Shown piece by piece: positions 1 through 61,517 of a stretch of DNA of 61,517 nucleotides (its first letter is position 1; every line of letters starts with the position of its first letter). A program made the translations under genes and the position numbers. The notes below the pieces were generated by a model, which searched no databases, was not told the origin of the DNA, and saw only the letters and a program-made list of their open reading frames with translations. The stretch is taken from contig NZ_JAGGQL010000041.1 in the NCBI RefSeq assembly GCF_018613315.1, positions 1-61,517 on the forward strand, written 5' to 3'. Source of the DNA: Bacillus sp. ISL-37 (GTDB taxonomy: Bacteria; Bacillota; Bacilli; Bacillales; Cytobacillaceae).

Positions 1-107
1 GTCAGTGGCCGAGAAGGGTACGTATGACGTTTTTTTTGATTCATCTGAGACCCTCGAGCTTAAACCGTGAGCCGTCGTCGGCAGCGTCAGATGTGTATAA
101 GGAACAG
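1..107. other. Sequencing adapter and unassigned contig-end sequence
   Basis: Bases 75-107 match the 33-nt Illumina Nextera read-1 transposase adapter (14-nt tail plus 19-bp Tn5 mosaic end) at 31 of 33 positions. The only differences are an AG/GA exchange at 102-103. Such a match is not expected in a natural chromosome, so the window starts with library or chimeric-read sequence. Bases 1-74 lie outside the adapter and may be index, read-error or chimeric sequence; I cannot assign them. Confidence 0.9.
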
Positions 108-379
108 GCATAAGGGTGCATTTAGCAGTTAAACAGGCCCTTATGTTGGGTTATCGATGCTTATAAGGGTTCATTTAGAAAGCCATTAAGTCTTGGTATC
201 GTTCCTGCTTTTAGGAGTGCTGCAGAAATCCCGGGTGGCCTATCATCAAACACTTAACAAGTAAAAATCCTAGAATCCATGCCCTTAAACTAGGGGGATC
301 TTAAATTAGGTGTATGAATGGTATAAGTAATGGAAAAATAACTTTTCACAAGTTTGTCAAAGTTTTCTTACAAAGTTCG
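108..379. other. Gene-free stretch, origin uncertain
   Basis: No plausible gene is visible. Two near-identical 14-nt words of the type AAGGGTGCATTTAG / AAGGGTTCATTTAG occur about 50 bases apart, near 112 and 164. Because adapter sequence sits immediately to the left, part of this stretch may be low-quality contig end rather than genome. The region from about 300 onward looks like ordinary AT-rich upstream DNA of the iron-regulated lipoprotein. Confidence 0.5.
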
Positions 380-436
380 TTGACAGTGATAATCATTCTC
401 GCCTATAATAACAAATGTCAATGAAAATCATTATCA
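380..436 (+). promoter_or_regulatory. Sigma-A promoter with two Fur boxes
   Basis: TTGACA (380-385) and TATAAT (404-409) are separated by 18 bp. A Fur-type 7-1-7 box with two mismatches to TGATAATnATTATCA fills the spacer (387-401). A second box with one mismatch lies at 422-436, just downstream of the expected start point. This predicts iron repression of the lipoprotein gene at 477. Confidence 0.85.
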
Positions 437-476
437 ATTATATATGAACAAAACATTACATAGGGGGATTTCAACG

Positions 477-1691
477 ATGGACAAAAAGCACCTTAAAGTG
501 ATCTTTGCAAGTTTCTTAATGGCAAGTTCAGTTCTAGCTGCATGTGGAGGAGACGAAACCGCTGAGAAGCCTGAAGAGAACAAGCAGGCAGAAACAGATA
601 AAGAAACAGAAGATACAAAAACGGAAGAACCGAAAGAAGTGAACGTAGAAGATACGGATGCTGCCAAGCAGGCTGCTGCTTACGCTGATATGATGACAGA
701 GCTTGTAAAAGCAAAAGAAGACCAGGAAGTCAATTGGGACACGGTCCAGGAGAAATATGATGCTGGCCTTCAACAAGACGTAGCTGAACTTACTCCAGAA
801 TTCGATCAAGCGATCCAGGCTGCGATCGCGGCAGGTAAAAATGGCGAAATGGAACCGATTATCGCTGTACAATTAATCGATAAGACAACTCAATCTTATT
901 TCTATCAAAATCAAAAAGCGCTACAAAAGGAAGCAGTTGCTGCTTTGACTGATGATAAAAAGGAAGATGCAAATCTTGCATTCGCACAAATCAAGCATCT
1001 GGCTGAAAAAGTTTTAATCCCAACAGCTGAAAAGCGCGACAACTACTACGAGCTTAGCGGAGATTCAAGCCTTGTTGAGAATATCAACTCAGGTTTATCC
1101 GCACAGGAAGAAGCACTGAACTCAGGAAACGCCGAAGACTTCCAGGTTTATCTTCAAGTAACAGATAAATCCATTTACAGAAGCTACTATCTAGCAGCAA
1201 AATCTTATGCTGAGAAAATTGAAGCAGGAGTAAAGGAAGGAAAAGATTCGAAAGAGTTATCTATCATGCAGGCTGAGGCATGGGGCTTCTATCAGGCGAT
1301 TAAAGGATCACTTGGTGGTGGAGATGAAGCAGCAGCTGCCCAGTTAGACAAACTTTTCACGCTTAACACGACTGATCCTGCCACTATTAAAGCTGCAGAA
1401 ACAAATGCATTATTCGCAAAAACAATCGCTGGTAAAATCAAGGGTTACTATGAAAAATCTCCGAAGCTGCTTGCTGAAGATAATGCGGTAGAAGCAAAAG
1501 TAGGCGCAATGGAAGGAAACATGTTCTTGAAAATGCTTCAGGGCCAGATGACTGAAAAATTAGGTGAAGAAAAAACACAAGCTGTCTTTGCTGATGCAGA
1601 GGCATGGTATAATGCCATAGCGGAAAATAAGCCGGAAGATGCAAAAGCAAAAGGCGAAGCAGTAATAAATGCAGTGAATGGTTTGCTTTAA
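477..1691 (+). CDS. Fur-regulated lipoprotein, probable iron-uptake component
   Basis: A 404-residue secreted lipoprotein. The signal peptide ends in the lipobox L20-A21-A22-C23, so the mature protein should be anchored to the outer face of the membrane by Cys23. An acidic Glu/Lys/Thr-rich linker (about 24-60) precedes a long, mostly helical Ala-rich domain that appears to hold two related halves. A single HLAE resembles the HxxE of imelysin/EfeO proteins, but I see no convincing M75 peptidase domain. The start at 477 has the ribosome site AGGGGGAT at 462-469; an upstream in-frame ATG at 444 lacks one. Control by two Fur boxes and the FTR1 permease 5 kb downstream suggest a role in iron acquisition. 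That function is inferred, not shown by motif. Confidence 0.7.
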   Translation: MDKKHLKVIFASFLMASSVLAACGGDETAEKPEENKQAETDKETEDTKTEEPKEVNVEDTDAAKQAAAYADMMTELVKAKEDQEVNWDTVQEKYDAGLQQDVAELTPEFDQAIQAAIAAGKNGEMEPIIAVQLIDKTTQSYFYQNQKALQKEAVAALTDDKKEDANLAFAQIKHLAEKVLIPTAEKRDNYYELSGDSSLVENINSGLSAQEEALNSGNAEDFQVYLQVTDKSIYRSYYLAAKSYAEKIEAGVKEGKDSKELSIMQAEAWGFYQAIKGSLGGGDEAAAAQLDKLFTLNTTDPATIKAAETNALFAKTIAGKIKGYYEKSPKLLAEDNAVEAKVGAMEGNMFLKMLQGQMTEKLGEEKTQAVFADAEAWYNAIAENKPEDAKAKGEAVINAVNGLL

Positions 1692-1697
1692 AAAGGG

Positions 1698-1725
1698 AGA
1701 GCCGCAGCGATGCGGCTCTGTTTTT
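1698..1725 (+). terminator. Rho-independent terminator after the lipoprotein gene
   Basis: A perfect 9-bp stem (AGAGCCGCA / TGCGGCTCT) with a GCGA tetraloop is followed by T5. It starts seven bases after the stop codon. Confidence 0.9.
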
Positions 1726-1733
1726 ACTTTCGA

Positions 1734-1941
1734 GATAAGAAAGTATAAGTTTTCACTTCGAGAATTGTCCAGCTCCAGCGCCTAGCCCCTCGAGACGTTT
1801 CGGTCCGCCCAATCAAGTCAAAGGGCGACTTCAGTGGGCGGCCCTCCGAGGCACACGATGTGCTAGACCCGCCAGCCACAGGACGTGGCGCTTTAAGGCG
1901 GGCAACGCTTGTCGGGGCTGACCAAGGCGCTTGCACTTTTC
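1734..1941 (-). repeat. Dispersed structured repeat, copy A
   Basis: First of five copies of a GC-rich, hairpin-rich intergenic repeat in this window (others at 17656, 23710, 39886, 54924). This copy reads in the opposite orientation to B, D and E. Arms visible are CCGCCCA 1805-1811 with TGGGCGG 1835-1841, enclosing an AAGTC/GACTT stem, and CCCGCC 1868-1873 with GGCGGG 1897-1902, enclosing GCCAC/GTGGC. An outer AGCCCC/GGGGCT pairing closes the fold. The ~35 bp left flank (AAGAAAGTATAAG...TTCGAGAATTG) is shared with copies C and D. No coding capacity is conserved. Confidence 0.9.
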
Positions 1942-1996
1942 ATATAGAAGTAAATACTATGGTAAAATTGGCTTGTGCTAAGAAAGAGGTGTAATC

Positions 1997-2947
1997 GTGA
2001 AAATATTGATCACTGGGGGAGCGGGTTTTATCGGAAGCCATTTTGCGCTCAAAATGCTCAAGGAGCAGCATGAGGTGGCGATCATCGATAATTTGCACCC
2101 CTATTATTCTGTTGAGAGAAAAAGGCAGCATCTTGATGTAATTAAAGAAGCAGGGGATTATCAATTCTATCCAACGGATCTTCTCAACCGCGATGATACT
2201 ATAAGCATTATCAAAAAAATCTCCCCGGATGCGATTGTGCACCTCGCTGCATTGCCCGGTGTGGCATACTCAATCCTTCGTCCTCTCGAATACATAGATT
2301 ATGATGTAAAGGCAACCGTTAACGTACTTGAAGGAGCGGGGCAGGCAGGTGTGAAGCAGGTCATTTTTGCTTCTTCATCATCGGTTTATGGAATGATGAA
2401 AAATACACCATTTAAAGAGGAGATGGCTTCTGGCAAAACTATTTCTCCATACGCGGCCTCAAAATACGCTGCTGAATCCTTCTGCCATGTGTATGGCCAC
2501 CTTTATGGAATGGATGTTAAAATCCTCAGGTTCTTTACCGTATACGGTCCATGGGGCAGGCCTGATATGGCGATCGCCAATTTCATAAAGAAATTGAAGA
2601 ACAGGGAAGAGATTACGGTTTTTGGCCAGGGTGGTACTCGTGATTATACATATGTGAGCGACATTGTGAATGGCATTGGCCTTGCACTGCAAAATTTGCA
2701 GCAAAGCGCAATTATCAATATCGGGTCTGGCAGGCCAATATCGATGGATCAGCTATTGGACGAGCTCAAGTATTACTATCCTGATATGAAGCTAAGGCGT
2801 GAAGAAAATCGTGCCGGAGACGTGGATCGGACATGGGCAGATATATCACTGGCACGTGAATTGCTTGGCTATGAACCAGAGACGGACTTTAGAAAAGGAA
2901 TTGCAGAAACTGTGGCATGGGCTGAGCAGTATGAAGACTTCCTTTAA
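1997..2947 (+). CDS. NAD-dependent sugar-nucleotide epimerase (UDP-glucuronate 4-epimerase/GalE-like)
   Basis: A 316-residue short-chain dehydrogenase of the extended epimerase family. The Rossmann motif GGAGFIGS (7-14) binds NAD. The catalytic set is visible as the SSSSVYG segment and YAASK. The overall sequence is closest in style to UDP-glucuronate/UDP-glucose 4-epimerases such as YtcB, and it probably converts a nucleotide sugar for a surface glycan. It starts at GTG 1997 behind AGAGGTG and overlaps the next gene by 17 bases, so it heads a four-gene cassette (1997-6089) of sugar or lipid-carrier functions. The exact sugar substrate cannot be read from sequence. Confidence 0.85.
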   Translation: MKILITGGAGFIGSHFALKMLKEQHEVAIIDNLHPYYSVERKRQHLDVIKEAGDYQFYPTDLLNRDDTISIIKKISPDAIVHLAALPGVAYSILRPLEYIDYDVKATVNVLEGAGQAGVKQVIFASSSSVYGMMKNTPFKEEMASGKTISPYAASKYAAESFCHVYGHLYGMDVKILRFFTVYGPWGRPDMAIANFIKKLKNREEITVFGQGGTRDYTYVSDIVNGIGLALQNLQQSAIINIGSGRPISMDQLLDELKYYYPDMKLRREENRAGDVDRTWADISLARELLGYEPETDFRKGIAETVAWAEQYEDFL

Positions 2948-3851
2948 GAAACTAACCGCCATCCTGCTGATCTCGGCATTTCTGATTATGACGTTTTTAT
3001 ATCTTGATGCAGGCAGGATCCTCGCTGAAATAAAAGCCATCCTAACAAAACCTGGAGTGCTATTGTTCATTTTTAGCAGTTATTTCCTCGCTTTTTTGGC
3101 AAGAGGATTTGCCTGGAAGCTTTATTTGAACCATAGAGTACGCCTTAAAACCTGCATGTACGGCCTTTTTTACAGCTTGTTGCTGAACCACCTCCTGCCC
3201 GTCAAAGCAGGTGATTTTGCGCGGATCGGTGTGATGAAAGCAAGGGAGCCTGGTATTACTGGGCATGAAGCATTAAATTCTGTGGTTATCCTGCGGGTGA
3301 TGGATACGGCAATCCTCTTTGCTATGGCATCGGCTGGTCTCGCTTTTCTTGAACTGCCCCTGAATGGCGCGGTGCTTGTATGGATCGGAGTAATAGGATG
3401 CGTATTCACTATCATTCTTTACATTAAATTCCGGGCTTTTTTTGACAGACAAATATCTATAATGAAAACTGCCTTCTCTGGCTGGCGGGGAATCTGGATC
3501 ATTGGGTTGACCTTAATTAGCTGGATGCTGGAAGCTGCAGTGATTTATGGGGTTGTATTAAATGGTGGTGGCATAATCAGTTTCGTACAGGCTGTTTGGG
3601 TAAACAGTATCACGGTTGCGGGGCAGATTTTTCAAATTACACCTGGAGGAATTGCCAGCTATGAGGCCATTATGGTTTTCGCATTGGGAGCTAATGGGAT
3701 AGCCGCAGAAAATGCGTATACAGCTGCGCTGATTACCCATGGACTGAAATATTTATTTTCATTCATCGTTGGAGGGATTGCCTTGGTTGCTTATCCTGTG
3801 CCGACGGCTTTATTGAAAAAATGGACTAGAGAAAGGGGCACCGAATCATGA
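2931..3851 (+). CDS. Flippase-like membrane protein (LPG synthase TM domain / UPF0104)
   Basis: A 306-residue polytopic membrane protein with about eight hydrophobic segments. It belongs to the family of the flippase domain of lysylphosphatidylglycerol synthase (MprF N-terminal half, AglD-like), without the aminoacyl-transferase half. The conserved segments NHLLPVKAGDFARIG and QITPGGIASYEAIM are typical. Such proteins are thought to move lipid-linked precursors across the membrane. I chose ATG 2931, inside the end of the epimerase gene, because the protein then begins with Lys and a first membrane helix; the longer upstream frame is not family-like. It overlaps the next gene by ATGA. Confidence 0.8.
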   Translation: MKTSFKKLTAILLISAFLIMTFLYLDAGRILAEIKAILTKPGVLLFIFSSYFLAFLARGFAWKLYLNHRVRLKTCMYGLFYSLLLNHLLPVKAGDFARIGVMKAREPGITGHEALNSVVILRVMDTAILFAMASAGLAFLELPLNGAVLVWIGVIGCVFTIILYIKFRAFFDRQISIMKTAFSGWRGIWIIGLTLISWMLEAAVIYGVVLNGGGIISFVQAVWVNSITVAGQIFQITPGGIASYEAIMVFALGANGIAAENAYTAALITHGLKYLFSFIVGGIALVAYPVPTALLKKWTRERGTES

Positions 3852-5314
3852 AAAGTGCTTCAAAGTTTGAAAAATTCGCGGCCCGAAGCTGGAATTTACT
3901 TAATGAAGGGAAGCCTTTCACGCCAATTTTTACAGTTGGCACAATGGTATTATTTCATCTCGGAGATTTGGGCAATACAGCTGGGATCACAGAGTTTTTA
4001 CTCGCGCTCTTGACTGTGCTACCGTTATTCATCATGTATTTTGTTTATGATTTTCCACTTTTTTTGAGAAACTATCTGTGGATTCCCCTTGTCGTTTTTA
4101 TTATCGCTTGGCCTGAACTGAATATAAATCTGCTGCTTTTCGCTGCTGGATTATACTTTTTCTTTACAGTGTTTTTCTGGGGCACGTTTTATTATCACCT
4201 CAGGATCGGTACTTCATGGCTTAACTTCACGAGATTTTGGAAGCTTGTTTTGAAGAATAGTGACTCTACCAGCGGCAATGCCCAGGAGCAGCTTCCAAAA
4301 GTATTCCTGCTGCTCTCTGTTTGGGAACTGTCATTCACTGCATTAGCAGGTGGCGCAAGTGTGCCATTGCTTGATATTGTTCTGTTTTATGGTTTTGTAC
4401 TGCTTTTTGCGTTCATTCTCCACAGGTATTTGTTTGACTGGAAGCCAAAAGCGTATGAGAGCTTTACGAAGGATGAGGGGCCAAAAGTACCTGACAATGG
4501 CCTGTCAGATAAGGTCATTGTCATCGTCATCGATGGAATGCGCAAAGAACGCTTTTATGAGGCAAATACGCCATTTCTTGATCAGTTAAAAGAAAATGGT
4601 ACAGAATATTTGAATATGGAAACAGTGTACCCTGCAAGGACCGTGGTTTGTTTTAGTTCCATGTTCACCGGAACCTATCCGTTTGAGCATGGCATTAAAT
4701 CAAATATGGTCTATAAGCTTGGGGTCAATACAGAAACAATTTTTGACTCGCTTCGCAAAGTGGGCAAAAGAGGGAGACTCCTTGGCATAGCACATCTCGT
4801 TGATGCGATGGGCAGTGATGTCGAGACAGTTACCGCTGTCATGCATAAGGACAAAGCAGACACAAATATGCTTGCGAGGGCAAGAAAAATCATGGATGAA
4901 CAAGATCCGGATTTATTCATCGTCCAGATGATCGGTACGGACCAGGTTGGTCACAGCCGCGGCGTCCTCTATGATGATTATATTGAAAAAATCGAAGAAG
5001 CAGACGCCTTGATTAAAGAGTTTGTACACTGGCTTGAAGCTGAAGGGAAAATGGAGAACACCACACTTGTTGTCTGTGCTGACCACGGACAAGCTGATGG
5101 CATCGGCGGGCACGGCCACCTGGATGAAGGAGAACGGTTTGTTCCATTTTTCATGCATGGTCCGCATATTGCCAGGGGGGTTAAAGTCCAGGAAAAACAT
5201 AGTCTGGTTTCACTGGCACCGACAATCTCCTATCTCATGGGTGCACCATATCCATCCAGCAGCAGGGGGAAAGTTTTAATGGATGCAATAAAAGCAGAGA
5301 AGGATGAGAGTTAA
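3848..5314 (+). CDS. Membrane-anchored type I phosphodiesterase / alkaline-phosphatase-superfamily protein
   Basis: A 488-residue protein. Residues about 25-205 contain several membrane segments, and about 220-470 form an alkaline-phosphatase-fold phosphodiesterase/nucleotide pyrophosphatase domain. Metal-site elements visible are IVIDGM near 227, the nucleophile Thr in YPARTVV near 262, then DHGQADG near 412 and GHGHLDEGE near 421. It probably hydrolyses a phosphodiester or phosphomonoester, or transfers a phospho-group, in lipid or glycan metabolism. ATGA coupling to the preceding flippase-like gene and an 11-base overlap with the next gene indicate one transcript. The substrate is unknown. 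Confidence 0.85.
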   Translation: MKSASKFEKFAARSWNLLNEGKPFTPIFTVGTMVLFHLGDLGNTAGITEFLLALLTVLPLFIMYFVYDFPLFLRNYLWIPLVVFIIAWPELNINLLLFAAGLYFFFTVFFWGTFYYHLRIGTSWLNFTRFWKLVLKNSDSTSGNAQEQLPKVFLLLSVWELSFTALAGGASVPLLDIVLFYGFVLLFAFILHRYLFDWKPKAYESFTKDEGPKVPDNGLSDKVIVIVIDGMRKERFYEANTPFLDQLKENGTEYLNMETVYPARTVVCFSSMFTGTYPFEHGIKSNMVYKLGVNTETIFDSLRKVGKRGRLLGIAHLVDAMGSDVETVTAVMHKDKADTNMLARARKIMDEQDPDLFIVQMIGTDQVGHSRGVLYDDYIEKIEEADALIKEFVHWLEAEGKMENTTLVVCADHGQADGIGGHGHLDEGERFVPFFMHGPHIARGVKVQEKHSLVSLAPTISYLMGAPYPSSSRGKVLMDAIKAEKDES

Positions 5315-6089
5315 ATTGAGTAAAGTTATCGTATTTTTGCCGGCTTTCAACGAAGAAGAATCAATTGGTGAAGTAATTGAAAACATTCCACGCAGTTTCG
5401 CCGGTGCTGATCAAGTGGAAGTGTTGGTCATTGATGATGGGTCAACGGATGCCACGGTTGCTGAAGCGAAAAAAGCAGGCGCCGACCATATCATTAGTTT
5501 TGAAAAAAACCGCGGCCTGGGAGCCGCGGTAAGGAAAGGCATTGAGGAATGTTTTAGCATGGGGGCTGATGTCGGAGTTATGATTGATGCTGATGGTGAA
5601 TATCCCGCATGGCAAATCCCAGACATAGTTAAGCCAATACTAAATGGAGAAACCGATTATACAATGGGTTCCCGTTTTATGGGCACAATAAAAGGAATGA
5701 AATTTCATCGCAGGATGGGGAATTATTTTTTCACCTTCCTGCAAACATTGTTGTTAAGAAAGTGGTTATACGATGGCCAATCCGGGATGAGGGCTTTTTC
5801 ACGAAAAGTGCTACAGCATGCTGAAATCATTCATGATTACAATTATGCGCAGGTATTGACACTCAATCTTGTCAGAAAAGGATTCAGGGTGCTTGAAGTG
5901 CCGATCAAATACAGGGTCAGGACCACTGGAACATCGTTCATTTCATTCAAGAAATATATGACGAATGTCGTGCCGGCTGTGTACCGTGAAATGTCCAGGC
6001 CTGTCTCCAAGGTAGTTGGGGTAAATCAATCCCAATCTAAAAACAGTAAAAATAGTGACAAAAAAGTGACGGTTGTCAAATATGATTGA
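5304..6089 (+). CDS. Family 2 glycosyltransferase (polyprenyl-phosphate sugar synthase type)
   Basis: A 261-residue GT2 enzyme resembling dolichol/undecaprenyl-phosphate glycosyltransferases. The nucleotide-sugar signature VLVIDDGSTDAT is followed by the DADGEYP acidic motif, and by the family-like middle section with GSRFMG, MGNYFFT and DGQSGMRAF. It lacks long C-terminal membrane helices, so it is probably peripheral. It likely charges a lipid carrier with a sugar, which fits the epimerase, flippase-like and later membrane transferase genes. The start is uncertain: ATG 5304 gives an overlap with the upstream gene, and TTG 5316 is an alternative. The stop overlaps the next promoter. Confidence 0.85.
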   Translation: MRVKLSKVIVFLPAFNEEESIGEVIENIPRSFAGADQVEVLVIDDGSTDATVAEAKKAGADHIISFEKNRGLGAAVRKGIEECFSMGADVGVMIDADGEYPAWQIPDIVKPILNGETDYTMGSRFMGTIKGMKFHRRMGNYFFTFLQTLLLRKWLYDGQSGMRAFSRKVLQHAEIIHDYNYAQVLTLNLVRKGFRVLEVPIKYRVRTTGTSFISFKKYMTNVVPAVYREMSRPVSKVVGVNQSQSKNSKNSDKKVTVVKYD

Positions 6090-6120
6090 CATTCAAAATG
6101 ATAATCATTATCATTATCAT
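6086..6120 (+). promoter_or_regulatory. Sigma-A promoter overlapped by near-consensus Fur box
   Basis: TTGACA (6086-6091) and TATCAT (6109-6114) are 17 bp apart. GATAATCATTATCATTATC at 6100-6118 matches the 19-bp Fur consensus with one mismatch and covers the -10 region. The -35 element overlaps the stop codon of the preceding glycosyltransferase gene. This predicts strong iron repression of the 6140-7857 operon. Confidence 0.9.
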
Positions 6121-6139
6121 TGTAGGAGGGAAACAGCAA

Positions 6140-6889
6140 ATGAAAAAAGCTATATTTTTTTGTTTATCAATGATATTGATTCTCATTAACAGCGTTCCTA
6201 TGACTGCAAATGCTTATTCATATGGTGATCCCAATGAAGAGAAAGTTGCGGAAGTCTATAAGGAAATGCAGTTGAAACTTGATGAGGACCCTCCAAACTT
6301 CTCGGCTGCAACATCCCTGTTTGAAACGGTTAAAGAAGAGATCGATATGCATATGGGAACCGAGCCAGGGGAAGTTATCATGAAAAGTTTGGAAGAAGAA
6401 GATAAAGAAGCAACTATTGAGAATATGGAAAAACTCCTTGTGTTGAATGTTGCAAGAAGGCTTGAAAGCATTGAAAAGAGTTTTGAGGAGTATGATACAT
6501 CAAAGAAGCTGCTGGCAAAAGGTTATGCTACATATCAGGCGCTTTCGCCAAAGGTAGGAGCAAGTAAGCCTGAAACAGACAGAGCAATAAAGGCCGACTT
6601 TGATGCTGCACTGGAAGCACTAGGAAATCCCGGACTTTTTGGAGTCGGGAAGAAACCTTCTGACATAGAAATTTTTAAAGAGAAGAAAGAGGAAATCCTG
6701 AACGCATTGCAAGACGAATTCGATCTTCCAAACCTGGAAGTCGGCCATTTTACAGATACAGAAGAAGAAGAGGGCCCTGGCAAAAAGGACTGGACAGATC
6801 GTTCGAATATCCGTAACTGGATTCCTTTGATCCTGATTGTCGCGGTCATTGGTGCGATTGTCGTTATTGGTATTAAGAGAAGAAGATAA
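6140..6889 (+). CDS. Secreted, C-terminally anchored protein of an FTR1 iron-uptake operon
   Basis: A 249-residue protein with an N-terminal signal peptide (first ~26 residues, ending near ANAYS). It has an acidic helical ectodomain and a single C-terminal membrane helix (about 228-244) followed by KRRR, giving an outside-facing protein anchored at its C terminus. The start at 6140 follows the ribosome site TAGGAGGG; the in-frame codons upstream lie in the Fur box. It resembles the extracellular domain found fused to or next to FTR1 permeases in Gram-positive bacteria and may bind or deliver iron to the permease. That role rests on context: a Fur box directly upstream and ftr1 38 bases downstream. 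Confidence 0.75.
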   Translation: MKKAIFFCLSMILILINSVPMTANAYSYGDPNEEKVAEVYKEMQLKLDEDPPNFSAATSLFETVKEEIDMHMGTEPGEVIMKSLEEEDKEATIENMEKLLVLNVARRLESIEKSFEEYDTSKKLLAKGYATYQALSPKVGASKPETDRAIKADFDAALEALGNPGLFGVGKKPSDIEIFKEKKEEILNALQDEFDLPNLEVGHFTDTEEEEGPGKKDWTDRSNIRNWIPLILIVAVIGAIVVIGIKRRR

Positions 6890-6927
6890 TAAATTTTGAT
6901 GACACCTTGGAGAGGGGAGAATCAGCA

Positions 6928-7857
6928 ATGGAAGTTCAAGCATTATTGATTACTTTTCGTGAAGTATTGGAAGCGTTATTAATCATCGGAATCATCACAA
7001 CATACTTAAAGAGAACCGGTAATCCAAAATATACAAAGTATGTCTGGCTGGGTGCCGGACTTGCTGTTCTGGCTAGTATCGGGGTTGCGATCCTGTTCCA
7101 GGTCGTATTTACAGGTTTCGCGGCAATGGGCAGTGAGATTTATTTAAAAATCGGGATTATGATCGTGTCTACGGTACTCTTGACCCAGATGGTATTCTGG
7201 ATGGCGAGCCATAGCAAGGATCTTAAAGGCAACATGGAAGGGAAAATGAAGAAATTCATCTCGACAGGAAACATTGTCGGCATGGTCATCCACTCATTCC
7301 TTGTCGTCCTGCGTGAAGGTATTGAAACGGTCTTCTTCTTTGCGGCAATCACAGGTGGTAACATCGGTGCTGCCATGCAGGGATGGGGAGCAATCACTGG
7401 TACATTGCTTGCCGTTGGCGTCTCTTACATGTTCTTCAAAGGTACAATGAAGGTTAAGCTTAAGACCTTCTTCCAAATCACTGGTGCATTCATCATCCTG
7501 ATTTCTGCTGGATTGCTTGTTCAGGCAATTTCAATGATGCAGGATGTGAACATAATCGGCAGCGTTATGTACCATGTTTACGATATAACTTGGCTATTGC
7601 CTGAACACCCGATTGATTATGCACATTATCTCCGTGATACTGGTGTTGCTCCGCTTATCTCTGGTGATGTGGGCATCTTCCTGAAGGCTCTGTTTGGATA
7701 CTCATCGATGCCTTCGATTGAAGAAGTCATTGCGTATATCGGATACTTTGCGGCAATCTACCTGCTGACTTCATCACGCAGCCCTAAGAAAGTGAAGGCT
7801 GTTGAAAACAATGCTGCAGAGAATAAGCAAGTAGTATTGAACCCACAAGTTAAATAA
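6928..7857 (+). CDS. FTR1-family high-affinity iron permease
   Basis: A 309-residue integral membrane protein with about seven helices, homologous to EfeU/Ftr1 permeases. Both diagnostic REXXE iron-binding motifs are present: R11-EVLE in helix 1 and R129-EGIE in a later helix. It imports iron across the cytoplasmic membrane. I place the start at ATG 6928 behind GAGAGGGGAG, so that REVLE falls at the family's usual position; an in-frame start at 6907 is less likely. It is cotranscribed with the anchored protein at 6140 from the Fur-controlled promoter. No DyP peroxidase (EfeB) or EfeO-type partner is adjacent, but the lipoprotein at 477 could serve as a second extracellular component. Confidence 0.92.
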   Translation: MEVQALLITFREVLEALLIIGIITTYLKRTGNPKYTKYVWLGAGLAVLASIGVAILFQVVFTGFAAMGSEIYLKIGIMIVSTVLLTQMVFWMASHSKDLKGNMEGKMKKFISTGNIVGMVIHSFLVVLREGIETVFFFAAITGGNIGAAMQGWGAITGTLLAVGVSYMFFKGTMKVKLKTFFQITGAFIILISAGLLVQAISMMQDVNIIGSVMYHVYDITWLLPEHPIDYAHYLRDTGVAPLISGDVGIFLKALFGYSSMPSIEEVIAYIGYFAAIYLLTSSRSPKKVKAVENNAAENKQVVLNPQVK

Positions 7858-7890
7858 TCAATTAGATTCGAGGCTTCATGATCCTCTCTC

Positions 7891-7924
7891 CAAAAAAGTA
7901 CAGGGAATTTCCTTGTACTTTTTT
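7891..7924 (+). terminator. Terminator after the iron permease
   Basis: An inverted repeat AAAAAAGTACA(G)GG / CC(T)TGTACTTTTTT closes the FTR1 operon. The U-tract follows the right arm. Confidence 0.85.
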
Positions 7925-7965
7925 CATACGTAAAAATGATTTCCATGGAAGTTAGTTGGTGTAAA

Positions 7966-9429
7966 ATGATAAATTTAGAAAAAATGAACAGAGTAATCAA
8001 GGTTGGATTGAGTTCACTTGCGGTCCTTTACGTTTTCGTCGCCCAGTTGAGTTCACTTAATCCATTCGTATCCTCCTGGGACCAAGTTGACTTTACCCTG
8101 GCAATGGACAGGTATGACCTACGAGCGATGCAGCCGCATTTTCCCGGGTATCCATACTTTATTTTTGGCGGTATGCTTGTCAATTTTTTGGCAGACACCC
8201 CAAATCAGGCATTGGTTTTATTTAATGTGCTGGTTTACGGCAGCTCGATTTTGCCTGTGTATTTCCTCGCCAAAAGATATGTTCCCGGTGTAAGTGCCTT
8301 TCTTGTCGCGGCTGCTATATATACTGCCAGTTATCCGCTGATCATTGTGAACCAGCCAATGTCAGAGGGTGCTGCACTTGCTGCTTTTTGGTGGTACTTC
8401 TGGAGTATCGCGGCAGCAGAGTCGAGACCAGCTGGCAAATGGATGCTGCTTCCACTGTTTTTATTCAGTGTCCTATTGGGGATCAGGCTAAGCTACATTC
8501 CGATGGGAATCGGTCTGGTATATCTTTTATATAGAAAATGGGCAAAAAGGGAGATTGGCCTGGGGGGTGTTATCAAATATGTAGTCATCGCAGGATTGTT
8601 CCAGTTAATCTGGGTTGGAGGGCTAGTCATTTCTGAAGGTGGACTCGTTAACTTCCTTGAGCTTGCGTTTGGATTTACTGGAGGGCATTTTCAGGAGTGG
8701 GGAGGCACTTCGGTATCCAATGAACTGTCCATGTGGGCACGGATGAAAGCATTCTTGTTTACCAACATTTTGTGGTGGGGAATCTTTTCACGAACAACTG
8801 TTTTGATGGTATTATATATAGTTATCGGCATATTAATTTTTTTGCCAGTATCGAAAAGTAAAGTTTATAAGGAAGGCAGCTTTCTATTGGGTGCACTGCT
8901 GCTGTTCGCATACGGTGCTTGGGCACTTTTTGCCCAGAATATTGAAAAGCCGAGGCATATACTGCCAATCGCGCTATTGCTCGTGTTTCTTGGTTTGACT
9001 GTCTTTTTTAAAAAAAGGGCAGGGGTGTATGCCAGTTTTTTGGTAGTCACCGTTATCATTGCCCAGGCAATGATTTCTTCAAGTTATATTCAAAAACAGG
9101 CTGCAATCGAACCAGCGGTCTATCAGCTTGCCCACTATCTGGAGGAGCAGCCTGAGGCCTTCGTTCTGTATACATGGGAAGAAACGAGGGTGCTTCAGTA
9201 TCTTGAAATGCCTTTTCCACATAAACGAATCTATACCTATAGGAATTTCCTTCACGATCAGGGGTTATATAAAGGCAAGACGATTTATTTAACGAACAGT
9301 GTTGTGGACGGCTTCCATTCCCAGGGCTTTGATCCTGGAGGGAAGCTAGAAAAGGTAGAAACATTTACTTCAGATAAAATTTTTGACCCAGTCTATCATA
9401 AGATTATTCTATATAAATCGACACCGTAA
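7966..9429 (+). CDS. Polytopic membrane glycosyltransferase-like protein (PMT/ArnT-like)
   Basis: A protein of about 490 residues with roughly ten membrane segments. The first periplasmic-type loop contains WDQVDFTLAMDRYD, an acidic loop typical of lipid-carrier-dependent (GT-C, ArnT/PMT-like) glycosyltransferases. A soluble C-terminal portion of ~90 residues follows the last helix. It may transfer a sugar from a lipid carrier to a surface acceptor, fitting the GT2 and epimerase genes upstream. The start is uncertain: ATG codons at 7936, 7945, 7966 and 7984 are all in frame with only weak ribosome sites. The stop lies one base before the uvrC ribosome site. Confidence 0.65.
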   Translation: MINLEKMNRVIKVGLSSLAVLYVFVAQLSSLNPFVSSWDQVDFTLAMDRYDLRAMQPHFPGYPYFIFGGMLVNFLADTPNQALVLFNVLVYGSSILPVYFLAKRYVPGVSAFLVAAAIYTASYPLIIVNQPMSEGAALAAFWWYFWSIAAAESRPAGKWMLLPLFLFSVLLGIRLSYIPMGIGLVYLLYRKWAKREIGLGGVIKYVVIAGLFQLIWVGGLVISEGGLVNFLELAFGFTGGHFQEWGGTSVSNELSMWARMKAFLFTNILWWGIFSRTTVLMVLYIVIGILIFLPVSKSKVYKEGSFLLGALLLFAYGAWALFAQNIEKPRHILPIALLLVFLGLTVFFKKRAGVYASFLVVTVIIAQAMISSSYIQKQAAIEPAVYQLAHYLEEQPEAFVLYTWEETRVLQYLEMPFPHKRIYTYRNFLHDQGLYKGKTIYLTNSVVDGFHSQGFDPGGKLEKVETFTSDKIFDPVYHKIILYKSTP

Positions 9430-9444
9430 CAGGAGGTGAACGGC

Positions 9445-11217
9445 ATGAATGAGCAGATTAAAAATAAGCTGGCACTTCTCCCTGCCCAGCCAGGTTGTTA
9501 TTTAATGAAGGACAGGCAAGGGACCATCATTTACGTTGGGAAAGCGAAGGTATTGAAGAATAGGGTGCGCTCTTATTTTACAGGGTCGCATGACGGAAAA
9601 ACTCTCCGTCTTGTTAATGAAATTGAGGATTTTGAGTATATCGTCACCTCCTCGGATATGGAAGCGCTGCTTCTTGAAATCAACCTGATCAAGAAATATG
9701 ATCCAAAATATAACATCATGCTCAAGGATGATAAATCATATCCGTTCATCAAGCTGACTGCCGAACGGCATCCAAAGCTGATTATTACGAGAAAAGTAAA
9801 GAAGGACAGCGGCAAATATTTTGGGCCGTATCCCAATGTACAGGCGGCGAATGAGACGAAAAAACTGCTGGACAGGATTTATCCGCTCCGAAAGTGTTCT
9901 ACGCTGCCTGACCGTGTCTGCCTTTATTATCATATGGGGCAGTGTCTGGCTCCCTGTGTCAAGGACGTAGGCAAGGAAGAGTATAAGCAGATTACAGATG
10001 AGATTACACGTTTCCTCAACGGGGGATATAAAGAAATCAAGGAAGATTTGACGGTAAAAATGGCTGCGGCTTCTGAAGAACTTGATTTTGAACGTGCGAA
10101 GGAATTTCGCGACAAGATCGTCCATATTGAGGCAACGATGGAAAAGCAGAAGATGACCACGACTGATTTTACCGACCGGGATGTGTTTGGCTATGCTGTC
10201 GACAAGGGCTGGATGTGTGTACAGGTCTTCTTTATCCGTCAGGGAAAATTGATTGAACGAGAGGTTTCGATGTTCCCAATCTACAATGAACCTGAAGAAG
10301 ATATTCTCACATACCTGGGCCAATTTTACTCAAAAAATGAGCATTTCAAGCCAAAGGAAGTATTGGTTCCTGAGGGCGTGGACCTTGAACTAGCAGAGGG
10401 TCTGCTTGAAGTGAAAGTGCTGAAACCGCAGCGCGGAAAGAAAAAGGAGCTCGTCCATTTAGCGTCCAAGAATGCCGGTATCGCCCTGAAAGAGAAGTTT
10501 TCGTTAATTGACCGTGATGAGGAACGGACCATCAAGGCTGTTGAAAACCTAGGCAAGCAAATGGGCATCTACACCCCTCATCGGATTGAGTCCTTCGATA
10601 ACTCCAACATTCAGGGATCCGATCCGGTATCAGCGATGATTGTTTTTATCGACGGCAAGCCCGAAAAAAGGGAATACCGCAAATATAAGATTAAGTCAGT
10701 CAAAGGTCCGGATGACTATGAATCGATGAGGGAAGTCGTAAGGCGCAGGTATACTCGTGTCCTGAAAGAGGGATTGCCGCTTCCGGATTTGATTATCATC
10801 GATGGCGGAAAAGGACATATTGAATCAGCGCGTGATGTGCTTGAGAATGAACTTGGGCTGGATATTCCGATTGCCGGCCTGGCCAAGGATGACAAGCACA
10901 GGACTTCGCAGCTCCTCTATGGTAACCCGCTGCAGGTAATAGAACTGCCGCGAAACAGCCAGGAGTTTTACCTGTTGCAAAGAATCCAGGATGAAGTCCA
11001 CCGGTTCGCGATTACCTTCCACCGCCAGTTAAGGGGCAAAAGTGCCTTTCAATCACTGCTTGATGATATCCCGGGCATAGGCGAAAAGCGCAAGAAAGCT
11101 CTGTTGAAGCATTTCGGCTCGGTGAAAAAAATGAGAGAAGCCTCTTTGGAAGAGCTGAATGCTGCCGGACTTCCAGCTAATGTTGCTGAGGAACTATATC
11201 AGAAATTACAGAATTAA
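9445..11217 (+). CDS. uvrC: UvrABC excinuclease subunit C
   Basis: A 590-residue nucleotide-excision repair nuclease that makes both incisions around DNA lesions bound by UvrB. Visible are the N-terminal GIY-YIG domain (CYLMKD...IIYVGKA, about 16-95), the UVR helix pair that contacts UvrB (about 200-235, [12 protein letters not shown]), the RNase-H-like endonuclease domain with [10 protein letters not shown] and IIDGGKGH, and a C-terminal helix-hairpin-helix ([15 protein letters not shown]). The start is ATG 9445, six bases after the perfect AGGAGGTG at 9431-9438; the GTG at 9436 lies inside this site. Position before lysC matches the B. subtilis order. Confidence 0.97.
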
Positions 11218-11239
11218 TGTAGCATTCTATTTTTAGGTG

Positions 11240-11248
11240 TGCTATAAT
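11240..11248 (+). promoter_or_regulatory. Extended -10 promoter for lysC leader
   Basis: TGCTATAAT (TGn plus TATAAT) at 11240-11248 lies about 44 bases before the riboswitch aptamer. No good -35 element is visible, which is acceptable for an extended -10 promoter. Confidence 0.6.
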
Positions 11249-11270
11249 GATAAAAATTTCATATAGCTAT

Positions 11271-11517
11271 CACTTTAGAGCATTAAAGTGAAGATAGAGG
11301 TGCGAACTTCAAGAGTAAAAGTCAGGAGAATTGTAGGATTCGAGGATGGACTTTGAAAGGGGATGTTCGCCGAAGTGGGGAAATGCCTATCGATTTTCTC
11401 GCTGGTCCTTCGTTGAATAAACGCTGGATTGTCAAGATTGCCATCTTGGAGTGCTATCTCATGTTGCAGCGTATATACACGTTAATCAAGCAATGGGAGC
11501 CACTTCCATTGCTTTTT
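11271..11517 (+). promoter_or_regulatory. Lysine riboswitch (L box) with terminator
   Basis: The conserved lysine-aptamer blocks appear in order: AGATAGAGGTGCGA (11292), AAGAGTA, GGAGAA, a GATGTTCGCCGAAG block and GTCAAG. The closing GGAGTGCTATCT ends near 11459, so P1 pairs AGATAG 11292-11297 with CTATCT 11454-11459. A factor-independent terminator follows at 11488-11517 (AAGCAATGG / CCATTGCTT then T), ahead of the lysC ribosome site. High lysine is expected to favour termination. A small extra hairpin CACTTTA/TAAAGTG lies at 11271-11290. Confidence 0.95.
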
Positions 11518-11625
11518 CTGTTTTTATGGACCTTTTTTAAAGAAGGACCGGGAAAAATACATATGCGGCGTGGCCATGAAACTCTAGTAGAGGCAAAATA
11601 CAGAATGAAGAGGCAGGGGAAACGT

Positions 11626-12858
11626 ATGGGATTGATTGTACAGAAATTCGGTGGAACATCAGTGGGAAGCGTCGAAAGAATCAGGAACGCAGCAAGCAGG
11701 ACAGCGGAGGAACTGCAGAACGGCAACAATGTGGTCGTAGTCGTCTCAGCAATGGGCAAGACGACGGACCACCTTGTCGATATGGCGAATGATATTTCCA
11801 GCGCGCCATCAAAAAGAGAAATGGATATGCTTTTGACAACAGGAGAGCAAATTACCATCGCACTTTTTTCCATGGCATTGGCGCAAAATGGCATTGATGC
11901 CGTTTCCTATACAGGCTGGCAGGCTGGAATTAAAACGGAAGCAGTTCACGGGAACGCTCGGATTGTCGATATTGACACCGACAGGATTGCCAAGGATTTA
12001 GAGAGTGGCAAGGTGGTCATTGTTGCGGGATTCCAGGGGGTAACTGATGATGGTGAAATCACCACACTTGGACGCGGCGGGTCAGATACAACAGCAGTAG
12101 CACTTGCGGCTGCTTTGAAGGCGGATAAATGCGATATCTATACCGATGTGACTGGCGTGTTCACGACTGACCCAAGATATGTGAAAAGCGCAAGGAAGCT
12201 GCTGAGCGTTTCCTATGATGAAATGCTTGAGTTGGCAAATCTCGGGGCAGGCGTGCTCCATCCGCGAGCAGTCGAATTCGCGAAAAACTATGGATTGCCA
12301 CTTGAAGTAAGATCCAGCATGGAAAAAGAAAGAGGCACGATCATCGAGGAGGAGAATGAAATGGAACAGAATCTAGTCGTACGCGGAGTAGCGTTTGAAG
12401 ACCAAATCACAAGAGTATCAGTCCTTGGAGTAAGCACTTCATTGAAAGGACTTTCTACTATATTCACAACACTTGCACAGAACCACATCAATGTCGATAT
12501 AATTGTTCAGAGCCGTACAGAAGCAGGGCTAGCCAATATTTCGTTCTCCATTAAGAGTAACGACCTCCCAGAGGCACTGGACGTATTGGAACGCAATAAA
12601 GAAGCATTAAACTATCAGGCGGTCGAATCCGAAACCGGCCTTGCAAAGGTGTCGATTGTAGGTTCAGGAATGGTTTCAAATCCAGGTGTAGCCGCCAAGA
12701 TGTTTGAAGTCCTTGAAGGACACGGTATCCAGGTGAAGATGGTAAGCACATCTGAAATCAAAGTCTCCACCGTAGTTGATGAAAAACAAATGGTGAACGC
12801 AGTAGAGTCATTGCATGAAGCATTTGAGTTATACTCAGAAGCGGTTAAGACAAATTAA
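11626..12858 (+). CDS. lysC: Aspartokinase II (alpha and beta subunits)
   Basis: A 410-residue lysine-sensitive aspartate kinase, the first step of the lysine, threonine, methionine and diaminopimelate pathway. The catalytic domain starts with KFGGTSVG (about 6-13), and two ACT regulatory domains occupy the C-terminal ~150 residues. ATG 11626 follows AGGCAGGGGA; the longer open frame upstream runs through the riboswitch and is not coding. An internal ATG at 12361 (residue 246) has its own strong GAGGAGGAG site at 12347, matching the known internal start that makes the beta subunit of B. subtilis LysC. Regulation is by the upstream lysine riboswitch. Confidence 0.96.
   Translation: MGLIVQKFGGTSVGSVERIRNAASRTAEELQNGNNVVVVVSAMGKTTDHLVDMANDISSAPSKREMDMLLTTGEQITIALFSMALAQNGIDAVSYTGWQAGIKTEAVHGNARIVDIDTDRIAKDLESGKVVIVAGFQGVTDDGEITTLGRGGSDTTAVALAAALKADKCDIYTDVTGVFTTDPRYVKSARKLLSVSYDEMLELANLGAGVLHPRAVEFAKNYGLPLEVRSSMEKERGTIIEEENEMEQNLVVRGVAFEDQITRVSVLGVSTSLKGLSTIFTTLAQNHINVDIIVQSRTEAGLANISFSIKSNDLPEALDVLERNKEALNYQAVESETGLAKVSIVGSGMVSNPGVAAKMFEVLEGHGIQVKMVSTSEIKVSTVVDEKQMVNAVESLHEAFELYSEAVKTN
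12361..12858 (+). CDS. lysC: Aspartokinase beta subunit from internal start
   Basis: This in-frame product would be 165 residues and hold only the ACT-domain regulatory half. GAGGAGGAG at 12347-12355 ends five bases before ATG 12361. In B. subtilis the aspartokinase II beta subunit is made from an equivalent internal site. That the same happens here is inferred from the site and position. Confidence 0.75.
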   Translation: MEQNLVVRGVAFEDQITRVSVLGVSTSLKGLSTIFTTLAQNHINVDIIVQSRTEAGLANISFSIKSNDLPEALDVLERNKEALNYQAVESETGLAKVSIVGSGMVSNPGVAAKMFEVLEGHGIQVKMVSTSEIKVSTVVDEKQMVNAVESLHEAFELYSEAVKTN

Positions 12859-12874
12859 GAGAGTGGATGGTAAG

Positions 12875-12909
12875 AGCTTTCCTGGTGTATGTTGTCGGGA
12901 AAGCTTTTT
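12875..12909 (+). terminator. Terminator after lysC
   Basis: AGCTTTCC (12875-12882) pairs with GGAAAGCT (12898-12905) and is followed by a short T run. Confidence 0.8.
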
Positions 12910-12992
12910 GTACAGGTGAAGAAGGGGATAACAGTTGCTGGTGCTGCCCGGTGCTCAGGGGGAGGAGGAGGAAAATACCTAATATCGTCGGT

Positions 12993-13304
12993 ATGTGCCC
13001 GTGAAAAGGAAAATCGGAAGTTCACGGTCACAAAAGAGGGAAACATGTGCCCGTGAAAAGGAAAATCGGAAGTTCACGGTTACAAAAGAGGGAAACATGT
13101 GCCCGTGAAAAGGAAAATCGGAATTTCACGGTCACAAAAGAGGGAAACATGTGCCCGTGAAAAGGAAAATCGGAAGTTCACGGTTACAAAAGAGGGAAAC
13201 ATCTGCCTGTGAAAAGGAAAATCGGAAGTTCACGGTCACAAAAGAGGGAAACATGTGCCCGTGAAAGTGATAATCGGGAGCTGACGTGAACATATAAAGG
13301 AATA
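12993..13304. repeat. 52-bp tandem array, six units, each with a hairpin
   Basis: Units begin at 12993, 13045, 13097, 13149, 13201 and 13253, an exact 52-bp period. The first five are nearly identical, with 0-3 changes, and the sixth decays after about 15 bases. Each unit holds CCGTGAA and TTCACGG separated by 15 bases, so each can form a 7-bp hairpin. The period is not a multiple of three and no reading frame is kept, so the array is non-coding. Spacer-like unique sequence is absent, so it is not CRISPR. Confidence 0.93.
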
Positions 13305-13443
13305 TGTGCTGGGTTTAGGGTGAAGAGAGATAAACGGGGAACATATAAAAGAAATATTTCCTGTAAAGCGGTAAATGCCACAATGTCAGTTGTAGGCTAT
13401 GAGTCTGAAAATCCGGGTCTTTCAATTACCGGTCATAATAAAA
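13305..13443. other. Gene-free stretch between repeat array and palindrome
   Basis: I see no gene here. Two loose copies of a GAACATATAAA-type word (about 13288 and 13339) may be decayed array material. Confidence 0.4.
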
Positions 13444-13482
13444 GGGTTACTGCGCCAGGATCTGATCCTGGCGCAGTAACCC
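13444..13482. repeat. 39-bp perfect palindrome
   Basis: Arms of 19 bp (13444-13462 and 13464-13482) are exact reverse complements around a single T at 13463. On the minus strand it is followed by CTTTTATT, so it may terminate yslB, but the U-tract is poor. It could instead be a protein-binding site or mobile-element remnant. Confidence 0.85.
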
Positions 13483-13525
13483 AGGCTATCATATAAAGTT
13501 CGGTTCAAGATGTTTCTTTCCTACA

Positions 13526-13978
13526 TTATTCAATCAAATCATTCTTATCCCATTTAATCGTGAACAGGATTTTTGATGATTTTTTATTGGGGTGTTCGAA
13601 GGCTTCGGCTGTTACTTTTTTCTGTTGTTCCATTTGTTGGGCGATGAAGCCTGCTTCTAGCTGGAATGTGGTTTTTGGGTTATTTTTCAGTCGGGAGGAA
13701 ATTAGCTCGCTGCCAAGTTCAAGCACCATTTCTCTTCGGGATTCTTCTTTGATGGCAAGTGTGCCCCAGCCGGCATCCTGGAAAAAGCGGATGGTCTCGT
13801 CAAGGGTTGCTAATGGAAACTTTCGGGCAAGGCGTTTTCCGGCCCAATATAGGATTTCTGGCGTATCTTTGCCGAGCAATTCCGGCAGAAGGACTTCCCT
13901 GATCAATTCGTATCCAAACGCAGGGACAGCCAGTGGCTCGCTCTCAGTTTTTTGCTCAGAAGTAGTTATTTCGCTCAT
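13526..13978 (-). CDS. yslB: YslB family protein (DUF2507)
   Basis: A 150-residue cytoplasmic protein of unknown biochemical role, conserved between lysC and sdhC in B. subtilis and its relatives. The body matches the DUF2507 family, with YELIREVLLPELLG, WAGKRLAR and QDAGWG. I place the start at ATG 13978, preceded by AAAGAGGGGAGA, because the 17 upstream codons have no ribosome site and are not family-like. It is transcribed opposite to its neighbours lysC and sdhC and may end at the palindrome at 13444. Confidence 0.88.
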   Translation of the reverse strand: MSEITTSEQKTESEPLAVPAFGYELIREVLLPELLGKDTPEILYWAGKRLARKFPLATLDETIRFFQDAGWGTLAIKEESRREMVLELGSELISSRLKNNPKTTFQLEAGFIAQQMEQQKKVTAEAFEHPNKKSSKILFTIKWDKNDLIE

Positions 13979-14281
13979 GTTCTCCCCTCTTTCTATCACT
14001 CTATTATAAACAATTTGCCGCGAAAACATTAAATTAAAAAGTTGTTAAATTTTGCTTGGCATAAGAAATTCTATAAAATTTTTCCATGTTTATACCATAC
14101 CCGAAACTTTGGTATCCAAAAATTATTGTTCCGGGAAATTTTAATCAGCTGTGTCCTATAGGCAATAGTATTATTTTAATATACTCTTTAACGCGTTGGA
14201 ATAATTAGAAAGTGGTGTTTTTACAATATCAATATATTTTAAAAATTTTATTTATATAAGCATTTTTATGTATCCGTTTTC
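13979..14281. other. AT-rich intergenic region upstream of sdhC
   Basis: No gene is visible between yslB and the sdh promoter. The stretch is AT-rich and will contain the divergent yslB promoter, which I cannot place confidently. Confidence 0.5.
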
Positions 14282-14310
14282 TTGACGCTCTATTATGATG
14301 GGAGTAAAAT
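14282..14310 (+). promoter_or_regulatory. Promoter of the sdhCAB operon
   Basis: TTGACG (14282-14287) and TAAAAT (14305-14310) are spaced by 17 bp. This leaves a 5' leader of about 120 nt before sdhC. In B. subtilis this leader is the target of the iron-sparing small RNA FsrA, but I cannot show pairing here. Confidence 0.75.
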
Positions 14311-14435
14311 GAACATGTCACATAATTGTAAGAAATGCTTATTTTTTTGATGTTGGGTTGAATCAATCTGTTAGGTTAATAGAGATGGGGAGAGAAGCCT
14401 GAACATCACGGTCAAATTTCAAGGGGGGTATACAT

Positions 14436-15044
14436 ATGGCAGGTAGACAAGAGTTTTATTGGCGGAGGCTGCATTCTTTGCTGGGTGTCATTCCAGTAGG
14501 TCTTTTCCTTATGCAGCACCTTGTAGTCAACCATTTCGCTACTGGGGGAGAAGAATCATTCAATAACGCAGCACATTTTATGGAGCAGTTGCCTTTCAGG
14601 TATTTTTTAGAAATTTTCATTATCTTCTTACCATTATTATTCCATGCAATTTACGGTCTTTATATTGCTTTTACGGCTAAAAACAATATAGGCCAATACA
14701 GCCATTTCAGAAACTGGATGTTCATGCTTCAGCGTGTGTCTGGTGTAATCACTTTGATTTTCGTAGCTTGGCATGTATGGGAAACACGTATTGCAGCAGC
14801 ATTTGGTGCAGAAGTTAACTTCCAGATGATGGAGACAATCCTTTCATCTCCTTTCATGCTTTGGTTCTATCTAATTGGTGTCATCTCGACAACTTTCCAC
14901 TTTGCGAACGGATTATGGTCATTCTTCGTAAGCTGGGGAATCACTGTAACACCACGTTCACAAGTGATTTCCACTTATGTCACTATCGGGGTTTTCATTG
15001 CGCTTTCCATCGTAGGTGTACGCGCAATCCTGGCATTCGTATAA
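14436..15044 (+). CDS. sdhC: Succinate dehydrogenase cytochrome b558 subunit
   Basis: A 202-residue membrane anchor of respiratory complex II with five hydrophobic helices. His residues in helices (for example the QHLVVNH and VAWHVWE segments) are positioned to ligate the two b hemes known for the Bacillus enzyme. It passes electrons from the SdhB iron-sulfur clusters to menaquinone. The start at 14436 follows AAGGGGGG. It is the first gene of the sdhCAB operon, 85 bases upstream of sdhA. Confidence 0.96.
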   Translation: MAGRQEFYWRRLHSLLGVIPVGLFLMQHLVVNHFATGGEESFNNAAHFMEQLPFRYFLEIFIIFLPLLFHAIYGLYIAFTAKNNIGQYSHFRNWMFMLQRVSGVITLIFVAWHVWETRIAAAFGAEVNFQMMETILSSPFMLWFYLIGVISTTFHFANGLWSFFVSWGITVTPRSQVISTYVTIGVFIALSIVGVRAILAFV

Positions 15045-15129
15045 AACCTTTTCTAGGACTATATGCTGAAAAAGATTTACTTTTGATCGGATATGAAAGA
15101 CAGACATGGATTTAAGGGAGTGAGTCACG

Positions 15130-16887
15130 ATGAGTAAAGGTAAGGTGATCGTAGTCGGCGGCGGTTTGGCTGGCTTAATGGCTACAATAAAAGTTGCAGA
15201 AACAGGAACTCCTGTTGAACTGTTTTCTCTTGTGCCGGTAAAACGTTCCCACTCTGTATGTGCACAGGGCGGAATCAACGGTGCAGTAAATACTAAAGGT
15301 GAAGGTGACTCTCCATGGGAGCACTTTGATGATACAGTATACGGTGGTGACTTCCTTGCGAACCAGCCTCCGGTTAAGGCTATGGCTGAAGCAGCGCCTG
15401 GTATCATCCACCTTCTTGACCGTATGGGAGTTATGTTCAATCGTACGCCGGAAGGCTTGCTAGATTTCCGCCGCTTTGGTGGTACTCAGCACCACCGTAC
15501 AGCATTCGCTGGTGCGACGACTGGTCAGCAGCTTCTATACGCTTTGGATGAGCAGGTACGCCGTCATGAAGTGGCTGGATTGGTCACAAAGTACGAAGGA
15601 TGGGAATTCCTTGGTATAATCAAGGACGAAGATGGTGTGTGCCGCGGAGTCGTAGCACAGAACCTGACTTCAATGGAAATCAAATCATTTGCTGCTGATG
15701 CTGTCATCATGGCAACGGGTGGTCCTGGTATCATTTTCGGTAAAACAACGAACTCAGTTATCAATACGGGTTCTGCTGCTGCGATCGTATACCAGCAGGG
15801 CGGATATTACGCAAACGGTGAATTCATCCAGATCCACCCTACAGCAATCCCAGGGGATGACAAACTCCGCCTGATGAGTGAATCTGCCCGTGGTGAAGGT
15901 GGACGAGTTTGGACTTATAAAGATGGCAAGCCGTGGTACTTCCTTGAAGAAAAGTATCCTGCATATGGAAATCTTGTTCCTCGTGACATCGCTACACGTG
16001 AAATCTTCGATGTGTGCGTAAGCCAAAAGCTTGGCATCAACGGCGAGAACATGGTTTATCTTGATCTTTCACATAAGGACCCTAAAGAGCTTGATATCAA
16101 GCTTGGCGGTATCATCGAAATCTATGAGAAATTCATGGGCGATGACCCAAGAAAAGTTCCTATGAAAATATTCCCTGCAGTTCACTATTCTATGGGCGGA
16201 CTATGGGTCGACTATGATCAAATGACTAACATTCCAGGCTTGTTTGCTGCAGGTGAGGTTGATTATTCACAGCACGGTGCGAACCGTCTTGGAGCTAACT
16301 CACTATTGTCTGCAATCTACGGCGGAATGGTAGCAGGTCCAAACGCGATCCGTTATATCAACGGTCTTGAAAAGAGCTCAGATGCTGTTTCTTCAGCACT
16401 ATTTGATGATGCTGTTAAGATGGAGCAGGAGAAATGGGATAATGTCATGTCACTAGATGGCACTGAAAACGCATATGTTCTTCACAAAGAGCTTGGCGAA
16501 TGGATGACTGACAATGTGACTGTTGTTCGCTACAATGATAGACTTCTGCAAACAGACGAGAAGATCGTTGAGTTGATGGAGCGTTACAAGAATATCAATA
16601 TCAACGATACGGCGAAATGGAGCAACCAGGGTGCTGTGTTCACACGCCAGCTTCAAAACATGCTTCAGCTTGCACGTGTTATCACAATTGGTGCATATAA
16701 CCGTAATGAAAGCCGTGGGGCTCACTATAAACCAGAATTCCCAGATCGTAATGATGAGGACTTCTTGAAAACAACAATGGCGAAGTTTGTTGATGCAAAC
16801 TCTGCGCCAGCTTTCCACTATGAAGAAGTTGATACTTCATTAATCCAACCGCGTAAGCGCGATTACTCTAAGAAGAAGGGGGAGTAA
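15130..16887 (+). CDS. sdhA: Succinate dehydrogenase flavoprotein subunit
   Basis: A 585-residue FAD-binding catalytic subunit of complex II, oxidising succinate to fumarate. The dinucleotide fold GGGLAGLMA begins near residue 11. The segment SHSVCAQGGING holds the His expected to carry covalent FAD, and the active-site region HRTAFAGATTG and GLFAAGE are typical of the family. It acts at the cytoplasmic face with SdhB on the SdhC anchor. The ribosome site GGGAGTG precedes ATG 15130, and the spacing of six bases to sdhB implies cotranscription. Confidence 0.97.
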   Translation: MSKGKVIVVGGGLAGLMATIKVAETGTPVELFSLVPVKRSHSVCAQGGINGAVNTKGEGDSPWEHFDDTVYGGDFLANQPPVKAMAEAAPGIIHLLDRMGVMFNRTPEGLLDFRRFGGTQHHRTAFAGATTGQQLLYALDEQVRRHEVAGLVTKYEGWEFLGIIKDEDGVCRGVVAQNLTSMEIKSFAADAVIMATGGPGIIFGKTTNSVINTGSAAAIVYQQGGYYANGEFIQIHPTAIPGDDKLRLMSESARGEGGRVWTYKDGKPWYFLEEKYPAYGNLVPRDIATREIFDVCVSQKLGINGENMVYLDLSHKDPKELDIKLGGIIEIYEKFMGDDPRKVPMKIFPAVHYSMGGLWVDYDQMTNIPGLFAAGEVDYSQHGANRLGANSLLSAIYGGMVAGPNAIRYINGLEKSSDAVSSALFDDAVKMEQEKWDNVMSLDGTENAYVLHKELGEWMTDNVTVVRYNDRLLQTDEKIVELMERYKNININDTAKWSNQGAVFTRQLQNMLQLARVITIGAYNRNESRGAHYKPEFPDRNDEDFLKTTMAKFVDANSAPAFHYEEVDTSLIQPRKRDYSKKKGE

Positions 16888-16893
16888 TAAAGT

Positions 16894-17655
16894 ATGTCAG
16901 ATAAAAAAACTGTCCGTTTTATCATCAGTCGTCAGGATACTCCTGATTCAGCCCCTTATCAGGAAGAGTTTGAACTAGATTACCGTCCAAATATGAACGT
17001 CATTTCCGCGCTAATGGAAATTCGCCGTAATCCTGTAAATACAAAAGGTGAAGCGACTACTCCAATTGCTTGGGATATGAACTGTCTTGAAGAGGTTTGT
17101 GGTGCATGTTCAATGGTCATCAATGGACGCCCGCGCCAGTCATGCTCAGCGCTCGTTGACCAGCTGGAACAGCCAATCAGGCTTGAGCCGATGAGAACAT
17201 TCCCGGTTGTCCGTGACCTTCAGGTTGACCGCAGCCGCATGTTCGATTCTTTGAAGCGTGTTAAAGCATGGGTGCCAATCGATGGTACTTACGATCTTGG
17301 ACCTGGTCCACGTATGCCGGAGAAAAAGCGTCAGTGGGCTTATGAACTTTCCAAGTGTATGACATGTGGTGTCTGCCTGGAGGCTTGCCCTAACGTAAAC
17401 GACAAGTCAGATTTCATCGGACCACAGCCATTATCACAGGTTCGTCTTTTCAATGCCCATCCAACAGGTGCTTTGAACAAAGGCGAGCGTCTTGAAACAA
17501 TCATGGGAGACGGCGGACTCGCAAACTGCGGTAACTCACAGAACTGTGTCCAGTCTTGCCCTAAAGGCATTCCATTGACAACTTCAATCGCAGCCTTGAA
17601 CCGTGATACAACACTGCAAGCATTCAAAAACTTCTTCGGAAGCGATCAAGTATAG
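16894..17655 (+). CDS. sdhB: Succinate dehydrogenase iron-sulfur subunit
   Basis: A 253-residue subunit carrying three iron-sulfur clusters that link FAD to the heme anchor. Cysteine groups are visible for the [2Fe-2S] cluster (CLEEVCGACS...RQSC) and for the [4Fe-4S] and [3Fe-4S] clusters (CMTCGVCLEACP and CGNSQNCVQSCP). It is the last gene of sdhCAB. Its stop codon directly abuts structured repeat copy B, with no ordinary terminator between; a terminator-like hairpin appears only after the repeat. Confidence 0.97.
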   Translation: MSDKKTVRFIISRQDTPDSAPYQEEFELDYRPNMNVISALMEIRRNPVNTKGEATTPIAWDMNCLEEVCGACSMVINGRPRQSCSALVDQLEQPIRLEPMRTFPVVRDLQVDRSRMFDSLKRVKAWVPIDGTYDLGPGPRMPEKKRQWAYELSKCMTCGVCLEACPNVNDKSDFIGPQPLSQVRLFNAHPTGALNKGERLETIMGDGGLANCGNSQNCVQSCPKGIPLTTSIAALNRDTTLQAFKNFFGSDQV

Positions 17656-17828
17656 AAAAGCGAAAGCGCCTTGTCCAGCCCCGAAAAGCGCTGCCCGACT
17701 AGAACGCCACGTCCTGTGGCTGTCGGGTCTGCACTTCCTGTGCCTTAGAGCGCCGTCCGGTGAAGTCGTTCTTTGACTTCATTGGGCGGACCAAAGCGAC
17801 TCGAGGGGCTAGGCGCTGGAGCTGGACA
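17656..17828 (+). repeat. Dispersed structured repeat, copy B
   Basis: This copy starts at the base after the sdhB stop codon. It shares with copy E the stem CCCGAC 17694-17699 / GTCGGG 17722-17727 enclosing GCCAC 17706-17710 / GTGGC 17716-17720. It also has a GAAGTC/GACTTC hairpin and an outer AGCCCC...GGGGCT pairing. It lacks the AT-rich flank of copies A, C and D. With the sdh transcript reading through, it would form a structured 3' end. Confidence 0.9.
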
Positions 17829-17872
17829 CTAATCTGAGTGTTTAAAGTTTATACTTAATTTTACACATGCAG

Positions 17873-17904
17873 CCTCCTTTTCTTTTCGAAAGGGAGGTTT
17901 TTTC
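17873..17904 (+). terminator. Terminator downstream of sdh operon and repeat B
   Basis: CCTCCTTT pairs with AAAGGGAGG and is followed by T6. It is the first standard terminator after sdhB and lies beyond the repeat. Confidence 0.8.
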
Positions 17905-17982
17905 TTTTACGGCTAAAATAGTACTTTTTTAGAGGGTGGTTCCCTTGGTATACTTTACTAAAGGCATAAATGGGAGCGGTAT

Positions 17983-18564
17983 ATGAAACTTGCAAAGATA
18001 TTGGCGATTGGGATTGTTGTTAGTGGTGTAGTTATCCTGGGGATTGGATTGTTTCAGTTATGGGACATTAAACGACAGGAGCAGATTTCCCTTGAGGCAG
18101 CAAAAGAATTGGTCGAGGAAAATAAACCGAAGGTAAAAAAGGAAGAATTCAAGCCTGAGACAGGAGAGGCTTCTGGATTGCTGGTGATTCCAAAAATTAA
18201 TGCGGAATTGGCAATAGTCGAAGGAACGGATGCTGACGACCTTGAAAAAGGAGTTGGCCACTATAAAGGCTCATTCTACCCTGAGGAAAACGGACAAATT
18301 GTCCTCTCAGGCCATCGTGATACAGTCTTTCGCAAGGCAGGGGATTTGGTAATAGGCGATCAATTGACGATGAAAATGCCTTATGGAGATTATACATACG
18401 AGATAACCGGCACAAAAATTGTCAGTGCAGATGATACCAGTATCATTACCCTCCAAAATTCCGAAGAAGAGCTCGTTTTAACAACATGCTATCCATTCAG
18501 TTATGTAGGTGATGCGCCCGAGCGTTATATTATTTATGCGAAAAGGACATCGGATGATCATTGA
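17983..18564 (+). CDS. Class D sortase (YhcS-like)
   Basis: A 193-residue membrane-anchored transpeptidase. One N-terminal helix (about 5-26) is followed by a Lys/Glu-rich stalk and a sortase beta-barrel. The catalytic triad is visible as His111 in LSGHRDT, Cys169 in LTTCYPF and Arg181 in APERYIIYAK. Motifs and length fit class D sortases such as B. subtilis YhcS, which anchors the nuclease YhcR. The neighbouring gene encodes a large secreted nuclease, the expected substrate type, but that protein lacks a clear sorting signal. The ribosome site GGGAGCGG precedes ATG 17983. Confidence 0.9.
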   Translation: MKLAKILAIGIVVSGVVILGIGLFQLWDIKRQEQISLEAAKELVEENKPKVKKEEFKPETGEASGLLVIPKINAELAIVEGTDADDLEKGVGHYKGSFYPEENGQIVLSGHRDTVFRKAGDLVIGDQLTMKMPYGDYTYEITGTKIVSADDTSIITLQNSEEELVLTTCYPFSYVGDAPERYIIYAKRTSDDH

Positions 18565-18586
18565 ATCAAAAATACTATGTAAAGTG

Positions 18587-18621
18587 AGCCAGGACCAATA
18601 GTCCTGGCTTGCTTTCTTTTT
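18587..18621 (+). terminator. Terminator after sortase gene
   Basis: AGCCAGGAC (18587-18595) pairs with GTCCTGGCT (18601-18609) around a CAATA loop. A T-rich tract follows. Confidence 0.88.
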
Positions 18622-18789
18622 ATCTAGTAAATAAGTTCGCCTCTCGAGAAAACGTTTTCATACTATAGATTCATTTTTCAGTATTTAACAAAAAACTTAC
18701 ATTCACTTCATGAAAAGGCGTAATTATCCATGTTATATTTCACTTGGCGGAATACTATAAATTCCGACAAATTTTTAGGAGGAATATAT

Positions 18790-21081
18790 ATGGGGAATAT
18801 AAAGCGTAAAACTTTTTCCTGGCTGACAGCAGTTATTTTACTAGTAAGCTATGCGATACCGTTTTCTGGTCAAGCATCCGCTGAAACCGTTATGACTGTC
18901 CAGCAGGCAATCGAGAATAACAATGGAACAGGTACAGTGGAAGGATACATAGTAGGGCATGCAAAAGGTACCAATTCATATAATTATGAAGCACCATTCA
19001 AAGATAATTATAATTTTTTGATGGCAGATACTGCTGGTGAAACAGATCCTTCAAAGATATTGCCAGTTCAAATAAGTCCTTCTTATAGAGACGCATTTGG
19101 CTTACAAACCAATCCAGATATTGTTGGGAAAAAGGTACGGGTTACAGGATCGCTGACTGCCTATTTTACTGTCCCAGGGTTAAAATCCCCATCGGCTATG
19201 GTGTTCGCTGACGGCAGCGGCGGAGAGCCAGGTGAACCTGGTGAACCAGAACCACCAGCAGTAACTGGATTGAAAATCCATGATATCCAGGGTGAAGGCC
19301 ATGCTTCTCCATACAAGGATCAGCAGGTTGCTCAAGTTGCGGGTATTGTAACAAAAGTTGAAGGAAACAATGCTTTCTTCATGCAGGATCCTGAAGATGA
19401 TGGCAATCCCAATACATCTGAGGCTATCTATGTATATAAAAGGGCTCACGGACTTGCTGAAGGTGACCAAGTCGAAGTCGATGGCCTTGTGAAAGAGTGG
19501 GTATTGGATGGTTACAGTGAAAAGCTGCAGACCGACCTTGCAATGACTGAAATCAATGCTACTGAAGTGACAAAACTTGCTTCAGGCGTCGTGCTTCCTG
19601 AACCGGTTGTCATTGGTCAGGACCGTATTGCTCCAAGCCAGGTAATAGACAATGACCAATTTGGTGTATTTGATCCTGCAGAGGATGGCATCGATTTTTA
19701 TGAAAGCCTTGAAGGAATGAGAATCGGAGTAGAAAGCCCACAGGTAATTGGACCTCAAAAGTATGGCGAAGTACCGGTTATCGCCAATAAGGTGGAAGGG
19801 AAAGTATACAGCCCGCAAGGCGGAATTCTGCTGACTGAGGAAAGCTCTAACCCTGAAAGAATGTTCCTGCTTATTGATCGTGATTTTGTAGCAAAAGCAG
19901 GCGACCATTTTAACGGCCTGGTTACTGGTGTTGTTAGCTACGGCTTCTCCAACTATAAAATCCTCGTTGACCAGGAAACTCTTCCTGAGTTGGTTGAGAG
20001 TGAATTGATCGAGGATTATGTCACTTTTGAACAAAAAGAGAATAAACTAACGATTGCCAATTATAATATTGAAAATTTTTCTGCTGAAACTAATCAATCC
20101 AAGACTGCTAGAATTGCAGGTTCAATCATCAATAACTTAAAGACCCCTGATATTGTTGGTCTGGTAGAGGTACAGGATAATGATGGCCAGACTGCCAGCG
20201 GCTCTGCAGATGCATCACAAAGCTACCAGGCTTTGATTGATGAAATTATTGCACAAGGCGGACCTGCATACAGCTGGACCGACATCGCTCCTGAGTACAA
20301 TCAGGATGGTGGTGCGCCTGGAGGTAATATCCGGGTTGGGTATTTATATAATCCTGAACGAGTGCAGCTTAAAGAAGCTCCGAAAGGAACAGCTACAGAC
20401 GCTGTTGCCTATGAAAACGGCGACCTAACCTTGAATCCAGGAAGAATTGATCCACAGAATCCTATTTTCGAAGATACTAGAAAGCCATTGGCTGCAGAGT
20501 TTGTGTTCAAAGGACAGGAAGTAATTGTCATTGCCAATCATTTTAACTCAAAGGGTGGAGATGATCCTTTATTCGGGGTTACCCAGCCACCAGTACTCGA
20601 TAGCCAAGTGCAAAGAATTGAGATTGCAAAATTGCTCAATGAATTTATTGCAGGCATACATGCAGAAGATCCAAAGGCAAATGTTGTTGTTCTAGGTGAT
20701 TTGAATGACTTCGAATTTTCCAAGCCAATTGAGGCTCTGAAAAACGGCCAATTGACTAATATGGTTGAGACTTTGCCAGAAGGCGAGAGGTTCACTTACA
20801 ACTACCAGGGGAATTCACAGGTGTTGGATCATATCCTTGTATCTAATCATCTCGCTGATCAAACAGAGGCTGATATTATCAATATCAACTCCTTGTATAT
20901 GGAAGAGCATGGACGAGCAAGTGACCATGATCCTGTAATGGTGCAAATTCATTTGAATAATGGGCAAAGACAGTGTCCGGATTCAAGTGGCAACGGACCA
21001 GAAAAGCAGAATGAAGATAACGGAAAGCATCTAGGGCACGATAAAAAAGGTAAAGCTTGTGGCTATGACAAGGCTAGCTGA
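18790..21081 (+). CDS. Secreted multidomain nuclease (endonuclease/exonuclease/phosphatase family)
   Basis: A 763-residue exported protein. The signal peptide is the first ~31 residues, ending near GQASA. Next come a DUF6359-like OB-type domain (about 35-140), a Gly/Glu/Pro linker and a second OB-fold segment. The C-terminal half is a metal-dependent nuclease domain of the DNase I/ExeM type, with IANYNIENF, VGLVEVQDN, IANHFNSKGGDD, VLGDLNDFE and a final ASDHDPVM. It probably degrades extracellular DNA or RNA. ATG 18790 follows AGGAGGAATA; an in-frame ATG at 18730 has no site and would bury the signal peptide. The tail is hydrophilic (Cys, Lys and His present), with no LPXTG-type motif and no C-terminal helix, despite the adjacent sortase. 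Confidence 0.88.
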   Translation: MGNIKRKTFSWLTAVILLVSYAIPFSGQASAETVMTVQQAIENNNGTGTVEGYIVGHAKGTNSYNYEAPFKDNYNFLMADTAGETDPSKILPVQISPSYRDAFGLQTNPDIVGKKVRVTGSLTAYFTVPGLKSPSAMVFADGSGGEPGEPGEPEPPAVTGLKIHDIQGEGHASPYKDQQVAQVAGIVTKVEGNNAFFMQDPEDDGNPNTSEAIYVYKRAHGLAEGDQVEVDGLVKEWVLDGYSEKLQTDLAMTEINATEVTKLASGVVLPEPVVIGQDRIAPSQVIDNDQFGVFDPAEDGIDFYESLEGMRIGVESPQVIGPQKYGEVPVIANKVEGKVYSPQGGILLTEESSNPERMFLLIDRDFVAKAGDHFNGLVTGVVSYGFSNYKILVDQETLPELVESELIEDYVTFEQKENKLTIANYNIENFSAETNQSKTARIAGSIINNLKTPDIVGLVEVQDNDGQTASGSADASQSYQALIDEIIAQGGPAYSWTDIAPEYNQDGGAPGGNIRVGYLYNPERVQLKEAPKGTATDAVAYENGDLTLNPGRIDPQNPIFEDTRKPLAAEFVFKGQEVIVIANHFNSKGGDDPLFGVTQPPVLDSQVQRIEIAKLLNEFIAGIHAEDPKANVVVLGDLNDFEFSKPIEALKNGQLTNMVETLPEGERFTYNYQGNSQVLDHILVSNHLADQTEADIININSLYMEEHGRASDHDPVMVQIHLNNGQRQCPDSSGNGPEKQNEDNGKHLGHDKKGKACGYDKAS

Positions 21082-21089
21082 ATCAAAAG

Positions 21090-21121
21090 GAGGGATTGGA
21101 AATTTCCAATCCCTCTTTTTT
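21090..21121 (+). terminator. Terminator after nuclease gene
   Basis: A perfect 12-bp inverted repeat (AGGGATTGGAAA / TTTCCAATCCCT) is followed by T6. Confidence 0.92.
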
Positions 21122-21145
21122 GTTTCCAAAGAGACTAAAAATATT

Positions 21146-21176
21146 TATAATAAAGAAAAGAATGAATGTTCATTCA
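21146..21176 (+). promoter_or_regulatory. ysmA promoter with FadR-type operator
   Basis: TATAAT lies at 21146-21151. The palindromic site AGAATGAATGTTCATTCA at 21159-21176 covers the expected start point. It matches the Bacillus FadR (YsiA) consensus TGAATGAMTANTCATTCA at 15 of 17 defined positions. This predicts repression relieved by long-chain acyl-CoA. Confidence 0.7.
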
Positions 21177-21195
21177 GTTTACGGGAGGTTTCAAC

Positions 21196-21663
21196 ATGAA
21201 GAAGATGGAATACATTAATGAGATTGTAAGCTGGGAAGAGGAGTTTGAATTTTTTTACCAGGTGAAGGTTCGGTTTTCGGAAACAGATATGTTTGGGCAC
21301 TTAAATAACACTGTCCCGTTTACATATTTCGAACAGGCGAGGATTGAGTATTTTAAGAGCCAGGGGTTCATGCAGGATTGGGTCAAACCAGAGAATGAGA
21401 CGATTCCGGTCGTTGCCGATCTGCAATGTGATTATTTAAGCCAGATCTTTTTTGATGAGGACCTGAAAATTTATGTCAAAGCCAATTCAATTGGAAATTC
21501 ATCGGTTAATCTTCACTACATGGTCAAAAAAGCAGATGGCTCGATATGCCTGACTGGAAGGGGAACGATCGTTCAAATTTCCAAGAGGACAGGCAAGGGT
21601 GTATCCTGGACAGAGGATATGAGGCACTTGTTTTCAGAAAGCAAGAAATCCGCTGTTAAATAA
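21196..21663 (+). CDS. ysmA: Acyl-CoA thioesterase of the 4HBT hotdog family (YsmA)
   Basis: A 155-residue single-hotdog-domain protein. The segment SETDMFGHLNNTVPFTYFEQARIEYF carries the 4-hydroxybenzoyl-CoA thioesterase signature: Asp near the start of the hot-dog helix and an aromatic-Glu pair. It probably hydrolyses acyl-CoA thioesters; the substrate is unknown. I chose ATG 21196 behind ACGGGAGG over the upstream in-frame codon at 21166, which lies in the operator. It occupies the same place between sdhB and gerE as B. subtilis ysmA. The FadR-type site suggests a link to fatty-acid breakdown. Confidence 0.85.
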   Translation: MKKMEYINEIVSWEEEFEFFYQVKVRFSETDMFGHLNNTVPFTYFEQARIEYFKSQGFMQDWVKPENETIPVVADLQCDYLSQIFFDEDLKIYVKANSIGNSSVNLHYMVKKADGSICLTGRGTIVQISKRTGKGVSWTEDMRHLFSESKKSAVK

Positions 21664-21817
21664 GTTTTGTGTTAATTAATAAGGCTCTTTTCTCAAACTT
21701 TGTTGCTATTGAATACAAAATTTAAGTGAATCACCACATTCCTTCGTAAAGTTGACGCTTCTTATGATAAAAGAGCATGCAAACTTAATACCGACCTGCA
21801 AAATGGGTATATATTAC

Positions 21818-21843
21818 GTTAAAATCGGCTTTAGGATTTTAAC
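21818..21843. terminator. Inverted repeat between ysmA and gerE
   Basis: GTTAAAATC (21818-21826) and GATTTTAAC (21835-21843) form a 9-bp perfect stem. It may end the ysmA transcript, but no T-run follows, so it could also be a protein-binding site. Confidence 0.45.
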
Positions 21844-21902
21844 AACAATCTTTACGAAAACGGCCATAAATAAAAATTGGCATGAAGTCCCTTAAATATT
21901 GT

Positions 21903-21931
21903 CACTACAATTCTTTCCTTCACATATGATA
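21903..21931 (+). promoter_or_regulatory. Probable sigma-K promoter of gerE
   Basis: CATATGATA at 21923-21931 matches the sigma-K -10 consensus CATAnnnTA. A CACT element with the conserved AC sits 16 bp upstream. gerE is a sigma-K gene in B. subtilis, so the match fits the expected late mother-cell timing. Confidence 0.65.
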
Positions 21932-21995
21932 TTTTGACTAAATTTATACCCACCCCGCAGTTCACAGCTGGCGAAGGCAAGGAGGGTTACAATAC

Positions 21996-22220
21996 TTGAA
22001 GGAAAATGAATATACTCACAAGCCATTACTCACTAAACGCGAAAGAGAAGTTTTCGAACTGTTAGTACAAGACAAAACAACAAAAGAGATCGCTAGTGAA
22101 TTATTTATCAGCGAAAAAACGGTTCGGAACCATATTTCAAACGCCATGCAAAAGCTTGGTGTAAAGGGGCGTTCCCAAGCTGTTGTAGAGCTCCTGCGTA
22201 TGGGAGAGCTAGAACTTTAA
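21996..22220 (+). CDS. gerE: Spore coat and germination regulator GerE
   Basis: A 74-residue LuxR-type helix-turn-helix DNA-binding protein. Nearly its whole length is the HTH domain ([20 protein letters not shown], then [14 protein letters not shown]), and it ends in LRMGELEL. It is the last mother-cell regulator in sporulation, activating or repressing late sigma-K coat genes. Length equals the known GerE size. The start codon is TTG 21996, with GGAGGG eight bases upstream; no ATG fits. Confidence 0.97.
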
Positions 22221-22225
22221 TCAAG

Positions 22226-22252
22226 ACCGGCCAACCTTGATGGGAGGCCGGT
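22226..22252 (+). terminator. Stem-loop after gerE
   Basis: ACCGGCC (22226-22232) pairs with GGCCGGT (22246-22252). The T-tract is weak, so termination strength is uncertain. Confidence 0.6.
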
Positions 22253-22406
22253 TAAGATGTTTATAGGGGTAAAACAGGCTGTAATCGGAATTCTGTCTTG
22301 AAATTTGCTCGAAAAAAGTAGAAAATAAGGACAATAGTAAAAATCATCTCTGCTTGGATAACAAGTTTTATGGATAAAGGAAATAGATTTTTAGGAGTTG
22401 TTACGG

Positions 22407-22865
22407 ATGAAACTTGAAGGGGTAGAAAAAAATCAGGGACTCGAGACGGTTGCTGATATCGAAAAGGATCTACGGTACATATCTGGGATCATAAAGCAGA
22501 AGGGACGCGAACTCCTCAGCAATTACACAATCACTCCTCCCCAGTTCATTGCACTGCAATGGCTATTCGAGGATGGGGATATGACGATCGGGGAACTGTC
22601 GAATAAAATGTTCCTGGCATGCAGCACCACCACGGATCTTGTTGACAGGATGGAGAAAAATGAACTTGTTGTAAGAGTAAAGGATCCTAATGACAGGCGT
22701 GTTGTTCGCATCCATCTGCTGGATGAAGGTGAAAGGATCATCGATGAAGTGATCAAAAAACGCCAATTGTACCTTCAAGAGGTATTGAAGGATTTTTCAG
22801 GTGAGGAAATATTATCCCTTAAAGAGGGCTTAACGAAATTACATCAAGAAATGCGTGGAGAATGA
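22407..22865 (+). CDS. ysmB: MarR-family transcriptional regulator (YsmB)
   Basis: A 152-residue winged-helix protein of the MarR family. The core holds [20 protein letters not shown], then the recognition-helix region [20 protein letters not shown] and a wing with [11 protein letters not shown]. It probably binds an operator as a dimer; ligand and targets are unknown. ATG 22407 is chosen, with TAGGAG upstream; the open frame begins slightly earlier without a better site. It overlaps the region before racE, as in B. subtilis, and the two are probably cotranscribed. Confidence 0.9.
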
Positions 22866-22875
22866 GGCGAGTTTT

Positions 22876-23673
22876 TTGGATCGACCAATCGGAATCATTG
22901 ATTCAGGAGTAGGCGGGCTAACCGTTGCCAAGGAAGTCATGAGACAGCTTCCATATGAACAGATCATCTATGTCGGTGATACGGCCCGTTGTCCATACGG
23001 GCCTCGCCCTGTTGAGGAAGTGAAAAGATTTACCTGGCAAATGACCCGTTTCCTCCTGGAAAAGAATATTAAAATGCTTGTCATCGCGTGCAATACAGCG
23101 ACCGCGGTGGTCCTTGACGAAATAAGGAATGAACTATCGATTCCTGTGTTAGGCGTCATTCAGCCAGGTGCGAGGACAGCAATCAAGGTTACGGACAATT
23201 ATAAAATTGGCATTATCGGAACTGAAGGCACTGTAAAAAGCCGAGCGTACGAGCATGCGCTGAAATCCATCAACCGTAAGACTGCCATTGAAGCACTCGC
23301 TTGCCCTAAATTCGTGCCGCTTGTAGAAAGTGGTGAATACGATGGACGGGTCGCAAAAAAAGTGGTCACTGAAACCCTGCAACCATTACAGGGGAAGGGA
23401 CTTGATACATTGATCCTGGGCTGCACCCACTATCCTTTGCTCGAGCCGCTCATTAAGGAAGTCATGGGTCCTGAGGTCAAGGTGATCAGTTCAGGCGAAG
23501 AAACAGCCAGAGAGGTAAGCACGATCCTCGGCCATAACGACATGTTTGCTGACAGGGAAGAGCTTCCGGAGCATTCCTATTACATGACAGGCTCCAGAAC
23601 GATTTTTTCCTCCATAGCATCCCAGTGGCTGGAAAGGCCGATAGAAAACGTTGAGAAAATTAAATTAGGTTAA
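22876..23673 (+). CDS. racE: Glutamate racemase
   Basis: A 265-residue enzyme converting L- to D-glutamate for peptidoglycan. Catalytic Cys72 lies in ACNTATAV and Cys183 in [23 protein letters not shown] near the N terminus carries the conserved Asp-Ser. I choose TTG 22876 with the GAGGCGA site a few bases before it, which gives the family's usual N terminus. An earlier in-frame GTG at 22855 overlaps ysmB and lacks a good ribosome site. It precedes gerM as in B. subtilis. Confidence 0.94.
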
Positions 23674-23678
23674 ATATG

Positions 23679-23704
23679 GCTTCCGGAGACGGAGGTCTTT
23701 TTTG
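23679..23704 (+). terminator. Terminator after racE
   Basis: A short GC-rich stem (CTTCCG / CGGAGG) followed by T7 lies just after the racE stop codon. Confidence 0.75.
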
Positions 23705-23709
23705 ATTGA

Positions 23710-23861
23710 ATAAGAAAGTATAAAATTTTCACTTCGAGAATTGTCTAGCTCCAGCGCCTAGCCCCTCGAGACGCTTCGGTCCTGCCAATGAAGTCAAAGA
23801 ACGACTTCACTGTCAGGCCCTCCAGCGCTTGTCGGGGCTGACCAAGGCGCTTGCGCTTTTC
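23710..23861 (-). repeat. Dispersed structured repeat, copy C (short form)
   Basis: Same orientation as copy A, with the same AT-rich flank. It has the first arm CCTGCCA 23781-23787 / TGTCAGG 23811-23817 with the AAGTC/GACTT core. It lacks the whole CCCG(A/C)C arm present in the other four copies. That one entire hairpin is missing while the flanks are intact shows the arms are separate modules. Confidence 0.9.
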
Positions 23862-23971
23862 TTATTTTGTTTCATTCTATATTTATTTGGTCAAAAATCT
23901 TCTCAAAGGCGGTCTAAAATATCCAAAGGCTCGTATACATATTAGTACAAACTGTCTTTGGAGGGATTTAT

Positions 23972-25042
23972 ATGTCAAAAAATAAAAAGGCTGTGGTCGT
24001 AACAGCTGCTACATTGGCAACTACGGTATTCCTATCTGGCTGTGGACTGTTCGGGGGCGAGGAAAAGAAGAAGATCGATCCTCCCCAGGATGTTACTTTC
24101 ATGGAAGATGGGGAGGCGCTTGATGAAGATGTTTCTACAGAAACAAATGAGGATGGAAAAGAAGCAGTTGAGACTTCCATTCAGACAGAACTTTATTTGA
24201 TCGATAAAAATGGATATGTCGTTTCACAGACGATGGGTCTACCGAAAAAAGAGGGTGTAGCCCAGCAGGCGCTGGAATACCTTGTTGCGAATGGGCCTGT
24301 TGAGCAAATGCTTCCAAATGGCTTCAGGGCCGTCCTTCCAGCAGATACACAAATGACAGTGAACATCAAGGACGGAACAGCAACAGTAGACTTTTCAAAA
24401 GAATTTGCAACCTATAAAAAAGAGGATGAGAAAAAGATTCTTCAGGCTGTGACATGGACGCTTACACAATTTGATACAGTTGATGAAGTTAAGCTTCAGA
24501 TGAATGGCACTCCTCTTGAGGCAATGCCTGTAGGCGGTACTCCTATTGGAGGAGAGTTAAGCCGTGCGGATGGCATCAACGTCGACAACTCCGATGTCGT
24601 TGATATCACAAATACTAAAGCAGTCACTGTTTATTATATTGGCGGTGAGGAAGGCGCATATTATTATGTTCCTGTAACAAAACGCGTCAGCAATGATGTG
24701 AAGGATAACATTACCGCAATTGTGAACGAGCTCGTTGAAGGGCCAGCATATGCATCCAATCTTCTGTCGGATTTCCAGTCGGGTGTAAAGCTGCTTGATG
24801 CGCCTAAGTTTGAGGAAGGTAAGGTAACATTGAACTTCAATGAATCCATCTACGGAAGCTTTGAAGAAAAAATGGTATCTGAACACCTGTTAAATTCACT
24901 TGTACTGTCCCTGACAGAACAGAATGGTGTTGAGAGTGTGGCCCTTACTGTGAATGGGAAGGCAGATGTGCTGACAGAAACGGGAGAAAAACTGGCTGAG
25001 CCGGTTACAAGGCCTGAAAAAGTAAACACAGGTAGTTTTTAA
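23972..25042 (+). CDS. gerM: Spore lipoprotein GerM
   Basis: A 356-residue lipoprotein with a signal peptide ending in the lipobox LSGC near residue 24. An acidic linker is followed by two repeated GerMN (sporulation and germination) domains, about 75-185 and 205-335. In B. subtilis GerM is made in the mother cell under sigma-E and is needed for stable assembly of the engulfment-stage channel and septal peptidoglycan remodelling. The start at 23972 follows TTGGAGGG. A sigma-E promoter should lie upstream, but I could not identify one with correct spacing. Confidence 0.93.
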   Translation: MSKNKKAVVVTAATLATTVFLSGCGLFGGEEKKKIDPPQDVTFMEDGEALDEDVSTETNEDGKEAVETSIQTELYLIDKNGYVVSQTMGLPKKEGVAQQALEYLVANGPVEQMLPNGFRAVLPADTQMTVNIKDGTATVDFSKEFATYKKEDEKKILQAVTWTLTQFDTVDEVKLQMNGTPLEAMPVGGTPIGGELSRADGINVDNSDVVDITNTKAVTVYYIGGEEGAYYYVPVTKRVSNDVKDNITAIVNELVEGPAYASNLLSDFQSGVKLLDAPKFEEGKVTLNFNESIYGSFEEKMVSEHLLNSLVLSLTEQNGVESVALTVNGKADVLTETGEKLAEPVTRPEKVNTGSF

Positions 25043-25077
25043 TAGCCAGATTTTGATATACTAAATAAAGACATTCA

Positions 25078-25106
25078 AAGAGGCAGGCGTATTCCCTGCC
25101 TCTTAT
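25078..25106 (+). terminator. Terminator-like hairpin after gerM
   Basis: AAGAGGCAGG pairs with CCTGCCTCTT around a short loop. The tract that follows is only moderately T-rich, so some transcription may continue into rph. Confidence 0.65.
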
Positions 25107-25162
25107 TTATTGTTTTTCCAGGCAGGCTGTCTGCCTTTTATCATGCTAAGGAGGGCTTTTAA

Positions 25163-25918
25163 ATGCGATTTGATGGGCGTGAACCCTTGCAATTAAGACC
25201 AATACATATTGAAACTGATTACCTGAAACATCCAGAAGGCTCTGTGCTGATCTCTGTTGGAGATACGAAGGTGATATGTACTGCCAGCATCGAGGACCGC
25301 GTTCCTCCATTCATGAGAGGCGTAGGAAAAGGATGGATTACGGCAGAATACTCTATGCTGCCACGCGCTACTGAACAGCGGAATATTCGTGAGGCGGCAA
25401 AAGGCAAGATTACCGGAAGGACGATGGAAATCCAGCGTTTGATCGGCAGAGCGCTGCGCGCAGTCGTTAATCTGGAGGCTATAGGCGAGCGTACTGTTTG
25501 GGTCGATTGTGATGTCATCCAGGCAGATGGCGGCACACGTACTGCTTCAATCACCGGAGCTTATGTTGCGATGGCTATGGCTCTTGAGAAGCTGAGCAAG
25601 CAAAAGAAACTGTCTGCTTTTCCAGTGACAGACTTTCTTGCTGCGACGAGTGTCGGGATCTTGAAGAATGGCGAGGCTGTTGTTGATTTGAACTATGTCG
25701 AGGATTCTGCTGCCAATGTCGACATGAATGTTGTCATGACAGGCAATGGAGAATTCGTTGAACTGCAAGGTACTGGAGAAGAAGCTACTTTTTCATACAG
25801 CCAGCTGCAGGAGCTTTTAAAGGCAGCACAAGATGGAATTACGGAACTCTTCGAAAAACAGAAGGAAGCACTAGGGGAAGAATTGACTGCCAAAATTGAG
25901 GGCGGAAAAAAGAAATAG
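25163..25918 (+). CDS. rph: Ribonuclease PH
   Basis: A 251-residue phosphate-dependent exoribonuclease that trims tRNA 3' ends. The N-terminal MRFDGREP...LRPI, the [19 protein letters not shown] block and the [14 protein letters not shown] block are the family's catalytic and phosphate-binding regions. ATG 25163 is preceded by AAGGAGGG. It starts a tight operon with the ITP pyrophosphatase and YsnB genes. Confidence 0.96.
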
Positions 25919-25932
25919 GGGAGATCTCAAAG

Positions 25933-26538
25933 ATGGAATCAGTCATAATCGCGACAAAAAACATAGGAAAAGCTAAGGAATTCGAGAAGCTTTTTTTGCC
26001 AAAAGGGTTGGCGGTAAAAACATTGCTCGATTATCCAGAAATTGAAGATGTAGAAGAAACAGGGACAACTTTTGAGGAGAACGCTATCTTAAAAGCTGAA
26101 ACAATCGCTAATAATCTTGGAGTCAGAGTAATTGCAGATGATTCAGGACTCGAAATCGACGCATTGGAAGGCCGACCAGGTGTTTATTCGGCACGTTACG
26201 CAGGATCTGAAAAAAATGATGAAAACAACATCGACAAAGTTCTCGAGGAACTTCAAGGTGTGCCAGAAAGTGAACGCACCGCAAGATTTTGCTGTGCGCT
26301 CGCAATGGCAGAGCCAGGCAAGGAGACATTGACTGTATTCGGGACATGTGAAGGAAGAATCCTGAATGAACGGCGCGGTACCAATGGTTTTGGCTATGAT
26401 CCGATTTTCTTCGTAGAAACAGAAGGAAAAACTATGGCAGAATTGGCCTCAGACGAAAAAAACAAAATCAGCCACCGGGCCAACGCGATCAGAAAACTGG
26501 ATGACCTCCTGAAAGAGCGTGAGGATAACCATGAGTAA
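25933..26538 (+). CDS. ysnA: XTP/dITP diphosphatase (Ham1/RdgB family)
   Basis: A 201-residue house-cleaning nucleotide pyrophosphatase that removes non-canonical purine triphosphates such as ITP and XTP. The signature [18 protein letters not shown] starts at residue 4, with the middle motif [20 protein letters not shown] and the C-terminal SHRANAI. It follows rph after 14 bases and overlaps ysnB by eight, so the three form one unit. The ribosome site AGGGGAGA precedes ATG 25933. Confidence 0.94.
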
Positions 26539-27055
26539 GGTGCTGATTGTCAGTGACAGCCACGGGTCAACAGAGGTACTTGAGGGAATTGAGAACCTGC
26601 ATGGAAATGATGTGGACTTGATGATCCATTGTGGTGACTCAGAGCTTTCTGAAAGCGATGCTGCTATTGTGAATTTCAGTTCGGTTAAAGGGAATTGCGA
26701 CTTTTATGGCAATTTTCCTGATGATGAAACCCATGACGTAAATGGTGTGAAAATCTTTGTGACGCATGGGCATCTCTACTCAGTAAAGTCTACTCTCGTA
26801 AATTTATACTATAAGGCGAAAGAATTACATGCTGACATCGTATGCTTTGGACATTCACATTTGCTAGGAGCAGAAATGGTTGATGATGTATTGTTCATCA
26901 ATCCCGGAAGCATCAGACATCCACGCGGCAGGACTGAAAAGAGCTATGCCATCCTTGAGCTGGAAAACGACAAAGCTATATTGCGGATTTATGATTATGG
27001 CAATGGAGAGTTGCCTGAGTTAAGGCAGGAGTTTTCACTTCACAAAACGAGTTGA
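26531..27055 (+). CDS. ysnB: YfcE/MJ0936-type metallophosphoesterase (YsnB)
   Basis: A 174-residue calcineurin-like phosphodiesterase. Metal-binding motifs are visible: SDSHG near residue 8, HCGD, a GNCDF block (NCD in place of the usual GNHD), THGH and FGHSH. Family members hydrolyse phosphodiesters with Mn; the cellular substrate is unknown. ATG 26531 overlaps the stop of the preceding gene and uses GTGAGG as its ribosome site; GTG 26519 is an alternative. Synteny with rph and ysnA matches B. subtilis. Confidence 0.9.
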
Positions 27056-27069
27056 AACTACTATAATGA

Positions 27070-27107
27070 TTTTCTGAGGGGAATCAGCAGGTTTCCCTCA
27101 GAAAAAA
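27070..27107. terminator. Bidirectional terminator after ysnB
   Basis: TTTTCTGAGGG (27070-27080) pairs with CCCTCAGAAAA (27095-27105). The flanking A and T tracts allow function on both strands. Confidence 0.88.
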
Positions 27108-27121
27108 GTTATGATTTATTA

Positions 27122-27150
27122 TTGACATTTAGTTGTTTGGCTAATATAAT
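27122..27150 (+). promoter_or_regulatory. tRNA-Arg promoter
   Basis: A consensus sigma-A promoter: TTGACA (27122-27127), 17-bp spacer, TATAAT (27145-27150), 26 bases before the tRNA. Confidence 0.92.
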
Positions 27151-27176
27151 AAATCTTGTCTTTAAAAAACAACCAA

Positions 27177-27253
27177 GTCCCAGTAGCTCAGTTGGATAGA
27201 GCATACGCCTTCTAAGCGTACGGTCGGGAGTTCGAATCTCTCCTGGGACGCCA
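27177..27253 (+). tRNA. tRNA-Arg (anticodon UCU)
   Basis: A 77-nt tRNA with complete cloverleaf. The acceptor GTCCCAG pairs with CTGGGAC, the D arm is GCTC/GAGC, the anticodon stem TACGC/GCGTA holds the loop CTTCTAA (anticodon TCT), and the T loop is TTCGAAT. CCA is encoded at 27251-27253. It is a single-gene transcript with its own promoter and terminator. Confidence 0.97.
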
Positions 27254-27272
27254 TTTAAACTACATACTTTAA

Positions 27273-27302
27273 CTCACCTTTTTGAAAGGTGAGTTTTTTT
27301 TA
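27273..27302 (+). terminator. tRNA-Arg terminator
   Basis: CTCACCTTT (27273-27281) pairs with AAAGGTGAG (27285-27293), followed by a run of T. Confidence 0.92.
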
Positions 27303-27381
27303 TGTCCTCTCGTTCCTACCCGCTAGAAAACTGAAGTCCAATAAAAAAATTTTATTTTTTACAAATGTGAATATATCAACA

Positions 27382-27397
27382 ATGTAAGCGGATACAA
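27382..27397 (+). promoter_or_regulatory. CcpA cre site upstream of the ilv-leu operon
   Basis: ATGTAAGCGGATACAA fits the cre consensus WTGnnARCGnWWWCAW at every defined position. Its centre lies about 88 bases upstream of the predicted start point. In B. subtilis, CcpA activates ilv-leu from an upstream cre site, so activation rather than repression is the likely role. Confidence 0.75.
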
Positions 27398-27442
27398 ATT
27401 AACTAACTAATCTAAATTATCAAATAATTTAGAAAAAGGGTG

Positions 27443-27471
27443 TTGACGAGTGTGAAAATTGGGCGTAAGAT
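27443..27471 (+). promoter_or_regulatory. ilv-leu operon promoter
   Basis: TTGACG (27443-27448) and TAAGAT (27466-27471) are spaced by 17 bp. The leader to ilvE is about 135 nt and AT-rich. A CodY site is expected from B. subtilis, but I see only half-sites (GAAAATT). Confidence 0.65.
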
Positions 27472-27613
27472 AATCCTCAAATAAAAAAAACAAGTTGAAT
27501 GCATCTAAAGTGAACGAGGATTTTATATTAATTTTTTGATAATGTAAAACTGTATTTTTTTAACCTGTGAATTTAATAATTTAAAGCGTCTATTTGTTAA
27601 AGGAGTGTTTATT

Positions 27614-28516
27614 GTGCCCGATCAGTGGATCTACTTAAACGGTGAATTTGTCACCAAGGAAAATGCTAAGGTTTCGGTATATGATCATGGATTTCTATAC
27701 GGAGACGGTATTTTTGAAGGGATACGGGTATACAGCGGCAATATTTTCAGGATGGAAGAACATATGGACCGACTTTACCGGTCAGCTAAGTCCATCATGC
27801 TGAACATGCCACACTCTAAGGAGGAGTTCACCGGCCTGGTTGTTGAAACAGTGGAACGGAATCAACTCAGAGATGCTTATATCCGCATTGTCGTTTCCAG
27901 AGGTGTCGGGGACCTGGGGCTGGATCCCTATAAGTGCCCGAAAGTGAATGTCGTCATCATTGTTGAGCCGCTCTCTATTTTTCCAAGAGAATTATATGAA
28001 CGCGGACTGGAAATTGTCACTGTTGCGACCAGAAGAAATCGTCCGGATGTATTAAGTCCAAAAGTAAAATCACTAAATTATTTAAATAATGTCCTAGTAA
28101 AAATCGAAGCACATCTGGCAAATGTAAGTGAGGCGCTCATGCTTAATGACCAGGGCTATGTTGCCGAAGGGTCAGCGGATAATATTTTTATCGTCAGGGG
28201 AAATGAATTCCTCACACCGCCAGGATATGTTGGAGCACTTGAAGGAATCACCAGAAATGCGGTAATTGAAATCGCGAAAAATCTTGGGTATGAGGTCAAG
28301 GAGGAACCATTTACCCGCCATGATGTATACACAGCTGATGAAGTATTCCTTACCGGGACAGCAGCAGAAGTAATCGCAGTTGTTAAAGTGGATGGAAGAG
28401 TCATCGGCGATGGAGTACCGGGACAGCATACACAAAATATCCTGCGTGAATTCAGGGCGAAAGTCGTTGCAGATGGGGTTCAGGTCTATTCAGAAAAAGC
28501 TCACCAAGTCAGTTAA
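27614..28516 (+). CDS. ilvE: Branched-chain amino acid aminotransferase (class IV)
   Basis: A 300-residue PLP-dependent aminotransferase performing the last step of valine, leucine and isoleucine synthesis. The fold-type IV pattern is clear: YDHGFLYGDGIFEGIRVY near 25, the PLP lysine in KSLNYLNN and EGSADNIF. GTG 27614 is chosen, eight bases after AGGAG. It is the first gene of the operon and lies upstream of the leucine T-box, so it escapes that attenuator. B. subtilis lacks an ilvE at this position. Confidence 0.92.
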   Translation: MPDQWIYLNGEFVTKENAKVSVYDHGFLYGDGIFEGIRVYSGNIFRMEEHMDRLYRSAKSIMLNMPHSKEEFTGLVVETVERNQLRDAYIRIVVSRGVGDLGLDPYKCPKVNVVIIVEPLSIFPRELYERGLEIVTVATRRNRPDVLSPKVKSLNYLNNVLVKIEAHLANVSEALMLNDQGYVAEGSADNIFIVRGNEFLTPPGYVGALEGITRNAVIEIAKNLGYEVKEEPFTRHDVYTADEVFLTGTAAEVIAVVKVDGRVIGDGVPGQHTQNILREFRAKVVADGVQVYSEKAHQVS

Positions 28517-28564
28517 CAAGGCTCTTATATTGTCACTTTCAATACCAAAATTGAATAAGGTAAA

Positions 28565-28856
28565 AGCGAGGACAGGGACAAGTAATTTAATGCGATCAGC
28601 ATGCACAGAGAGCCGGGGTTGCTGGAAACCGGTGATGCCGCATAAAATGAACTCACCCTGGAGCGCCAGTTTGAAAGGATCCTAGTAATACTGGTCGAGT
28701 GCACGGCACTTGTTATCAAAACCGGCAGCAGAAGCTGTCACGAGTGCACGCATCAAGCGTGAATAAGGGTGGTACCGTGGAAAAGGAGATAAAGCCTATT
28801 CCATCCCTTTGCCTGGGCAACCTTAGGCATATGGAGATGGATGGGCTTTTTTATTT
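28565..28856 (+). promoter_or_regulatory. Leucine T-box riboswitch
   Basis: A T-box leader with Stem I beginning near GGACAGGGACAAGTA, the AGAGAG...GGGGTTGCTGG-AAACC block, and a specifier-loop GAACTCACC holding CTC (28652-28654), a leucine codon. The conserved T-box AGGGTGGTACCG lies at 28766-28777. The terminator pairs AAAGCC...CCATCC with GGATGGGCTTT, ending in T6 near 28852. Uncharged tRNA-Leu should stabilise the antiterminator and switch on ilvB and downstream genes. Confidence 0.95.
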
Positions 28857-28894
28857 TGAAAAAAGAAGTGAGTTCATAATGGGAGGTTCGATAA

Positions 28895-30604
28895 ATGGAA
28901 GCTGCCTTGAAGGAAACAAAGGCTAAAACGAGTGAAGTAAGCGGAGCGGATTTACTGCTTAAGGCACTGGAAAAGGAAAATGTCGAAGTCATTTTTGGCT
29001 ACCCAGGAGGAGCTGTCCTTCCGATTTACGACAAACTCTATGATTCTAAAATTCTTCATGTGCTGCCAAGGCATGAACAGGGAGGAATCCATGCAGCGGA
29101 AGGATATGCGAGAGTCAGTGGGAAACCAGGCGTGGTAATCGCTACATCTGGACCGGGAGCGACCAATATCATCACCGGCATTGCGGATGCGATGATGGAC
29201 TCTTTGCCGCTGGTTGTCTTCACAGGCCAAGTCGCGACAGGGGTGATCGGTACAGATGCCTTCCAGGAAGCCGACATTCTTGGCATCACTACTCCTATTA
29301 CGAAGTACAACTATCAGATCAGGGACATAAAAGACATCCCGCGAATTATCAAGGAAGCATTTTATATTGCGACAAGCGGTAGGCCTGGTCCAGTCGTCAT
29401 CGATTTCCCAAAAGACCTGGCAGCGGGTATATCGGCAGAACCAGCTGAGGAGGAAATCCACCTTCCTGGTTACCAGCCAACTATGGAGCCGAATTTCCTT
29501 CAGGTAAGAAAACTGTCCGAAGCAATAAGCAGGGCAAAAAGGCCGGTCATTCTTGCTGGGGCAGGTGTCCTCCACGCGAAGGCGTCGAGCCTGTTAAAAG
29601 AATACGCAGAACAGCAGAACCTTCATGTTGTCCACACATTATTGGGATTGGGAGGCTTTCCGGCCAATCATGAACTGTTCCTTGGAATGGCTGGGATGCA
29701 TGGCTGCTATGCAGCGAACATGGCGCTTTATAATTGTGACCTGCTGATCAATATCGGAGCACGATTTGATGACCGGCTGACTGGAAACTTAAAACATTTC
29801 GCCCCAAAAGCAACTGTTGCCCATATAGATATCGACCCGGCTGAAATCGGTAAAAATGTGCCAACGCAAATTCCGGTCGTCGGAGATGCTGGAGAGGCGT
29901 TAAGACAATTGCTCAGGCTGGGAGCAAGTCCACCTCAACAGGAAGAATGGAAAGAAACACTCGCAGCCTGGAAGAAGGACTTTCCTTATCATTACGAAAA
30001 CAGCGAGGTGCTAAAACCACAAAAGGTAATGGAGCTCCTATATGAAAAAACGGCGGGTGAAGCAATTGTCGTGACCGATGTCGGCCAGCATCAAATGTGG
30101 GCGGCACAATATTATCAACTCCAGCAGGCTGATCGATGGGTGACCTCAGGAGGACTCGGAACAATGGGATTTGGACTTCCTGCAAGCATTGGAGCACAGC
30201 TGGCAGATCCGACAGCATGCGTTGTGGCCGTTCTCGGAGATGGAGGCTTCCAGATGTCAACGCAGGAGTTGGCGGTCATCGCAGAGTTTAAGCTGCCGAT
30301 CAAAATAGCGATTCTCAATAACAAAGCGCTTGGAATGGTCAGACAATGGCAGGAGATTTTTTACAAAGAAAGATATTCCCACAGTAAAAACCCGGTCCAG
30401 CCATCTTTTGTAAAACTGGCCGAGGCCTATGGTATCAAAGGGTTTGAAATCAACTCCGAAGCAGAAGCGCATGTGGTCCTGAATGAGGTCCTGCATGACA
30501 AGGAGCCAGTGCTGCTCGATTTCAGGGTCGATGGTGCCGAAAATGTCTACCCGATGATCGCGCCTGGGAAAGGAATCCACGAAATGGTGGGAGTGAAGAA
30601 ATGA
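28895..30604 (+). CDS. ilvB: Acetolactate synthase large subunit
   Basis: A 569-residue thiamin-diphosphate enzyme that condenses two pyruvates, or pyruvate with 2-oxobutyrate, in branched-chain amino acid synthesis. The N-terminal Pyr domain has [13 protein letters not shown] and [15 protein letters not shown] (catalytic Glu). A central FAD-binding domain follows, and the C-terminal PP domain shows [13 protein letters not shown] through NN, the ThDP-binding motif. The ribosome site GGGAGG precedes ATG 28895. It overlaps ilvN by ATGA and follows the T-box. Confidence 0.97.
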
Positions 30605-31116
30605 AAAGAATTATAACGATGACGGTTTTGAACCGGCCGGGAGTACTTAACAGAATCACGAATTTATTTTCGAAGAGGAACTACAATATTGAAAGCATCT
30701 CGGTAGGCCTGACCGAGCAAGAGGGAGTTTCGCGGATTACCTGTGTTGTCCATGTGGAGAATGACGGAATGGTCGAACAAATGACGAAACAGCTCAATAA
30801 GCAGATTGATGTCCTTAAAGTGGCGGATATCAGTGACCAGGCGATTGTCGCTCGGGAGCTTATTCTCATGAAGGTGCCCGTCCTTCCCCACAATAGGGCA
30901 GAGATTTATTCGATCATTGAGCCATTCCGAGCATCGGTGATTGACGTCAGCAAGGATAGCATCATCATCCAATTGACAGGCGAAACGGAAAAAATTGAGG
31001 CGTTTATTGATTTGATTAAACCATATGGAATCAGAGAATTGGCTCGTACCGGAACGACAGCATTCCCAAGGGGGAACCAGCGTACCGGCCAGCAAAAATC
31101 GTTTTCATTTGTGTAA
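30601..31116 (+). CDS. ilvN: Acetolactate synthase small (regulatory) subunit
   Basis: A 171-residue regulatory subunit. The N-terminal ACT domain ([20 protein letters not shown]) senses valine, and the C-terminal half matches the ALS_ss_C domain with ELILMKVP and [14 protein letters not shown]. It binds IlvB and confers feedback inhibition. Start codon overlaps the ilvB stop. Confidence 0.96.
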
Positions 31117-31126
31117 GTTAAACTAA

Positions 31127-33701
<2,575 letters not shown>

Positions 33702-33733
33702 AAAATATCATTAAGAAATCGGAGGCGAATGTA

Positions 33734-34846
33734 ATGGAAAAAAGGATCGCAATCCTGCCAGGAGATGGCGTAGGCAAAGAAGTAAGCAGGGGGGCGGTTA
33801 CAATCCTCCAGGCAGTAGCTGAGCTTTTTAACCATAAGTTCCATTTTACTTATGGAGAAATCGGCGGGGCAGCAATCGATGAATTTGGAACCCCGCTCCC
33901 GGATCGCACACTCGATCTTTGTAAAGCTAGTGATGCTGTCCTGTTAGGGGCTGTGGGCGGTCCTAAGTGGGATCTGATGCCTGGACATATTCGCCCCGAA
34001 AAAGGCTTGTTGAAAATCCGGAAAGAGCTCGGGTTATATGCGAATGTCCGGCCGGTTCAATACTACTCCAGTATTTCCGGGATTTCACCGCTTCGCAAGG
34101 AAGTCGTTGAAGGTGTTGACATGGTAGTGGTCAGGGAATTGACCGGCGGGCTTTACTTTGGGAAACCGAGTGAAAGAAGTGTCCAGAAAGGTGAAGTTTC
34201 TGTAGTAGATACATTGTTTTACCAGAAAAACGAGATTGAGAGAGTCATCCGCTATGCATTTGAGTTGGCTGCCATGAGAAAAGGCAAGGTCACTTCTGTG
34301 GATAAAGCAAATGTTCTGGAATCGAGCCGAATGTGGCGCGAAACAGCAGAAGAGGTGGCGAAGGACTATCCTGATGTTCAACTTAATCATATGCTGGTCG
34401 ATAATGCGGCGATGCAGCTGATCAAGAACCCGCGCCAGTTCGATGTGCTCGTCACAGAGAATATGTTTGGTGATATTTTAAGTGATGAAGCATCCGTGCT
34501 GACCGGCTCGCTTGGCATGCTGCCATCAGCCAGCGTTTCGGCTGCAGGACCATATCTGTATGAGCCTATTCATGGATCTGCACCAGATATTGCTGGAATG
34601 AACGCGGCTAATCCAATCGCGATGATCCTTTCAGCTGCGATGATGCTGCGACTGTCCTTTGGCCTTGAAGAAGAAGCTGAGGCAATCGAAAATGCGGTAG
34701 AGCAGGTACTGGACGCTGGCAGCAGAACCCGCGACATTGCCTTGTTTGGCACACCGTTCTTAACAACTGAGGGAATGGTTGAGGAAATCAAAGCCGCTCT
34801 GCTCGACAATGAAGCGATCCTGAATATCATGAGTGCTTACGCATAA
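33734..34846 (+). CDS. leuB: 3-Isopropylmalate dehydrogenase
   Basis: A 370-residue NAD-dependent decarboxylating dehydrogenase. Visible are the N-terminal ILPGDGVGKEV, the substrate-binding arginines in the REL/RPVQYY region, the Asp metal ligands in VTENMFGDILSDEAS, and the NAD-binding EPIHGSAPDIAGMNAANP. It is preceded by CGGAGG at proper spacing to ATG 33734. Fourth step of the leu branch, between leuA and leuC. Confidence 0.97.
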   Translation: MEKRIAILPGDGVGKEVSRGAVTILQAVAELFNHKFHFTYGEIGGAAIDEFGTPLPDRTLDLCKASDAVLLGAVGGPKWDLMPGHIRPEKGLLKIRKELGLYANVRPVQYYSSISGISPLRKEVVEGVDMVVVRELTGGLYFGKPSERSVQKGEVSVVDTLFYQKNEIERVIRYAFELAAMRKGKVTSVDKANVLESSRMWRETAEEVAKDYPDVQLNHMLVDNAAMQLIKNPRQFDVLVTENMFGDILSDEASVLTGSLGMLPSASVSAAGPYLYEPIHGSAPDIAGMNAANPIAMILSAAMMLRLSFGLEEEAEAIENAVEQVLDAGSRTRDIALFGTPFLTTEGMVEEIKAALLDNEAILNIMSAYA

Positions 34847-34945
34847 GACCTGAATCTATTTCATCGGACATTTTGAAAATGTCAAAAACGAACACTAAGC
34901 CAGGCAGGCGAGATAGAAGTGTTTATAAAAAAGGGGAGGGTACCA

Positions 34946-36376
34946 TTGGGGAAAACAATCATCGAAAAAATTTGGGAGAAGCATGTTGTGCATCGGGAAG
35001 AAGGTAAACCAGACCTGGTATATATCGACCTTCATCTTGTCCATGAGGTAACCTCGCCGCAGGCTTTTTCGGGACTTAGGATGAAAAAAAGGTCTGTACG
35101 GAGACCGGATTTGACATTTGCGACGATGGACCACAATGTCCCTACGATCAACCGGAATGAAATTAATGATCCTGTTGCGAAAAACCAGATGGATACTTTA
35201 AGGGATAATTGCCTTGAATTCGGCATTCCGTTGGCTGATCTGGACAGTCCTGAACAGGGCATTGTCCATGTCATCGGACCTGAACTAGGCTTGACACAGC
35301 CAGGAAAGACCATTGTGTGCGGAGACAGTCACACTTCGACGCACGGTGCATTCGGAGCCCTGGCATTCGGTATCGGTACGAGTGAGGTTGAGCATGTCCT
35401 TGCCACTCAAACACTCTGGCAGACAAAACCAAAAACTCTGAAAGTCGAGGTGTCTGGCTCTTTGGCACCAGGCGTGAGCGCGAAGGATTTCATTTTGTTC
35501 ATTATCAGTAAATACGGAGTTAATTTCGGTACTGGTTACGTCATCGAATTTTGCGGTGATGCCATCAGGAAAATGTCGATGGAGGAAAGGATGACAATTT
35601 GCAATATGTCAATTGAAGGCGGGGCGAAAGCATCAATTGTTGCTCCTGATGATATAACCTTTGCCTACCTGAATGGAAGAAAATATGTTGCGCAGGGAGA
35701 CGCCTTCCTCGATAAAATACTTGAATGGCAGCAGCTCTCTTCGGATGAAGATGCAGTGTATGACCATTCCATCGAAATTGAAGGCGATGCCATTTCGCCG
35801 ATGGTCAGCTGGGGCACGAACCCATCGATGACTGCTCCGGTCACGGACAGAGTGCCTTACCTAAATGAATGTGATACTGATACAGAAAAGAAATCCCTAG
35901 AAAGGGCATTATCATACATGGGGCTGGAGGAAGGTCAGCCAATCACAGATATTAATGTAACCAAGGTCTTCATTGGCTCCTGTACGAATTCAAGAATTGA
36001 GGATCTCAGGGCAGCCTCCGAGGTGATCAAGGGGAAAAAAGTCGCTCCTGGAGTCGAAGCAATTGTGGTGCCTGGTTCTCAGCAGGTCAAGAAGACTGCC
36101 GAAGCAGAAGGCATTGCCCAGGTATTTATAGAAGCGGGATTTGAATGGAGAGAATCCGGCTGCAGCATGTGCCTGAGTATGAATGCAGACATAGTGCCAG
36201 CCGGGGAGCATTGTGCTTCCACTTCAAACCGCAACTTTGAGGGCAGACAGGGAGCCGGAGCGCGTACCCATCTAGTAAGCCCTGCAATGGCTGCAGCTGC
36301 CGCACTTCATGGGCATTTTGTAGATGTCCGGTCGATCGTTGGTATTACCGTTTATATTCCTTTTTTTACCAAATAA
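34946..36376 (+). CDS. leuC: 3-Isopropylmalate dehydratase large subunit
   Basis: A 476-residue aconitase-family [4Fe-4S] subunit. Cluster cysteines are in FIGSCTNSR and [10 protein letters not shown]; the [20 protein letters not shown] and [16 protein letters not shown] blocks are diagnostic. TTG 34946 with GGGGAGGG upstream gives the family N terminus [10 protein letters not shown]. The last ~12 residues (after HGHFVDVR) are hydrophobic and unlike the usual charged LeuC tail, and the 21-bp repeat array begins nine bases after the stop. This suggests the 3' end was remodelled. Confidence 0.95.
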
Positions 36377-36384
36377 AGGACGAA

Positions 36385-36480
36385 GGTGCAATTAGTCGGC
36401 TTAACGGTGCAATTAATTAAGTTTTCGGCTCAATTAATCGCTTGAATGGTGCAATTATCCGTTTTTACGTGCAAATATCC
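36385..36480. repeat. 21-bp tandem array between leuC and leuD
   Basis: Five degenerate units with core GGTGCAATTA begin at 36385, 36406, 36427, 36448 and 36468, spaced 21, 21, 21 and 20 bp. The array is AT-rich and non-coding. It separates leuC from leuD, which in most relatives are adjacent. Confidence 0.8.
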
Positions 36481-36526
36481 TCGTTGAGTAAGAGAATAAT
36501 TTTTCCAGCAAGAAATATAGCTGCAA

Positions 36527-36560
36527 AAATGACCCGAAACCGGTATATTTCGGGTCATTT
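36527..36560. terminator. Perfect 13-bp stem-loop before leuD
   Basis: AAATGACCCGAAA (36527-36539) pairs exactly with TTTCGGGTCATTT (36548-36560). No long U-tract follows, so it may attenuate, stabilise processed mRNA or terminate only partly within the leu operon. Confidence 0.7.
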
Positions 36561-36662
36561 CACTACCTATTTGCAGAGTTTGCTTTGGGAAAAATTTATA
36601 TCACTACCATTTCGCTGAATTTAGTTCTACAAAAATATATTTTCCGTGGAAGGGAGCCTGAA

Positions 36663-37259
36663 ATGTCTAGTTTTACAGAAATGAAGGGAAAAGTCGCAGC
36701 GATGGACCGGACAAATGTTGACACAGATCAAATCATTCCAAAGCAATTCCTGAAAAGAATCGAAAAAACAGGTTTTGGGCAGTACTTGTTTTACGACTGG
36801 CGCTATAAACCAACTGGAGAGCTGAATGACGACTTTGAGCTCAACGACCCGGTTAACGAGGGAGCAAGTATTTTAATAGCGAATGAAAATTTCGGCTGCG
36901 GTTCATCCAGAGAGCATGCGCCATGGGCTTTGCTGGATTACGGATTCAAGGTTTTGATCGCCCCGTCATTTGCTGATATTTTTAAACAGAATTGCCTGAA
37001 AAACGGAATCCTTCCTGTTGTACTGCCAGAAAAAGACGTTTCCTATTTGCTAGAGAAAGCAAGCGGGCAGGCATATGAACTGATGGTTTCACTAGAACAG
37101 AAGAGAGTTTATGACAACCAGGGATTCGAAGCCAAATTTGATATCACTCCATATTGGTATAATATGCTCCTCAATGGCTGGGATGAAATCGAACTAACCC
37201 TTCAGCTCGAAGGAAGTATCAAAGTATTTGAAGAAAAGCATATAGAAAAAATAATCTAA
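36663..37259 (+). CDS. leuD: 3-Isopropylmalate dehydratase small subunit
   Basis: A 198-residue swivel-domain subunit that pairs with LeuC. NVDTDQIIPKQFLK near the N terminus and NFGCGSSREHAPWAL in the middle are the family signatures. The start is ATG 36663 behind GGAAGGGAG; the open frame extends 26 codons upstream without a ribosome site. It is separated from leuC by 286 bases that hold a repeat array and a strong hairpin, unusual for this operon. Confidence 0.96.
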   Translation: MSSFTEMKGKVAAMDRTNVDTDQIIPKQFLKRIEKTGFGQYLFYDWRYKPTGELNDDFELNDPVNEGASILIANENFGCGSSREHAPWALLDYGFKVLIAPSFADIFKQNCLKNGILPVVLPEKDVSYLLEKASGQAYELMVSLEQKRVYDNQGFEAKFDITPYWYNMLLNGWDEIELTLQLEGSIKVFEEKHIEKII

Positions 37260-37277
37260 TTTGAAAAAATTACGATT

Positions 37278-37307
37278 GATTCACAGGCCCTGCTTGTGAA
37301 TCTTTTT
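37278..37307 (+). terminator. Terminator at end of leu operon
   Basis: GATTCACA (37278-37285) pairs with TGTGAATC (37295-37302), followed by T5. Confidence 0.9.
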
Positions 37308-37410
37308 GTTTTTTCAGGGATTCGTGCTAAACTTTCTAAAAAAGCTGAACTCATGAAGCAAAAAGCAGAAATCAATAGAGTTTAACTATTAAAAGTAAGG
37401 CGGTATGTGT

Positions 37411-38433
37411 ATGAATAAACGGGAATCAAAAAAGGATAAAGTGATCCTGTTTCCCGGTCTGGAAAAGCGTCTGTTGGAAAAGGGCCTGGATTATTTGAAA
37501 CAGCAAAAGTACAGGGATGCGATTCAATTTCTCGAGCAGGCATTGGAACATGATCCTGAGAATAGTGAAGTATACGTCGGCCTTGTTCTTGCTAATTATG
37601 AGGCAGGCAATACCCATCAGGCGAAGGAACTCGTGGCAGAGATGCTGCGGAGCGGGCTGGGTGATTACATACAAGTGATTGACATGTATTTAATGATCCT
37701 TGTCCAGTTGAATGAATACAGTGAAGTCGTCACTACTATCGAAGCTCTTCTGGAAGAACGGGAAATTCCTGCAGACAAGCATGAGCATTTCATCACCATG
37801 CTTGAATTTGGCAGGCGGATGCTTAATGGCGAAACAGAAGTGGAGCCCATTGAGAGGTTTGAAGAGGAACCTGGAGAGGATGAGCTTAATCTGTTTGACT
37901 ATAAGAATCCCAATGACCAGGTGATGATTGCTGCGGGCCTCGCTAAGGTAAACATAAGACCTTATATAAAAAAAATAAGGGAGTATGTCGCGTCAGAAGA
38001 TGGCCATCCTTTCTTAAAAACAATGCTGCTTAATATATTGAAAGAACAAGAGTATGCAGAAGAAACACAAATACATAAATTCGGCTGGACAGAATCGTTC
38101 AATCCTGCAAACTTACCGGAGCTGAGGGATTTTATTGAGAACAGTGGCCTGATCAAACTATTAAGCGATGAGATTGAAAGTGACGATCCTGTTTTATTCG
38201 AAAACGTCCAAAGGTTGGTCGAGCGTTATTTCTTTCTGATCTACCCATTTAAACTGCCAATCGGGCAGGTTTCGGCCTGGGCTGCTGCCTGCCATTTCAT
38301 CGCTAATGAGTATTATGGATTTGAAGATTCACTAGAGTCATTTGCTGGAATATACAACAGCCAGATTGAGGAGACAGAACAGGTTCTGGACTTTATCCGG
38401 AAGCTAGAAGAAATTTCTTACCCGATAATATAG
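37411..38433 (+). CDS. ysoA: TPR-repeat protein YsoA
   Basis: A 340-residue cytoplasmic protein. Tetratricopeptide repeats are visible in the first ~130 residues (GLDYLKQQKYRDAIQFLEQA and ALEHDPENSEVYVGLVLANY are typical helices); the rest is helical with no known catalytic motif. B. subtilis ysoA sits at the same place, between leuD and tig. ATG 37411 has AAGGCGG eight bases upstream; ATG 37405 is too close to it. It probably acts as a scaffold; function is unknown. Confidence 0.88.
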   Translation: MNKRESKKDKVILFPGLEKRLLEKGLDYLKQQKYRDAIQFLEQALEHDPENSEVYVGLVLANYEAGNTHQAKELVAEMLRSGLGDYIQVIDMYLMILVQLNEYSEVVTTIEALLEEREIPADKHEHFITMLEFGRRMLNGETEVEPIERFEEEPGEDELNLFDYKNPNDQVMIAAGLAKVNIRPYIKKIREYVASEDGHPFLKTMLLNILKEQEYAEETQIHKFGWTESFNPANLPELRDFIENSGLIKLLSDEIESDDPVLFENVQRLVERYFFLIYPFKLPIGQVSAWAAACHFIANEYYGFEDSLESFAGIYNSQIEETEQVLDFIRKLEEISYPII

Positions 38434-38442
38434 TCCAAGCTG

Positions 38443-38470
38443 TTGAAACGAAATAAACCTGTGTTATAAT
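38443..38470 (+). promoter_or_regulatory. tig promoter
   Basis: TTGAAA (38443-38448), 16-bp spacer, and an extended -10 TGTTATAAT ending at 38470. Confidence 0.8.
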
Positions 38471-38590
38471 GTAGTGGTTGTATTATGTAAAAATCATTCT
38501 ATTTTACATTTAATCTGGAATATTGCTTGGTAAACAAGGGTATTCATCGTCGAATGAAAATGACAATAGATAATTGTTGGAGGGAACTGT

Positions 38591-39880
38591 ATGTCTGCAA
38601 AAGTAGAAAAAAGAGAAGGGAACCAAACGGTTCTAACAATTGAATTAGATGCAGAAAAGGTCAACCAAGGTCTTGACGCTGCATTCAAGAAAGTCGTTAA
38701 GCAAATTAACGTACCAGGATTCCGTAAAGGAAAAATGCCTCGCCAAATGTTCGAAAAGCGTTTCGGCGTAGAGTCTTTATATCAGGATGCAATTGATATC
38801 CTTCTTCCAGAAGCATATGCAAATGCAATCGTTGAAACTGGAATCGAGCCAGTTGACCGCCCAGAAATCGATGTAGAACAAATCGAAAAGGGCAAGAGCT
38901 TAATCATCAAGGCAACTGTAACAGTTAAGCCTGAAGTGAAGCTTGGCGAGTACAAAGGACTTGAAGTAGAAGCATTCGACACAAACGTAACAGATGAAGA
39001 AGTAGAAAACGAATTGAAAGCAATGCAGGAAAAGCAGGCTGAGCTTGTTGTTAAAGAAGAAGGCACTGCTGAAAATGGCGACAGTGTTGTCATCGATTTC
39101 GAAGGATTCGTTGATGGCGAAGCTTTCGAAGGCGGCAAAGCTGAAAACTACGCACTTGAACTTGGTTCAGGTTCTTTCATCCCAGGCTTCGAAGAACAGC
39201 TAGTTGGATTAGCTACTGGCGAAGAAAAAGATGTAGAGGTTACTTTCCCTGAAGAGTACCATGCAGCTGAACTTGCTGGTAAGCCTGCAACTTTCAAAGT
39301 GAAACTTCACGAAATCAAAGGAAAAGAACTTCCAGCTCTAGATGATGAGTTCGCTAAAGATGCTGATGAAGAAGTTGAAACTTTAGAAGAGCTTAAGACA
39401 AAGATTAAAGATCGTCTTGCTCATGACAAAGCACACCAAAAAGAACACTTCGAACGTGACACTGTTGTAGAAAAAGCAGCAGCTAACGCTGAAATCGAAG
39501 TTCCTGAATCCATGATCGACACTGAAATCGACCGCATGGTAAATGAGTTCGAACAACGCTTGCAAATGCAAGGCATGAACCTTGACCTATACTACCAGTT
39601 CTCAGGTCAAGACGAAGCTGCTCTTCGCGAACAAATGAAAGAAGAAGCTGCTACACGCGTACGTGTGAACCTGACTCTTGAAGCAATCGCAAAAGCTGAA
39701 AACATCGAAGTAACTGATGAAGAAGTAAATGCAGAGCTTCAAAAGATGTCTGAAATGTACAATATGACTGCTGACCAAATCCAAGCAGCACTAGGCGGAA
39801 GCCTTGACGGAATCAAAGGCGACCTTCAATTGAAAAAAGCAGTTGATTTCCTTGTAGAAAACAGCAAAACTGTTGCATAA
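38591..39880 (+). CDS. tig: Trigger factor
   Basis: A 429-residue ribosome-bound chaperone and peptidyl-prolyl isomerase. The N-terminal ribosome-binding domain shows the signature [17 protein letters not shown]. The middle FKBP domain (about 150-245) has [14 protein letters not shown], and the C-terminal half forms the helical chaperone arms. The ribosome site TTGGAGGG precedes ATG 38591. Codon use is strongly biased, as expected for a highly expressed gene. Repeat copy D begins six bases after the stop codon. Confidence 0.97.
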
Positions 39881-39885
39881 TAATA

Positions 39886-40093
39886 GAAAAGCGGAGGCGA
39901 CTGCTTAACTCCGACAAGCGCTGCCCGCCTAAAACGCCACATCGTGTGGCTGGCGGGTCTAGCACATCGTGTGCCACGGAGGGCCTGACAGTGATGTCGT
40001 TCTTTGACTTCATTGGCAGGACCGAAGCGACTCGAGGGGCTAGGCGCTGGAGCTAGAAAATTCTCGAAGTGAAAAAAATTTACTTTCTTATTT
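39886..40093 (+). repeat. Dispersed structured repeat, copy D
   Basis: Same orientation as B and E. The second arm is CCCGCC 39924-39929 / GGCGGG 39952-39957, where B and E have CCCGAC / GTCGGG: both sides change together. It ends with the AT-rich flank (TTCTCGAAGTGAAAA...TTACTTTCTTA) also found, inverted, in A and C. It lies between tig and the first ATP-grasp gene. Confidence 0.92.
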
Positions 40094-40127
40094 CTTGAGA
40101 CAGTCTAAAAGAAAATGAGGAGAAGCT

Positions 40128-41231
40128 ATGACGCCAGCAAAATCGAAAAGCTTACCCAGCAATCCCGTCATTGCTTTGCTGACTGAAATAAAAGAAGATA
40201 ACGGACCTGACTTTGGTAAAGTCCACTCCTTTTGCGAAGAGCTTCACCAGGGAGTTTCTGAACAAGGCGGAAGTTTTTACGTATTTTCACTGAAAGGCTT
40301 TTCTGATGAAGGAGTCGAGGGCTATTCATACGATGACAATGCAGATGACTGGAAAAAAGGACTCTTTCCCTTTCCCGCTGTCATCTACAATCGGGTTTCA
40401 TCCCGAAGGACCGAAATCAGCAAAGGATTTAAGGGATTTTTAAATAAATTGGATGCTCTAGGAATAAAGATATTTAATCACCGGTTTCTTTCAAAGTGGG
40501 AAATCCATGAATCTTTATTGAAAGAAGAACATTTGCATTCGTTCATACCTGAAACACATCTATATTCCGGGAGTCAGCTCGAAACCATGCTTGGAAAGCA
40601 TGATGAGCTATACATCAAACCTGTTCATGGCAGCCAGGGACGCAATATTATCCAGGTGGCCAAAAATGACGGGATGATCAATGCATTATTATCCTCGATG
40701 CCGGGCAAGGATCTTCCGGGCTTCAAACATGTATCAGAACTGGCCCGTGCCATCAATCCCCTAGTTGGAAAACGACTATGCATCATTCAGCAGGGTGTAC
40801 AGCTATCAGAGTTAAATGGCAGAAGAATGGACTTCAGGGTCCTCTGTCATAAAAACGCACAGCAATTCTGGAAGGTTACTTCCATCGTTGCCAGAGTTTC
40901 CGCAGAGCAGTTTTTCGTATCCAATATAGCCCGCGGAGGCGAGGTCATGAAACCGGGGCATACTCTCGCTTTGATCTTTGGAAAGGAACAAGCGAGGCAT
41001 CAGTTGGCGCTGATGAAAGAGCTGGCCCTGGAGATTGCAGAAGTCATCAGCAGAAATGCTGAAGGACTCACAGCCGAGCTGGGGATTGATATTGGAATTG
41101 ATATTAAAGGCAACCTGTGGCTGATCGAAGCCAACTCCAAGCCTTCCAAAAACTTTGAAGAGCGCGGCACGAAAATAAGGCCGTCGACAAAAGCCATCAT
41201 TGACCATTGCTATGCACTTTGCCAACTATAA
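40128..41231 (+). CDS. YheC/YheD-type ATP-grasp protein, paralog 1
   Basis: A 367-residue protein of the YheC/YheD family, whose B. subtilis members are spore-coat associated. ATP-grasp elements are visible: the glycine-rich nucleotide loop YIKPVHGSQGRN near 163-174, RMDFRVL near 238 and the metal-binding end ELGIDIGID...LIEANSKPSK near 318-345. The N-terminal ~100 residues contain the family motif FPAVIYNRVSSRR. It probably ligates an amino acid or similar acid with ATP; the product is unknown. ATG 40128 follows GAGGAGAAG. It is the first of four tandem paralogs that share this layout but diverge widely. Confidence 0.88.
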   Translation: MTPAKSKSLPSNPVIALLTEIKEDNGPDFGKVHSFCEELHQGVSEQGGSFYVFSLKGFSDEGVEGYSYDDNADDWKKGLFPFPAVIYNRVSSRRTEISKGFKGFLNKLDALGIKIFNHRFLSKWEIHESLLKEEHLHSFIPETHLYSGSQLETMLGKHDELYIKPVHGSQGRNIIQVAKNDGMINALLSSMPGKDLPGFKHVSELARAINPLVGKRLCIIQQGVQLSELNGRRMDFRVLCHKNAQQFWKVTSIVARVSAEQFFVSNIARGGEVMKPGHTLALIFGKEQARHQLALMKELALEIAEVISRNAEGLTAELGIDIGIDIKGNLWLIEANSKPSKNFEERGTKIRPSTKAIIDHCYALCQL

Positions 41232-41308
41232 AAGAAAAGTGCTGCAACTGAACGCTTCTTTAAGTAAGAATTATACTTTCTTATCCCTGCACAAAAGGAG
41301 TAATGCAA

Positions 41309-42394
41309 ATGATTTCATTCGGAATGATGTCACTTTCCTTAAAAAGTGAACAAACATATTTTACCGAGATTGCCAGGAGAGCGAATCCAAACATGTTCAC
41401 CTGCTTTCGGTTCTCACCAGCTAAAATCCATCCAGTAACACAATTGGTATCGGGAGAAAAATTCGATCACAAGAAAGGCTGCTGGGTTAAGTCCGAATTT
41501 CCGCTCCCCATGATCGTTTATGACCGCTGTTTTTATACAAATGATCCTTCATCGAAGCAGGCGATGGCGATTGTGAAATGGCTCAAGAAAAAAGCGGATA
41601 TTACTTTCCTTGGAAACGGCTTGCCAAATAAATGGGCCATATACGAGGTTCTGTCGAAATCCTCCCTGTCTCCATACATCCCGAAAACGAATCTTATCGG
41701 CAGCGGAAAAGATGTAATTGCCCAGCTGGAAGAGATGAAAAAGGCAGTCTTGAAACCGATCTTCGGTTCTGGCGGCGCAGGGATTTATAAAATTGAGAAA
41801 TCAGGTGGAGAGTTTGAAGTCTCAGCTGATCCTGGCGGCAGGCTATCCACAAAAACTTTCCATTCCACCAGTGAGACAGAGGATTGGCTCGACAGCCTGT
41901 TCAGTAAAAAAGAGTATATGATGCAGCCTTACCTAGAACTGTCTGATACGCAAAATTGCCCTTTTGACATAAGAGTGCTGCTGCAAAAGGATCATGAAGA
42001 AAAATGGATTGTGCGCGGCAAGGGAGTCCGCCGCGGCAGCAAGGATGGAATCCTTTCGAACTTACATGCCGGCGGAGAAATCTTGCCATTTGAAGAGTAT
42101 ACGAATTCACTGAATATCCGTTCAAGAAGATTCATTTTACACGAATTGGAAGAAATTATCTCGAAGCTGCCCGGTATCCTTGAAGCATCTTTCCCTCGGC
42201 TTTTTGAGCTGGGTGTAGATATTGGTGTATCAAAGGACCATGCCCTGTGGGTGCTTGATACAAATTCAAAGCCCGGCAGAAAAGTCATTGCTTCCACAAA
42301 TCCGGACCTGAAAGAGGTGCTATATAATGCACCGCTTGAATATGCCAGAGTCCTTTCGGAGATTCTGCCAGAAAGAGAGGAACAGCACTTATGA
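41309..42394 (+). CDS. YheC/YheD-type ATP-grasp protein, paralog 2
   Basis: A 361-residue family member. The pattern repeats with variations: FPLPMIVYDRCF in the N-terminal domain, a nucleotide loop VLKPIFGSGGAGIYKI, DIRVLLQKDH and ELGVDIGVSKDHALWVLDTNSKPGRK. The expected Glu of the usual LxEANSKP motif is replaced by Asp (VLDTNSKPG), which may affect metal binding. ATG 41309 is eight bases after AAAGGAG; an ATG at 41303 is too close. It is translationally coupled to the next gene by ATGA. Confidence 0.87.
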   Translation: MISFGMMSLSLKSEQTYFTEIARRANPNMFTCFRFSPAKIHPVTQLVSGEKFDHKKGCWVKSEFPLPMIVYDRCFYTNDPSSKQAMAIVKWLKKKADITFLGNGLPNKWAIYEVLSKSSLSPYIPKTNLIGSGKDVIAQLEEMKKAVLKPIFGSGGAGIYKIEKSGGEFEVSADPGGRLSTKTFHSTSETEDWLDSLFSKKEYMMQPYLELSDTQNCPFDIRVLLQKDHEEKWIVRGKGVRRGSKDGILSNLHAGGEILPFEEYTNSLNIRSRRFILHELEEIISKLPGILEASFPRLFELGVDIGVSKDHALWVLDTNSKPGRKVIASTNPDLKEVLYNAPLEYARVLSEILPEREEQHL

Positions 42395-43758
42395 GAAAAA
42401 AATATCCTGTTGAAGTCATCTCACACTCCAAGCAACTAGTCTTTGTACCTGCTGATTTGACACATAACAAGGAAATCAATAAAATCGCGTTTGGCAACAA
42501 GGTGGTTGATGTTACATGTGCTCCTCATCCTAAGGGAAGAAATGTGATAGTCCTGAGTAATGATGTGCAGAAGGAGCTCTCGATGCCTGATTTATCAACT
42601 TCATTGCATATTTTTATCGATCAGCATACATTGTTTATCGGGCCCCTGATAGGCATTCTGACGTCTGGATTCACACCTTTCCCTTTGAGACCGATTGGTG
42701 AGAGGTCCATGTTCTTCGCCAAACTGCTTTCGGTCAATAAATCTGTAGGTGCCCTTCCCTTCGTCTTTGGCGAGGAACACATCGACTGGGATCAAGGATT
42801 GATCGAGGGTTATTTCTTTGTCGATGGGGGCTGGATGAAAATTAAGGTTCCCTTTCCCAATGTTGTATACGACCGTCTACCTAACAGGCGCACCGAAAGA
42901 AAATCTGAACTTCGCAGCCTGAAGTCCAGGATGCAGACCGATTATTTGATTCCATGGTATAATCCGGGCTTTTTCAGCAAGCTGGATGTATTTGAGCGTC
43001 TGCAGCAGGACGAACGTGCAGTAGAGTATTTGCCTGAAACACATCAATTTTCTTCTTTTTCCGTAATTGAAAGAATGCTTTCAAACTATGGAAACGTCTA
43101 TGTCAAACCGGCTAATGGAAGTCTTGGACTGGGAATCCACCAAATTCTATTTGATAAGCACAATGGCTATTATTATTGCCGTTACCGCGACCAGGAGGGC
43201 ATTAATAAGTTAACCAGGTTTGAAAGTCTTGAAAAGTTAATGAAGAAGGTTTTTTACAAGCGAAATCTTTCCCAGATGATTGTCCAGCAGGGGATAAGCC
43301 TGCTTAGATCCGAAAAAAGACTCATTGATTTCAGGGTTCATACAAATAAAGATGAATACGGTCAGTGGCAAGTAGCAGCGATCGCCGCAAAAATTGCCGG
43401 CCAGGGCAGCGTGACCACCCATGTGAACAATGGAGGAGTCGTTAAATCCCTTGATGAATTGTTTGAAGACAGGACCGAGAGAGAGCTTTGTGAGAAGAAA
43501 CTTTCTGAAGCATCTCTGCTCCTAAGTTCCATTTTGGAAAAGAATATGGAAGGTATCATAGGAGAGATTGGTTTTGACTTAGGAATCGATAAATCAGGAA
43601 GAGTTTGGCTCTTTGAAGCCAACTCAAAGCCTGGACGGTCGATCTTTAAGCATCCAAAGCTAAAGAATTTCGATCTACTCACGAGAAAGCTGTCTCTATC
43701 TTTCGGCATTTTTTTAGCTGAAAAAGCCATTACGGCACCTGAGGATATTTTCAAATGA
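42391..43758 (+). CDS. yheD: YheD-like ATP-grasp protein, paralog 3
   Basis: A 455-residue protein matching the length and layout of B. subtilis YheD. About 90 extra N-terminal residues form a separate small domain before the family core (IGPLIGILTSG). The core has FPNVVYDRLPNRRTE, YVKPANGSLGLGIHQI, LIDFRVHTNKD, HVNNGGVV and EIGFDLGIDKSGRVWLFEANSKPG, so the ATP and metal sites look intact. It overlaps both neighbours by ATGA, making the last three genes one coupled unit. Confidence 0.88.
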   Translation: MRKKYPVEVISHSKQLVFVPADLTHNKEINKIAFGNKVVDVTCAPHPKGRNVIVLSNDVQKELSMPDLSTSLHIFIDQHTLFIGPLIGILTSGFTPFPLRPIGERSMFFAKLLSVNKSVGALPFVFGEEHIDWDQGLIEGYFFVDGGWMKIKVPFPNVVYDRLPNRRTERKSELRSLKSRMQTDYLIPWYNPGFFSKLDVFERLQQDERAVEYLPETHQFSSFSVIERMLSNYGNVYVKPANGSLGLGIHQILFDKHNGYYYCRYRDQEGINKLTRFESLEKLMKKVFYKRNLSQMIVQQGISLLRSEKRLIDFRVHTNKDEYGQWQVAAIAAKIAGQGSVTTHVNNGGVVKSLDELFEDRTERELCEKKLSEASLLLSSILEKNMEGIIGEIGFDLGIDKSGRVWLFEANSKPGRSIFKHPKLKNFDLLTRKLSLSFGIFLAEKAITAPEDIFK

Positions 43759-44939
43759 TTCTCCGCTATAATGCTGAATCGAAGGAATGGACACATGAAG
43801 CCAAAGCTGGCGAAAAATACAGCTTTGGCTTTAATAGAATCATCGTCCCTGCCGCTTCATCAGAGTCACTCCCGGAGAGCAGCCAACAGTTTTCATTGAA
43901 AAACAAGCAGGAAAATATCGGACCGTTGGTTGGGATCATGACCTCAATGAGCAGGAACATGTCCCTTTCCGGCAATGGTTCCTTGTTTCAGGCACTTCAG
44001 AGAGAGATGCTGAAACGGAATGGATTGATTGTCGTCTTTCCTCCTGAAACCATCGTCAAAGATGGACTCACCGGGTTCGTATTTCTGCCTGATGCTCGAA
44101 AATGGATTCCTGTGAGAACACCCCTGCCTCATCTTGTTTTCAATCGTGTCCCCTTCCGGAAAGCAGAGCAACAGCCAGCCTTTAAAGATGCCGTGAACTA
44201 CCTGACCGCGCTCGGAATCCCATTTTTCAATCCTGCCTTTATCAATAAAAACAAGCTATACTCACTATTTGCCAGACATCCACAGTTAAGAAAGCTAATG
44301 CCTGAAAGCATTGCTGTGAAATCGATGATCCAATTAGCCGCCTTCCTTGATAAGCATGAGGGCATCTATCTGAAGCCCGCTTCATCTTCTAAAGGAATCG
44401 GCATATTCCGGCTCCGGCAAAAAAACGGGCAAATCGAATTCGATAGCCATTCACATCGCCATCTTTATCCTGGCATAAAGGAATTCTGGAAGGTCAAATC
44501 CAGGCAGTTGTTAAGATACGAGTACATTGCCCAGAAAGAAGTCATACCGACAGCAATCGATGGCAAACGATTTGATTTTCGCGTCCATGCCCATGACGGA
44601 CCAGATGGGTACGAAGTGACTGGAATCGGCATCCGCCAATCCCGGAAGCAGGACCTGACCACCCATCTGCCCAACGGAGGAATCATGCTCCCCTATATCA
44701 TGGTTAAGAATGAGATGCATGATCGATTCTTCGACTGGGCCGTAAAAGAAATCGGACAGCTGCTTACAGAAGAGTTAGGCTATTTTGGGGAATTCTCCAT
44801 CGATGCCGGAATCACTGAAAAAGGCCATTATGTGATTTATGAAGTGAATTCAAAACCAATGAGCTTCGACGAACCACAGATTGAGGAAAAAAGAATCACC
44901 GCTCTCGTGGACTTATTTTTCAGGAAAACAGGGTTTTGA
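43755..44939 (+). CDS. yheC: YheC-like ATP-grasp protein, paralog 4
   Basis: A 394-residue member with an N-terminal segment before GPLVGIMTSMS, PLPHLVFNRVPFRKAE, the nucleotide loop YLKPASSSKGIGIFRL, RFDFRVHAHDG and a terminal GEFSIDAGITEKGHYVIYEVNSKPM. The last motif has Val where the others have Ala or Thr. ATGA coupling to the preceding gene and a terminator 27 bases downstream mark it as the end of the ATP-grasp operon. The yheD-yheC-yheE grouping is also known from B. subtilis. Confidence 0.87.
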   Translation: MILRYNAESKEWTHEAKAGEKYSFGFNRIIVPAASSESLPESSQQFSLKNKQENIGPLVGIMTSMSRNMSLSGNGSLFQALQREMLKRNGLIVVFPPETIVKDGLTGFVFLPDARKWIPVRTPLPHLVFNRVPFRKAEQQPAFKDAVNYLTALGIPFFNPAFINKNKLYSLFARHPQLRKLMPESIAVKSMIQLAAFLDKHEGIYLKPASSSKGIGIFRLRQKNGQIEFDSHSHRHLYPGIKEFWKVKSRQLLRYEYIAQKEVIPTAIDGKRFDFRVHAHDGPDGYEVTGIGIRQSRKQDLTTHLPNGGIMLPYIMVKNEMHDRFFDWAVKEIGQLLTEELGYFGEFSIDAGITEKGHYVIYEVNSKPMSFDEPQIEEKRITALVDLFFRKTGF

Positions 44940-44965
44940 TGCAAATTCCTTGGAACAGCTATTGT

Positions 44966-44994
44966 GGGCCGCAATGAAACGCGGCTCCTTTTTT
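44966..44994 (+). terminator. Terminator of the ATP-grasp operon
   Basis: GGGCCGC pairs with GCGGCTC (one G-T) around an 8-nt loop, followed by T6. Confidence 0.85.
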
Positions 44995-45099
44995 AGTTTC
45001 TCTATACTTCTCCCTCATTTCAACAAGGGTTTATCTGCACTTCTTCTTGCTTGAATACTATATAATAATGAAAAAGACATTTTCACAGGGGGAATCAAA

Positions 45100-45312
45100 T
45101 TGATTACTCATTTCCAGTTCAAATCATTATTCGAAAATAAGGATATGCCCGGCTGGCATTTTTCATTTTATTTTAAAAAGCAGAAGTTTACGGGAATCTA
45201 TCATCAAAACGGAGATATCGAGTGGACTTCTGAGGAGCCATCCGACGAGCATATTCATCAGTTGAAAGAACAAATCCACGAGCTGATGCTCTTCCATGTA
45301 TATGACAAATAA
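45100..45312 (+). CDS. yheE: YheE family protein (DUF5342)
   Basis: A 70-residue soluble protein matching the small YheE family, which accompanies yheC/yheD in Bacillus. It contains the aromatic-rich WHFSFYFKKQKFTGIYHQNG segment. The start codon is TTG 45100, with CAGGGGGA at the right distance. The function is unknown; a TATAAT at 45061 suggests its own promoter, separate from the ATP-grasp operon. Confidence 0.8.
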   Translation: MITHFQFKSLFENKDMPGWHFSFYFKKQKFTGIYHQNGDIEWTSEEPSDEHIHQLKEQIHELMLFHVYDK

Positions 45313-45371
45313 GGTGTATGTTTTTCTCCTTTTCCGGAATTCTAAGCTTAAAAACGTTGAAGGAGGATATC

Positions 45372-45557
45372 ATGAAACAAAAACGGAGCAAGAAGTTTGC
45401 TGAAGACTTGCAATATGAGGGACGGGACGAAGTTTACGTCGATGTTGACCGGATGATCAATGAAGGCATGGCCGGCGGTACTGTGCATAGATTGGACGGT
45501 ACACCCAATATCGATGAAAGCCATGACTTTCACCCAGAAGATCCACCTAACGAATGA
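45372..45557 (+). CDS. Small conserved-type hydrophilic protein
   Basis: A 61-residue protein I do not recognise. It begins with a basic stretch (KQKRSKKF) and continues acidic, with EVYVDVDRMINEGMAGG and a His/Asp/Pro-rich tail. The start at 45372 follows a perfect AGGAGGAT; the frame extends upstream without a site. It has no membrane segment or signal. It follows yheE by 59 bases and ends just before a bidirectional terminator. Coding is supported by the ribosome site and its terminator. Confidence 0.7.
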   Translation: MKQKRSKKFAEDLQYEGRDEVYVDVDRMINEGMAGGTVHRLDGTPNIDESHDFHPEDPPNE

Positions 45558-45558
45558 A

Positions 45559-45612
45559 AAGCAGAAAAAAAGACACCACATCCTAAAAGGATGCTGGTGT
45601 CTTATCTGCTTT
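45559..45612. terminator. Bidirectional terminator between convergent genes
   Basis: An extended hairpin built from AAGCAGA...TCTGCTT, AGACACCA...TGGTGTCT and CATCC...GGATG is flanked by A and T runs. It overlaps the last codons of the minus-strand repressor gene. Confidence 0.85.
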
Positions 45613-45862
45613 TTACAATCATATTTACTGCTTCTTTGATCGCTTCGTCGGCATCTTTGCCTTCCTGAGCTGCTTCAGTGATGCAAGATTCAAGGTTCTT
45701 AGCGACGATGAAACCAATCGCGCGGTCTACTGCGGAACGGACAGCTGATAATTGGGTAACAACATCCTTGCAGTGGTTTTCTTCTTCCATCATGCGAATG
45801 ACTCCGCGTACCTGGCCTTCTAATCGCTTCAAACGATTTTTCATTTCTGTTGTGTATTCCAT
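45602..45862 (-). CDS. CstR-type metal-insensitive persulfide sensor (CsoR/FrmR family repressor)
   Basis: An 86-residue all-helical repressor of the DUF156 family. Cys31 (in NHCKDVV) and Cys60 (in NLESC) are at exactly the positions used by CstR. The residue four before Cys60 is Asn56, not the His that copper-binding CsoR proteins use. This pattern predicts sensing of reactive sulfur species rather than copper. No sulfurtransferase or persulfide dioxygenase gene is adjacent, so its targets must be elsewhere or it regulates itself. It has a probable operator upstream at 45880. Confidence 0.85.
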   Translation of the reverse strand: MEYTTEMKNRLKRLEGQVRGVIRMMEEENHCKDVVTQLSAVRSAVDRAIGFIVAKNLESCITEAAQEGKDADEAIKEAVNMIVKSR

Positions 45863-45879
45863 TTCCTACACCTCTCTCT

Positions 45880-45907
45880 TACGGTACCCCGTATTGTATC
45901 TATTATA
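45880..45907 (-). promoter_or_regulatory. Promoter and operator of the CstR-like gene
   Basis: On the minus strand, an extended -10 (TGGTATAAT, TATAAT at 45907-45902) precedes an inverted repeat TACGG-n4-CCGTA at 45880-45893, GC-rich at its centre. Its place between -10 and ribosome site fits autorepression. Confidence 0.6.
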
Positions 45908-46028
45908 CCAGCATTTTTTCCTTTTTTCTACCAGTTATAACTCTCTGCACGAATTAACATTTAAAAGCTACACCTGTTATAATAAAAGATATGTCAGCTT
46001 TTATCAAATTAAATCTGAGGATACTTAT

Positions 46029-46928
46029 ATGATTAATAAAATATTATCTTATTTCCCTGATTCTGTCACGCATGAATATATCCCACTCCCTCCATCACCT
46101 GATTACTACTGGTTTAAAGAGGAAAATGAAAGGCCTTTGTGGATTGGTATTCCTAAAAGTAAAATCTCTGAAAGCCAGCTTGAACTAATGAAAAACTTGT
46201 TTGAATTTGTCGAGCTGGAAATTAATACACAATTAACAGGTACAGCGCATTCATGGAATCAATTTCTTTTCCATGATGGTGCTCTGCCAGCCGCAGGGAT
46301 CGATGAAGTCCGTTTCATCCAGTTCAAGTTGCAGTCAAATAATATCGAATCAGAGGAAATCCATGAAGCTTTAAAAGGATTCTTCCCTGACCATACCACC
46401 CTCTGGATAAAGGATTCGTACGGAATCATTATTGAAGAAAAAAAGGAAGTGCCAGAAAACGCTGATGATCTTTTTTCCATTGCCTCAACACTCGAGAGTG
46501 ACTTCTACGTAAAGATCTCCTTTTATATCGGCAAATTCAAGAAGGTTTCTATGCAGCTCCCTGACTTTTTCAAAAGAGAAAAGCAGGTATTCGAGGAATT
46601 GACAACACATACCACCCGTGATGCTGTATACACCTTCGAGAAGGCTTTTCCGATGCTGTTAGCGACACATTTGCCAGAATACCTTAAGGAAATTCTGGAA
46701 TCTACCATCCTTGAGGCATTTGGAGAGGATAAAGAGTTAATGGCGACGATAAAAGTATTTCTTGAAAGCAATTCTAACGCCTCTCTTTCCGCCAAAAAAC
46801 TTTATGTCCATCGGAATACGCTTCAATACAGATTGGACAAGTTCATGGAGAAAACCGGTGTCAGCTTAAAGGATTTTGATGCAGCCGTTGTAGTTTACCT
46901 TGCCAGTATTTATGAAGAAATGCGCTGA
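46029..46928 (+). CDS. yxkF: PucR/CdaR-type HTH regulator (YxkF-like)
   Basis: A 299-residue protein whose C-terminal ~60 residues form the PucR-type helix-turn-helix (LSAKKLYVHRNTLQYRLDKF). The N-terminal ~220 residues have no motif I recognise. In B. subtilis yxkF lies next to msmX, as here. I chose ATG 46029 with GAGG upstream; the open frame runs 117 codons further back, across the antisense of the repressor gene, and is not coding. It might control sugar-uptake genes; this is inferred from the neighbour. Confidence 0.8.
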   Translation: MINKILSYFPDSVTHEYIPLPPSPDYYWFKEENERPLWIGIPKSKISESQLELMKNLFEFVELEINTQLTGTAHSWNQFLFHDGALPAAGIDEVRFIQFKLQSNNIESEEIHEALKGFFPDHTTLWIKDSYGIIIEEKKEVPENADDLFSIASTLESDFYVKISFYIGKFKKVSMQLPDFFKREKQVFEELTTHTTRDAVYTFEKAFPMLLATHLPEYLKEILESTILEAFGEDKELMATIKVFLESNSNASLSAKKLYVHRNTLQYRLDKFMEKTGVSLKDFDAAVVVYLASIYEEMR

Positions 46929-47053
46929 TCCTTTACCATTAAACAAATTGCATAAAAGGGCTTATATGATTTTTGTGCACCCTGCCGATGATTACTTCAG
47001 GTCATTTCCGCTAAACTGTTTTTGTAGACAAACATTCAGGGAGGCTTTAAAAA

Positions 47054-48154
47054 ATGGCCGAGTTAAAATTAGACAATATTTATAAAATCTATGACAATAA
47101 AGTAACAGCTGTAGAAGACTTCAACCTTCACATCCAGGATAAAGAATTCATCGTATTCGTTGGCCCATCAGGCTGCGGTAAATCTACTACACTTCGAATG
47201 ATTGCAGGACTAGAAGAGATTTCTAAAGGCGATTTCTATATCGATGGAAAGCGCGTTAATGATGTACCTCCAAAAGACCGTGATATCGCAATGGTTTTCC
47301 AGAACTATGCACTATATCCACATATGACTGTTTACGATAACATGGCATTCGGATTGAAGCTTCGTAAATTCGCTAAGGATGAAATTGATCGCCGCGTTCA
47401 AGAAGCTGCCAAAATCCTTGGTCTTGAGCCGTACTTAGACCGTAAGCCAAAAGCACTTTCTGGTGGTCAGCGCCAGCGTGTTGCATTGGGACGTGCGATT
47501 GTCCGTGACGCAAAGGTCTTCTTAATGGACGAACCATTATCAAACCTTGACGCAAAGCTTCGTGTACAGATGCGTGCAGAAATCGCAAAGCTTCACCGCC
47601 GTCTGGATACAACGACTATCTACGTAACCCATGACCAGACTGAAGCGATGACAATGGCAACTCGCCTTGTAGTCATGAAGGATGGTATCATCCAGCAGGT
47701 TGGAGCTCCTAAAGAAGTTTACGAAAATCCTGAAAACGTCTTTGTTGGCGGATTTATCGGATCACCTTCCATGAACTTCTTTACTGGTAAGCTTGAAGAA
47801 GGCAAATTCACAAACAATAACTCTTCGATCGCTATTCCAGAAGGCAAAATGAAAGTTCTTCGCTCTCAAGGTTATGTCGGCAAGGACATCATCCTTGGCG
47901 TAAGACCAGAAGATCTTCACGATGAGCCAGTATTCATCGATGCTTCACAAGGCGCTACTATCAAGGCAAATGTTGAAGTTTCTGAATTAACTGGTGCTGA
48001 AACAATGATCTACTCTCAATTCGAAGGCCAGGACTTTGTGGCACGTGTTGATTCACGTACAGATGTAACACCAGGTCAGGTAATTGAATTGGCATTCGAT
48101 ATGAATAAAGTCCACTTCTTTGATGCTGAAACAGAAAGTAGGATCCGTCCTTAA
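47054..48154 (+). CDS. msmX: Multi-sugar ABC transporter ATPase MsmX
   Basis: A 366-residue ABC ATPase of the CUT1 type, shared by several oligosaccharide importers in Bacillus. Walker A is GPSGCGKST (about 37-45), the Q-loop is FQNYALYPHMT, the signature LSGGQRQRVALGRA, Walker B VFLMDEPLSNLD and the switch His is in VTHDQTEAM. The C-terminal OB/MalK regulatory domain follows (about 235-366). No permease genes are adjacent, typical of a shared ATPase. GGGAGG precedes ATG 47054. Confidence 0.96.
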   Translation: MAELKLDNIYKIYDNKVTAVEDFNLHIQDKEFIVFVGPSGCGKSTTLRMIAGLEEISKGDFYIDGKRVNDVPPKDRDIAMVFQNYALYPHMTVYDNMAFGLKLRKFAKDEIDRRVQEAAKILGLEPYLDRKPKALSGGQRQRVALGRAIVRDAKVFLMDEPLSNLDAKLRVQMRAEIAKLHRRLDTTTIYVTHDQTEAMTMATRLVVMKDGIIQQVGAPKEVYENPENVFVGGFIGSPSMNFFTGKLEEGKFTNNNSSIAIPEGKMKVLRSQGYVGKDIILGVRPEDLHDEPVFIDASQGATIKANVEVSELTGAETMIYSQFEGQDFVARVDSRTDVTPGQVIELAFDMNKVHFFDAETESRIRP

Positions 48155-48165
48155 TTCTAGACGAT

Positions 48166-48197
48166 AAAAAAGCAACCGCGGCCTGCGGTTGCTTTTT
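48166..48197 (+). terminator. Terminator after msmX
   Basis: AAGCAACCGC pairs with GCGGTTGCTT around a short loop, followed by T6. Confidence 0.93.
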
Positions 48198-48230
48198 TCT
48201 ATTACTCACTATTCCTGAACTACGAAAGCC

Positions 48231-48473
48231 TCATTCTTTAATTAGAATAACCTGGCTTGATCCGCAATTTGTACATTTAAACATATGCGGGCATTCCCCT
48301 TCGGCGAAATCAGTTGGATACCCATCTTCTAGCTTCATTTGATCGATTGGCATATATGGACTGTAATCATCGTAAAAGTCTGCTTCTCGCCCAATGTTCT
48401 CCATGCTGCCGCTGCAGTTTGGACACGACGGAGTGATCGACTTGAAGCCGTTGCAAATCGGGCACATCCCCAT
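48231..48473 (-). CDS. Small zinc-ribbon protein
   Basis: An 80-residue protein with Cys pairs spaced like zinc ligands: CPIC and CPNC near the N terminus, then CPHMFKCTNC near the C terminus. The middle is acidic and Tyr-rich. It probably binds one or two zinc ions; no function is known to me. I chose ATG 48473, eight bases after AAAGGA, over the TTG nine bases upstream. It is divergent from the SASP gene and may be a sporulation gene by location only. Confidence 0.72.
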   Translation of the reverse strand: MGMCPICNGFKSITPSCPNCSGSMENIGREADFYDDYSPYMPIDQMKLEDGYPTDFAEGECPHMFKCTNCGSSQVILIKE

Positions 48474-48575
48474 TCTCTTCAATCCTTTCTGCTTTACTGA
48501 TATCGATAGTTTGCGTTGATTAAAATTGGTTATGTAAGATGATTATTTTGGAAGTAATTACCTAAATCACTCGGC

Positions 48576-48604
48576 GCATAAACTTCTCAAAACAAAACAT
48601 ACTA
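48576..48604 (+). promoter_or_regulatory. Probable sigma-G promoter of SASP gene
   Basis: GCATA (48576-48580) fits the sigma-G -35 GHATR, and CATACTA (48598-48604) fits the -10 CATWHTA exactly, with a 17-bp spacer. Transcription would begin near 48611, giving a ~220-nt leader that contains the structured element at 48662-48794. Confidence 0.75.
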
Positions 48605-48661
48605 GTTATTAATAAAGCAGCAACAGAAAACAACGCAGCAACAACAAGCGCAACAAAATCA

Positions 48662-48794
48662 TTGGGTTAAGCCTTAGAAGGCAGCTATACGCGCGCCGGT
48701 GCAATTCCGGCTAGCCCAGCCAAATTTCTTATAGCGGGTTAAACCAGGCGGCATGGCAAAAGCCATGATTGGTTCAAGTCCAATACTAACCCAA
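48662..48794 (+). ncRNA. Structured tRNA-like leader element of the SASP gene
   Basis: The outer stem TTGGGTTA (48662-48669) / TAACCCAA (48787-48794) encloses several stem-loops. These are GCCT/AGGC (48671-48682), GCTATA 48684-48689 / TATAGC 48730-48735 holding the hairpin GCCGG-TGCAATT-CCGGC (48695-48711), CATGGC/GCCATG around AAAA (48752-48767), and ATTGG-TTCAAGT-CCAAT (48768-48784) with a canonical T-loop. A competing fold pairs TGGGTTA 48663-48669 with TAGCCCA 48712-48718, directly after the T-arm-like hairpin and followed by G-CCA, which copies tRNA acceptor geometry. A full cloverleaf is absent. Function unknown. Confidence 0.65.
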
Positions 48795-48829
48795 ATACAA
48801 CTATGAAAAACACAAAGGAGGAAATATTA

Positions 48830-49033
48830 ATGGCTAGCAGTAACAACTCTAATCAATTATTAGTTCCTGGTGTTCAACAAGCTCTTGATCAAATGAAGTA
48901 CGAAATCGCTACAGAATTTGGCGTACAACTTGGTGGAGAAACTACTTCTCGTGCTAACGGATCTGTTGGTGGAGAAATCACTAAGCGCCTAGTTCAAATG
49001 GCTGAGCAACAACTTGGCGGTTCTGCACGCTAG
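48830..49033 (+). CDS. Alpha/beta-type small acid-soluble spore protein
   Basis: A 67-residue SASP that coats and protects spore DNA and is degraded at germination. The germination-protease site is visible as TEFGV ([11 protein letters not shown]), and the C-terminal [15 protein letters not shown] helix is diagnostic. The start is ATG 48830, seven bases after AAGGAGGA; an upstream in-frame ATG at 48803 is inside the leader. It is preceded by a sigma-G promoter match and a structured leader, and followed by a strong terminator. Confidence 0.95.
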
Positions 49034-49068
49034 ATTGTAATTAACAATAAAATTAAATAGAATGGCTA

Positions 49069-49094
49069 GGCCCCCTTCCCAAAGGGGGCCTTTT
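49069..49094 (+). terminator. Terminator after SASP gene
   Basis: GGCCCCCTT (49069-49077) pairs with AAGGGGGCC (49082-49090) around CCCA, then T4. Confidence 0.92.
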
Positions 49095-49191
49095 AAATTG
49101 TAGTTCTGAGCCTTTCAAGGAACTGCTTAACTGGAACTTGAATTTGTATGACTTCCATTCACCTATTACGGCTAAATGAAGAAGCACTCTG

Positions 49192-50574
49192 TTAAATCAT
49201 CTTTTCAGGCTTAACCCACTCGTCATATTGCTCTGATGTTAAATAGCCTGTTTTAATCGCTGCTTCTTTCAAGGTTGTATTTTCTTTGAAAGCGAGCTTG
49301 GCGATTTCTGCTGCTTTTTCATAGCCAATATGTGGATTCAAAGCTGTTACAAGCATTAATGACCGCTCAACATGGCCACCAATTACATCCAAATTCGCCT
49401 CAATACCTTCTACACAGTTATCATTGAATGATCTCATTCCATCCGCCAACAGCCTTGCACTCTGCAAGAAGTTATAAATGATAACTGGTTTAAAAACATT
49501 CAGTTCAAAATTTCCCTGGCTGGCTGCAAAACCGATGGTTGCATCATTTCCAAACACCTGTGTCGCTACCATCGTCAGTGCTTCGCTCTGGGTTGGATTA
49601 ACCTTACCAGGCATGATGGAGCTGCCAGGCTCATTTGCCGGTATCGATAGTTCTCCAATCCCGCTTCTTGGACCGCTGGCCAGCCAGCGAACATCATTGG
49701 CAATTTTCATCAAGTCTGCTGCGAGTCCTTTTAATGCTCCATGAAGGAACACGATTTCATCATGTGAGGTCAGTGCATGGAATTTGTTTGGAGCGGAATG
49801 GAATGTCTCCCCCGTTTGTTCAACAAGCTGTTTCGCAACCTTGTCACCAAAATCCTTCGCGGCATTTATGCCTGTACCTACAGCAGTCCCGCCAATCGCT
49901 AAATCTCGTACGTATTTCAATCCATCCTTAATCATCTGTTCATTTTTTTCAAGCATGGCTCTCCAGCCACTGATTTCCTGCCCCAATGTCAATGGAGTCG
50001 CATCCTGGAGATGTGTCCTGCCAATTTTGATGATGTCATTGAATTCTTGTTCCTTTTTCTTCAATGTTTCTTTAAAAAGTTCAAGCGCAGGCAATACTTC
50101 ACCTGTCACTTTTTTGACAGCAGCAATATGCATCGCTGTCGGGAATGTATCGTTCGAGCTCTGTGACATATTCACATCATCATTTGGGTGGACCTTTTCA
50201 TCAGACCCCTGATTTTTGAGCAGCTCACTCGCCCTTCTTGCGACCACTTCATTCACGTTCATGTTGGATTGAGTTCCGCTTCCCGTCTGCCATACAACTA
50301 ACGGAAAATGTGTATCAAAATGCCCGGATAGAATTTCATCGCAGGCTGCCTCAATCGCCTTCGCTTTTGCATCTGACAACTTTCCAGAGGCGGCATTCAC
50401 ACTAGCTGCAGCTTTCTTTACTTCTGCAAATGCATAAATCACATCAATTGGCATTCTTTCTGTGCCTATCTTGAAATTCTGTTTGCTCCGCTGTGTTTGC
50501 GCACCCCAGTACTTCTCTGATGGCACTTTGATTTCGCCTATTGTATCTCTTTCAATCCGATAATCTGACAACAC
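49192..50574 (-). CDS. fumC: Fumarate hydratase, class II
   Basis: A 460-residue enzyme (citG in B. subtilis) interconverting fumarate and malate in the TCA cycle. The superfamily signature [16 protein letters not shown] is present. The substrate-site elements [25 protein letters not shown] and [10 protein letters not shown] are intact, and the length is standard. It uses a non-ATG start (GTG 50574 or TTG 50571) behind GAGGAGGG. No terminator is obvious just after its stop codon. Confidence 0.96.
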
Positions 50575-50680
50575 AATCCCTCCTCAATCTAATTATTAAC
50601 TTATCGAAACATTTAAAACATTTTCGCCTATAGGATAACTGTTTTTAAGAAGAAATTACAGAAAAGTGCATGCAAGCCAA

Positions 50681-50717
50681 AAAAGCGGAAGCAGTCATGA
50701 ATGCTGCTTCCGCTTTT
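50681..50717 (-). terminator. Terminator of the 27-residue gene
   Basis: A 14-bp perfect stem (AAAAGCGGAAGCAG / CTGCTTCCGCTTTT). Reading on the minus strand, it is followed by T-rich sequence. Confidence 0.9.
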
Positions 50718-50741
50718 CATTATGTCTATTTTCGCTCCAGG

Positions 50742-50825
50742 TTATGCCTTATAAATTGCATAGCCTATATAATAGCCCAGGATCATGATGCTTGCGATGC
50801 TTAAGGTTACTGCGAACTCCGCCAT
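50742..50825 (-). CDS. Tiny single-helix membrane protein (27 aa)
   Basis: A short gene below usual ORF cut-offs. ATG 50825 is preceded by an ideal AGGAGG at eight bases, and its stop is 25 bases before a strong terminator, so it is a complete one-gene unit. The product starts MAEFAVTLSIAS and continues as one hydrophobic helix ending GYAIYKA. It may be a subunit-like or regulatory membrane peptide; I do not recognise a family. Confidence 0.72.
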   Translation of the reverse strand: MAEFAVTLSIASIMILGYYIGYAIYKA

Positions 50826-50986
50826 CTTGACAACCTCCTGAATTTTTATGTGGTTATTATTAAATTACCACAGTAAGCCTAACGGCAACGATAGGGTTTC
50901 GTAACATTCTGTGACATAAATAGGATTGGAAGTGACGTTTCTCATATTCCGTAAAAGCAATAATTGCATCATCATTTAAACAAAAA

Positions 50987-51016
50987 ATCCACACCCAATA
51001 AAAATGGGTCTGGATA
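50987..51016 (-). terminator. Terminator after yheH
   Basis: ATCCACACCCA pairs imperfectly with TGGGTCTGGAT. On the minus strand the right side leads into TTTTTTG. Confidence 0.82.
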
Positions 51017-51023
51017 TTCTTGT

Positions 51024-53027
51024 TTAACCTGCCTTAATTTTGTTGCCCAGCTGCAGCTGGTACATTTGAAAATATTTACCTTTAAGCTCCATTAGTTGAT
51101 CATGGTTACCTTTCTCAACAATCCGACCGCGGTCCAGTACAAGGATCTGGTCAGCATTGCGTATGGTCGACAATCTGTGGGCAATGATGAAAGTCGTCCT
51201 GCCCTCCTTAAGGACATCCATTGCTTCCTGGATAATCGCTTCTGTCTCGGTATCAATGCTCGATGTCGCTTCATCAAGAATCAGGATGGCCGGATCGAAG
51301 GCCAAGGCTCTGGCAAAAGAAACCAGCTGTCGCTGCCCGCTTGATAGCGTACTGCCTTTTTCAATCACCGGCTCATCATACCCTTTTTCAAGATTTTTCA
51401 GGACGGTGTCTGCCCCAACGCTGGCCAGCGCTTTCTCAACGCTTTCCCTGGTGATGTCAGGGTGATCGAGGCTGACGTTGGAGGCTATTGTGCCGGTAAA
51501 AAGGAACGGATCCTGCAGGACAATCCCCATATGCTTCCGCAACGTCTGTCTCGGCATTTCGGTAATATCCATCCCGTCAATCAGAATTTTACCTTCCTGC
51601 GGATCATAGAACCTGAACAGCAGGTTCATAATCGAACTTTTGCCTGATCCCGTATGGCCTACGAGTGCAACTGTTTCACCCTGTTTTGCTTCAAAGCAAA
51701 GATCCTTAAGCACATATTCACCTTTTTTATAGCCGAAGGATACATGGTCGAAAAGGACATTTCCTTTGTAGCGGGGAATCTCCTTCTCGCTTACGTCGAT
51801 TCCTTCCTCATCCATAAGATTGAACACCCGCTCTCCGGCAACAAGAGCCTGCTCAAGGTTAGCCAGCTGGTTGACGATTCCCTGGACAGGATTGAACAGA
51901 CGGTTAATATAATCGACGAACGCGTAAAGCATACCGAGTGAAATGGCAGAAGATGGCTGAAGTGCCTCACCGCCAAAATACCAGATGAACGCCACGAAGA
52001 CGATATTTCTTAAAACTCCCACAAGGTTATGGGAGGTTGAGGAATTCAAACTCAACAATTTATTTTGAAAAGTGAAATGCTCCTTGTTCAACGTCTCGAA
52101 TTCCTGTTGTGTTTCTTTTTCCCGGCTGAAGGCCTGGATGATGCTCATGCCCTGGATCGATTCATTGATCATGCCATTAATATCACTAACGCGGGAGCGG
52201 ATGACATGGTTGTATTTTGATGCGTACTTCCGGTAAAGCTTCGCCCAGACAAACAGGATTGGCAACAGCAGTAAACAAATCGCTGCAAGGTTCGCATTCA
52301 GGATGAACAAGGCAATATAGATGCCGGTAATATAAATGAAACTTGTAAAGAAAGTTGAAAGGACCGTAACGTACAATTCACGGATCGCCTCTGTATCATT
52401 CGTGATCCTCGCAACGACCTTCCCTGCAGGAAGATTGTCAAAATACTGGATCGGCAGTCTCTGAATCTGTCTGAAGACATCCTCCCGGAGCTTCTGGATA
52501 ATCCGGTTCGCTGACTTTTGCAAATAAAATCTTTGGCCATATTGGAAGATGGACGCAATGATCAGTAAGCCGAAATAAAACGAAAGAAGCTTAATAATAT
52601 TCGGGATTTCTGGTTTATAAAAATTCATCAAATCATCGCCGGATAGAACTTCTGCTTCATATTGCGCAGCCTTTGACCCTTTGCTTATTGTTAATAACCC
52701 ATCCTCATAGCTGCGGCTTCCATCGAATTCGACATCAGCATCCACAAATACAAAATTCCTTCCAACCTGTAAAATCCGGGTAGAATCTGCGTTCGCAGCT
52801 TCGCCATTCTTTGTGTAATAACTGCCATTATATTCAACTGCACCATCGCCAGCTTCTGTCTTGTGCCAGACTGACTCAATTCCTAAAATGTGGTTATCAA
52901 TCATCCGCTTGGCGATGAATGGTCCTGCCAGGTCTGCAACAACAGCGACCGTCAGCATCGCCAGGGCAATAAGGATTATTTTCTTATAATTTAACGCATA
53001 TCTAAACAGTCTTTTTCCTGTACTCAT
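51024..53027 (-). CDS. yheH: Heterodimeric ABC multidrug exporter subunit YheH (BmrD-like)
   Basis: A 667-residue half-transporter: six membrane helices (about 15-400), with an extracellular insert between helices 1 and 2, then an ATPase domain. Walker A is GHTGSGKSS, the signature LSSGQRQLVSFARAL and Walker B ILILDEATSSID with the catalytic Glu intact. This matches BmrD, the catalytically competent partner of BmrC. ATG 53027 follows AGAGGAGGTG and overlaps the stop of yheI by four bases. Confidence 0.93.
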   Translation of the reverse strand: MSTGKRLFRYALNYKKIILIALAMLTVAVVADLAGPFIAKRMIDNHILGIESVWHKTEAGDGAVEYNGSYYTKNGEAANADSTRILQVGRNFVFVDADVEFDGSRSYEDGLLTISKGSKAAQYEAEVLSGDDLMNFYKPEIPNIIKLLSFYFGLLIIASIFQYGQRFYLQKSANRIIQKLREDVFRQIQRLPIQYFDNLPAGKVVARITNDTEAIRELYVTVLSTFFTSFIYITGIYIALFILNANLAAICLLLLPILFVWAKLYRKYASKYNHVIRSRVSDINGMINESIQGMSIIQAFSREKETQQEFETLNKEHFTFQNKLLSLNSSTSHNLVGVLRNIVFVAFIWYFGGEALQPSSAISLGMLYAFVDYINRLFNPVQGIVNQLANLEQALVAGERVFNLMDEEGIDVSEKEIPRYKGNVLFDHVSFGYKKGEYVLKDLCFEAKQGETVALVGHTGSGKSSIMNLLFRFYDPQEGKILIDGMDITEMPRQTLRKHMGIVLQDPFLFTGTIASNVSLDHPDITRESVEKALASVGADTVLKNLEKGYDEPVIEKGSTLSSGQRQLVSFARALAFDPAILILDEATSSIDTETEAIIQEAMDVLKEGRTTFIIAHRLSTIRNADQILVLDRGRIVEKGNHDQLMELKGKYFQMYQLQLGNKIKAG

Positions 53028-54781
53028 ACGGAGTGCACCTCCTCTTCGACTGCTGCAGCCTGCTGCTTGATATATTGCTCGTAATACCAACCTTGAGCAG
53101 CCATCAATTGTTCGTGCGTGCCTTCCTCAATTATTTTTCCATCTTCAAGTACGACGATATGATCAGCATGCTCAACCGCAGACATTCTGTGAGTTGTTAT
53201 GATGGTTGTTTTCGCATTCCGCTCTCTGCGGATGTTATCAATGATTTTTTTCTCTGTTTTTGCATCGACTGCTGAAAGCGAATCATCGAGAATAAGGATT
53301 TCCGGATCCTTGATCAAAGCACGTGCAATCGAAATACGCTGCTTCTGGCCGCCAGACAGTGCGACCCCTTTTTCACCGACAAGTGTCTCCAGACCTTCCG
53401 GCAGCATTTCCAGGTCTTTGCGAAAAGCAGCCAAATCGATGATATCCTGCAAATCTTTTTCTGAAGCCATCGGGTTTCCGAACAGAATATTTTCCTTAAC
53501 CGAACGGGAGAAAAGGATGTTTTCCTGCGGAACATACCCCATCCAGCCCCGAGTCTGCCTCAGGCTGTGCTCCTGGATCGGCACTCCTGATACAAGGAGG
53601 TTCCCACTGCCTTCAGGATATTCCCTCAACAGCTGTTTGATTAGTGTTGTCTTGCCGCTCCCCGTCTTCCCGACGATTCCCAGCGTTTCACCACGGTTCA
53701 AATGCAGCTTGATATTATCTAGATTGTTCACATTGGATGAAGGATATTTGAATGTGAACTCGGACATCTGTAAATACTCCGGATCATTTCCCTCCACTGG
53801 TTTCGCTGGATCTGCAACATCCTCTTTGTATGATAATGTCTCATTTAGGCGGTCAAGAGACGCATTGCCTCGCTGCATGACATTGATCAGTTCACCAATT
53901 GCGAACATTGGCCAGATCAGCATTCCCAGGTATACATTGAAGCTGACCAGCTCTCCCAGCGTCAGCTTTTGCTGGAAAACAAGAAATGCTCCATATCCTA
54001 GACCAATCAGGTAGCTCATACCAACAAGGATCTTAATGGTTGGTTCAAACAAAGAATCGATTTTCGCAACTTCGACATTTTTACGGTAGACATCTTCAGT
54101 CAAGTCATGAAACCTTGATTCATCGGATTTCTCCTGTACATACGCACGGATGACCCGCACTCCTGATACGGATTCAAGCACCCTGTCATTCAGCTCGCCG
54201 AATGCATCCTGAGCAGAAGTGAATTTAGAATGAATCTTTTTGCCATATATGTTTACTAGAAATGCCATGATTGGCAGTGGGATGATCGAAACAAGTGTAA
54301 GCTCCCAGCTGATGAAAAATCCCATCGTGAACAAGATCGTCAGCATGAAAATGCTCGAATCGACAAGTGTCAGTACTCCGAAACCAGCCGTGATTGATAT
54401 TGCTTTTAAATCATTCGTCGCCCTTGCCATCAAGTCACCTGTACGATTCCTTTCAAAGAACGTCGGTGTCATCTTCAGCAAATGCTTCATGAAGCGGGTC
54501 CTGAGTTTCCGTTCAATCAGGAAGGCTCCGCCGAATAATTGATACATCCAAATGTAAGTGATGAAATAAGAGACCACCGTAATCAGCAAGAGGCCGCCAA
54601 TATACTTTAGAATTAAATTCTGGTTCATGGAACCAATCTGGATAGCATCGATTGCCATCCCGACGATTTTTGGCGGCAGTACATCAAGAATGCCGACAAA
54701 AATCAGTAATGAGATCGCCACACTGTATCTCTTCCAGTTTTCTTTAAAAAACCAGCTTAACTTTGATAAAACTGATAACAT
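53024..54781 (-). CDS. yheI: Heterodimeric ABC multidrug exporter subunit YheI (BmrC-like)
   Basis: A 585-residue half-transporter with six membrane helices and an ATPase domain. Walker A is GKTGSGKTT and the signature LSGGQKQRISIARAL. Walker B reads ILILDDSLSAVD, where Asp replaces the catalytic Glu: the degenerate-site feature known in BmrC. With YheH it forms an asymmetric drug exporter. The ribosome site AGAGAGGAGAG precedes ATG 54781. A short leader ORF lies 36 bases upstream. Confidence 0.93.
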   Translation of the reverse strand: MLSVLSKLSWFFKENWKRYSVAISLLIFVGILDVLPPKIVGMAIDAIQIGSMNQNLILKYIGGLLLITVVSYFITYIWMYQLFGGAFLIERKLRTRFMKHLLKMTPTFFERNRTGDLMARATNDLKAISITAGFGVLTLVDSSIFMLTILFTMGFFISWELTLVSIIPLPIMAFLVNIYGKKIHSKFTSAQDAFGELNDRVLESVSGVRVIRAYVQEKSDESRFHDLTEDVYRKNVEVAKIDSLFEPTIKILVGMSYLIGLGYGAFLVFQQKLTLGELVSFNVYLGMLIWPMFAIGELINVMQRGNASLDRLNETLSYKEDVADPAKPVEGNDPEYLQMSEFTFKYPSSNVNNLDNIKLHLNRGETLGIVGKTGSGKTTLIKQLLREYPEGSGNLLVSGVPIQEHSLRQTRGWMGYVPQENILFSRSVKENILFGNPMASEKDLQDIIDLAAFRKDLEMLPEGLETLVGEKGVALSGGQKQRISIARALIKDPEILILDDSLSAVDAKTEKKIIDNIRRERNAKTTIITTHRMSAVEHADHIVVLEDGKIIEEGTHEQLMAAQGWYYEQYIKQQAAAVEEEVHSV

Positions 54782-54817
54782 AAATAATCACTCTCCTCTC
54801 TCTGTGTAAAAATCTGA

Positions 54818-54874
54818 CTAGCCGCTTTCTAGATATTCCTTTTTTACCAGTTTCTCCACTTTTGATTTGACCAT
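54818..54874 (-). CDS. Leader peptide upstream of yheI (18 aa)
   Basis: ATG 54874 has the strong ribosome site GAGGAGGAAATC, and the ORF encodes MVKSKVEKLVKKEYLESG. Its last codons form the left part of a weak stem (ATCTAG...CTAG...AGAT) followed by T5, ahead of the yheI start. In B. subtilis the homologous exporter is controlled by ribosome-mediated attenuation through the leader peptide BmrB. A similar role is inferred here; the sequence is shorter and not clearly homologous. Confidence 0.62.
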   Translation of the reverse strand: MVKSKVEKLVKKEYLESG

Positions 54875-54923
54875 CTTGATTTCCTCCTCATTTATTTTGG
54901 AATGGATGTTCTCTGAACAGAAC

Positions 54924-55097
54924 AAAAAGCGCAAGCGCCTCGTTCAGCCCCGACAAGCGCTGCCCGACTAGAACGCCACGTCCTGTGGCTGTCGGGTCTG
55001 CACTTCCTGTGCCTTAGAGCGCCGACCGGTGAAGTCGTTCTTTGACTTCACCTGAGCGAACTGAAGCGACTCGAGGGGCTAGGCGCTGGAGCTGGAT
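54924..55097 (+). repeat. Dispersed structured repeat, copy E
   Basis: Nearly identical to copy B over its length, including the arm CCCGAC 54963-54968 / GTCGGG 54991-54996 and the GAAGTC/GACTTC hairpin. It lacks the AT-rich flank. It lies between the yheI leader ORF and its upstream region, so exporter transcripts may start within or after it. Confidence 0.92.
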
Positions 55098-55150
55098 TAA
55101 GCAAACTACCTGTAGTTCTCCACAACTAAATAATTTTTGAATTTCCTAAG

Positions 55151-55253
55151 TAATGAAAAAAGACATACCGCGGCATGCGATATGTCTTGAATCAATCGAT
55201 AAAGACAGAAAAAGGCATACGTCACGCAGATGCGCAACCCATGCCTTTTCAGT
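55151..55253. terminator. Two adjacent hairpins downstream of the 22-aa gene
   Basis: AGACATACC...GATATGTCT near 55160-55187 and AAAAAGGCAT...ATGCCTTTTC near 55210-55251. The second is a likely terminator of the minus-strand small gene at 55276. Confidence 0.65.
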
Positions 55254-55275
55254 CACAGAGCAACTTAATTAAAAA

Positions 55276-55344
55276 TCAGTTATGGTAAAAAGATGGGTTA
55301 CGTGTATTTAGTTGAGCGTATCTTGCGTTTTTTACAATGTTCAT
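55276..55344 (-). CDS. Tiny soluble gene product (22 aa)
   Basis: ATG 55344 is preceded by AAGGAGGGTTA at good spacing. The 22-residue product begins MNIVKNARYAQLN, is basic and aromatic, and has no membrane segment. A hairpin terminator follows directly. It is a possible small regulatory peptide, or a leader; I recognise no family. Confidence 0.6.
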   Translation of the reverse strand: MNIVKNARYAQLNTRNPSFYHN

Positions 55345-55444
55345 ATCCGTAACCCTCCTTTTAGTTATATTTTCCATTCCTTTGTAAGGTTATCACCTTA
55401 ACAGTCACAATGTCAATTCTAACTTTTCGATATATTTCATCATT

Positions 55445-55651
55445 TTACTTTTCAGCTGACTTGTTGCGCCATATTTTTCGTACAAACAGCAAATAAAATA
55501 GCAGCGGCATTGGTGCCTGAATCAAACCTAGGATTCCCCAAAGCCAATAATTATGGCCATGCTTTCGAGCAATTGTAAAAAGAAAAATGCTCTGCACCAA
55601 TAGAATCACAACTACCATGGCCAGCATAACAGGTGACAGTTCCTCATTCAT
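55445..55651 (-). CDS. Small membrane protein of the SigY-type operon (YxlD/YxlE-like)
   Basis: A 68-residue protein with two membrane helices (about 8-28 and 36-58). The layout resembles the PLDc_N-like small proteins YxlD/YxlE of the B. subtilis sigY operon, which help hold the sigma factor inactive. It overlaps the preceding gene by four bases and so is translated with it. Assignment rests on size, topology and operon position. Confidence 0.7.
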   Translation of the reverse strand: MNEELSPVMLAMVVVILLVQSIFLFTIARKHGHNYWLWGILGLIQAPMPLLFYLLFVRKIWRNKSAEK

Positions 55652-55995
55652 CGGCTGTCCACCTGCTTTTGCACTCCTTTAAAACTATAGATGGCTGTAA
55701 TCGCGAGCGTCGCAGCCTGCAGCATTAAGAAGAGCATCGGGAGCTCCAGCATAGTGAAGATCACTCCGCTCAAAATCAGCATAGCACTTAAAATGAACCA
55801 CGCTAATTCACGGCGATATTTCTTCTTTTGAACCTGCTGCTGATTCAGAACCATCTCTTCAAACCATTTTCCATCAGGGGTATAGGTGTCCAAGGAATCC
55901 AGTTTGTCTAGTCCATTATTGATGGCGCTGATGGTGTCAAAAAATTCTTTATCCATTTGTTCATCGCTTGACGAGATTCCCTTTTGGTTTTTCAT
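55648..55995 (-). CDS. YxlC-like anti-sigma factor component (DUF5345)
   Basis: A 115-residue protein with a cytoplasmic N-terminal half (~75 residues) and two closely spaced membrane helices, ending in a short basic tail. Topology and position after an ECF sigma gene match YxlC, the anti-SigY component. Its start at 55995 lies within the end of the sigma gene, giving a 35-base overlap and tight coupling, with AGGGAGC as ribosome site. Confidence 0.78.
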   Translation of the reverse strand: MKNQKGISSSDEQMDKEFFDTISAINNGLDKLDSLDTYTPDGKWFEEMVLNQQQVQKKKYRRELAWFILSAMLILSGVIFTMLELPMLFLMLQAATLAITAIYSFKGVQKQVDSR

Positions 55996-56512
55996 CTACT
56001 TTCAGCTCCCTTCTAACAGCTAGAAGTCCATGGTGGACTCTAGACTTCGCGGTACCAGTGGCGATATTCAGGATTTCACTAATCTCATCGTACGAATATC
56101 CATAATAATGCTTAAGGATAAGAGGAATACGCATTTCATCTGTCAGCCTGGATAATGCAGCGAGCGCATCTGTCCATTCCTCATTCTTCGATTCCATTTG
56201 CCACTGCAACTTGCGTGACGCTGCTTCTCCTTCGTTCCATTCCCGCTCGCGCTTTTTTTTGCGGTGCTGATCTATATACATATTTGTGGCTATGCTGATC
56301 AGCCATGACGAGAATTTTGATTTCCCATTGAATAAATGGATTTTCTCCACACATTTAGCCATCGTTGCTTGTGCTATTTCCTCTGCGATATCAGGATTCA
56401 TCGTTATTTTCATCAGGTATTTTACCAGCAGGGGATAATGATTCCTGAACAGCATAGCAAACGAACGATGGTCGCCCTTTTTAGCGCTATTGATTAACTC
56501 TTTCTCATCCAT
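55961..56512 (-). CDS. ECF RNA polymerase sigma factor, SigY-like
   Basis: A 183-residue sigma-70-family factor with region 2 (FAMLFRNHYPLLVKYL...DIAEEIAQATM) and region 4 (LPLILKHYYGYSYDEISEIL type helix-turn-helix, here RIPLILKHYYGYSYDE). It directs RNA polymerase to a small stress regulon. I chose ATG 56512, which has AGAGAGG nine bases upstream; a GTG nine codons earlier is possible. The two downstream membrane genes are probable anti-sigma components. A matching autoregulatory promoter is visible upstream. Confidence 0.85.
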   Translation of the reverse strand: MDEKELINSAKKGDHRSFAMLFRNHYPLLVKYLMKITMNPDIAEEIAQATMAKCVEKIHLFNGKSKFSSWLISIATNMYIDQHRKKKREREWNEGEAASRKLQWQMESKNEEWTDALAALSRLTDEMRIPLILKHYYGYSYDEISEILNIATGTAKSRVHHGLLAVRRELKVDEKPKGNLVKR

Positions 56513-56578
56513 CAAAGCATGCCTCTCTTTCCCCGCCACCCCGAAAAATTATCTCTTAGATTGATTATTTATTAATTA

Positions 56579-56603
56579 GACGCATGAAGTAAAGAATCGT
56601 TCA
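56579..56603 (-). promoter_or_regulatory. ECF-type autoregulatory promoter
   Basis: On the minus strand, TGAACG (56603-56598) and CGTC (56582-56579) are separated by 15 bases. This fits the B. subtilis SigY-type pattern of TGAAC at -35 and CGTC at -10, upstream of its own sigma gene. Confidence 0.65.
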
Positions 56604-56709
56604 AAAAATTTTAAAAAAGTTGGCTCTGTTAAACTAGCCAAAAAGTTTAATGCATAATTCAATTGAAAATGAAATCTACGAAAAAAGAAAGCCCTGTATG
56701 GACTTTCCT

Positions 56710-57990
56710 CTATATCCCCTGCTCGACAGCAGGCTCTTTAACAGCGGACCCACTCTCTTCTGCGAGCTTAGGCAAAACAATCATATAAAACACCCCAACG
56801 ATGGCGAGGCAGCCGCCGACAATCCAATATAGCATTTCAATTGTTAGCAGAGCCGGAAAGCTGTACGCAATGAATGCAAGAGTCAATGAATGAGACAGCA
56901 TGTTAAGCGGGCTGATTAGTCCCTGGACCCTGCCCATCATTTTCGGATCTATAATGCTCGGAAGCCACCCTCCAATTCCTATATTTATAAGCGGTAACGC
57001 CAGTGCAGAGATAAACAGGATTCCCAGGAATAGATAAATGTTGTTTGGCAGTGATGCGAGAGCCGTAAAGCTGCCAGAGATGATCAAACCTACTGAAATC
57101 AGGTGGTAGAGTTTCACTTTTTGAGAAAGCAATGACGCAATAAAGCTGCCAATCAACACCCCGATTCCAAACACAAAGCCGATGACAATCGAGTATTGTT
57201 CATACGTATCTGGAGCCAGCTTATATTTCAGGATGAAAATCGGCATGACGGAGAAGCCGCCATTTACGATTCCAAAGATGAAAAAACCGATGATCAGAGT
57301 GAACAACAATTTACTGCTCATGACATACTTAAAACCGTATTTAAAATCCTTGAAGACCATTTTGATGTTCAAATCCTTTAGTGTATGAAAGCCATTGGGC
57401 AGTCGCGCCTCCTTCGAAACGTCAGTCTTCTGAATGAGTAATGCACTCATGATGAATGACAGAGTGTCAACTAATATAGCGCCATAAATGCCAATCGACC
57501 AATAAGCGAGTACCCCTAGTCCATTGCCAAACAACATGAACAGACTCATCACGAGCTGATTCAAACCAGCTGCAGTTGTGTAGTCCTCTTTTTTCAAGAT
57601 TCCTTGTACCATCCCATGCTCAGCCGGGAAAAAGAACTTTTGAACCGCACTTCTCAAAAACAGAACACCAAAGACCAGCGGCATCCAGCCAACATAGATT
57701 GCAGCAATCAATGCGACAGATAAGCCGGCACTAATCCAATCACAATAAATGGCGATTTTTTGCCGATCCATCCTGTCAGCAAATACCCCAATCAGGAAAA
57801 ACACCGCAAGCATTGGCACGGAATACATCATTTCGGTTATAGTCGCATAGGCGGGCTGGGAACTGAAACGGTCCAGCAAGAAAAACATGAAGGCTGTCAA
57901 GCCGATTGTACTACCCATTTGGGAAGTGAAGTTTGCTAAAAATAACTTCGTGAAACTCCTGTTCCTGAAAATCTCCGCAAATTTTTTCAT
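56710..57990 (-). CDS. Major facilitator superfamily exporter
   Basis: A 426-residue protein with twelve predicted membrane helices. It resembles the MefA-like or enterobactin-exporter type of MFS (MFS_3), with FLANFTSQMGSTIGLTAF at the start and FADRMDRQKIAIYCDWISAG as the loop 2-3 motif (DRxxRK/R type). It probably exports a drug or metabolite; the substrate is unknown. ATG 57990 follows GAGGAG. Confidence 0.85.
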   Translation of the reverse strand: MKKFAEIFRNRSFTKLFLANFTSQMGSTIGLTAFMFFLLDRFSSQPAYATITEMMYSVPMLAVFFLIGVFADRMDRQKIAIYCDWISAGLSVALIAAIYVGWMPLVFGVLFLRSAVQKFFFPAEHGMVQGILKKEDYTTAAGLNQLVMSLFMLFGNGLGVLAYWSIGIYGAILVDTLSFIMSALLIQKTDVSKEARLPNGFHTLKDLNIKMVFKDFKYGFKYVMSSKLLFTLIIGFFIFGIVNGGFSVMPIFILKYKLAPDTYEQYSIVIGFVFGIGVLIGSFIASLLSQKVKLYHLISVGLIISGSFTALASLPNNIYLFLGILFISALALPLINIGIGGWLPSIIDPKMMGRVQGLISPLNMLSHSLTLAFIAYSFPALLTIEMLYWIVGGCLAIVGVFYMIVLPKLAEESGSAVKEPAVEQGI

Positions 57991-58252
57991 AATTGTCTAC
58001 TCCTCGCATCTCTATTAATAACCTCATATTAGCTTAATTTTCAGGTAACAATAAACTTTCTCCTGACCGTTTCTTTCTCCATCCTCAGACGGAGTGCCTC
58101 TGCACTTGAGAACTACCTTGGCTTCAGATGCTTTCGAGCTGGTTAACCTGCCAACTTAGCCCAATTTAACCTCTAAAGGTTTTCGAACCAAGTTATCGGG
58201 GTAATATTCTATTAACCTAATAAAAATGATTCATTAAAGGAGTTATATATAA
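57991..58252. other. Gene-free stretch between divergent genes
   Basis: It serves the upstream regions of an MFS gene (minus) and an HPr-like gene (plus). It holds several short inverted repeats (for example AACCTCTAAAGGTT near 58169 and GCTGGTTAACC near 58138), but no riboswitch or RNA I recognise. Confidence 0.5.
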
Positions 58253-58576
58253 ATGAAAGAGATTATGTCATCTAATGTTATGGTTCAGAAAAGATTCACT
58301 ATGAAGAAAATGCTTGAAATCTATCAGGCTGCTAAAAAGTTGGACGGTACGACTTACTTATACAGCCGCCAGAAGGCAGTTGAGGCAACTTCATTGTCTA
58401 AGCTTGTTTCCTTCCTGCTGACGGTGGAACCAAATACAACTTTAAAAATTATTATGGAAGGTACAGATGTAGAACCAAAATTAGACCAGCTGACTAAGCT
58501 GCTTACGAATGAAGCTTCTGTCCTTCGCGTAAAACGCAAGCGACTTATTGAGTCTTCCGAATCATTCCAAATTTAG
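58253..58576 (+). CDS. HPr-like protein lacking the phosphorylatable histidine
   Basis: A 107-residue protein whose spacing of strands and helices fits the HPr fold (for example DGTTYLYSRQKAVEATSLSK, then TTLKIIMEGTDVEPKLDQL). The region where HPr has the active-site His15 (TARPA) has no equivalent, and Ser46-like context is also not conserved. It is therefore unlikely to serve in sugar phosphotransfer. It may be a regulatory or structural relative. The ribosome site AAAGGAG precedes ATG 58253. Confidence 0.65.
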   Translation: MKEIMSSNVMVQKRFTMKKMLEIYQAAKKLDGTTYLYSRQKAVEATSLSKLVSFLLTVEPNTTLKIIMEGTDVEPKLDQLTKLLTNEASVLRVKRKRLIESSESFQI

Positions 58577-58615
58577 TCCCAATATTAGATAAAATAATGA
58601 CTGAGGTGAAGTTTC

Positions 58616-58684
58616 ATGGTAAGAACCATTCTAATGATTATCGGCGCTGTCGTCGTGATCGGTTTCCTATTAAGCTTAATATAA
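58616..58684 (+). CDS. Tiny single-helix membrane protein (22 aa)
   Basis: ATG 58616 follows GAGGTGAAG; the product begins MVRTILMIIGAVVVIG and is one hydrophobic helix ending LLSLI. It lies 39 bases after the HPr-like gene and ends 12 bases before a strong terminator, so it is probably the last gene of that transcript. Family unknown. Confidence 0.68.
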   Translation: MVRTILMIIGAVVVIGFLLSLI

Positions 58685-58696
58685 TTTGATTTTAGT

Positions 58697-58729
58697 AAAG
58701 ACCTGCTTAAATGCAGGTCTTTTTTTTAT
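58697..58729 (+). terminator. Terminator after the 22-aa membrane protein
   Basis: AAAGACCTGC pairs with GCAGGTCTTT, followed by T-rich sequence. Confidence 0.92.
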
Positions 58730-58825
58730 GTCACTCCAGTAGTTTTCATGAGGACATCCAATGTTTTCTGCGAGATACTCTACTTTTTTTTGAAATCAAT
58801 TCTAACCTCGCAAAGGAATACACAT

Positions 58826-58861
58826 AAAAACAGCACAGGAGACATATCCCCCGTGCTGTTT
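58826..58861 (-). terminator. Terminator after PBP gene
   Basis: AAACAGCAC pairs with GTGCTGTTT. On the minus strand it runs into TTTTTATG. Confidence 0.88.
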
Positions 58862-58863
58862 AG

Positions 58864-61268
<2,405 letters not shown>

Positions 61269-61422
61269 TGAGCACCCCAACCTTTTAAAAATTAGTTTAG
61301 AAATATGACACTTTCTTTTACCCATTTTTAAAAGGGATTAACACAAATTGGCTAATTATGAGGAAAAAAGACATATAAGCAAGGAAAAGGCCAATTCATT
61401 TTCAAAACCCGCCATCACTACA

Positions 61423-61517
61423 GACAAAATCGCCTGGTTGAGTTGATGTTTTGTCCGAATATGGCTTCACTTCAGACATAACCTCATGCTGGAGACGTTG
61501 TTTTGTCCGAACCTGGC
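61423..61517. repeat. 52-bp tandem repeat with hairpins, cut by window end
   Basis: Two units with GACAAAA/GACATAA starts at 61423 and 61475, and TTTTGTCCGAA words at 61449 and 61501, give a 52-bp period. The first unit pairs GACAAAA with TTTTGTC. It has no sequence relation to the array at 12993 but the same period and a similar hairpin layout. Confidence 0.7.

What the first reader, a model, noticed from the sequence alone, without database searches (positions are those of the whole stretch)
48576..48830. tRNA-like, possibly switching RNA in the leader of a SASP gene
A sigma-G promoter match puts 48662-48794 inside a ~220-nt 5' leader. Two tandem halves each show a T-arm-like hairpin followed by an acceptor-like strand; the first ends in G-CCA exactly as in tRNA. 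The 5' strand (TGGGTTA) can pair either with TAGCCCA (48712) or TAACCCA (48787), and a third copy GGGTTA (48736) can also pair with the latter. Mutually exclusive pairings are typical of regulatory RNAs. SASP mRNA is stored in spores, so a tRNA mimic could control its translation, stability or processing (RNase P/RNase Z). I know of no described family that fits.
Basis: partly seen in the sequence, partly recalled or inferred. Interest (0 to 1): 0.8.

Follow-up and report, generated by a model that had tools for sequence, protein, structure and literature searches.

The report
tRNA-like leader of a spore-protein mRNA
The messenger RNA of one major spore-protein gene (the counterpart of Bacillus subtilis sspB) begins with an element folded like a transfer RNA, conserved in many Bacillus-like bacteria, perhaps as a handle for tRNA-processing enzymes that shape or protect the message.

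Summary
The leader of the SASP gene at 48830 holds two tRNA-like units, T1 (48663-48722, ending GCCA) and T2 (48736-48796). Such elements precede the orthologous SASP gene (syntenic with sspB of the B. subtilis group) in at least 21 of 47 families of the order. Of 120 matches opened in three rounds, 115 lie before a SASP gene, 4 are tRNA-Gln genes and 1 record is cut. Acceptor and T stems keep tRNA geometry (7+5 bp) and covary (65 both-side changes against 9.6 in shuffles). U54, R57 and A58 of the T-loop never vary in 127 units. 138 of 140 units of the main type keep CCA. tRNA-Gln is their nearest tRNA in 129 of 137. Rfam 15 finds no such family at its cut-offs. The proposed switch is not supported: most loci have one unit, and in 8 of 30 tandem loci a cross pairing is broken while local stems persist. 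Best mechanism, inferred and not shown: a tRNA-Gln-derived RNase P handle that gives the mRNA a folded 5' end.

The parts
48576..48580 (+). -35-like element GCATA of a sigma-G-type promoter
   Evidence: sequence; consensus recalled
48598..48604 (+). -10-like element CATACTA, 17 nt downstream of the -35
   Evidence: kept in all 20 same-genus leaders aligned
48663..48722 (+). tRNA-like unit T1: 7-bp acceptor 48663-48669/48712-48718, D-like hairpin, T-arm 48695-48711 with loop UGCAAUU, discriminator and CCA 48719-48722
48736..48796 (+). tRNA-like unit T2: acceptor 48736-48741/48787-48792, D-loop with AGG, 6-bp hairpin, T-arm 48768-48784 with loop UUCAAGU; no CCA (AAAU follows)
48814..48821 (+). 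Shine-Dalgarno AAAGGAGG, outside the folded units
   Evidence: sequence
48830..49033 (+). alpha/beta-type SASP gene (67 aa), ortholog by synteny of sspB of the B. subtilis group
   Evidence: family and gene names recalled
48231..48482 (-). small cysteine-rich (zinc-ribbon-like) protein gene upstream, part of the conserved neighbourhood
49192..50574 (-). fumarase (fumC-like) gene, downstream neighbour in many of the loci
   Evidence: name recalled
51024..53090 (-). ABC transporter gene like yheH, downstream neighbour shared with the sspB region of B. spizizenii
   Evidence: name recalled

Best explanation
[not shown]
For: Fold. RCCA: 138 of 140 UGC-loop units. Anticodon arm dispensable: 52-nt units such as those of L067 and L069. 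Acceptor letters change by compensation (UGGACCA/UGGUCCA, UGGAUGA/UCAUCCA, AGGGUUA/UAACCCU). Element ends 13-36 nt or 26-38 nt before the start codon with the Shine-Dalgarno outside it, so no plain Shine-Dalgarno sequestration. Literature: T stem-loop, the 12-bp stack and RCCA are RNase P determinants, the RCCA contact is described as essential in B. subtilis cells, and RNase P cuts tRNA-like structures and some mRNAs (PMC11143913, passages); large stabilising power of 5' elements in Bacilli, explained through RNase J1 (PMC3997798, passages).
Against: No cleavage, transcript end or half-life was measured. UUC-loop units (T2 type) mostly lack CCA (48 of 62). N-1 could pair with N73 in 32 of 108 CCA-bearing units with A73 (U-A) and 19 of 44 with G73 (U-G), not ideal for RNase P. 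The element is patchy: of the genomes of the order listed, 11 have an R2 match at E<=1e-4 and at least 16 have none. sspB mRNA was not among abundant dormant-spore mRNAs in one study. Other SASP paralogs do without it (5 leaders). The tRNA-Gln signature is not needed for RNase P.
Confidence: 0.4

Rival explanations
1. A translational operator: a protein of tRNA-Gln metabolism (for example the GluRS/GatCAB pair, or another tRNA-binding protein) binds the tRNA-Gln mimic in the leader and tunes SASP translation to glutamine or tRNA supply, in the manner of the E. coli thrS operator (recalled).
For: tRNA-Gln nearest of the window genome's tRNAs in 129 of 137 UGC-type units; U1-A72, a tRNA-Gln feature (its use by GatCAB recalled), in 135 of 140. 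SASPs look Gln-rich by eye.
Against: U1-A72 is inverted to A1-U72 in three f17 units and replaced by G1-C72 in 46 of 62 UUC-type units; the anticodon arm varies in length and sequence. The Gln likeness may be ancestry only.
Confidence: 0.18
2. A 5' stabiliser or ribosome-standby structure that works by its fold alone, without being cut by any tRNA enzyme.
For: Stable fold; A-rich linker with the Shine-Dalgarno outside the units.
Against: A plain stabiliser would not need T-loop letters and an RCCA kept across many families.
Confidence: 0.2
3. The unit is released from the leader as a stable tRNA-like small RNA that acts in trans, the SASP gene being merely downstream.
For: RNase P and tRNA 3' processing could free it; the T2 units lacking CCA would suit RNase Z (recalled).
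Against: Tied to one SASP gene at short distance in 115 of 120 matches opened, the rest being 4 tRNA-Gln loci and 1 cut record; one copy in each of 5 genomes searched whole.
Confidence: 0.1
4. A conformational switch between local and cross pairings of the tandem units.
For: Cross pairing is the MFE in the window and stays possible in 22 of 30 tandem loci.
Against: 140 of 171 loci have one unit; a cross pairing is broken in 8 of 30 tandem loci while local stems persist.
Confidence: 0.04
5. A passive relic of a tRNA-Gln gene once inserted in front of sspB.
For: tRNA-Gln likeness.
Against: Compensatory covariation across families is the mark of selection.
Confidence: 0.02

Closest known systems
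tRNA genes (RF00005), in particular bacterial tRNA-Gln
   Same: Acceptor/T-stem geometry, T-loop, short D-like arm, RCCA; nearest tRNA is Gln; one relative just reaches the tRNA gathering score (L233, 29.1 bits)
   Different: Not called by ARAGORN in the window; the window units are not among the 72 tRNA-family matches of the whole genome; anticodon arm not conserved or missing; base 55 is G in the main type; lies inside an mRNA leader
E. coli thrS operator (recalled)
   Same: An mRNA leader that mimics tRNA to act on translation
   Different: Mimics anticodon arms; here acceptor, T-arm and CCA are kept and the anticodon arm is not
Plant-virus 3' tRNA-like structures (named as RNase P substrates in PMC11143913, passages)
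   Same: tRNA mimicry outside tRNA genes, RNase P substrate
   Different: At the 3' end and built on a pseudoknot; here a 5' leader with an ordinary acceptor stem
Permuted tmRNA (RF04321)
   Same: T-arm, CCA and acceptor strands around a linker; weak hit (12.1 bits, E 1.6)
   Different: Far below the gathering score of 47
T-box leader (RF00230)
   Same: tRNA-related leader RNA in the same bacteria (one at 28560-28811)
   Different: Binds tRNA instead of resembling it (recalled); no match in this leader up to E 10

Membership tests
tRNA (RF00005) | Reaches the Rfam gathering score of 29 bits | tested here: not met
   No match at 48663-48796; in 28 relatives' loci only L233, at 29.1
tRNA (RF00005) | 7-bp acceptor directly on 5-bp T-stem | tested here: met
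   No spacer in 183 of 202 units; 173 of 202 with all 7 acceptor pairs. The window's T2 itself has 6 pairs and a spacer
tRNA (RF00005) | Anticodon arm with a readable anticodon | tested here: not met
   Part between acceptor and T-stem 15-60 nt with no conserved loop by eye; 52-nt units lack room for the arm
tRNA (RF00005) | D-loop/T-loop elbow | tested here: inconclusive
   D-loop GG with UUC loops, no GG with UGC loops in 135 of 154 loci (13 more not parsed), but only 3 independent pairs on supported branches, median p 0.5
RNase P substrate | 12-bp acceptor/T stack, T-loop and RCCA | tested here: met
   UGC-type units; RCCA missing in 48 of 62 UUC-type units, the window's T2 among them
RNase P substrate | Cleavage 5' of the acceptor | not testable with these tools
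   Needs biochemistry
Switching RNA (riboswitch-like) | Conserved mutually exclusive pairings | tested here: not met
   A cross pairing is broken in 8 of 30 tandem loci; possible in 22
Permuted tmRNA (RF04321) | Rfam gathering score | tested here: not met
   12.1 against 47 bits

The most novel reading that the evidence does not exclude
A new class of cis-acting bacterial RNA: an mRNA leader exapted from tRNA-Gln and kept across many families, in which a cellular mRNA wears a tRNA body as its 5' end, made by RNase P, so that the forespore message of one major SASP gene is set apart from other mRNAs in processing, lifetime or translation.
Probability: 0.4. Interest if true: 0.9.

Novelty: new variant of a known kind. 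Interest (0 to 1): 0.8.

Why it matters
sspB is a classic sporulation gene (recalled), yet its leader seems to carry an undescribed, well conserved RNA. If the function is as proposed, a bacterium uses tRNA mimicry to mature or protect an mRNA, and B. subtilis offers a tractable handle on post-transcriptional control in the forespore. It also gives a concrete test of whether RNase P shapes mRNAs in Gram-positive bacteria.

Tried and rejected
Known RNA families: Rfam at gathering and at E<=10 gave only weak hits in the leader (tRNA-Sec 16.5 bits, E 0.95; FopS on the other strand, E 1.2; permuted tmRNA 12.1 bits, E 1.6). tRNA gene: ARAGORN finds none there. An ARAGORN step inside the script printed nothing for any of the 40 regions, the three tRNA-Gln genes included, so it probably did not work and I do not use it. 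Models R1 and R2 also ring on real tRNA-Gln genes (74-75 nt, about 41 bits or less), so the tallies (116 of 193; 341 of 397; 15 of 299 at E<=1e-4) are not counts of the element. For the third round I picked from the printed list mainly rows of other lengths. In one search four genomes outside the order had a match, each 75 nt with 39.9-41.1 bits; I read them as tRNA genes and did not open them. The search can miss strongly changed relatives. On A6 two of five covariation measures did not beat the shuffles (pairs with both-side change 54/500, pair types 475/500). The D-loop/T-loop correlation is not significant on independent pairs. Three loci with loop UGU (L114, L127, L128) hint at a 19:56 change; too few to test. 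A first two-sequence alignment used the wrong stretch of L022 and was discarded; the pattern was wrong and was replaced. Literature: ten counted searches of the CC library listed no title on a tRNA-like SASP leader; passages of six papers were seen, none read whole. Older subscription papers on ssp genes are not held, so a mention there cannot be excluded.

Full report
1. Observation. The window is contig C36 of a 4.74-Mb genome. Its genus is Mesobacillus: contigs of three same-genus genomes have the lengths of records named M. subterraneus, M. selenatarsenatis and M. boroniphilus. A sigma-G-like promoter (48576-48580, 48598-48604, consensus recalled) precedes a leader of about 220 nt up to the SASP start at 48830 (transcript start inferred). 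The Shine-Dalgarno at 48814-48821 lies outside them.

2. Same genus. The leader with both units aligns in 20 of 21 same-genus genomes. T1 and T2 are nearly unchanged there (A3), so the genus itself gives little covariation. The 21st, G012, gave no such match, and its best fumarase match is only 41% identical, so that stretch may be absent.

3. Family. A covariance model of T2 (R1; 21 sequences, 17 pairs, 6 pairs with both-side changes, 0 of 500 shuffles as high) rang in 116 of 193 family genomes. Of 40 matches fetched from outside the genus, 37 lie before an alpha/beta SASP start and 3 read as tRNA-Gln genes. Those leaders showed that other genera have a single unit nearer to T1, with loop UGCAANU and RCCA, and that part of Neobacillus (genus g49: the contig of G150 has the length of a record named Neobacillus niacini) and one locus of g43 (L072) also have the tandem form.

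4. Order. A second model (R2; acceptor and T-stem only) found the element far more widely. From the printed list I took 40 further matches, mainly of lengths other than a tRNA's and spread over families: 39 precede a SASP gene and 1 is a tRNA-Gln array. An exact pattern scan of named genomes gave 84 stretches; I opened 40 of them (41 rows, one repeated): 39 precede a SASP gene and one stretch stops just after the start codon. The rounds overlap in a few genomes. Counting families from the labels, SASP-linked elements were seen in at least 21 of 47. Named hosts include Bacillus spizizenii, B. inaquosorum, B. halotolerans and B. mojavensis, whose protein I recognise as SspB (recalled). The distribution is patchy: (E<=1e-4) 11 genomes of the order match and at least 16 listed ones do not. 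Outside the order that search gave 4 genomes, each with a 75-nt match of about 40 bits, read as tRNA genes and not opened.

5. One orthologous locus. In each of the 82 loci of 6 kb or more I see at least one of the zinc-ribbon, MsmK-like, FumC or YheG/YheH neighbours (read by eye, some ABC matches under 35% identity not counted). B. spizizenii sspB is followed by genes I recall as yheG and yheH, and the window has a yheH-like gene at 51024-53090 (60.8% identity). Of 11 SASP leaders that the finder left out, 5 (L023, L024, L025, L031 and the minus-strand gene in L248) show no element by eye and belong to other SASP copies; the other 6 do show it. L026, another copy, had only a match that I judged false. 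In 5 named genomes searched whole, R2 finds one element and otherwise only 75-nt matches.

6. Anatomy. On 92 matches from 92 chosen loci (84 distinct rows), 12 pairs: 98.1% of cells paired, 9 pairs with both-side changes, 65 such cells against 9.6 (sd 2.6) in shuffles, and at most 16 in the slid controls (the alignment was fitted to the model). In 202 units from 171 loci: no spacer between T-stem and acceptor in 183; all 7 acceptor pairs in 173; CCA in 138 of 140 UGC-loop and 14 of 62 UUC-loop units; pair 1-72 is U-A in 135 of 140 UGC units and G-C in 46 of 62 UUC units. Three units were dropped before these counts (two weak T-stems, one evident false match), and identical element-plus-protein copies were counted once. 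With the loop left free but GG/CC closing, RCCA and 7 acceptor pairs required, all 127 distinct units have U54, R57 and A58. The anticodon arm varies and can be absent. The element ends a median of 32 nt before the start codon (174 loci, range 15-193, the long values probably loci where the nearer unit was missed). A loose -10 pattern lies upstream in 158 of 166 loci, median 43 nt before the first unit (chance matches not excluded).

7. Elbow. UUC loops go with a D-loop containing GG, UGC loops with one that lacks it: 135 of 154 loci agree, 13 more could not be parsed. On the tree the T-loop changes about 10 times, but only 3 independent contrasts lie on supported branches: suggestive, not established.

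8. Origin. Against 48 distinct tRNA sequences of the window's genome, acceptor and T-arm of UGC-type units without spacer are nearest to tRNA-Gln in 129 of 137 (strictly in 127, ties in 3; the window's tRNAs serve as proxy for all species). UUC-type units are not (7 of 46).

9. Switch. The window's MFE prefers cross pairing of T1 and T2 (-48.3 against -43.8 kcal/mol). In 30 tandem loci compared, 7 with a T1 acceptor beginning UGGAUG keep only 4 of 7 pairs between T1 5' strand and T2 3' strand (the other cross pairing, best of five offsets, keeps 5-6), and in L072 the other cross pairing falls to 4; local stems keep 6-7 of 7 in all. In 22 loci both cross pairings keep 6-7. I read the cross pairing as a by-product of duplicated acceptors.

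11. Verdict. A real, conserved tRNA-like leader, absent from Rfam 15 at its cut-offs and from the listings of ten searches of the CC library. tRNA mimicry in mRNA has precedents, hence new variant of a known kind; a categorically new reading stays open.

Noticed in passing
window 11287-11464: Lysine riboswitch (126.9 bits).
   Followed up: no
window 28560-28811: T-box leader (105.2 bits).
   Followed up: no
window 17683-17744 and 54952-55013; L085 139-200: Bacillaceae-1 RNA matches just over the gathering score.
   Followed up: no
L114, L127, L128 (leaders before the SASP start): Units whose T-loop reads UGU; in L114 the D-loop is AAAA, as if the 19:56 pair had changed from G-C to A-U.
   Followed up: partly
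L064, L073, L161, L174: T1 units with a longer middle part, apparently an extra hairpin after the acceptor 5' strand.
   Followed up: no
L158, L162: Units with a long, repeat-like insertion between D-arm and T-arm.
   Followed up: no
L183, L150, L202: Public records titled Chryseobacterium, Sporosarcina globispora and Paenibacillus carry leaders and neighbours of Mesobacillus or Cytobacillus type; the names are probably wrong.
   Followed up: no
L253: Three tRNA-Gln-like genes in a tandem array with near-identical spacers.
   Followed up: no
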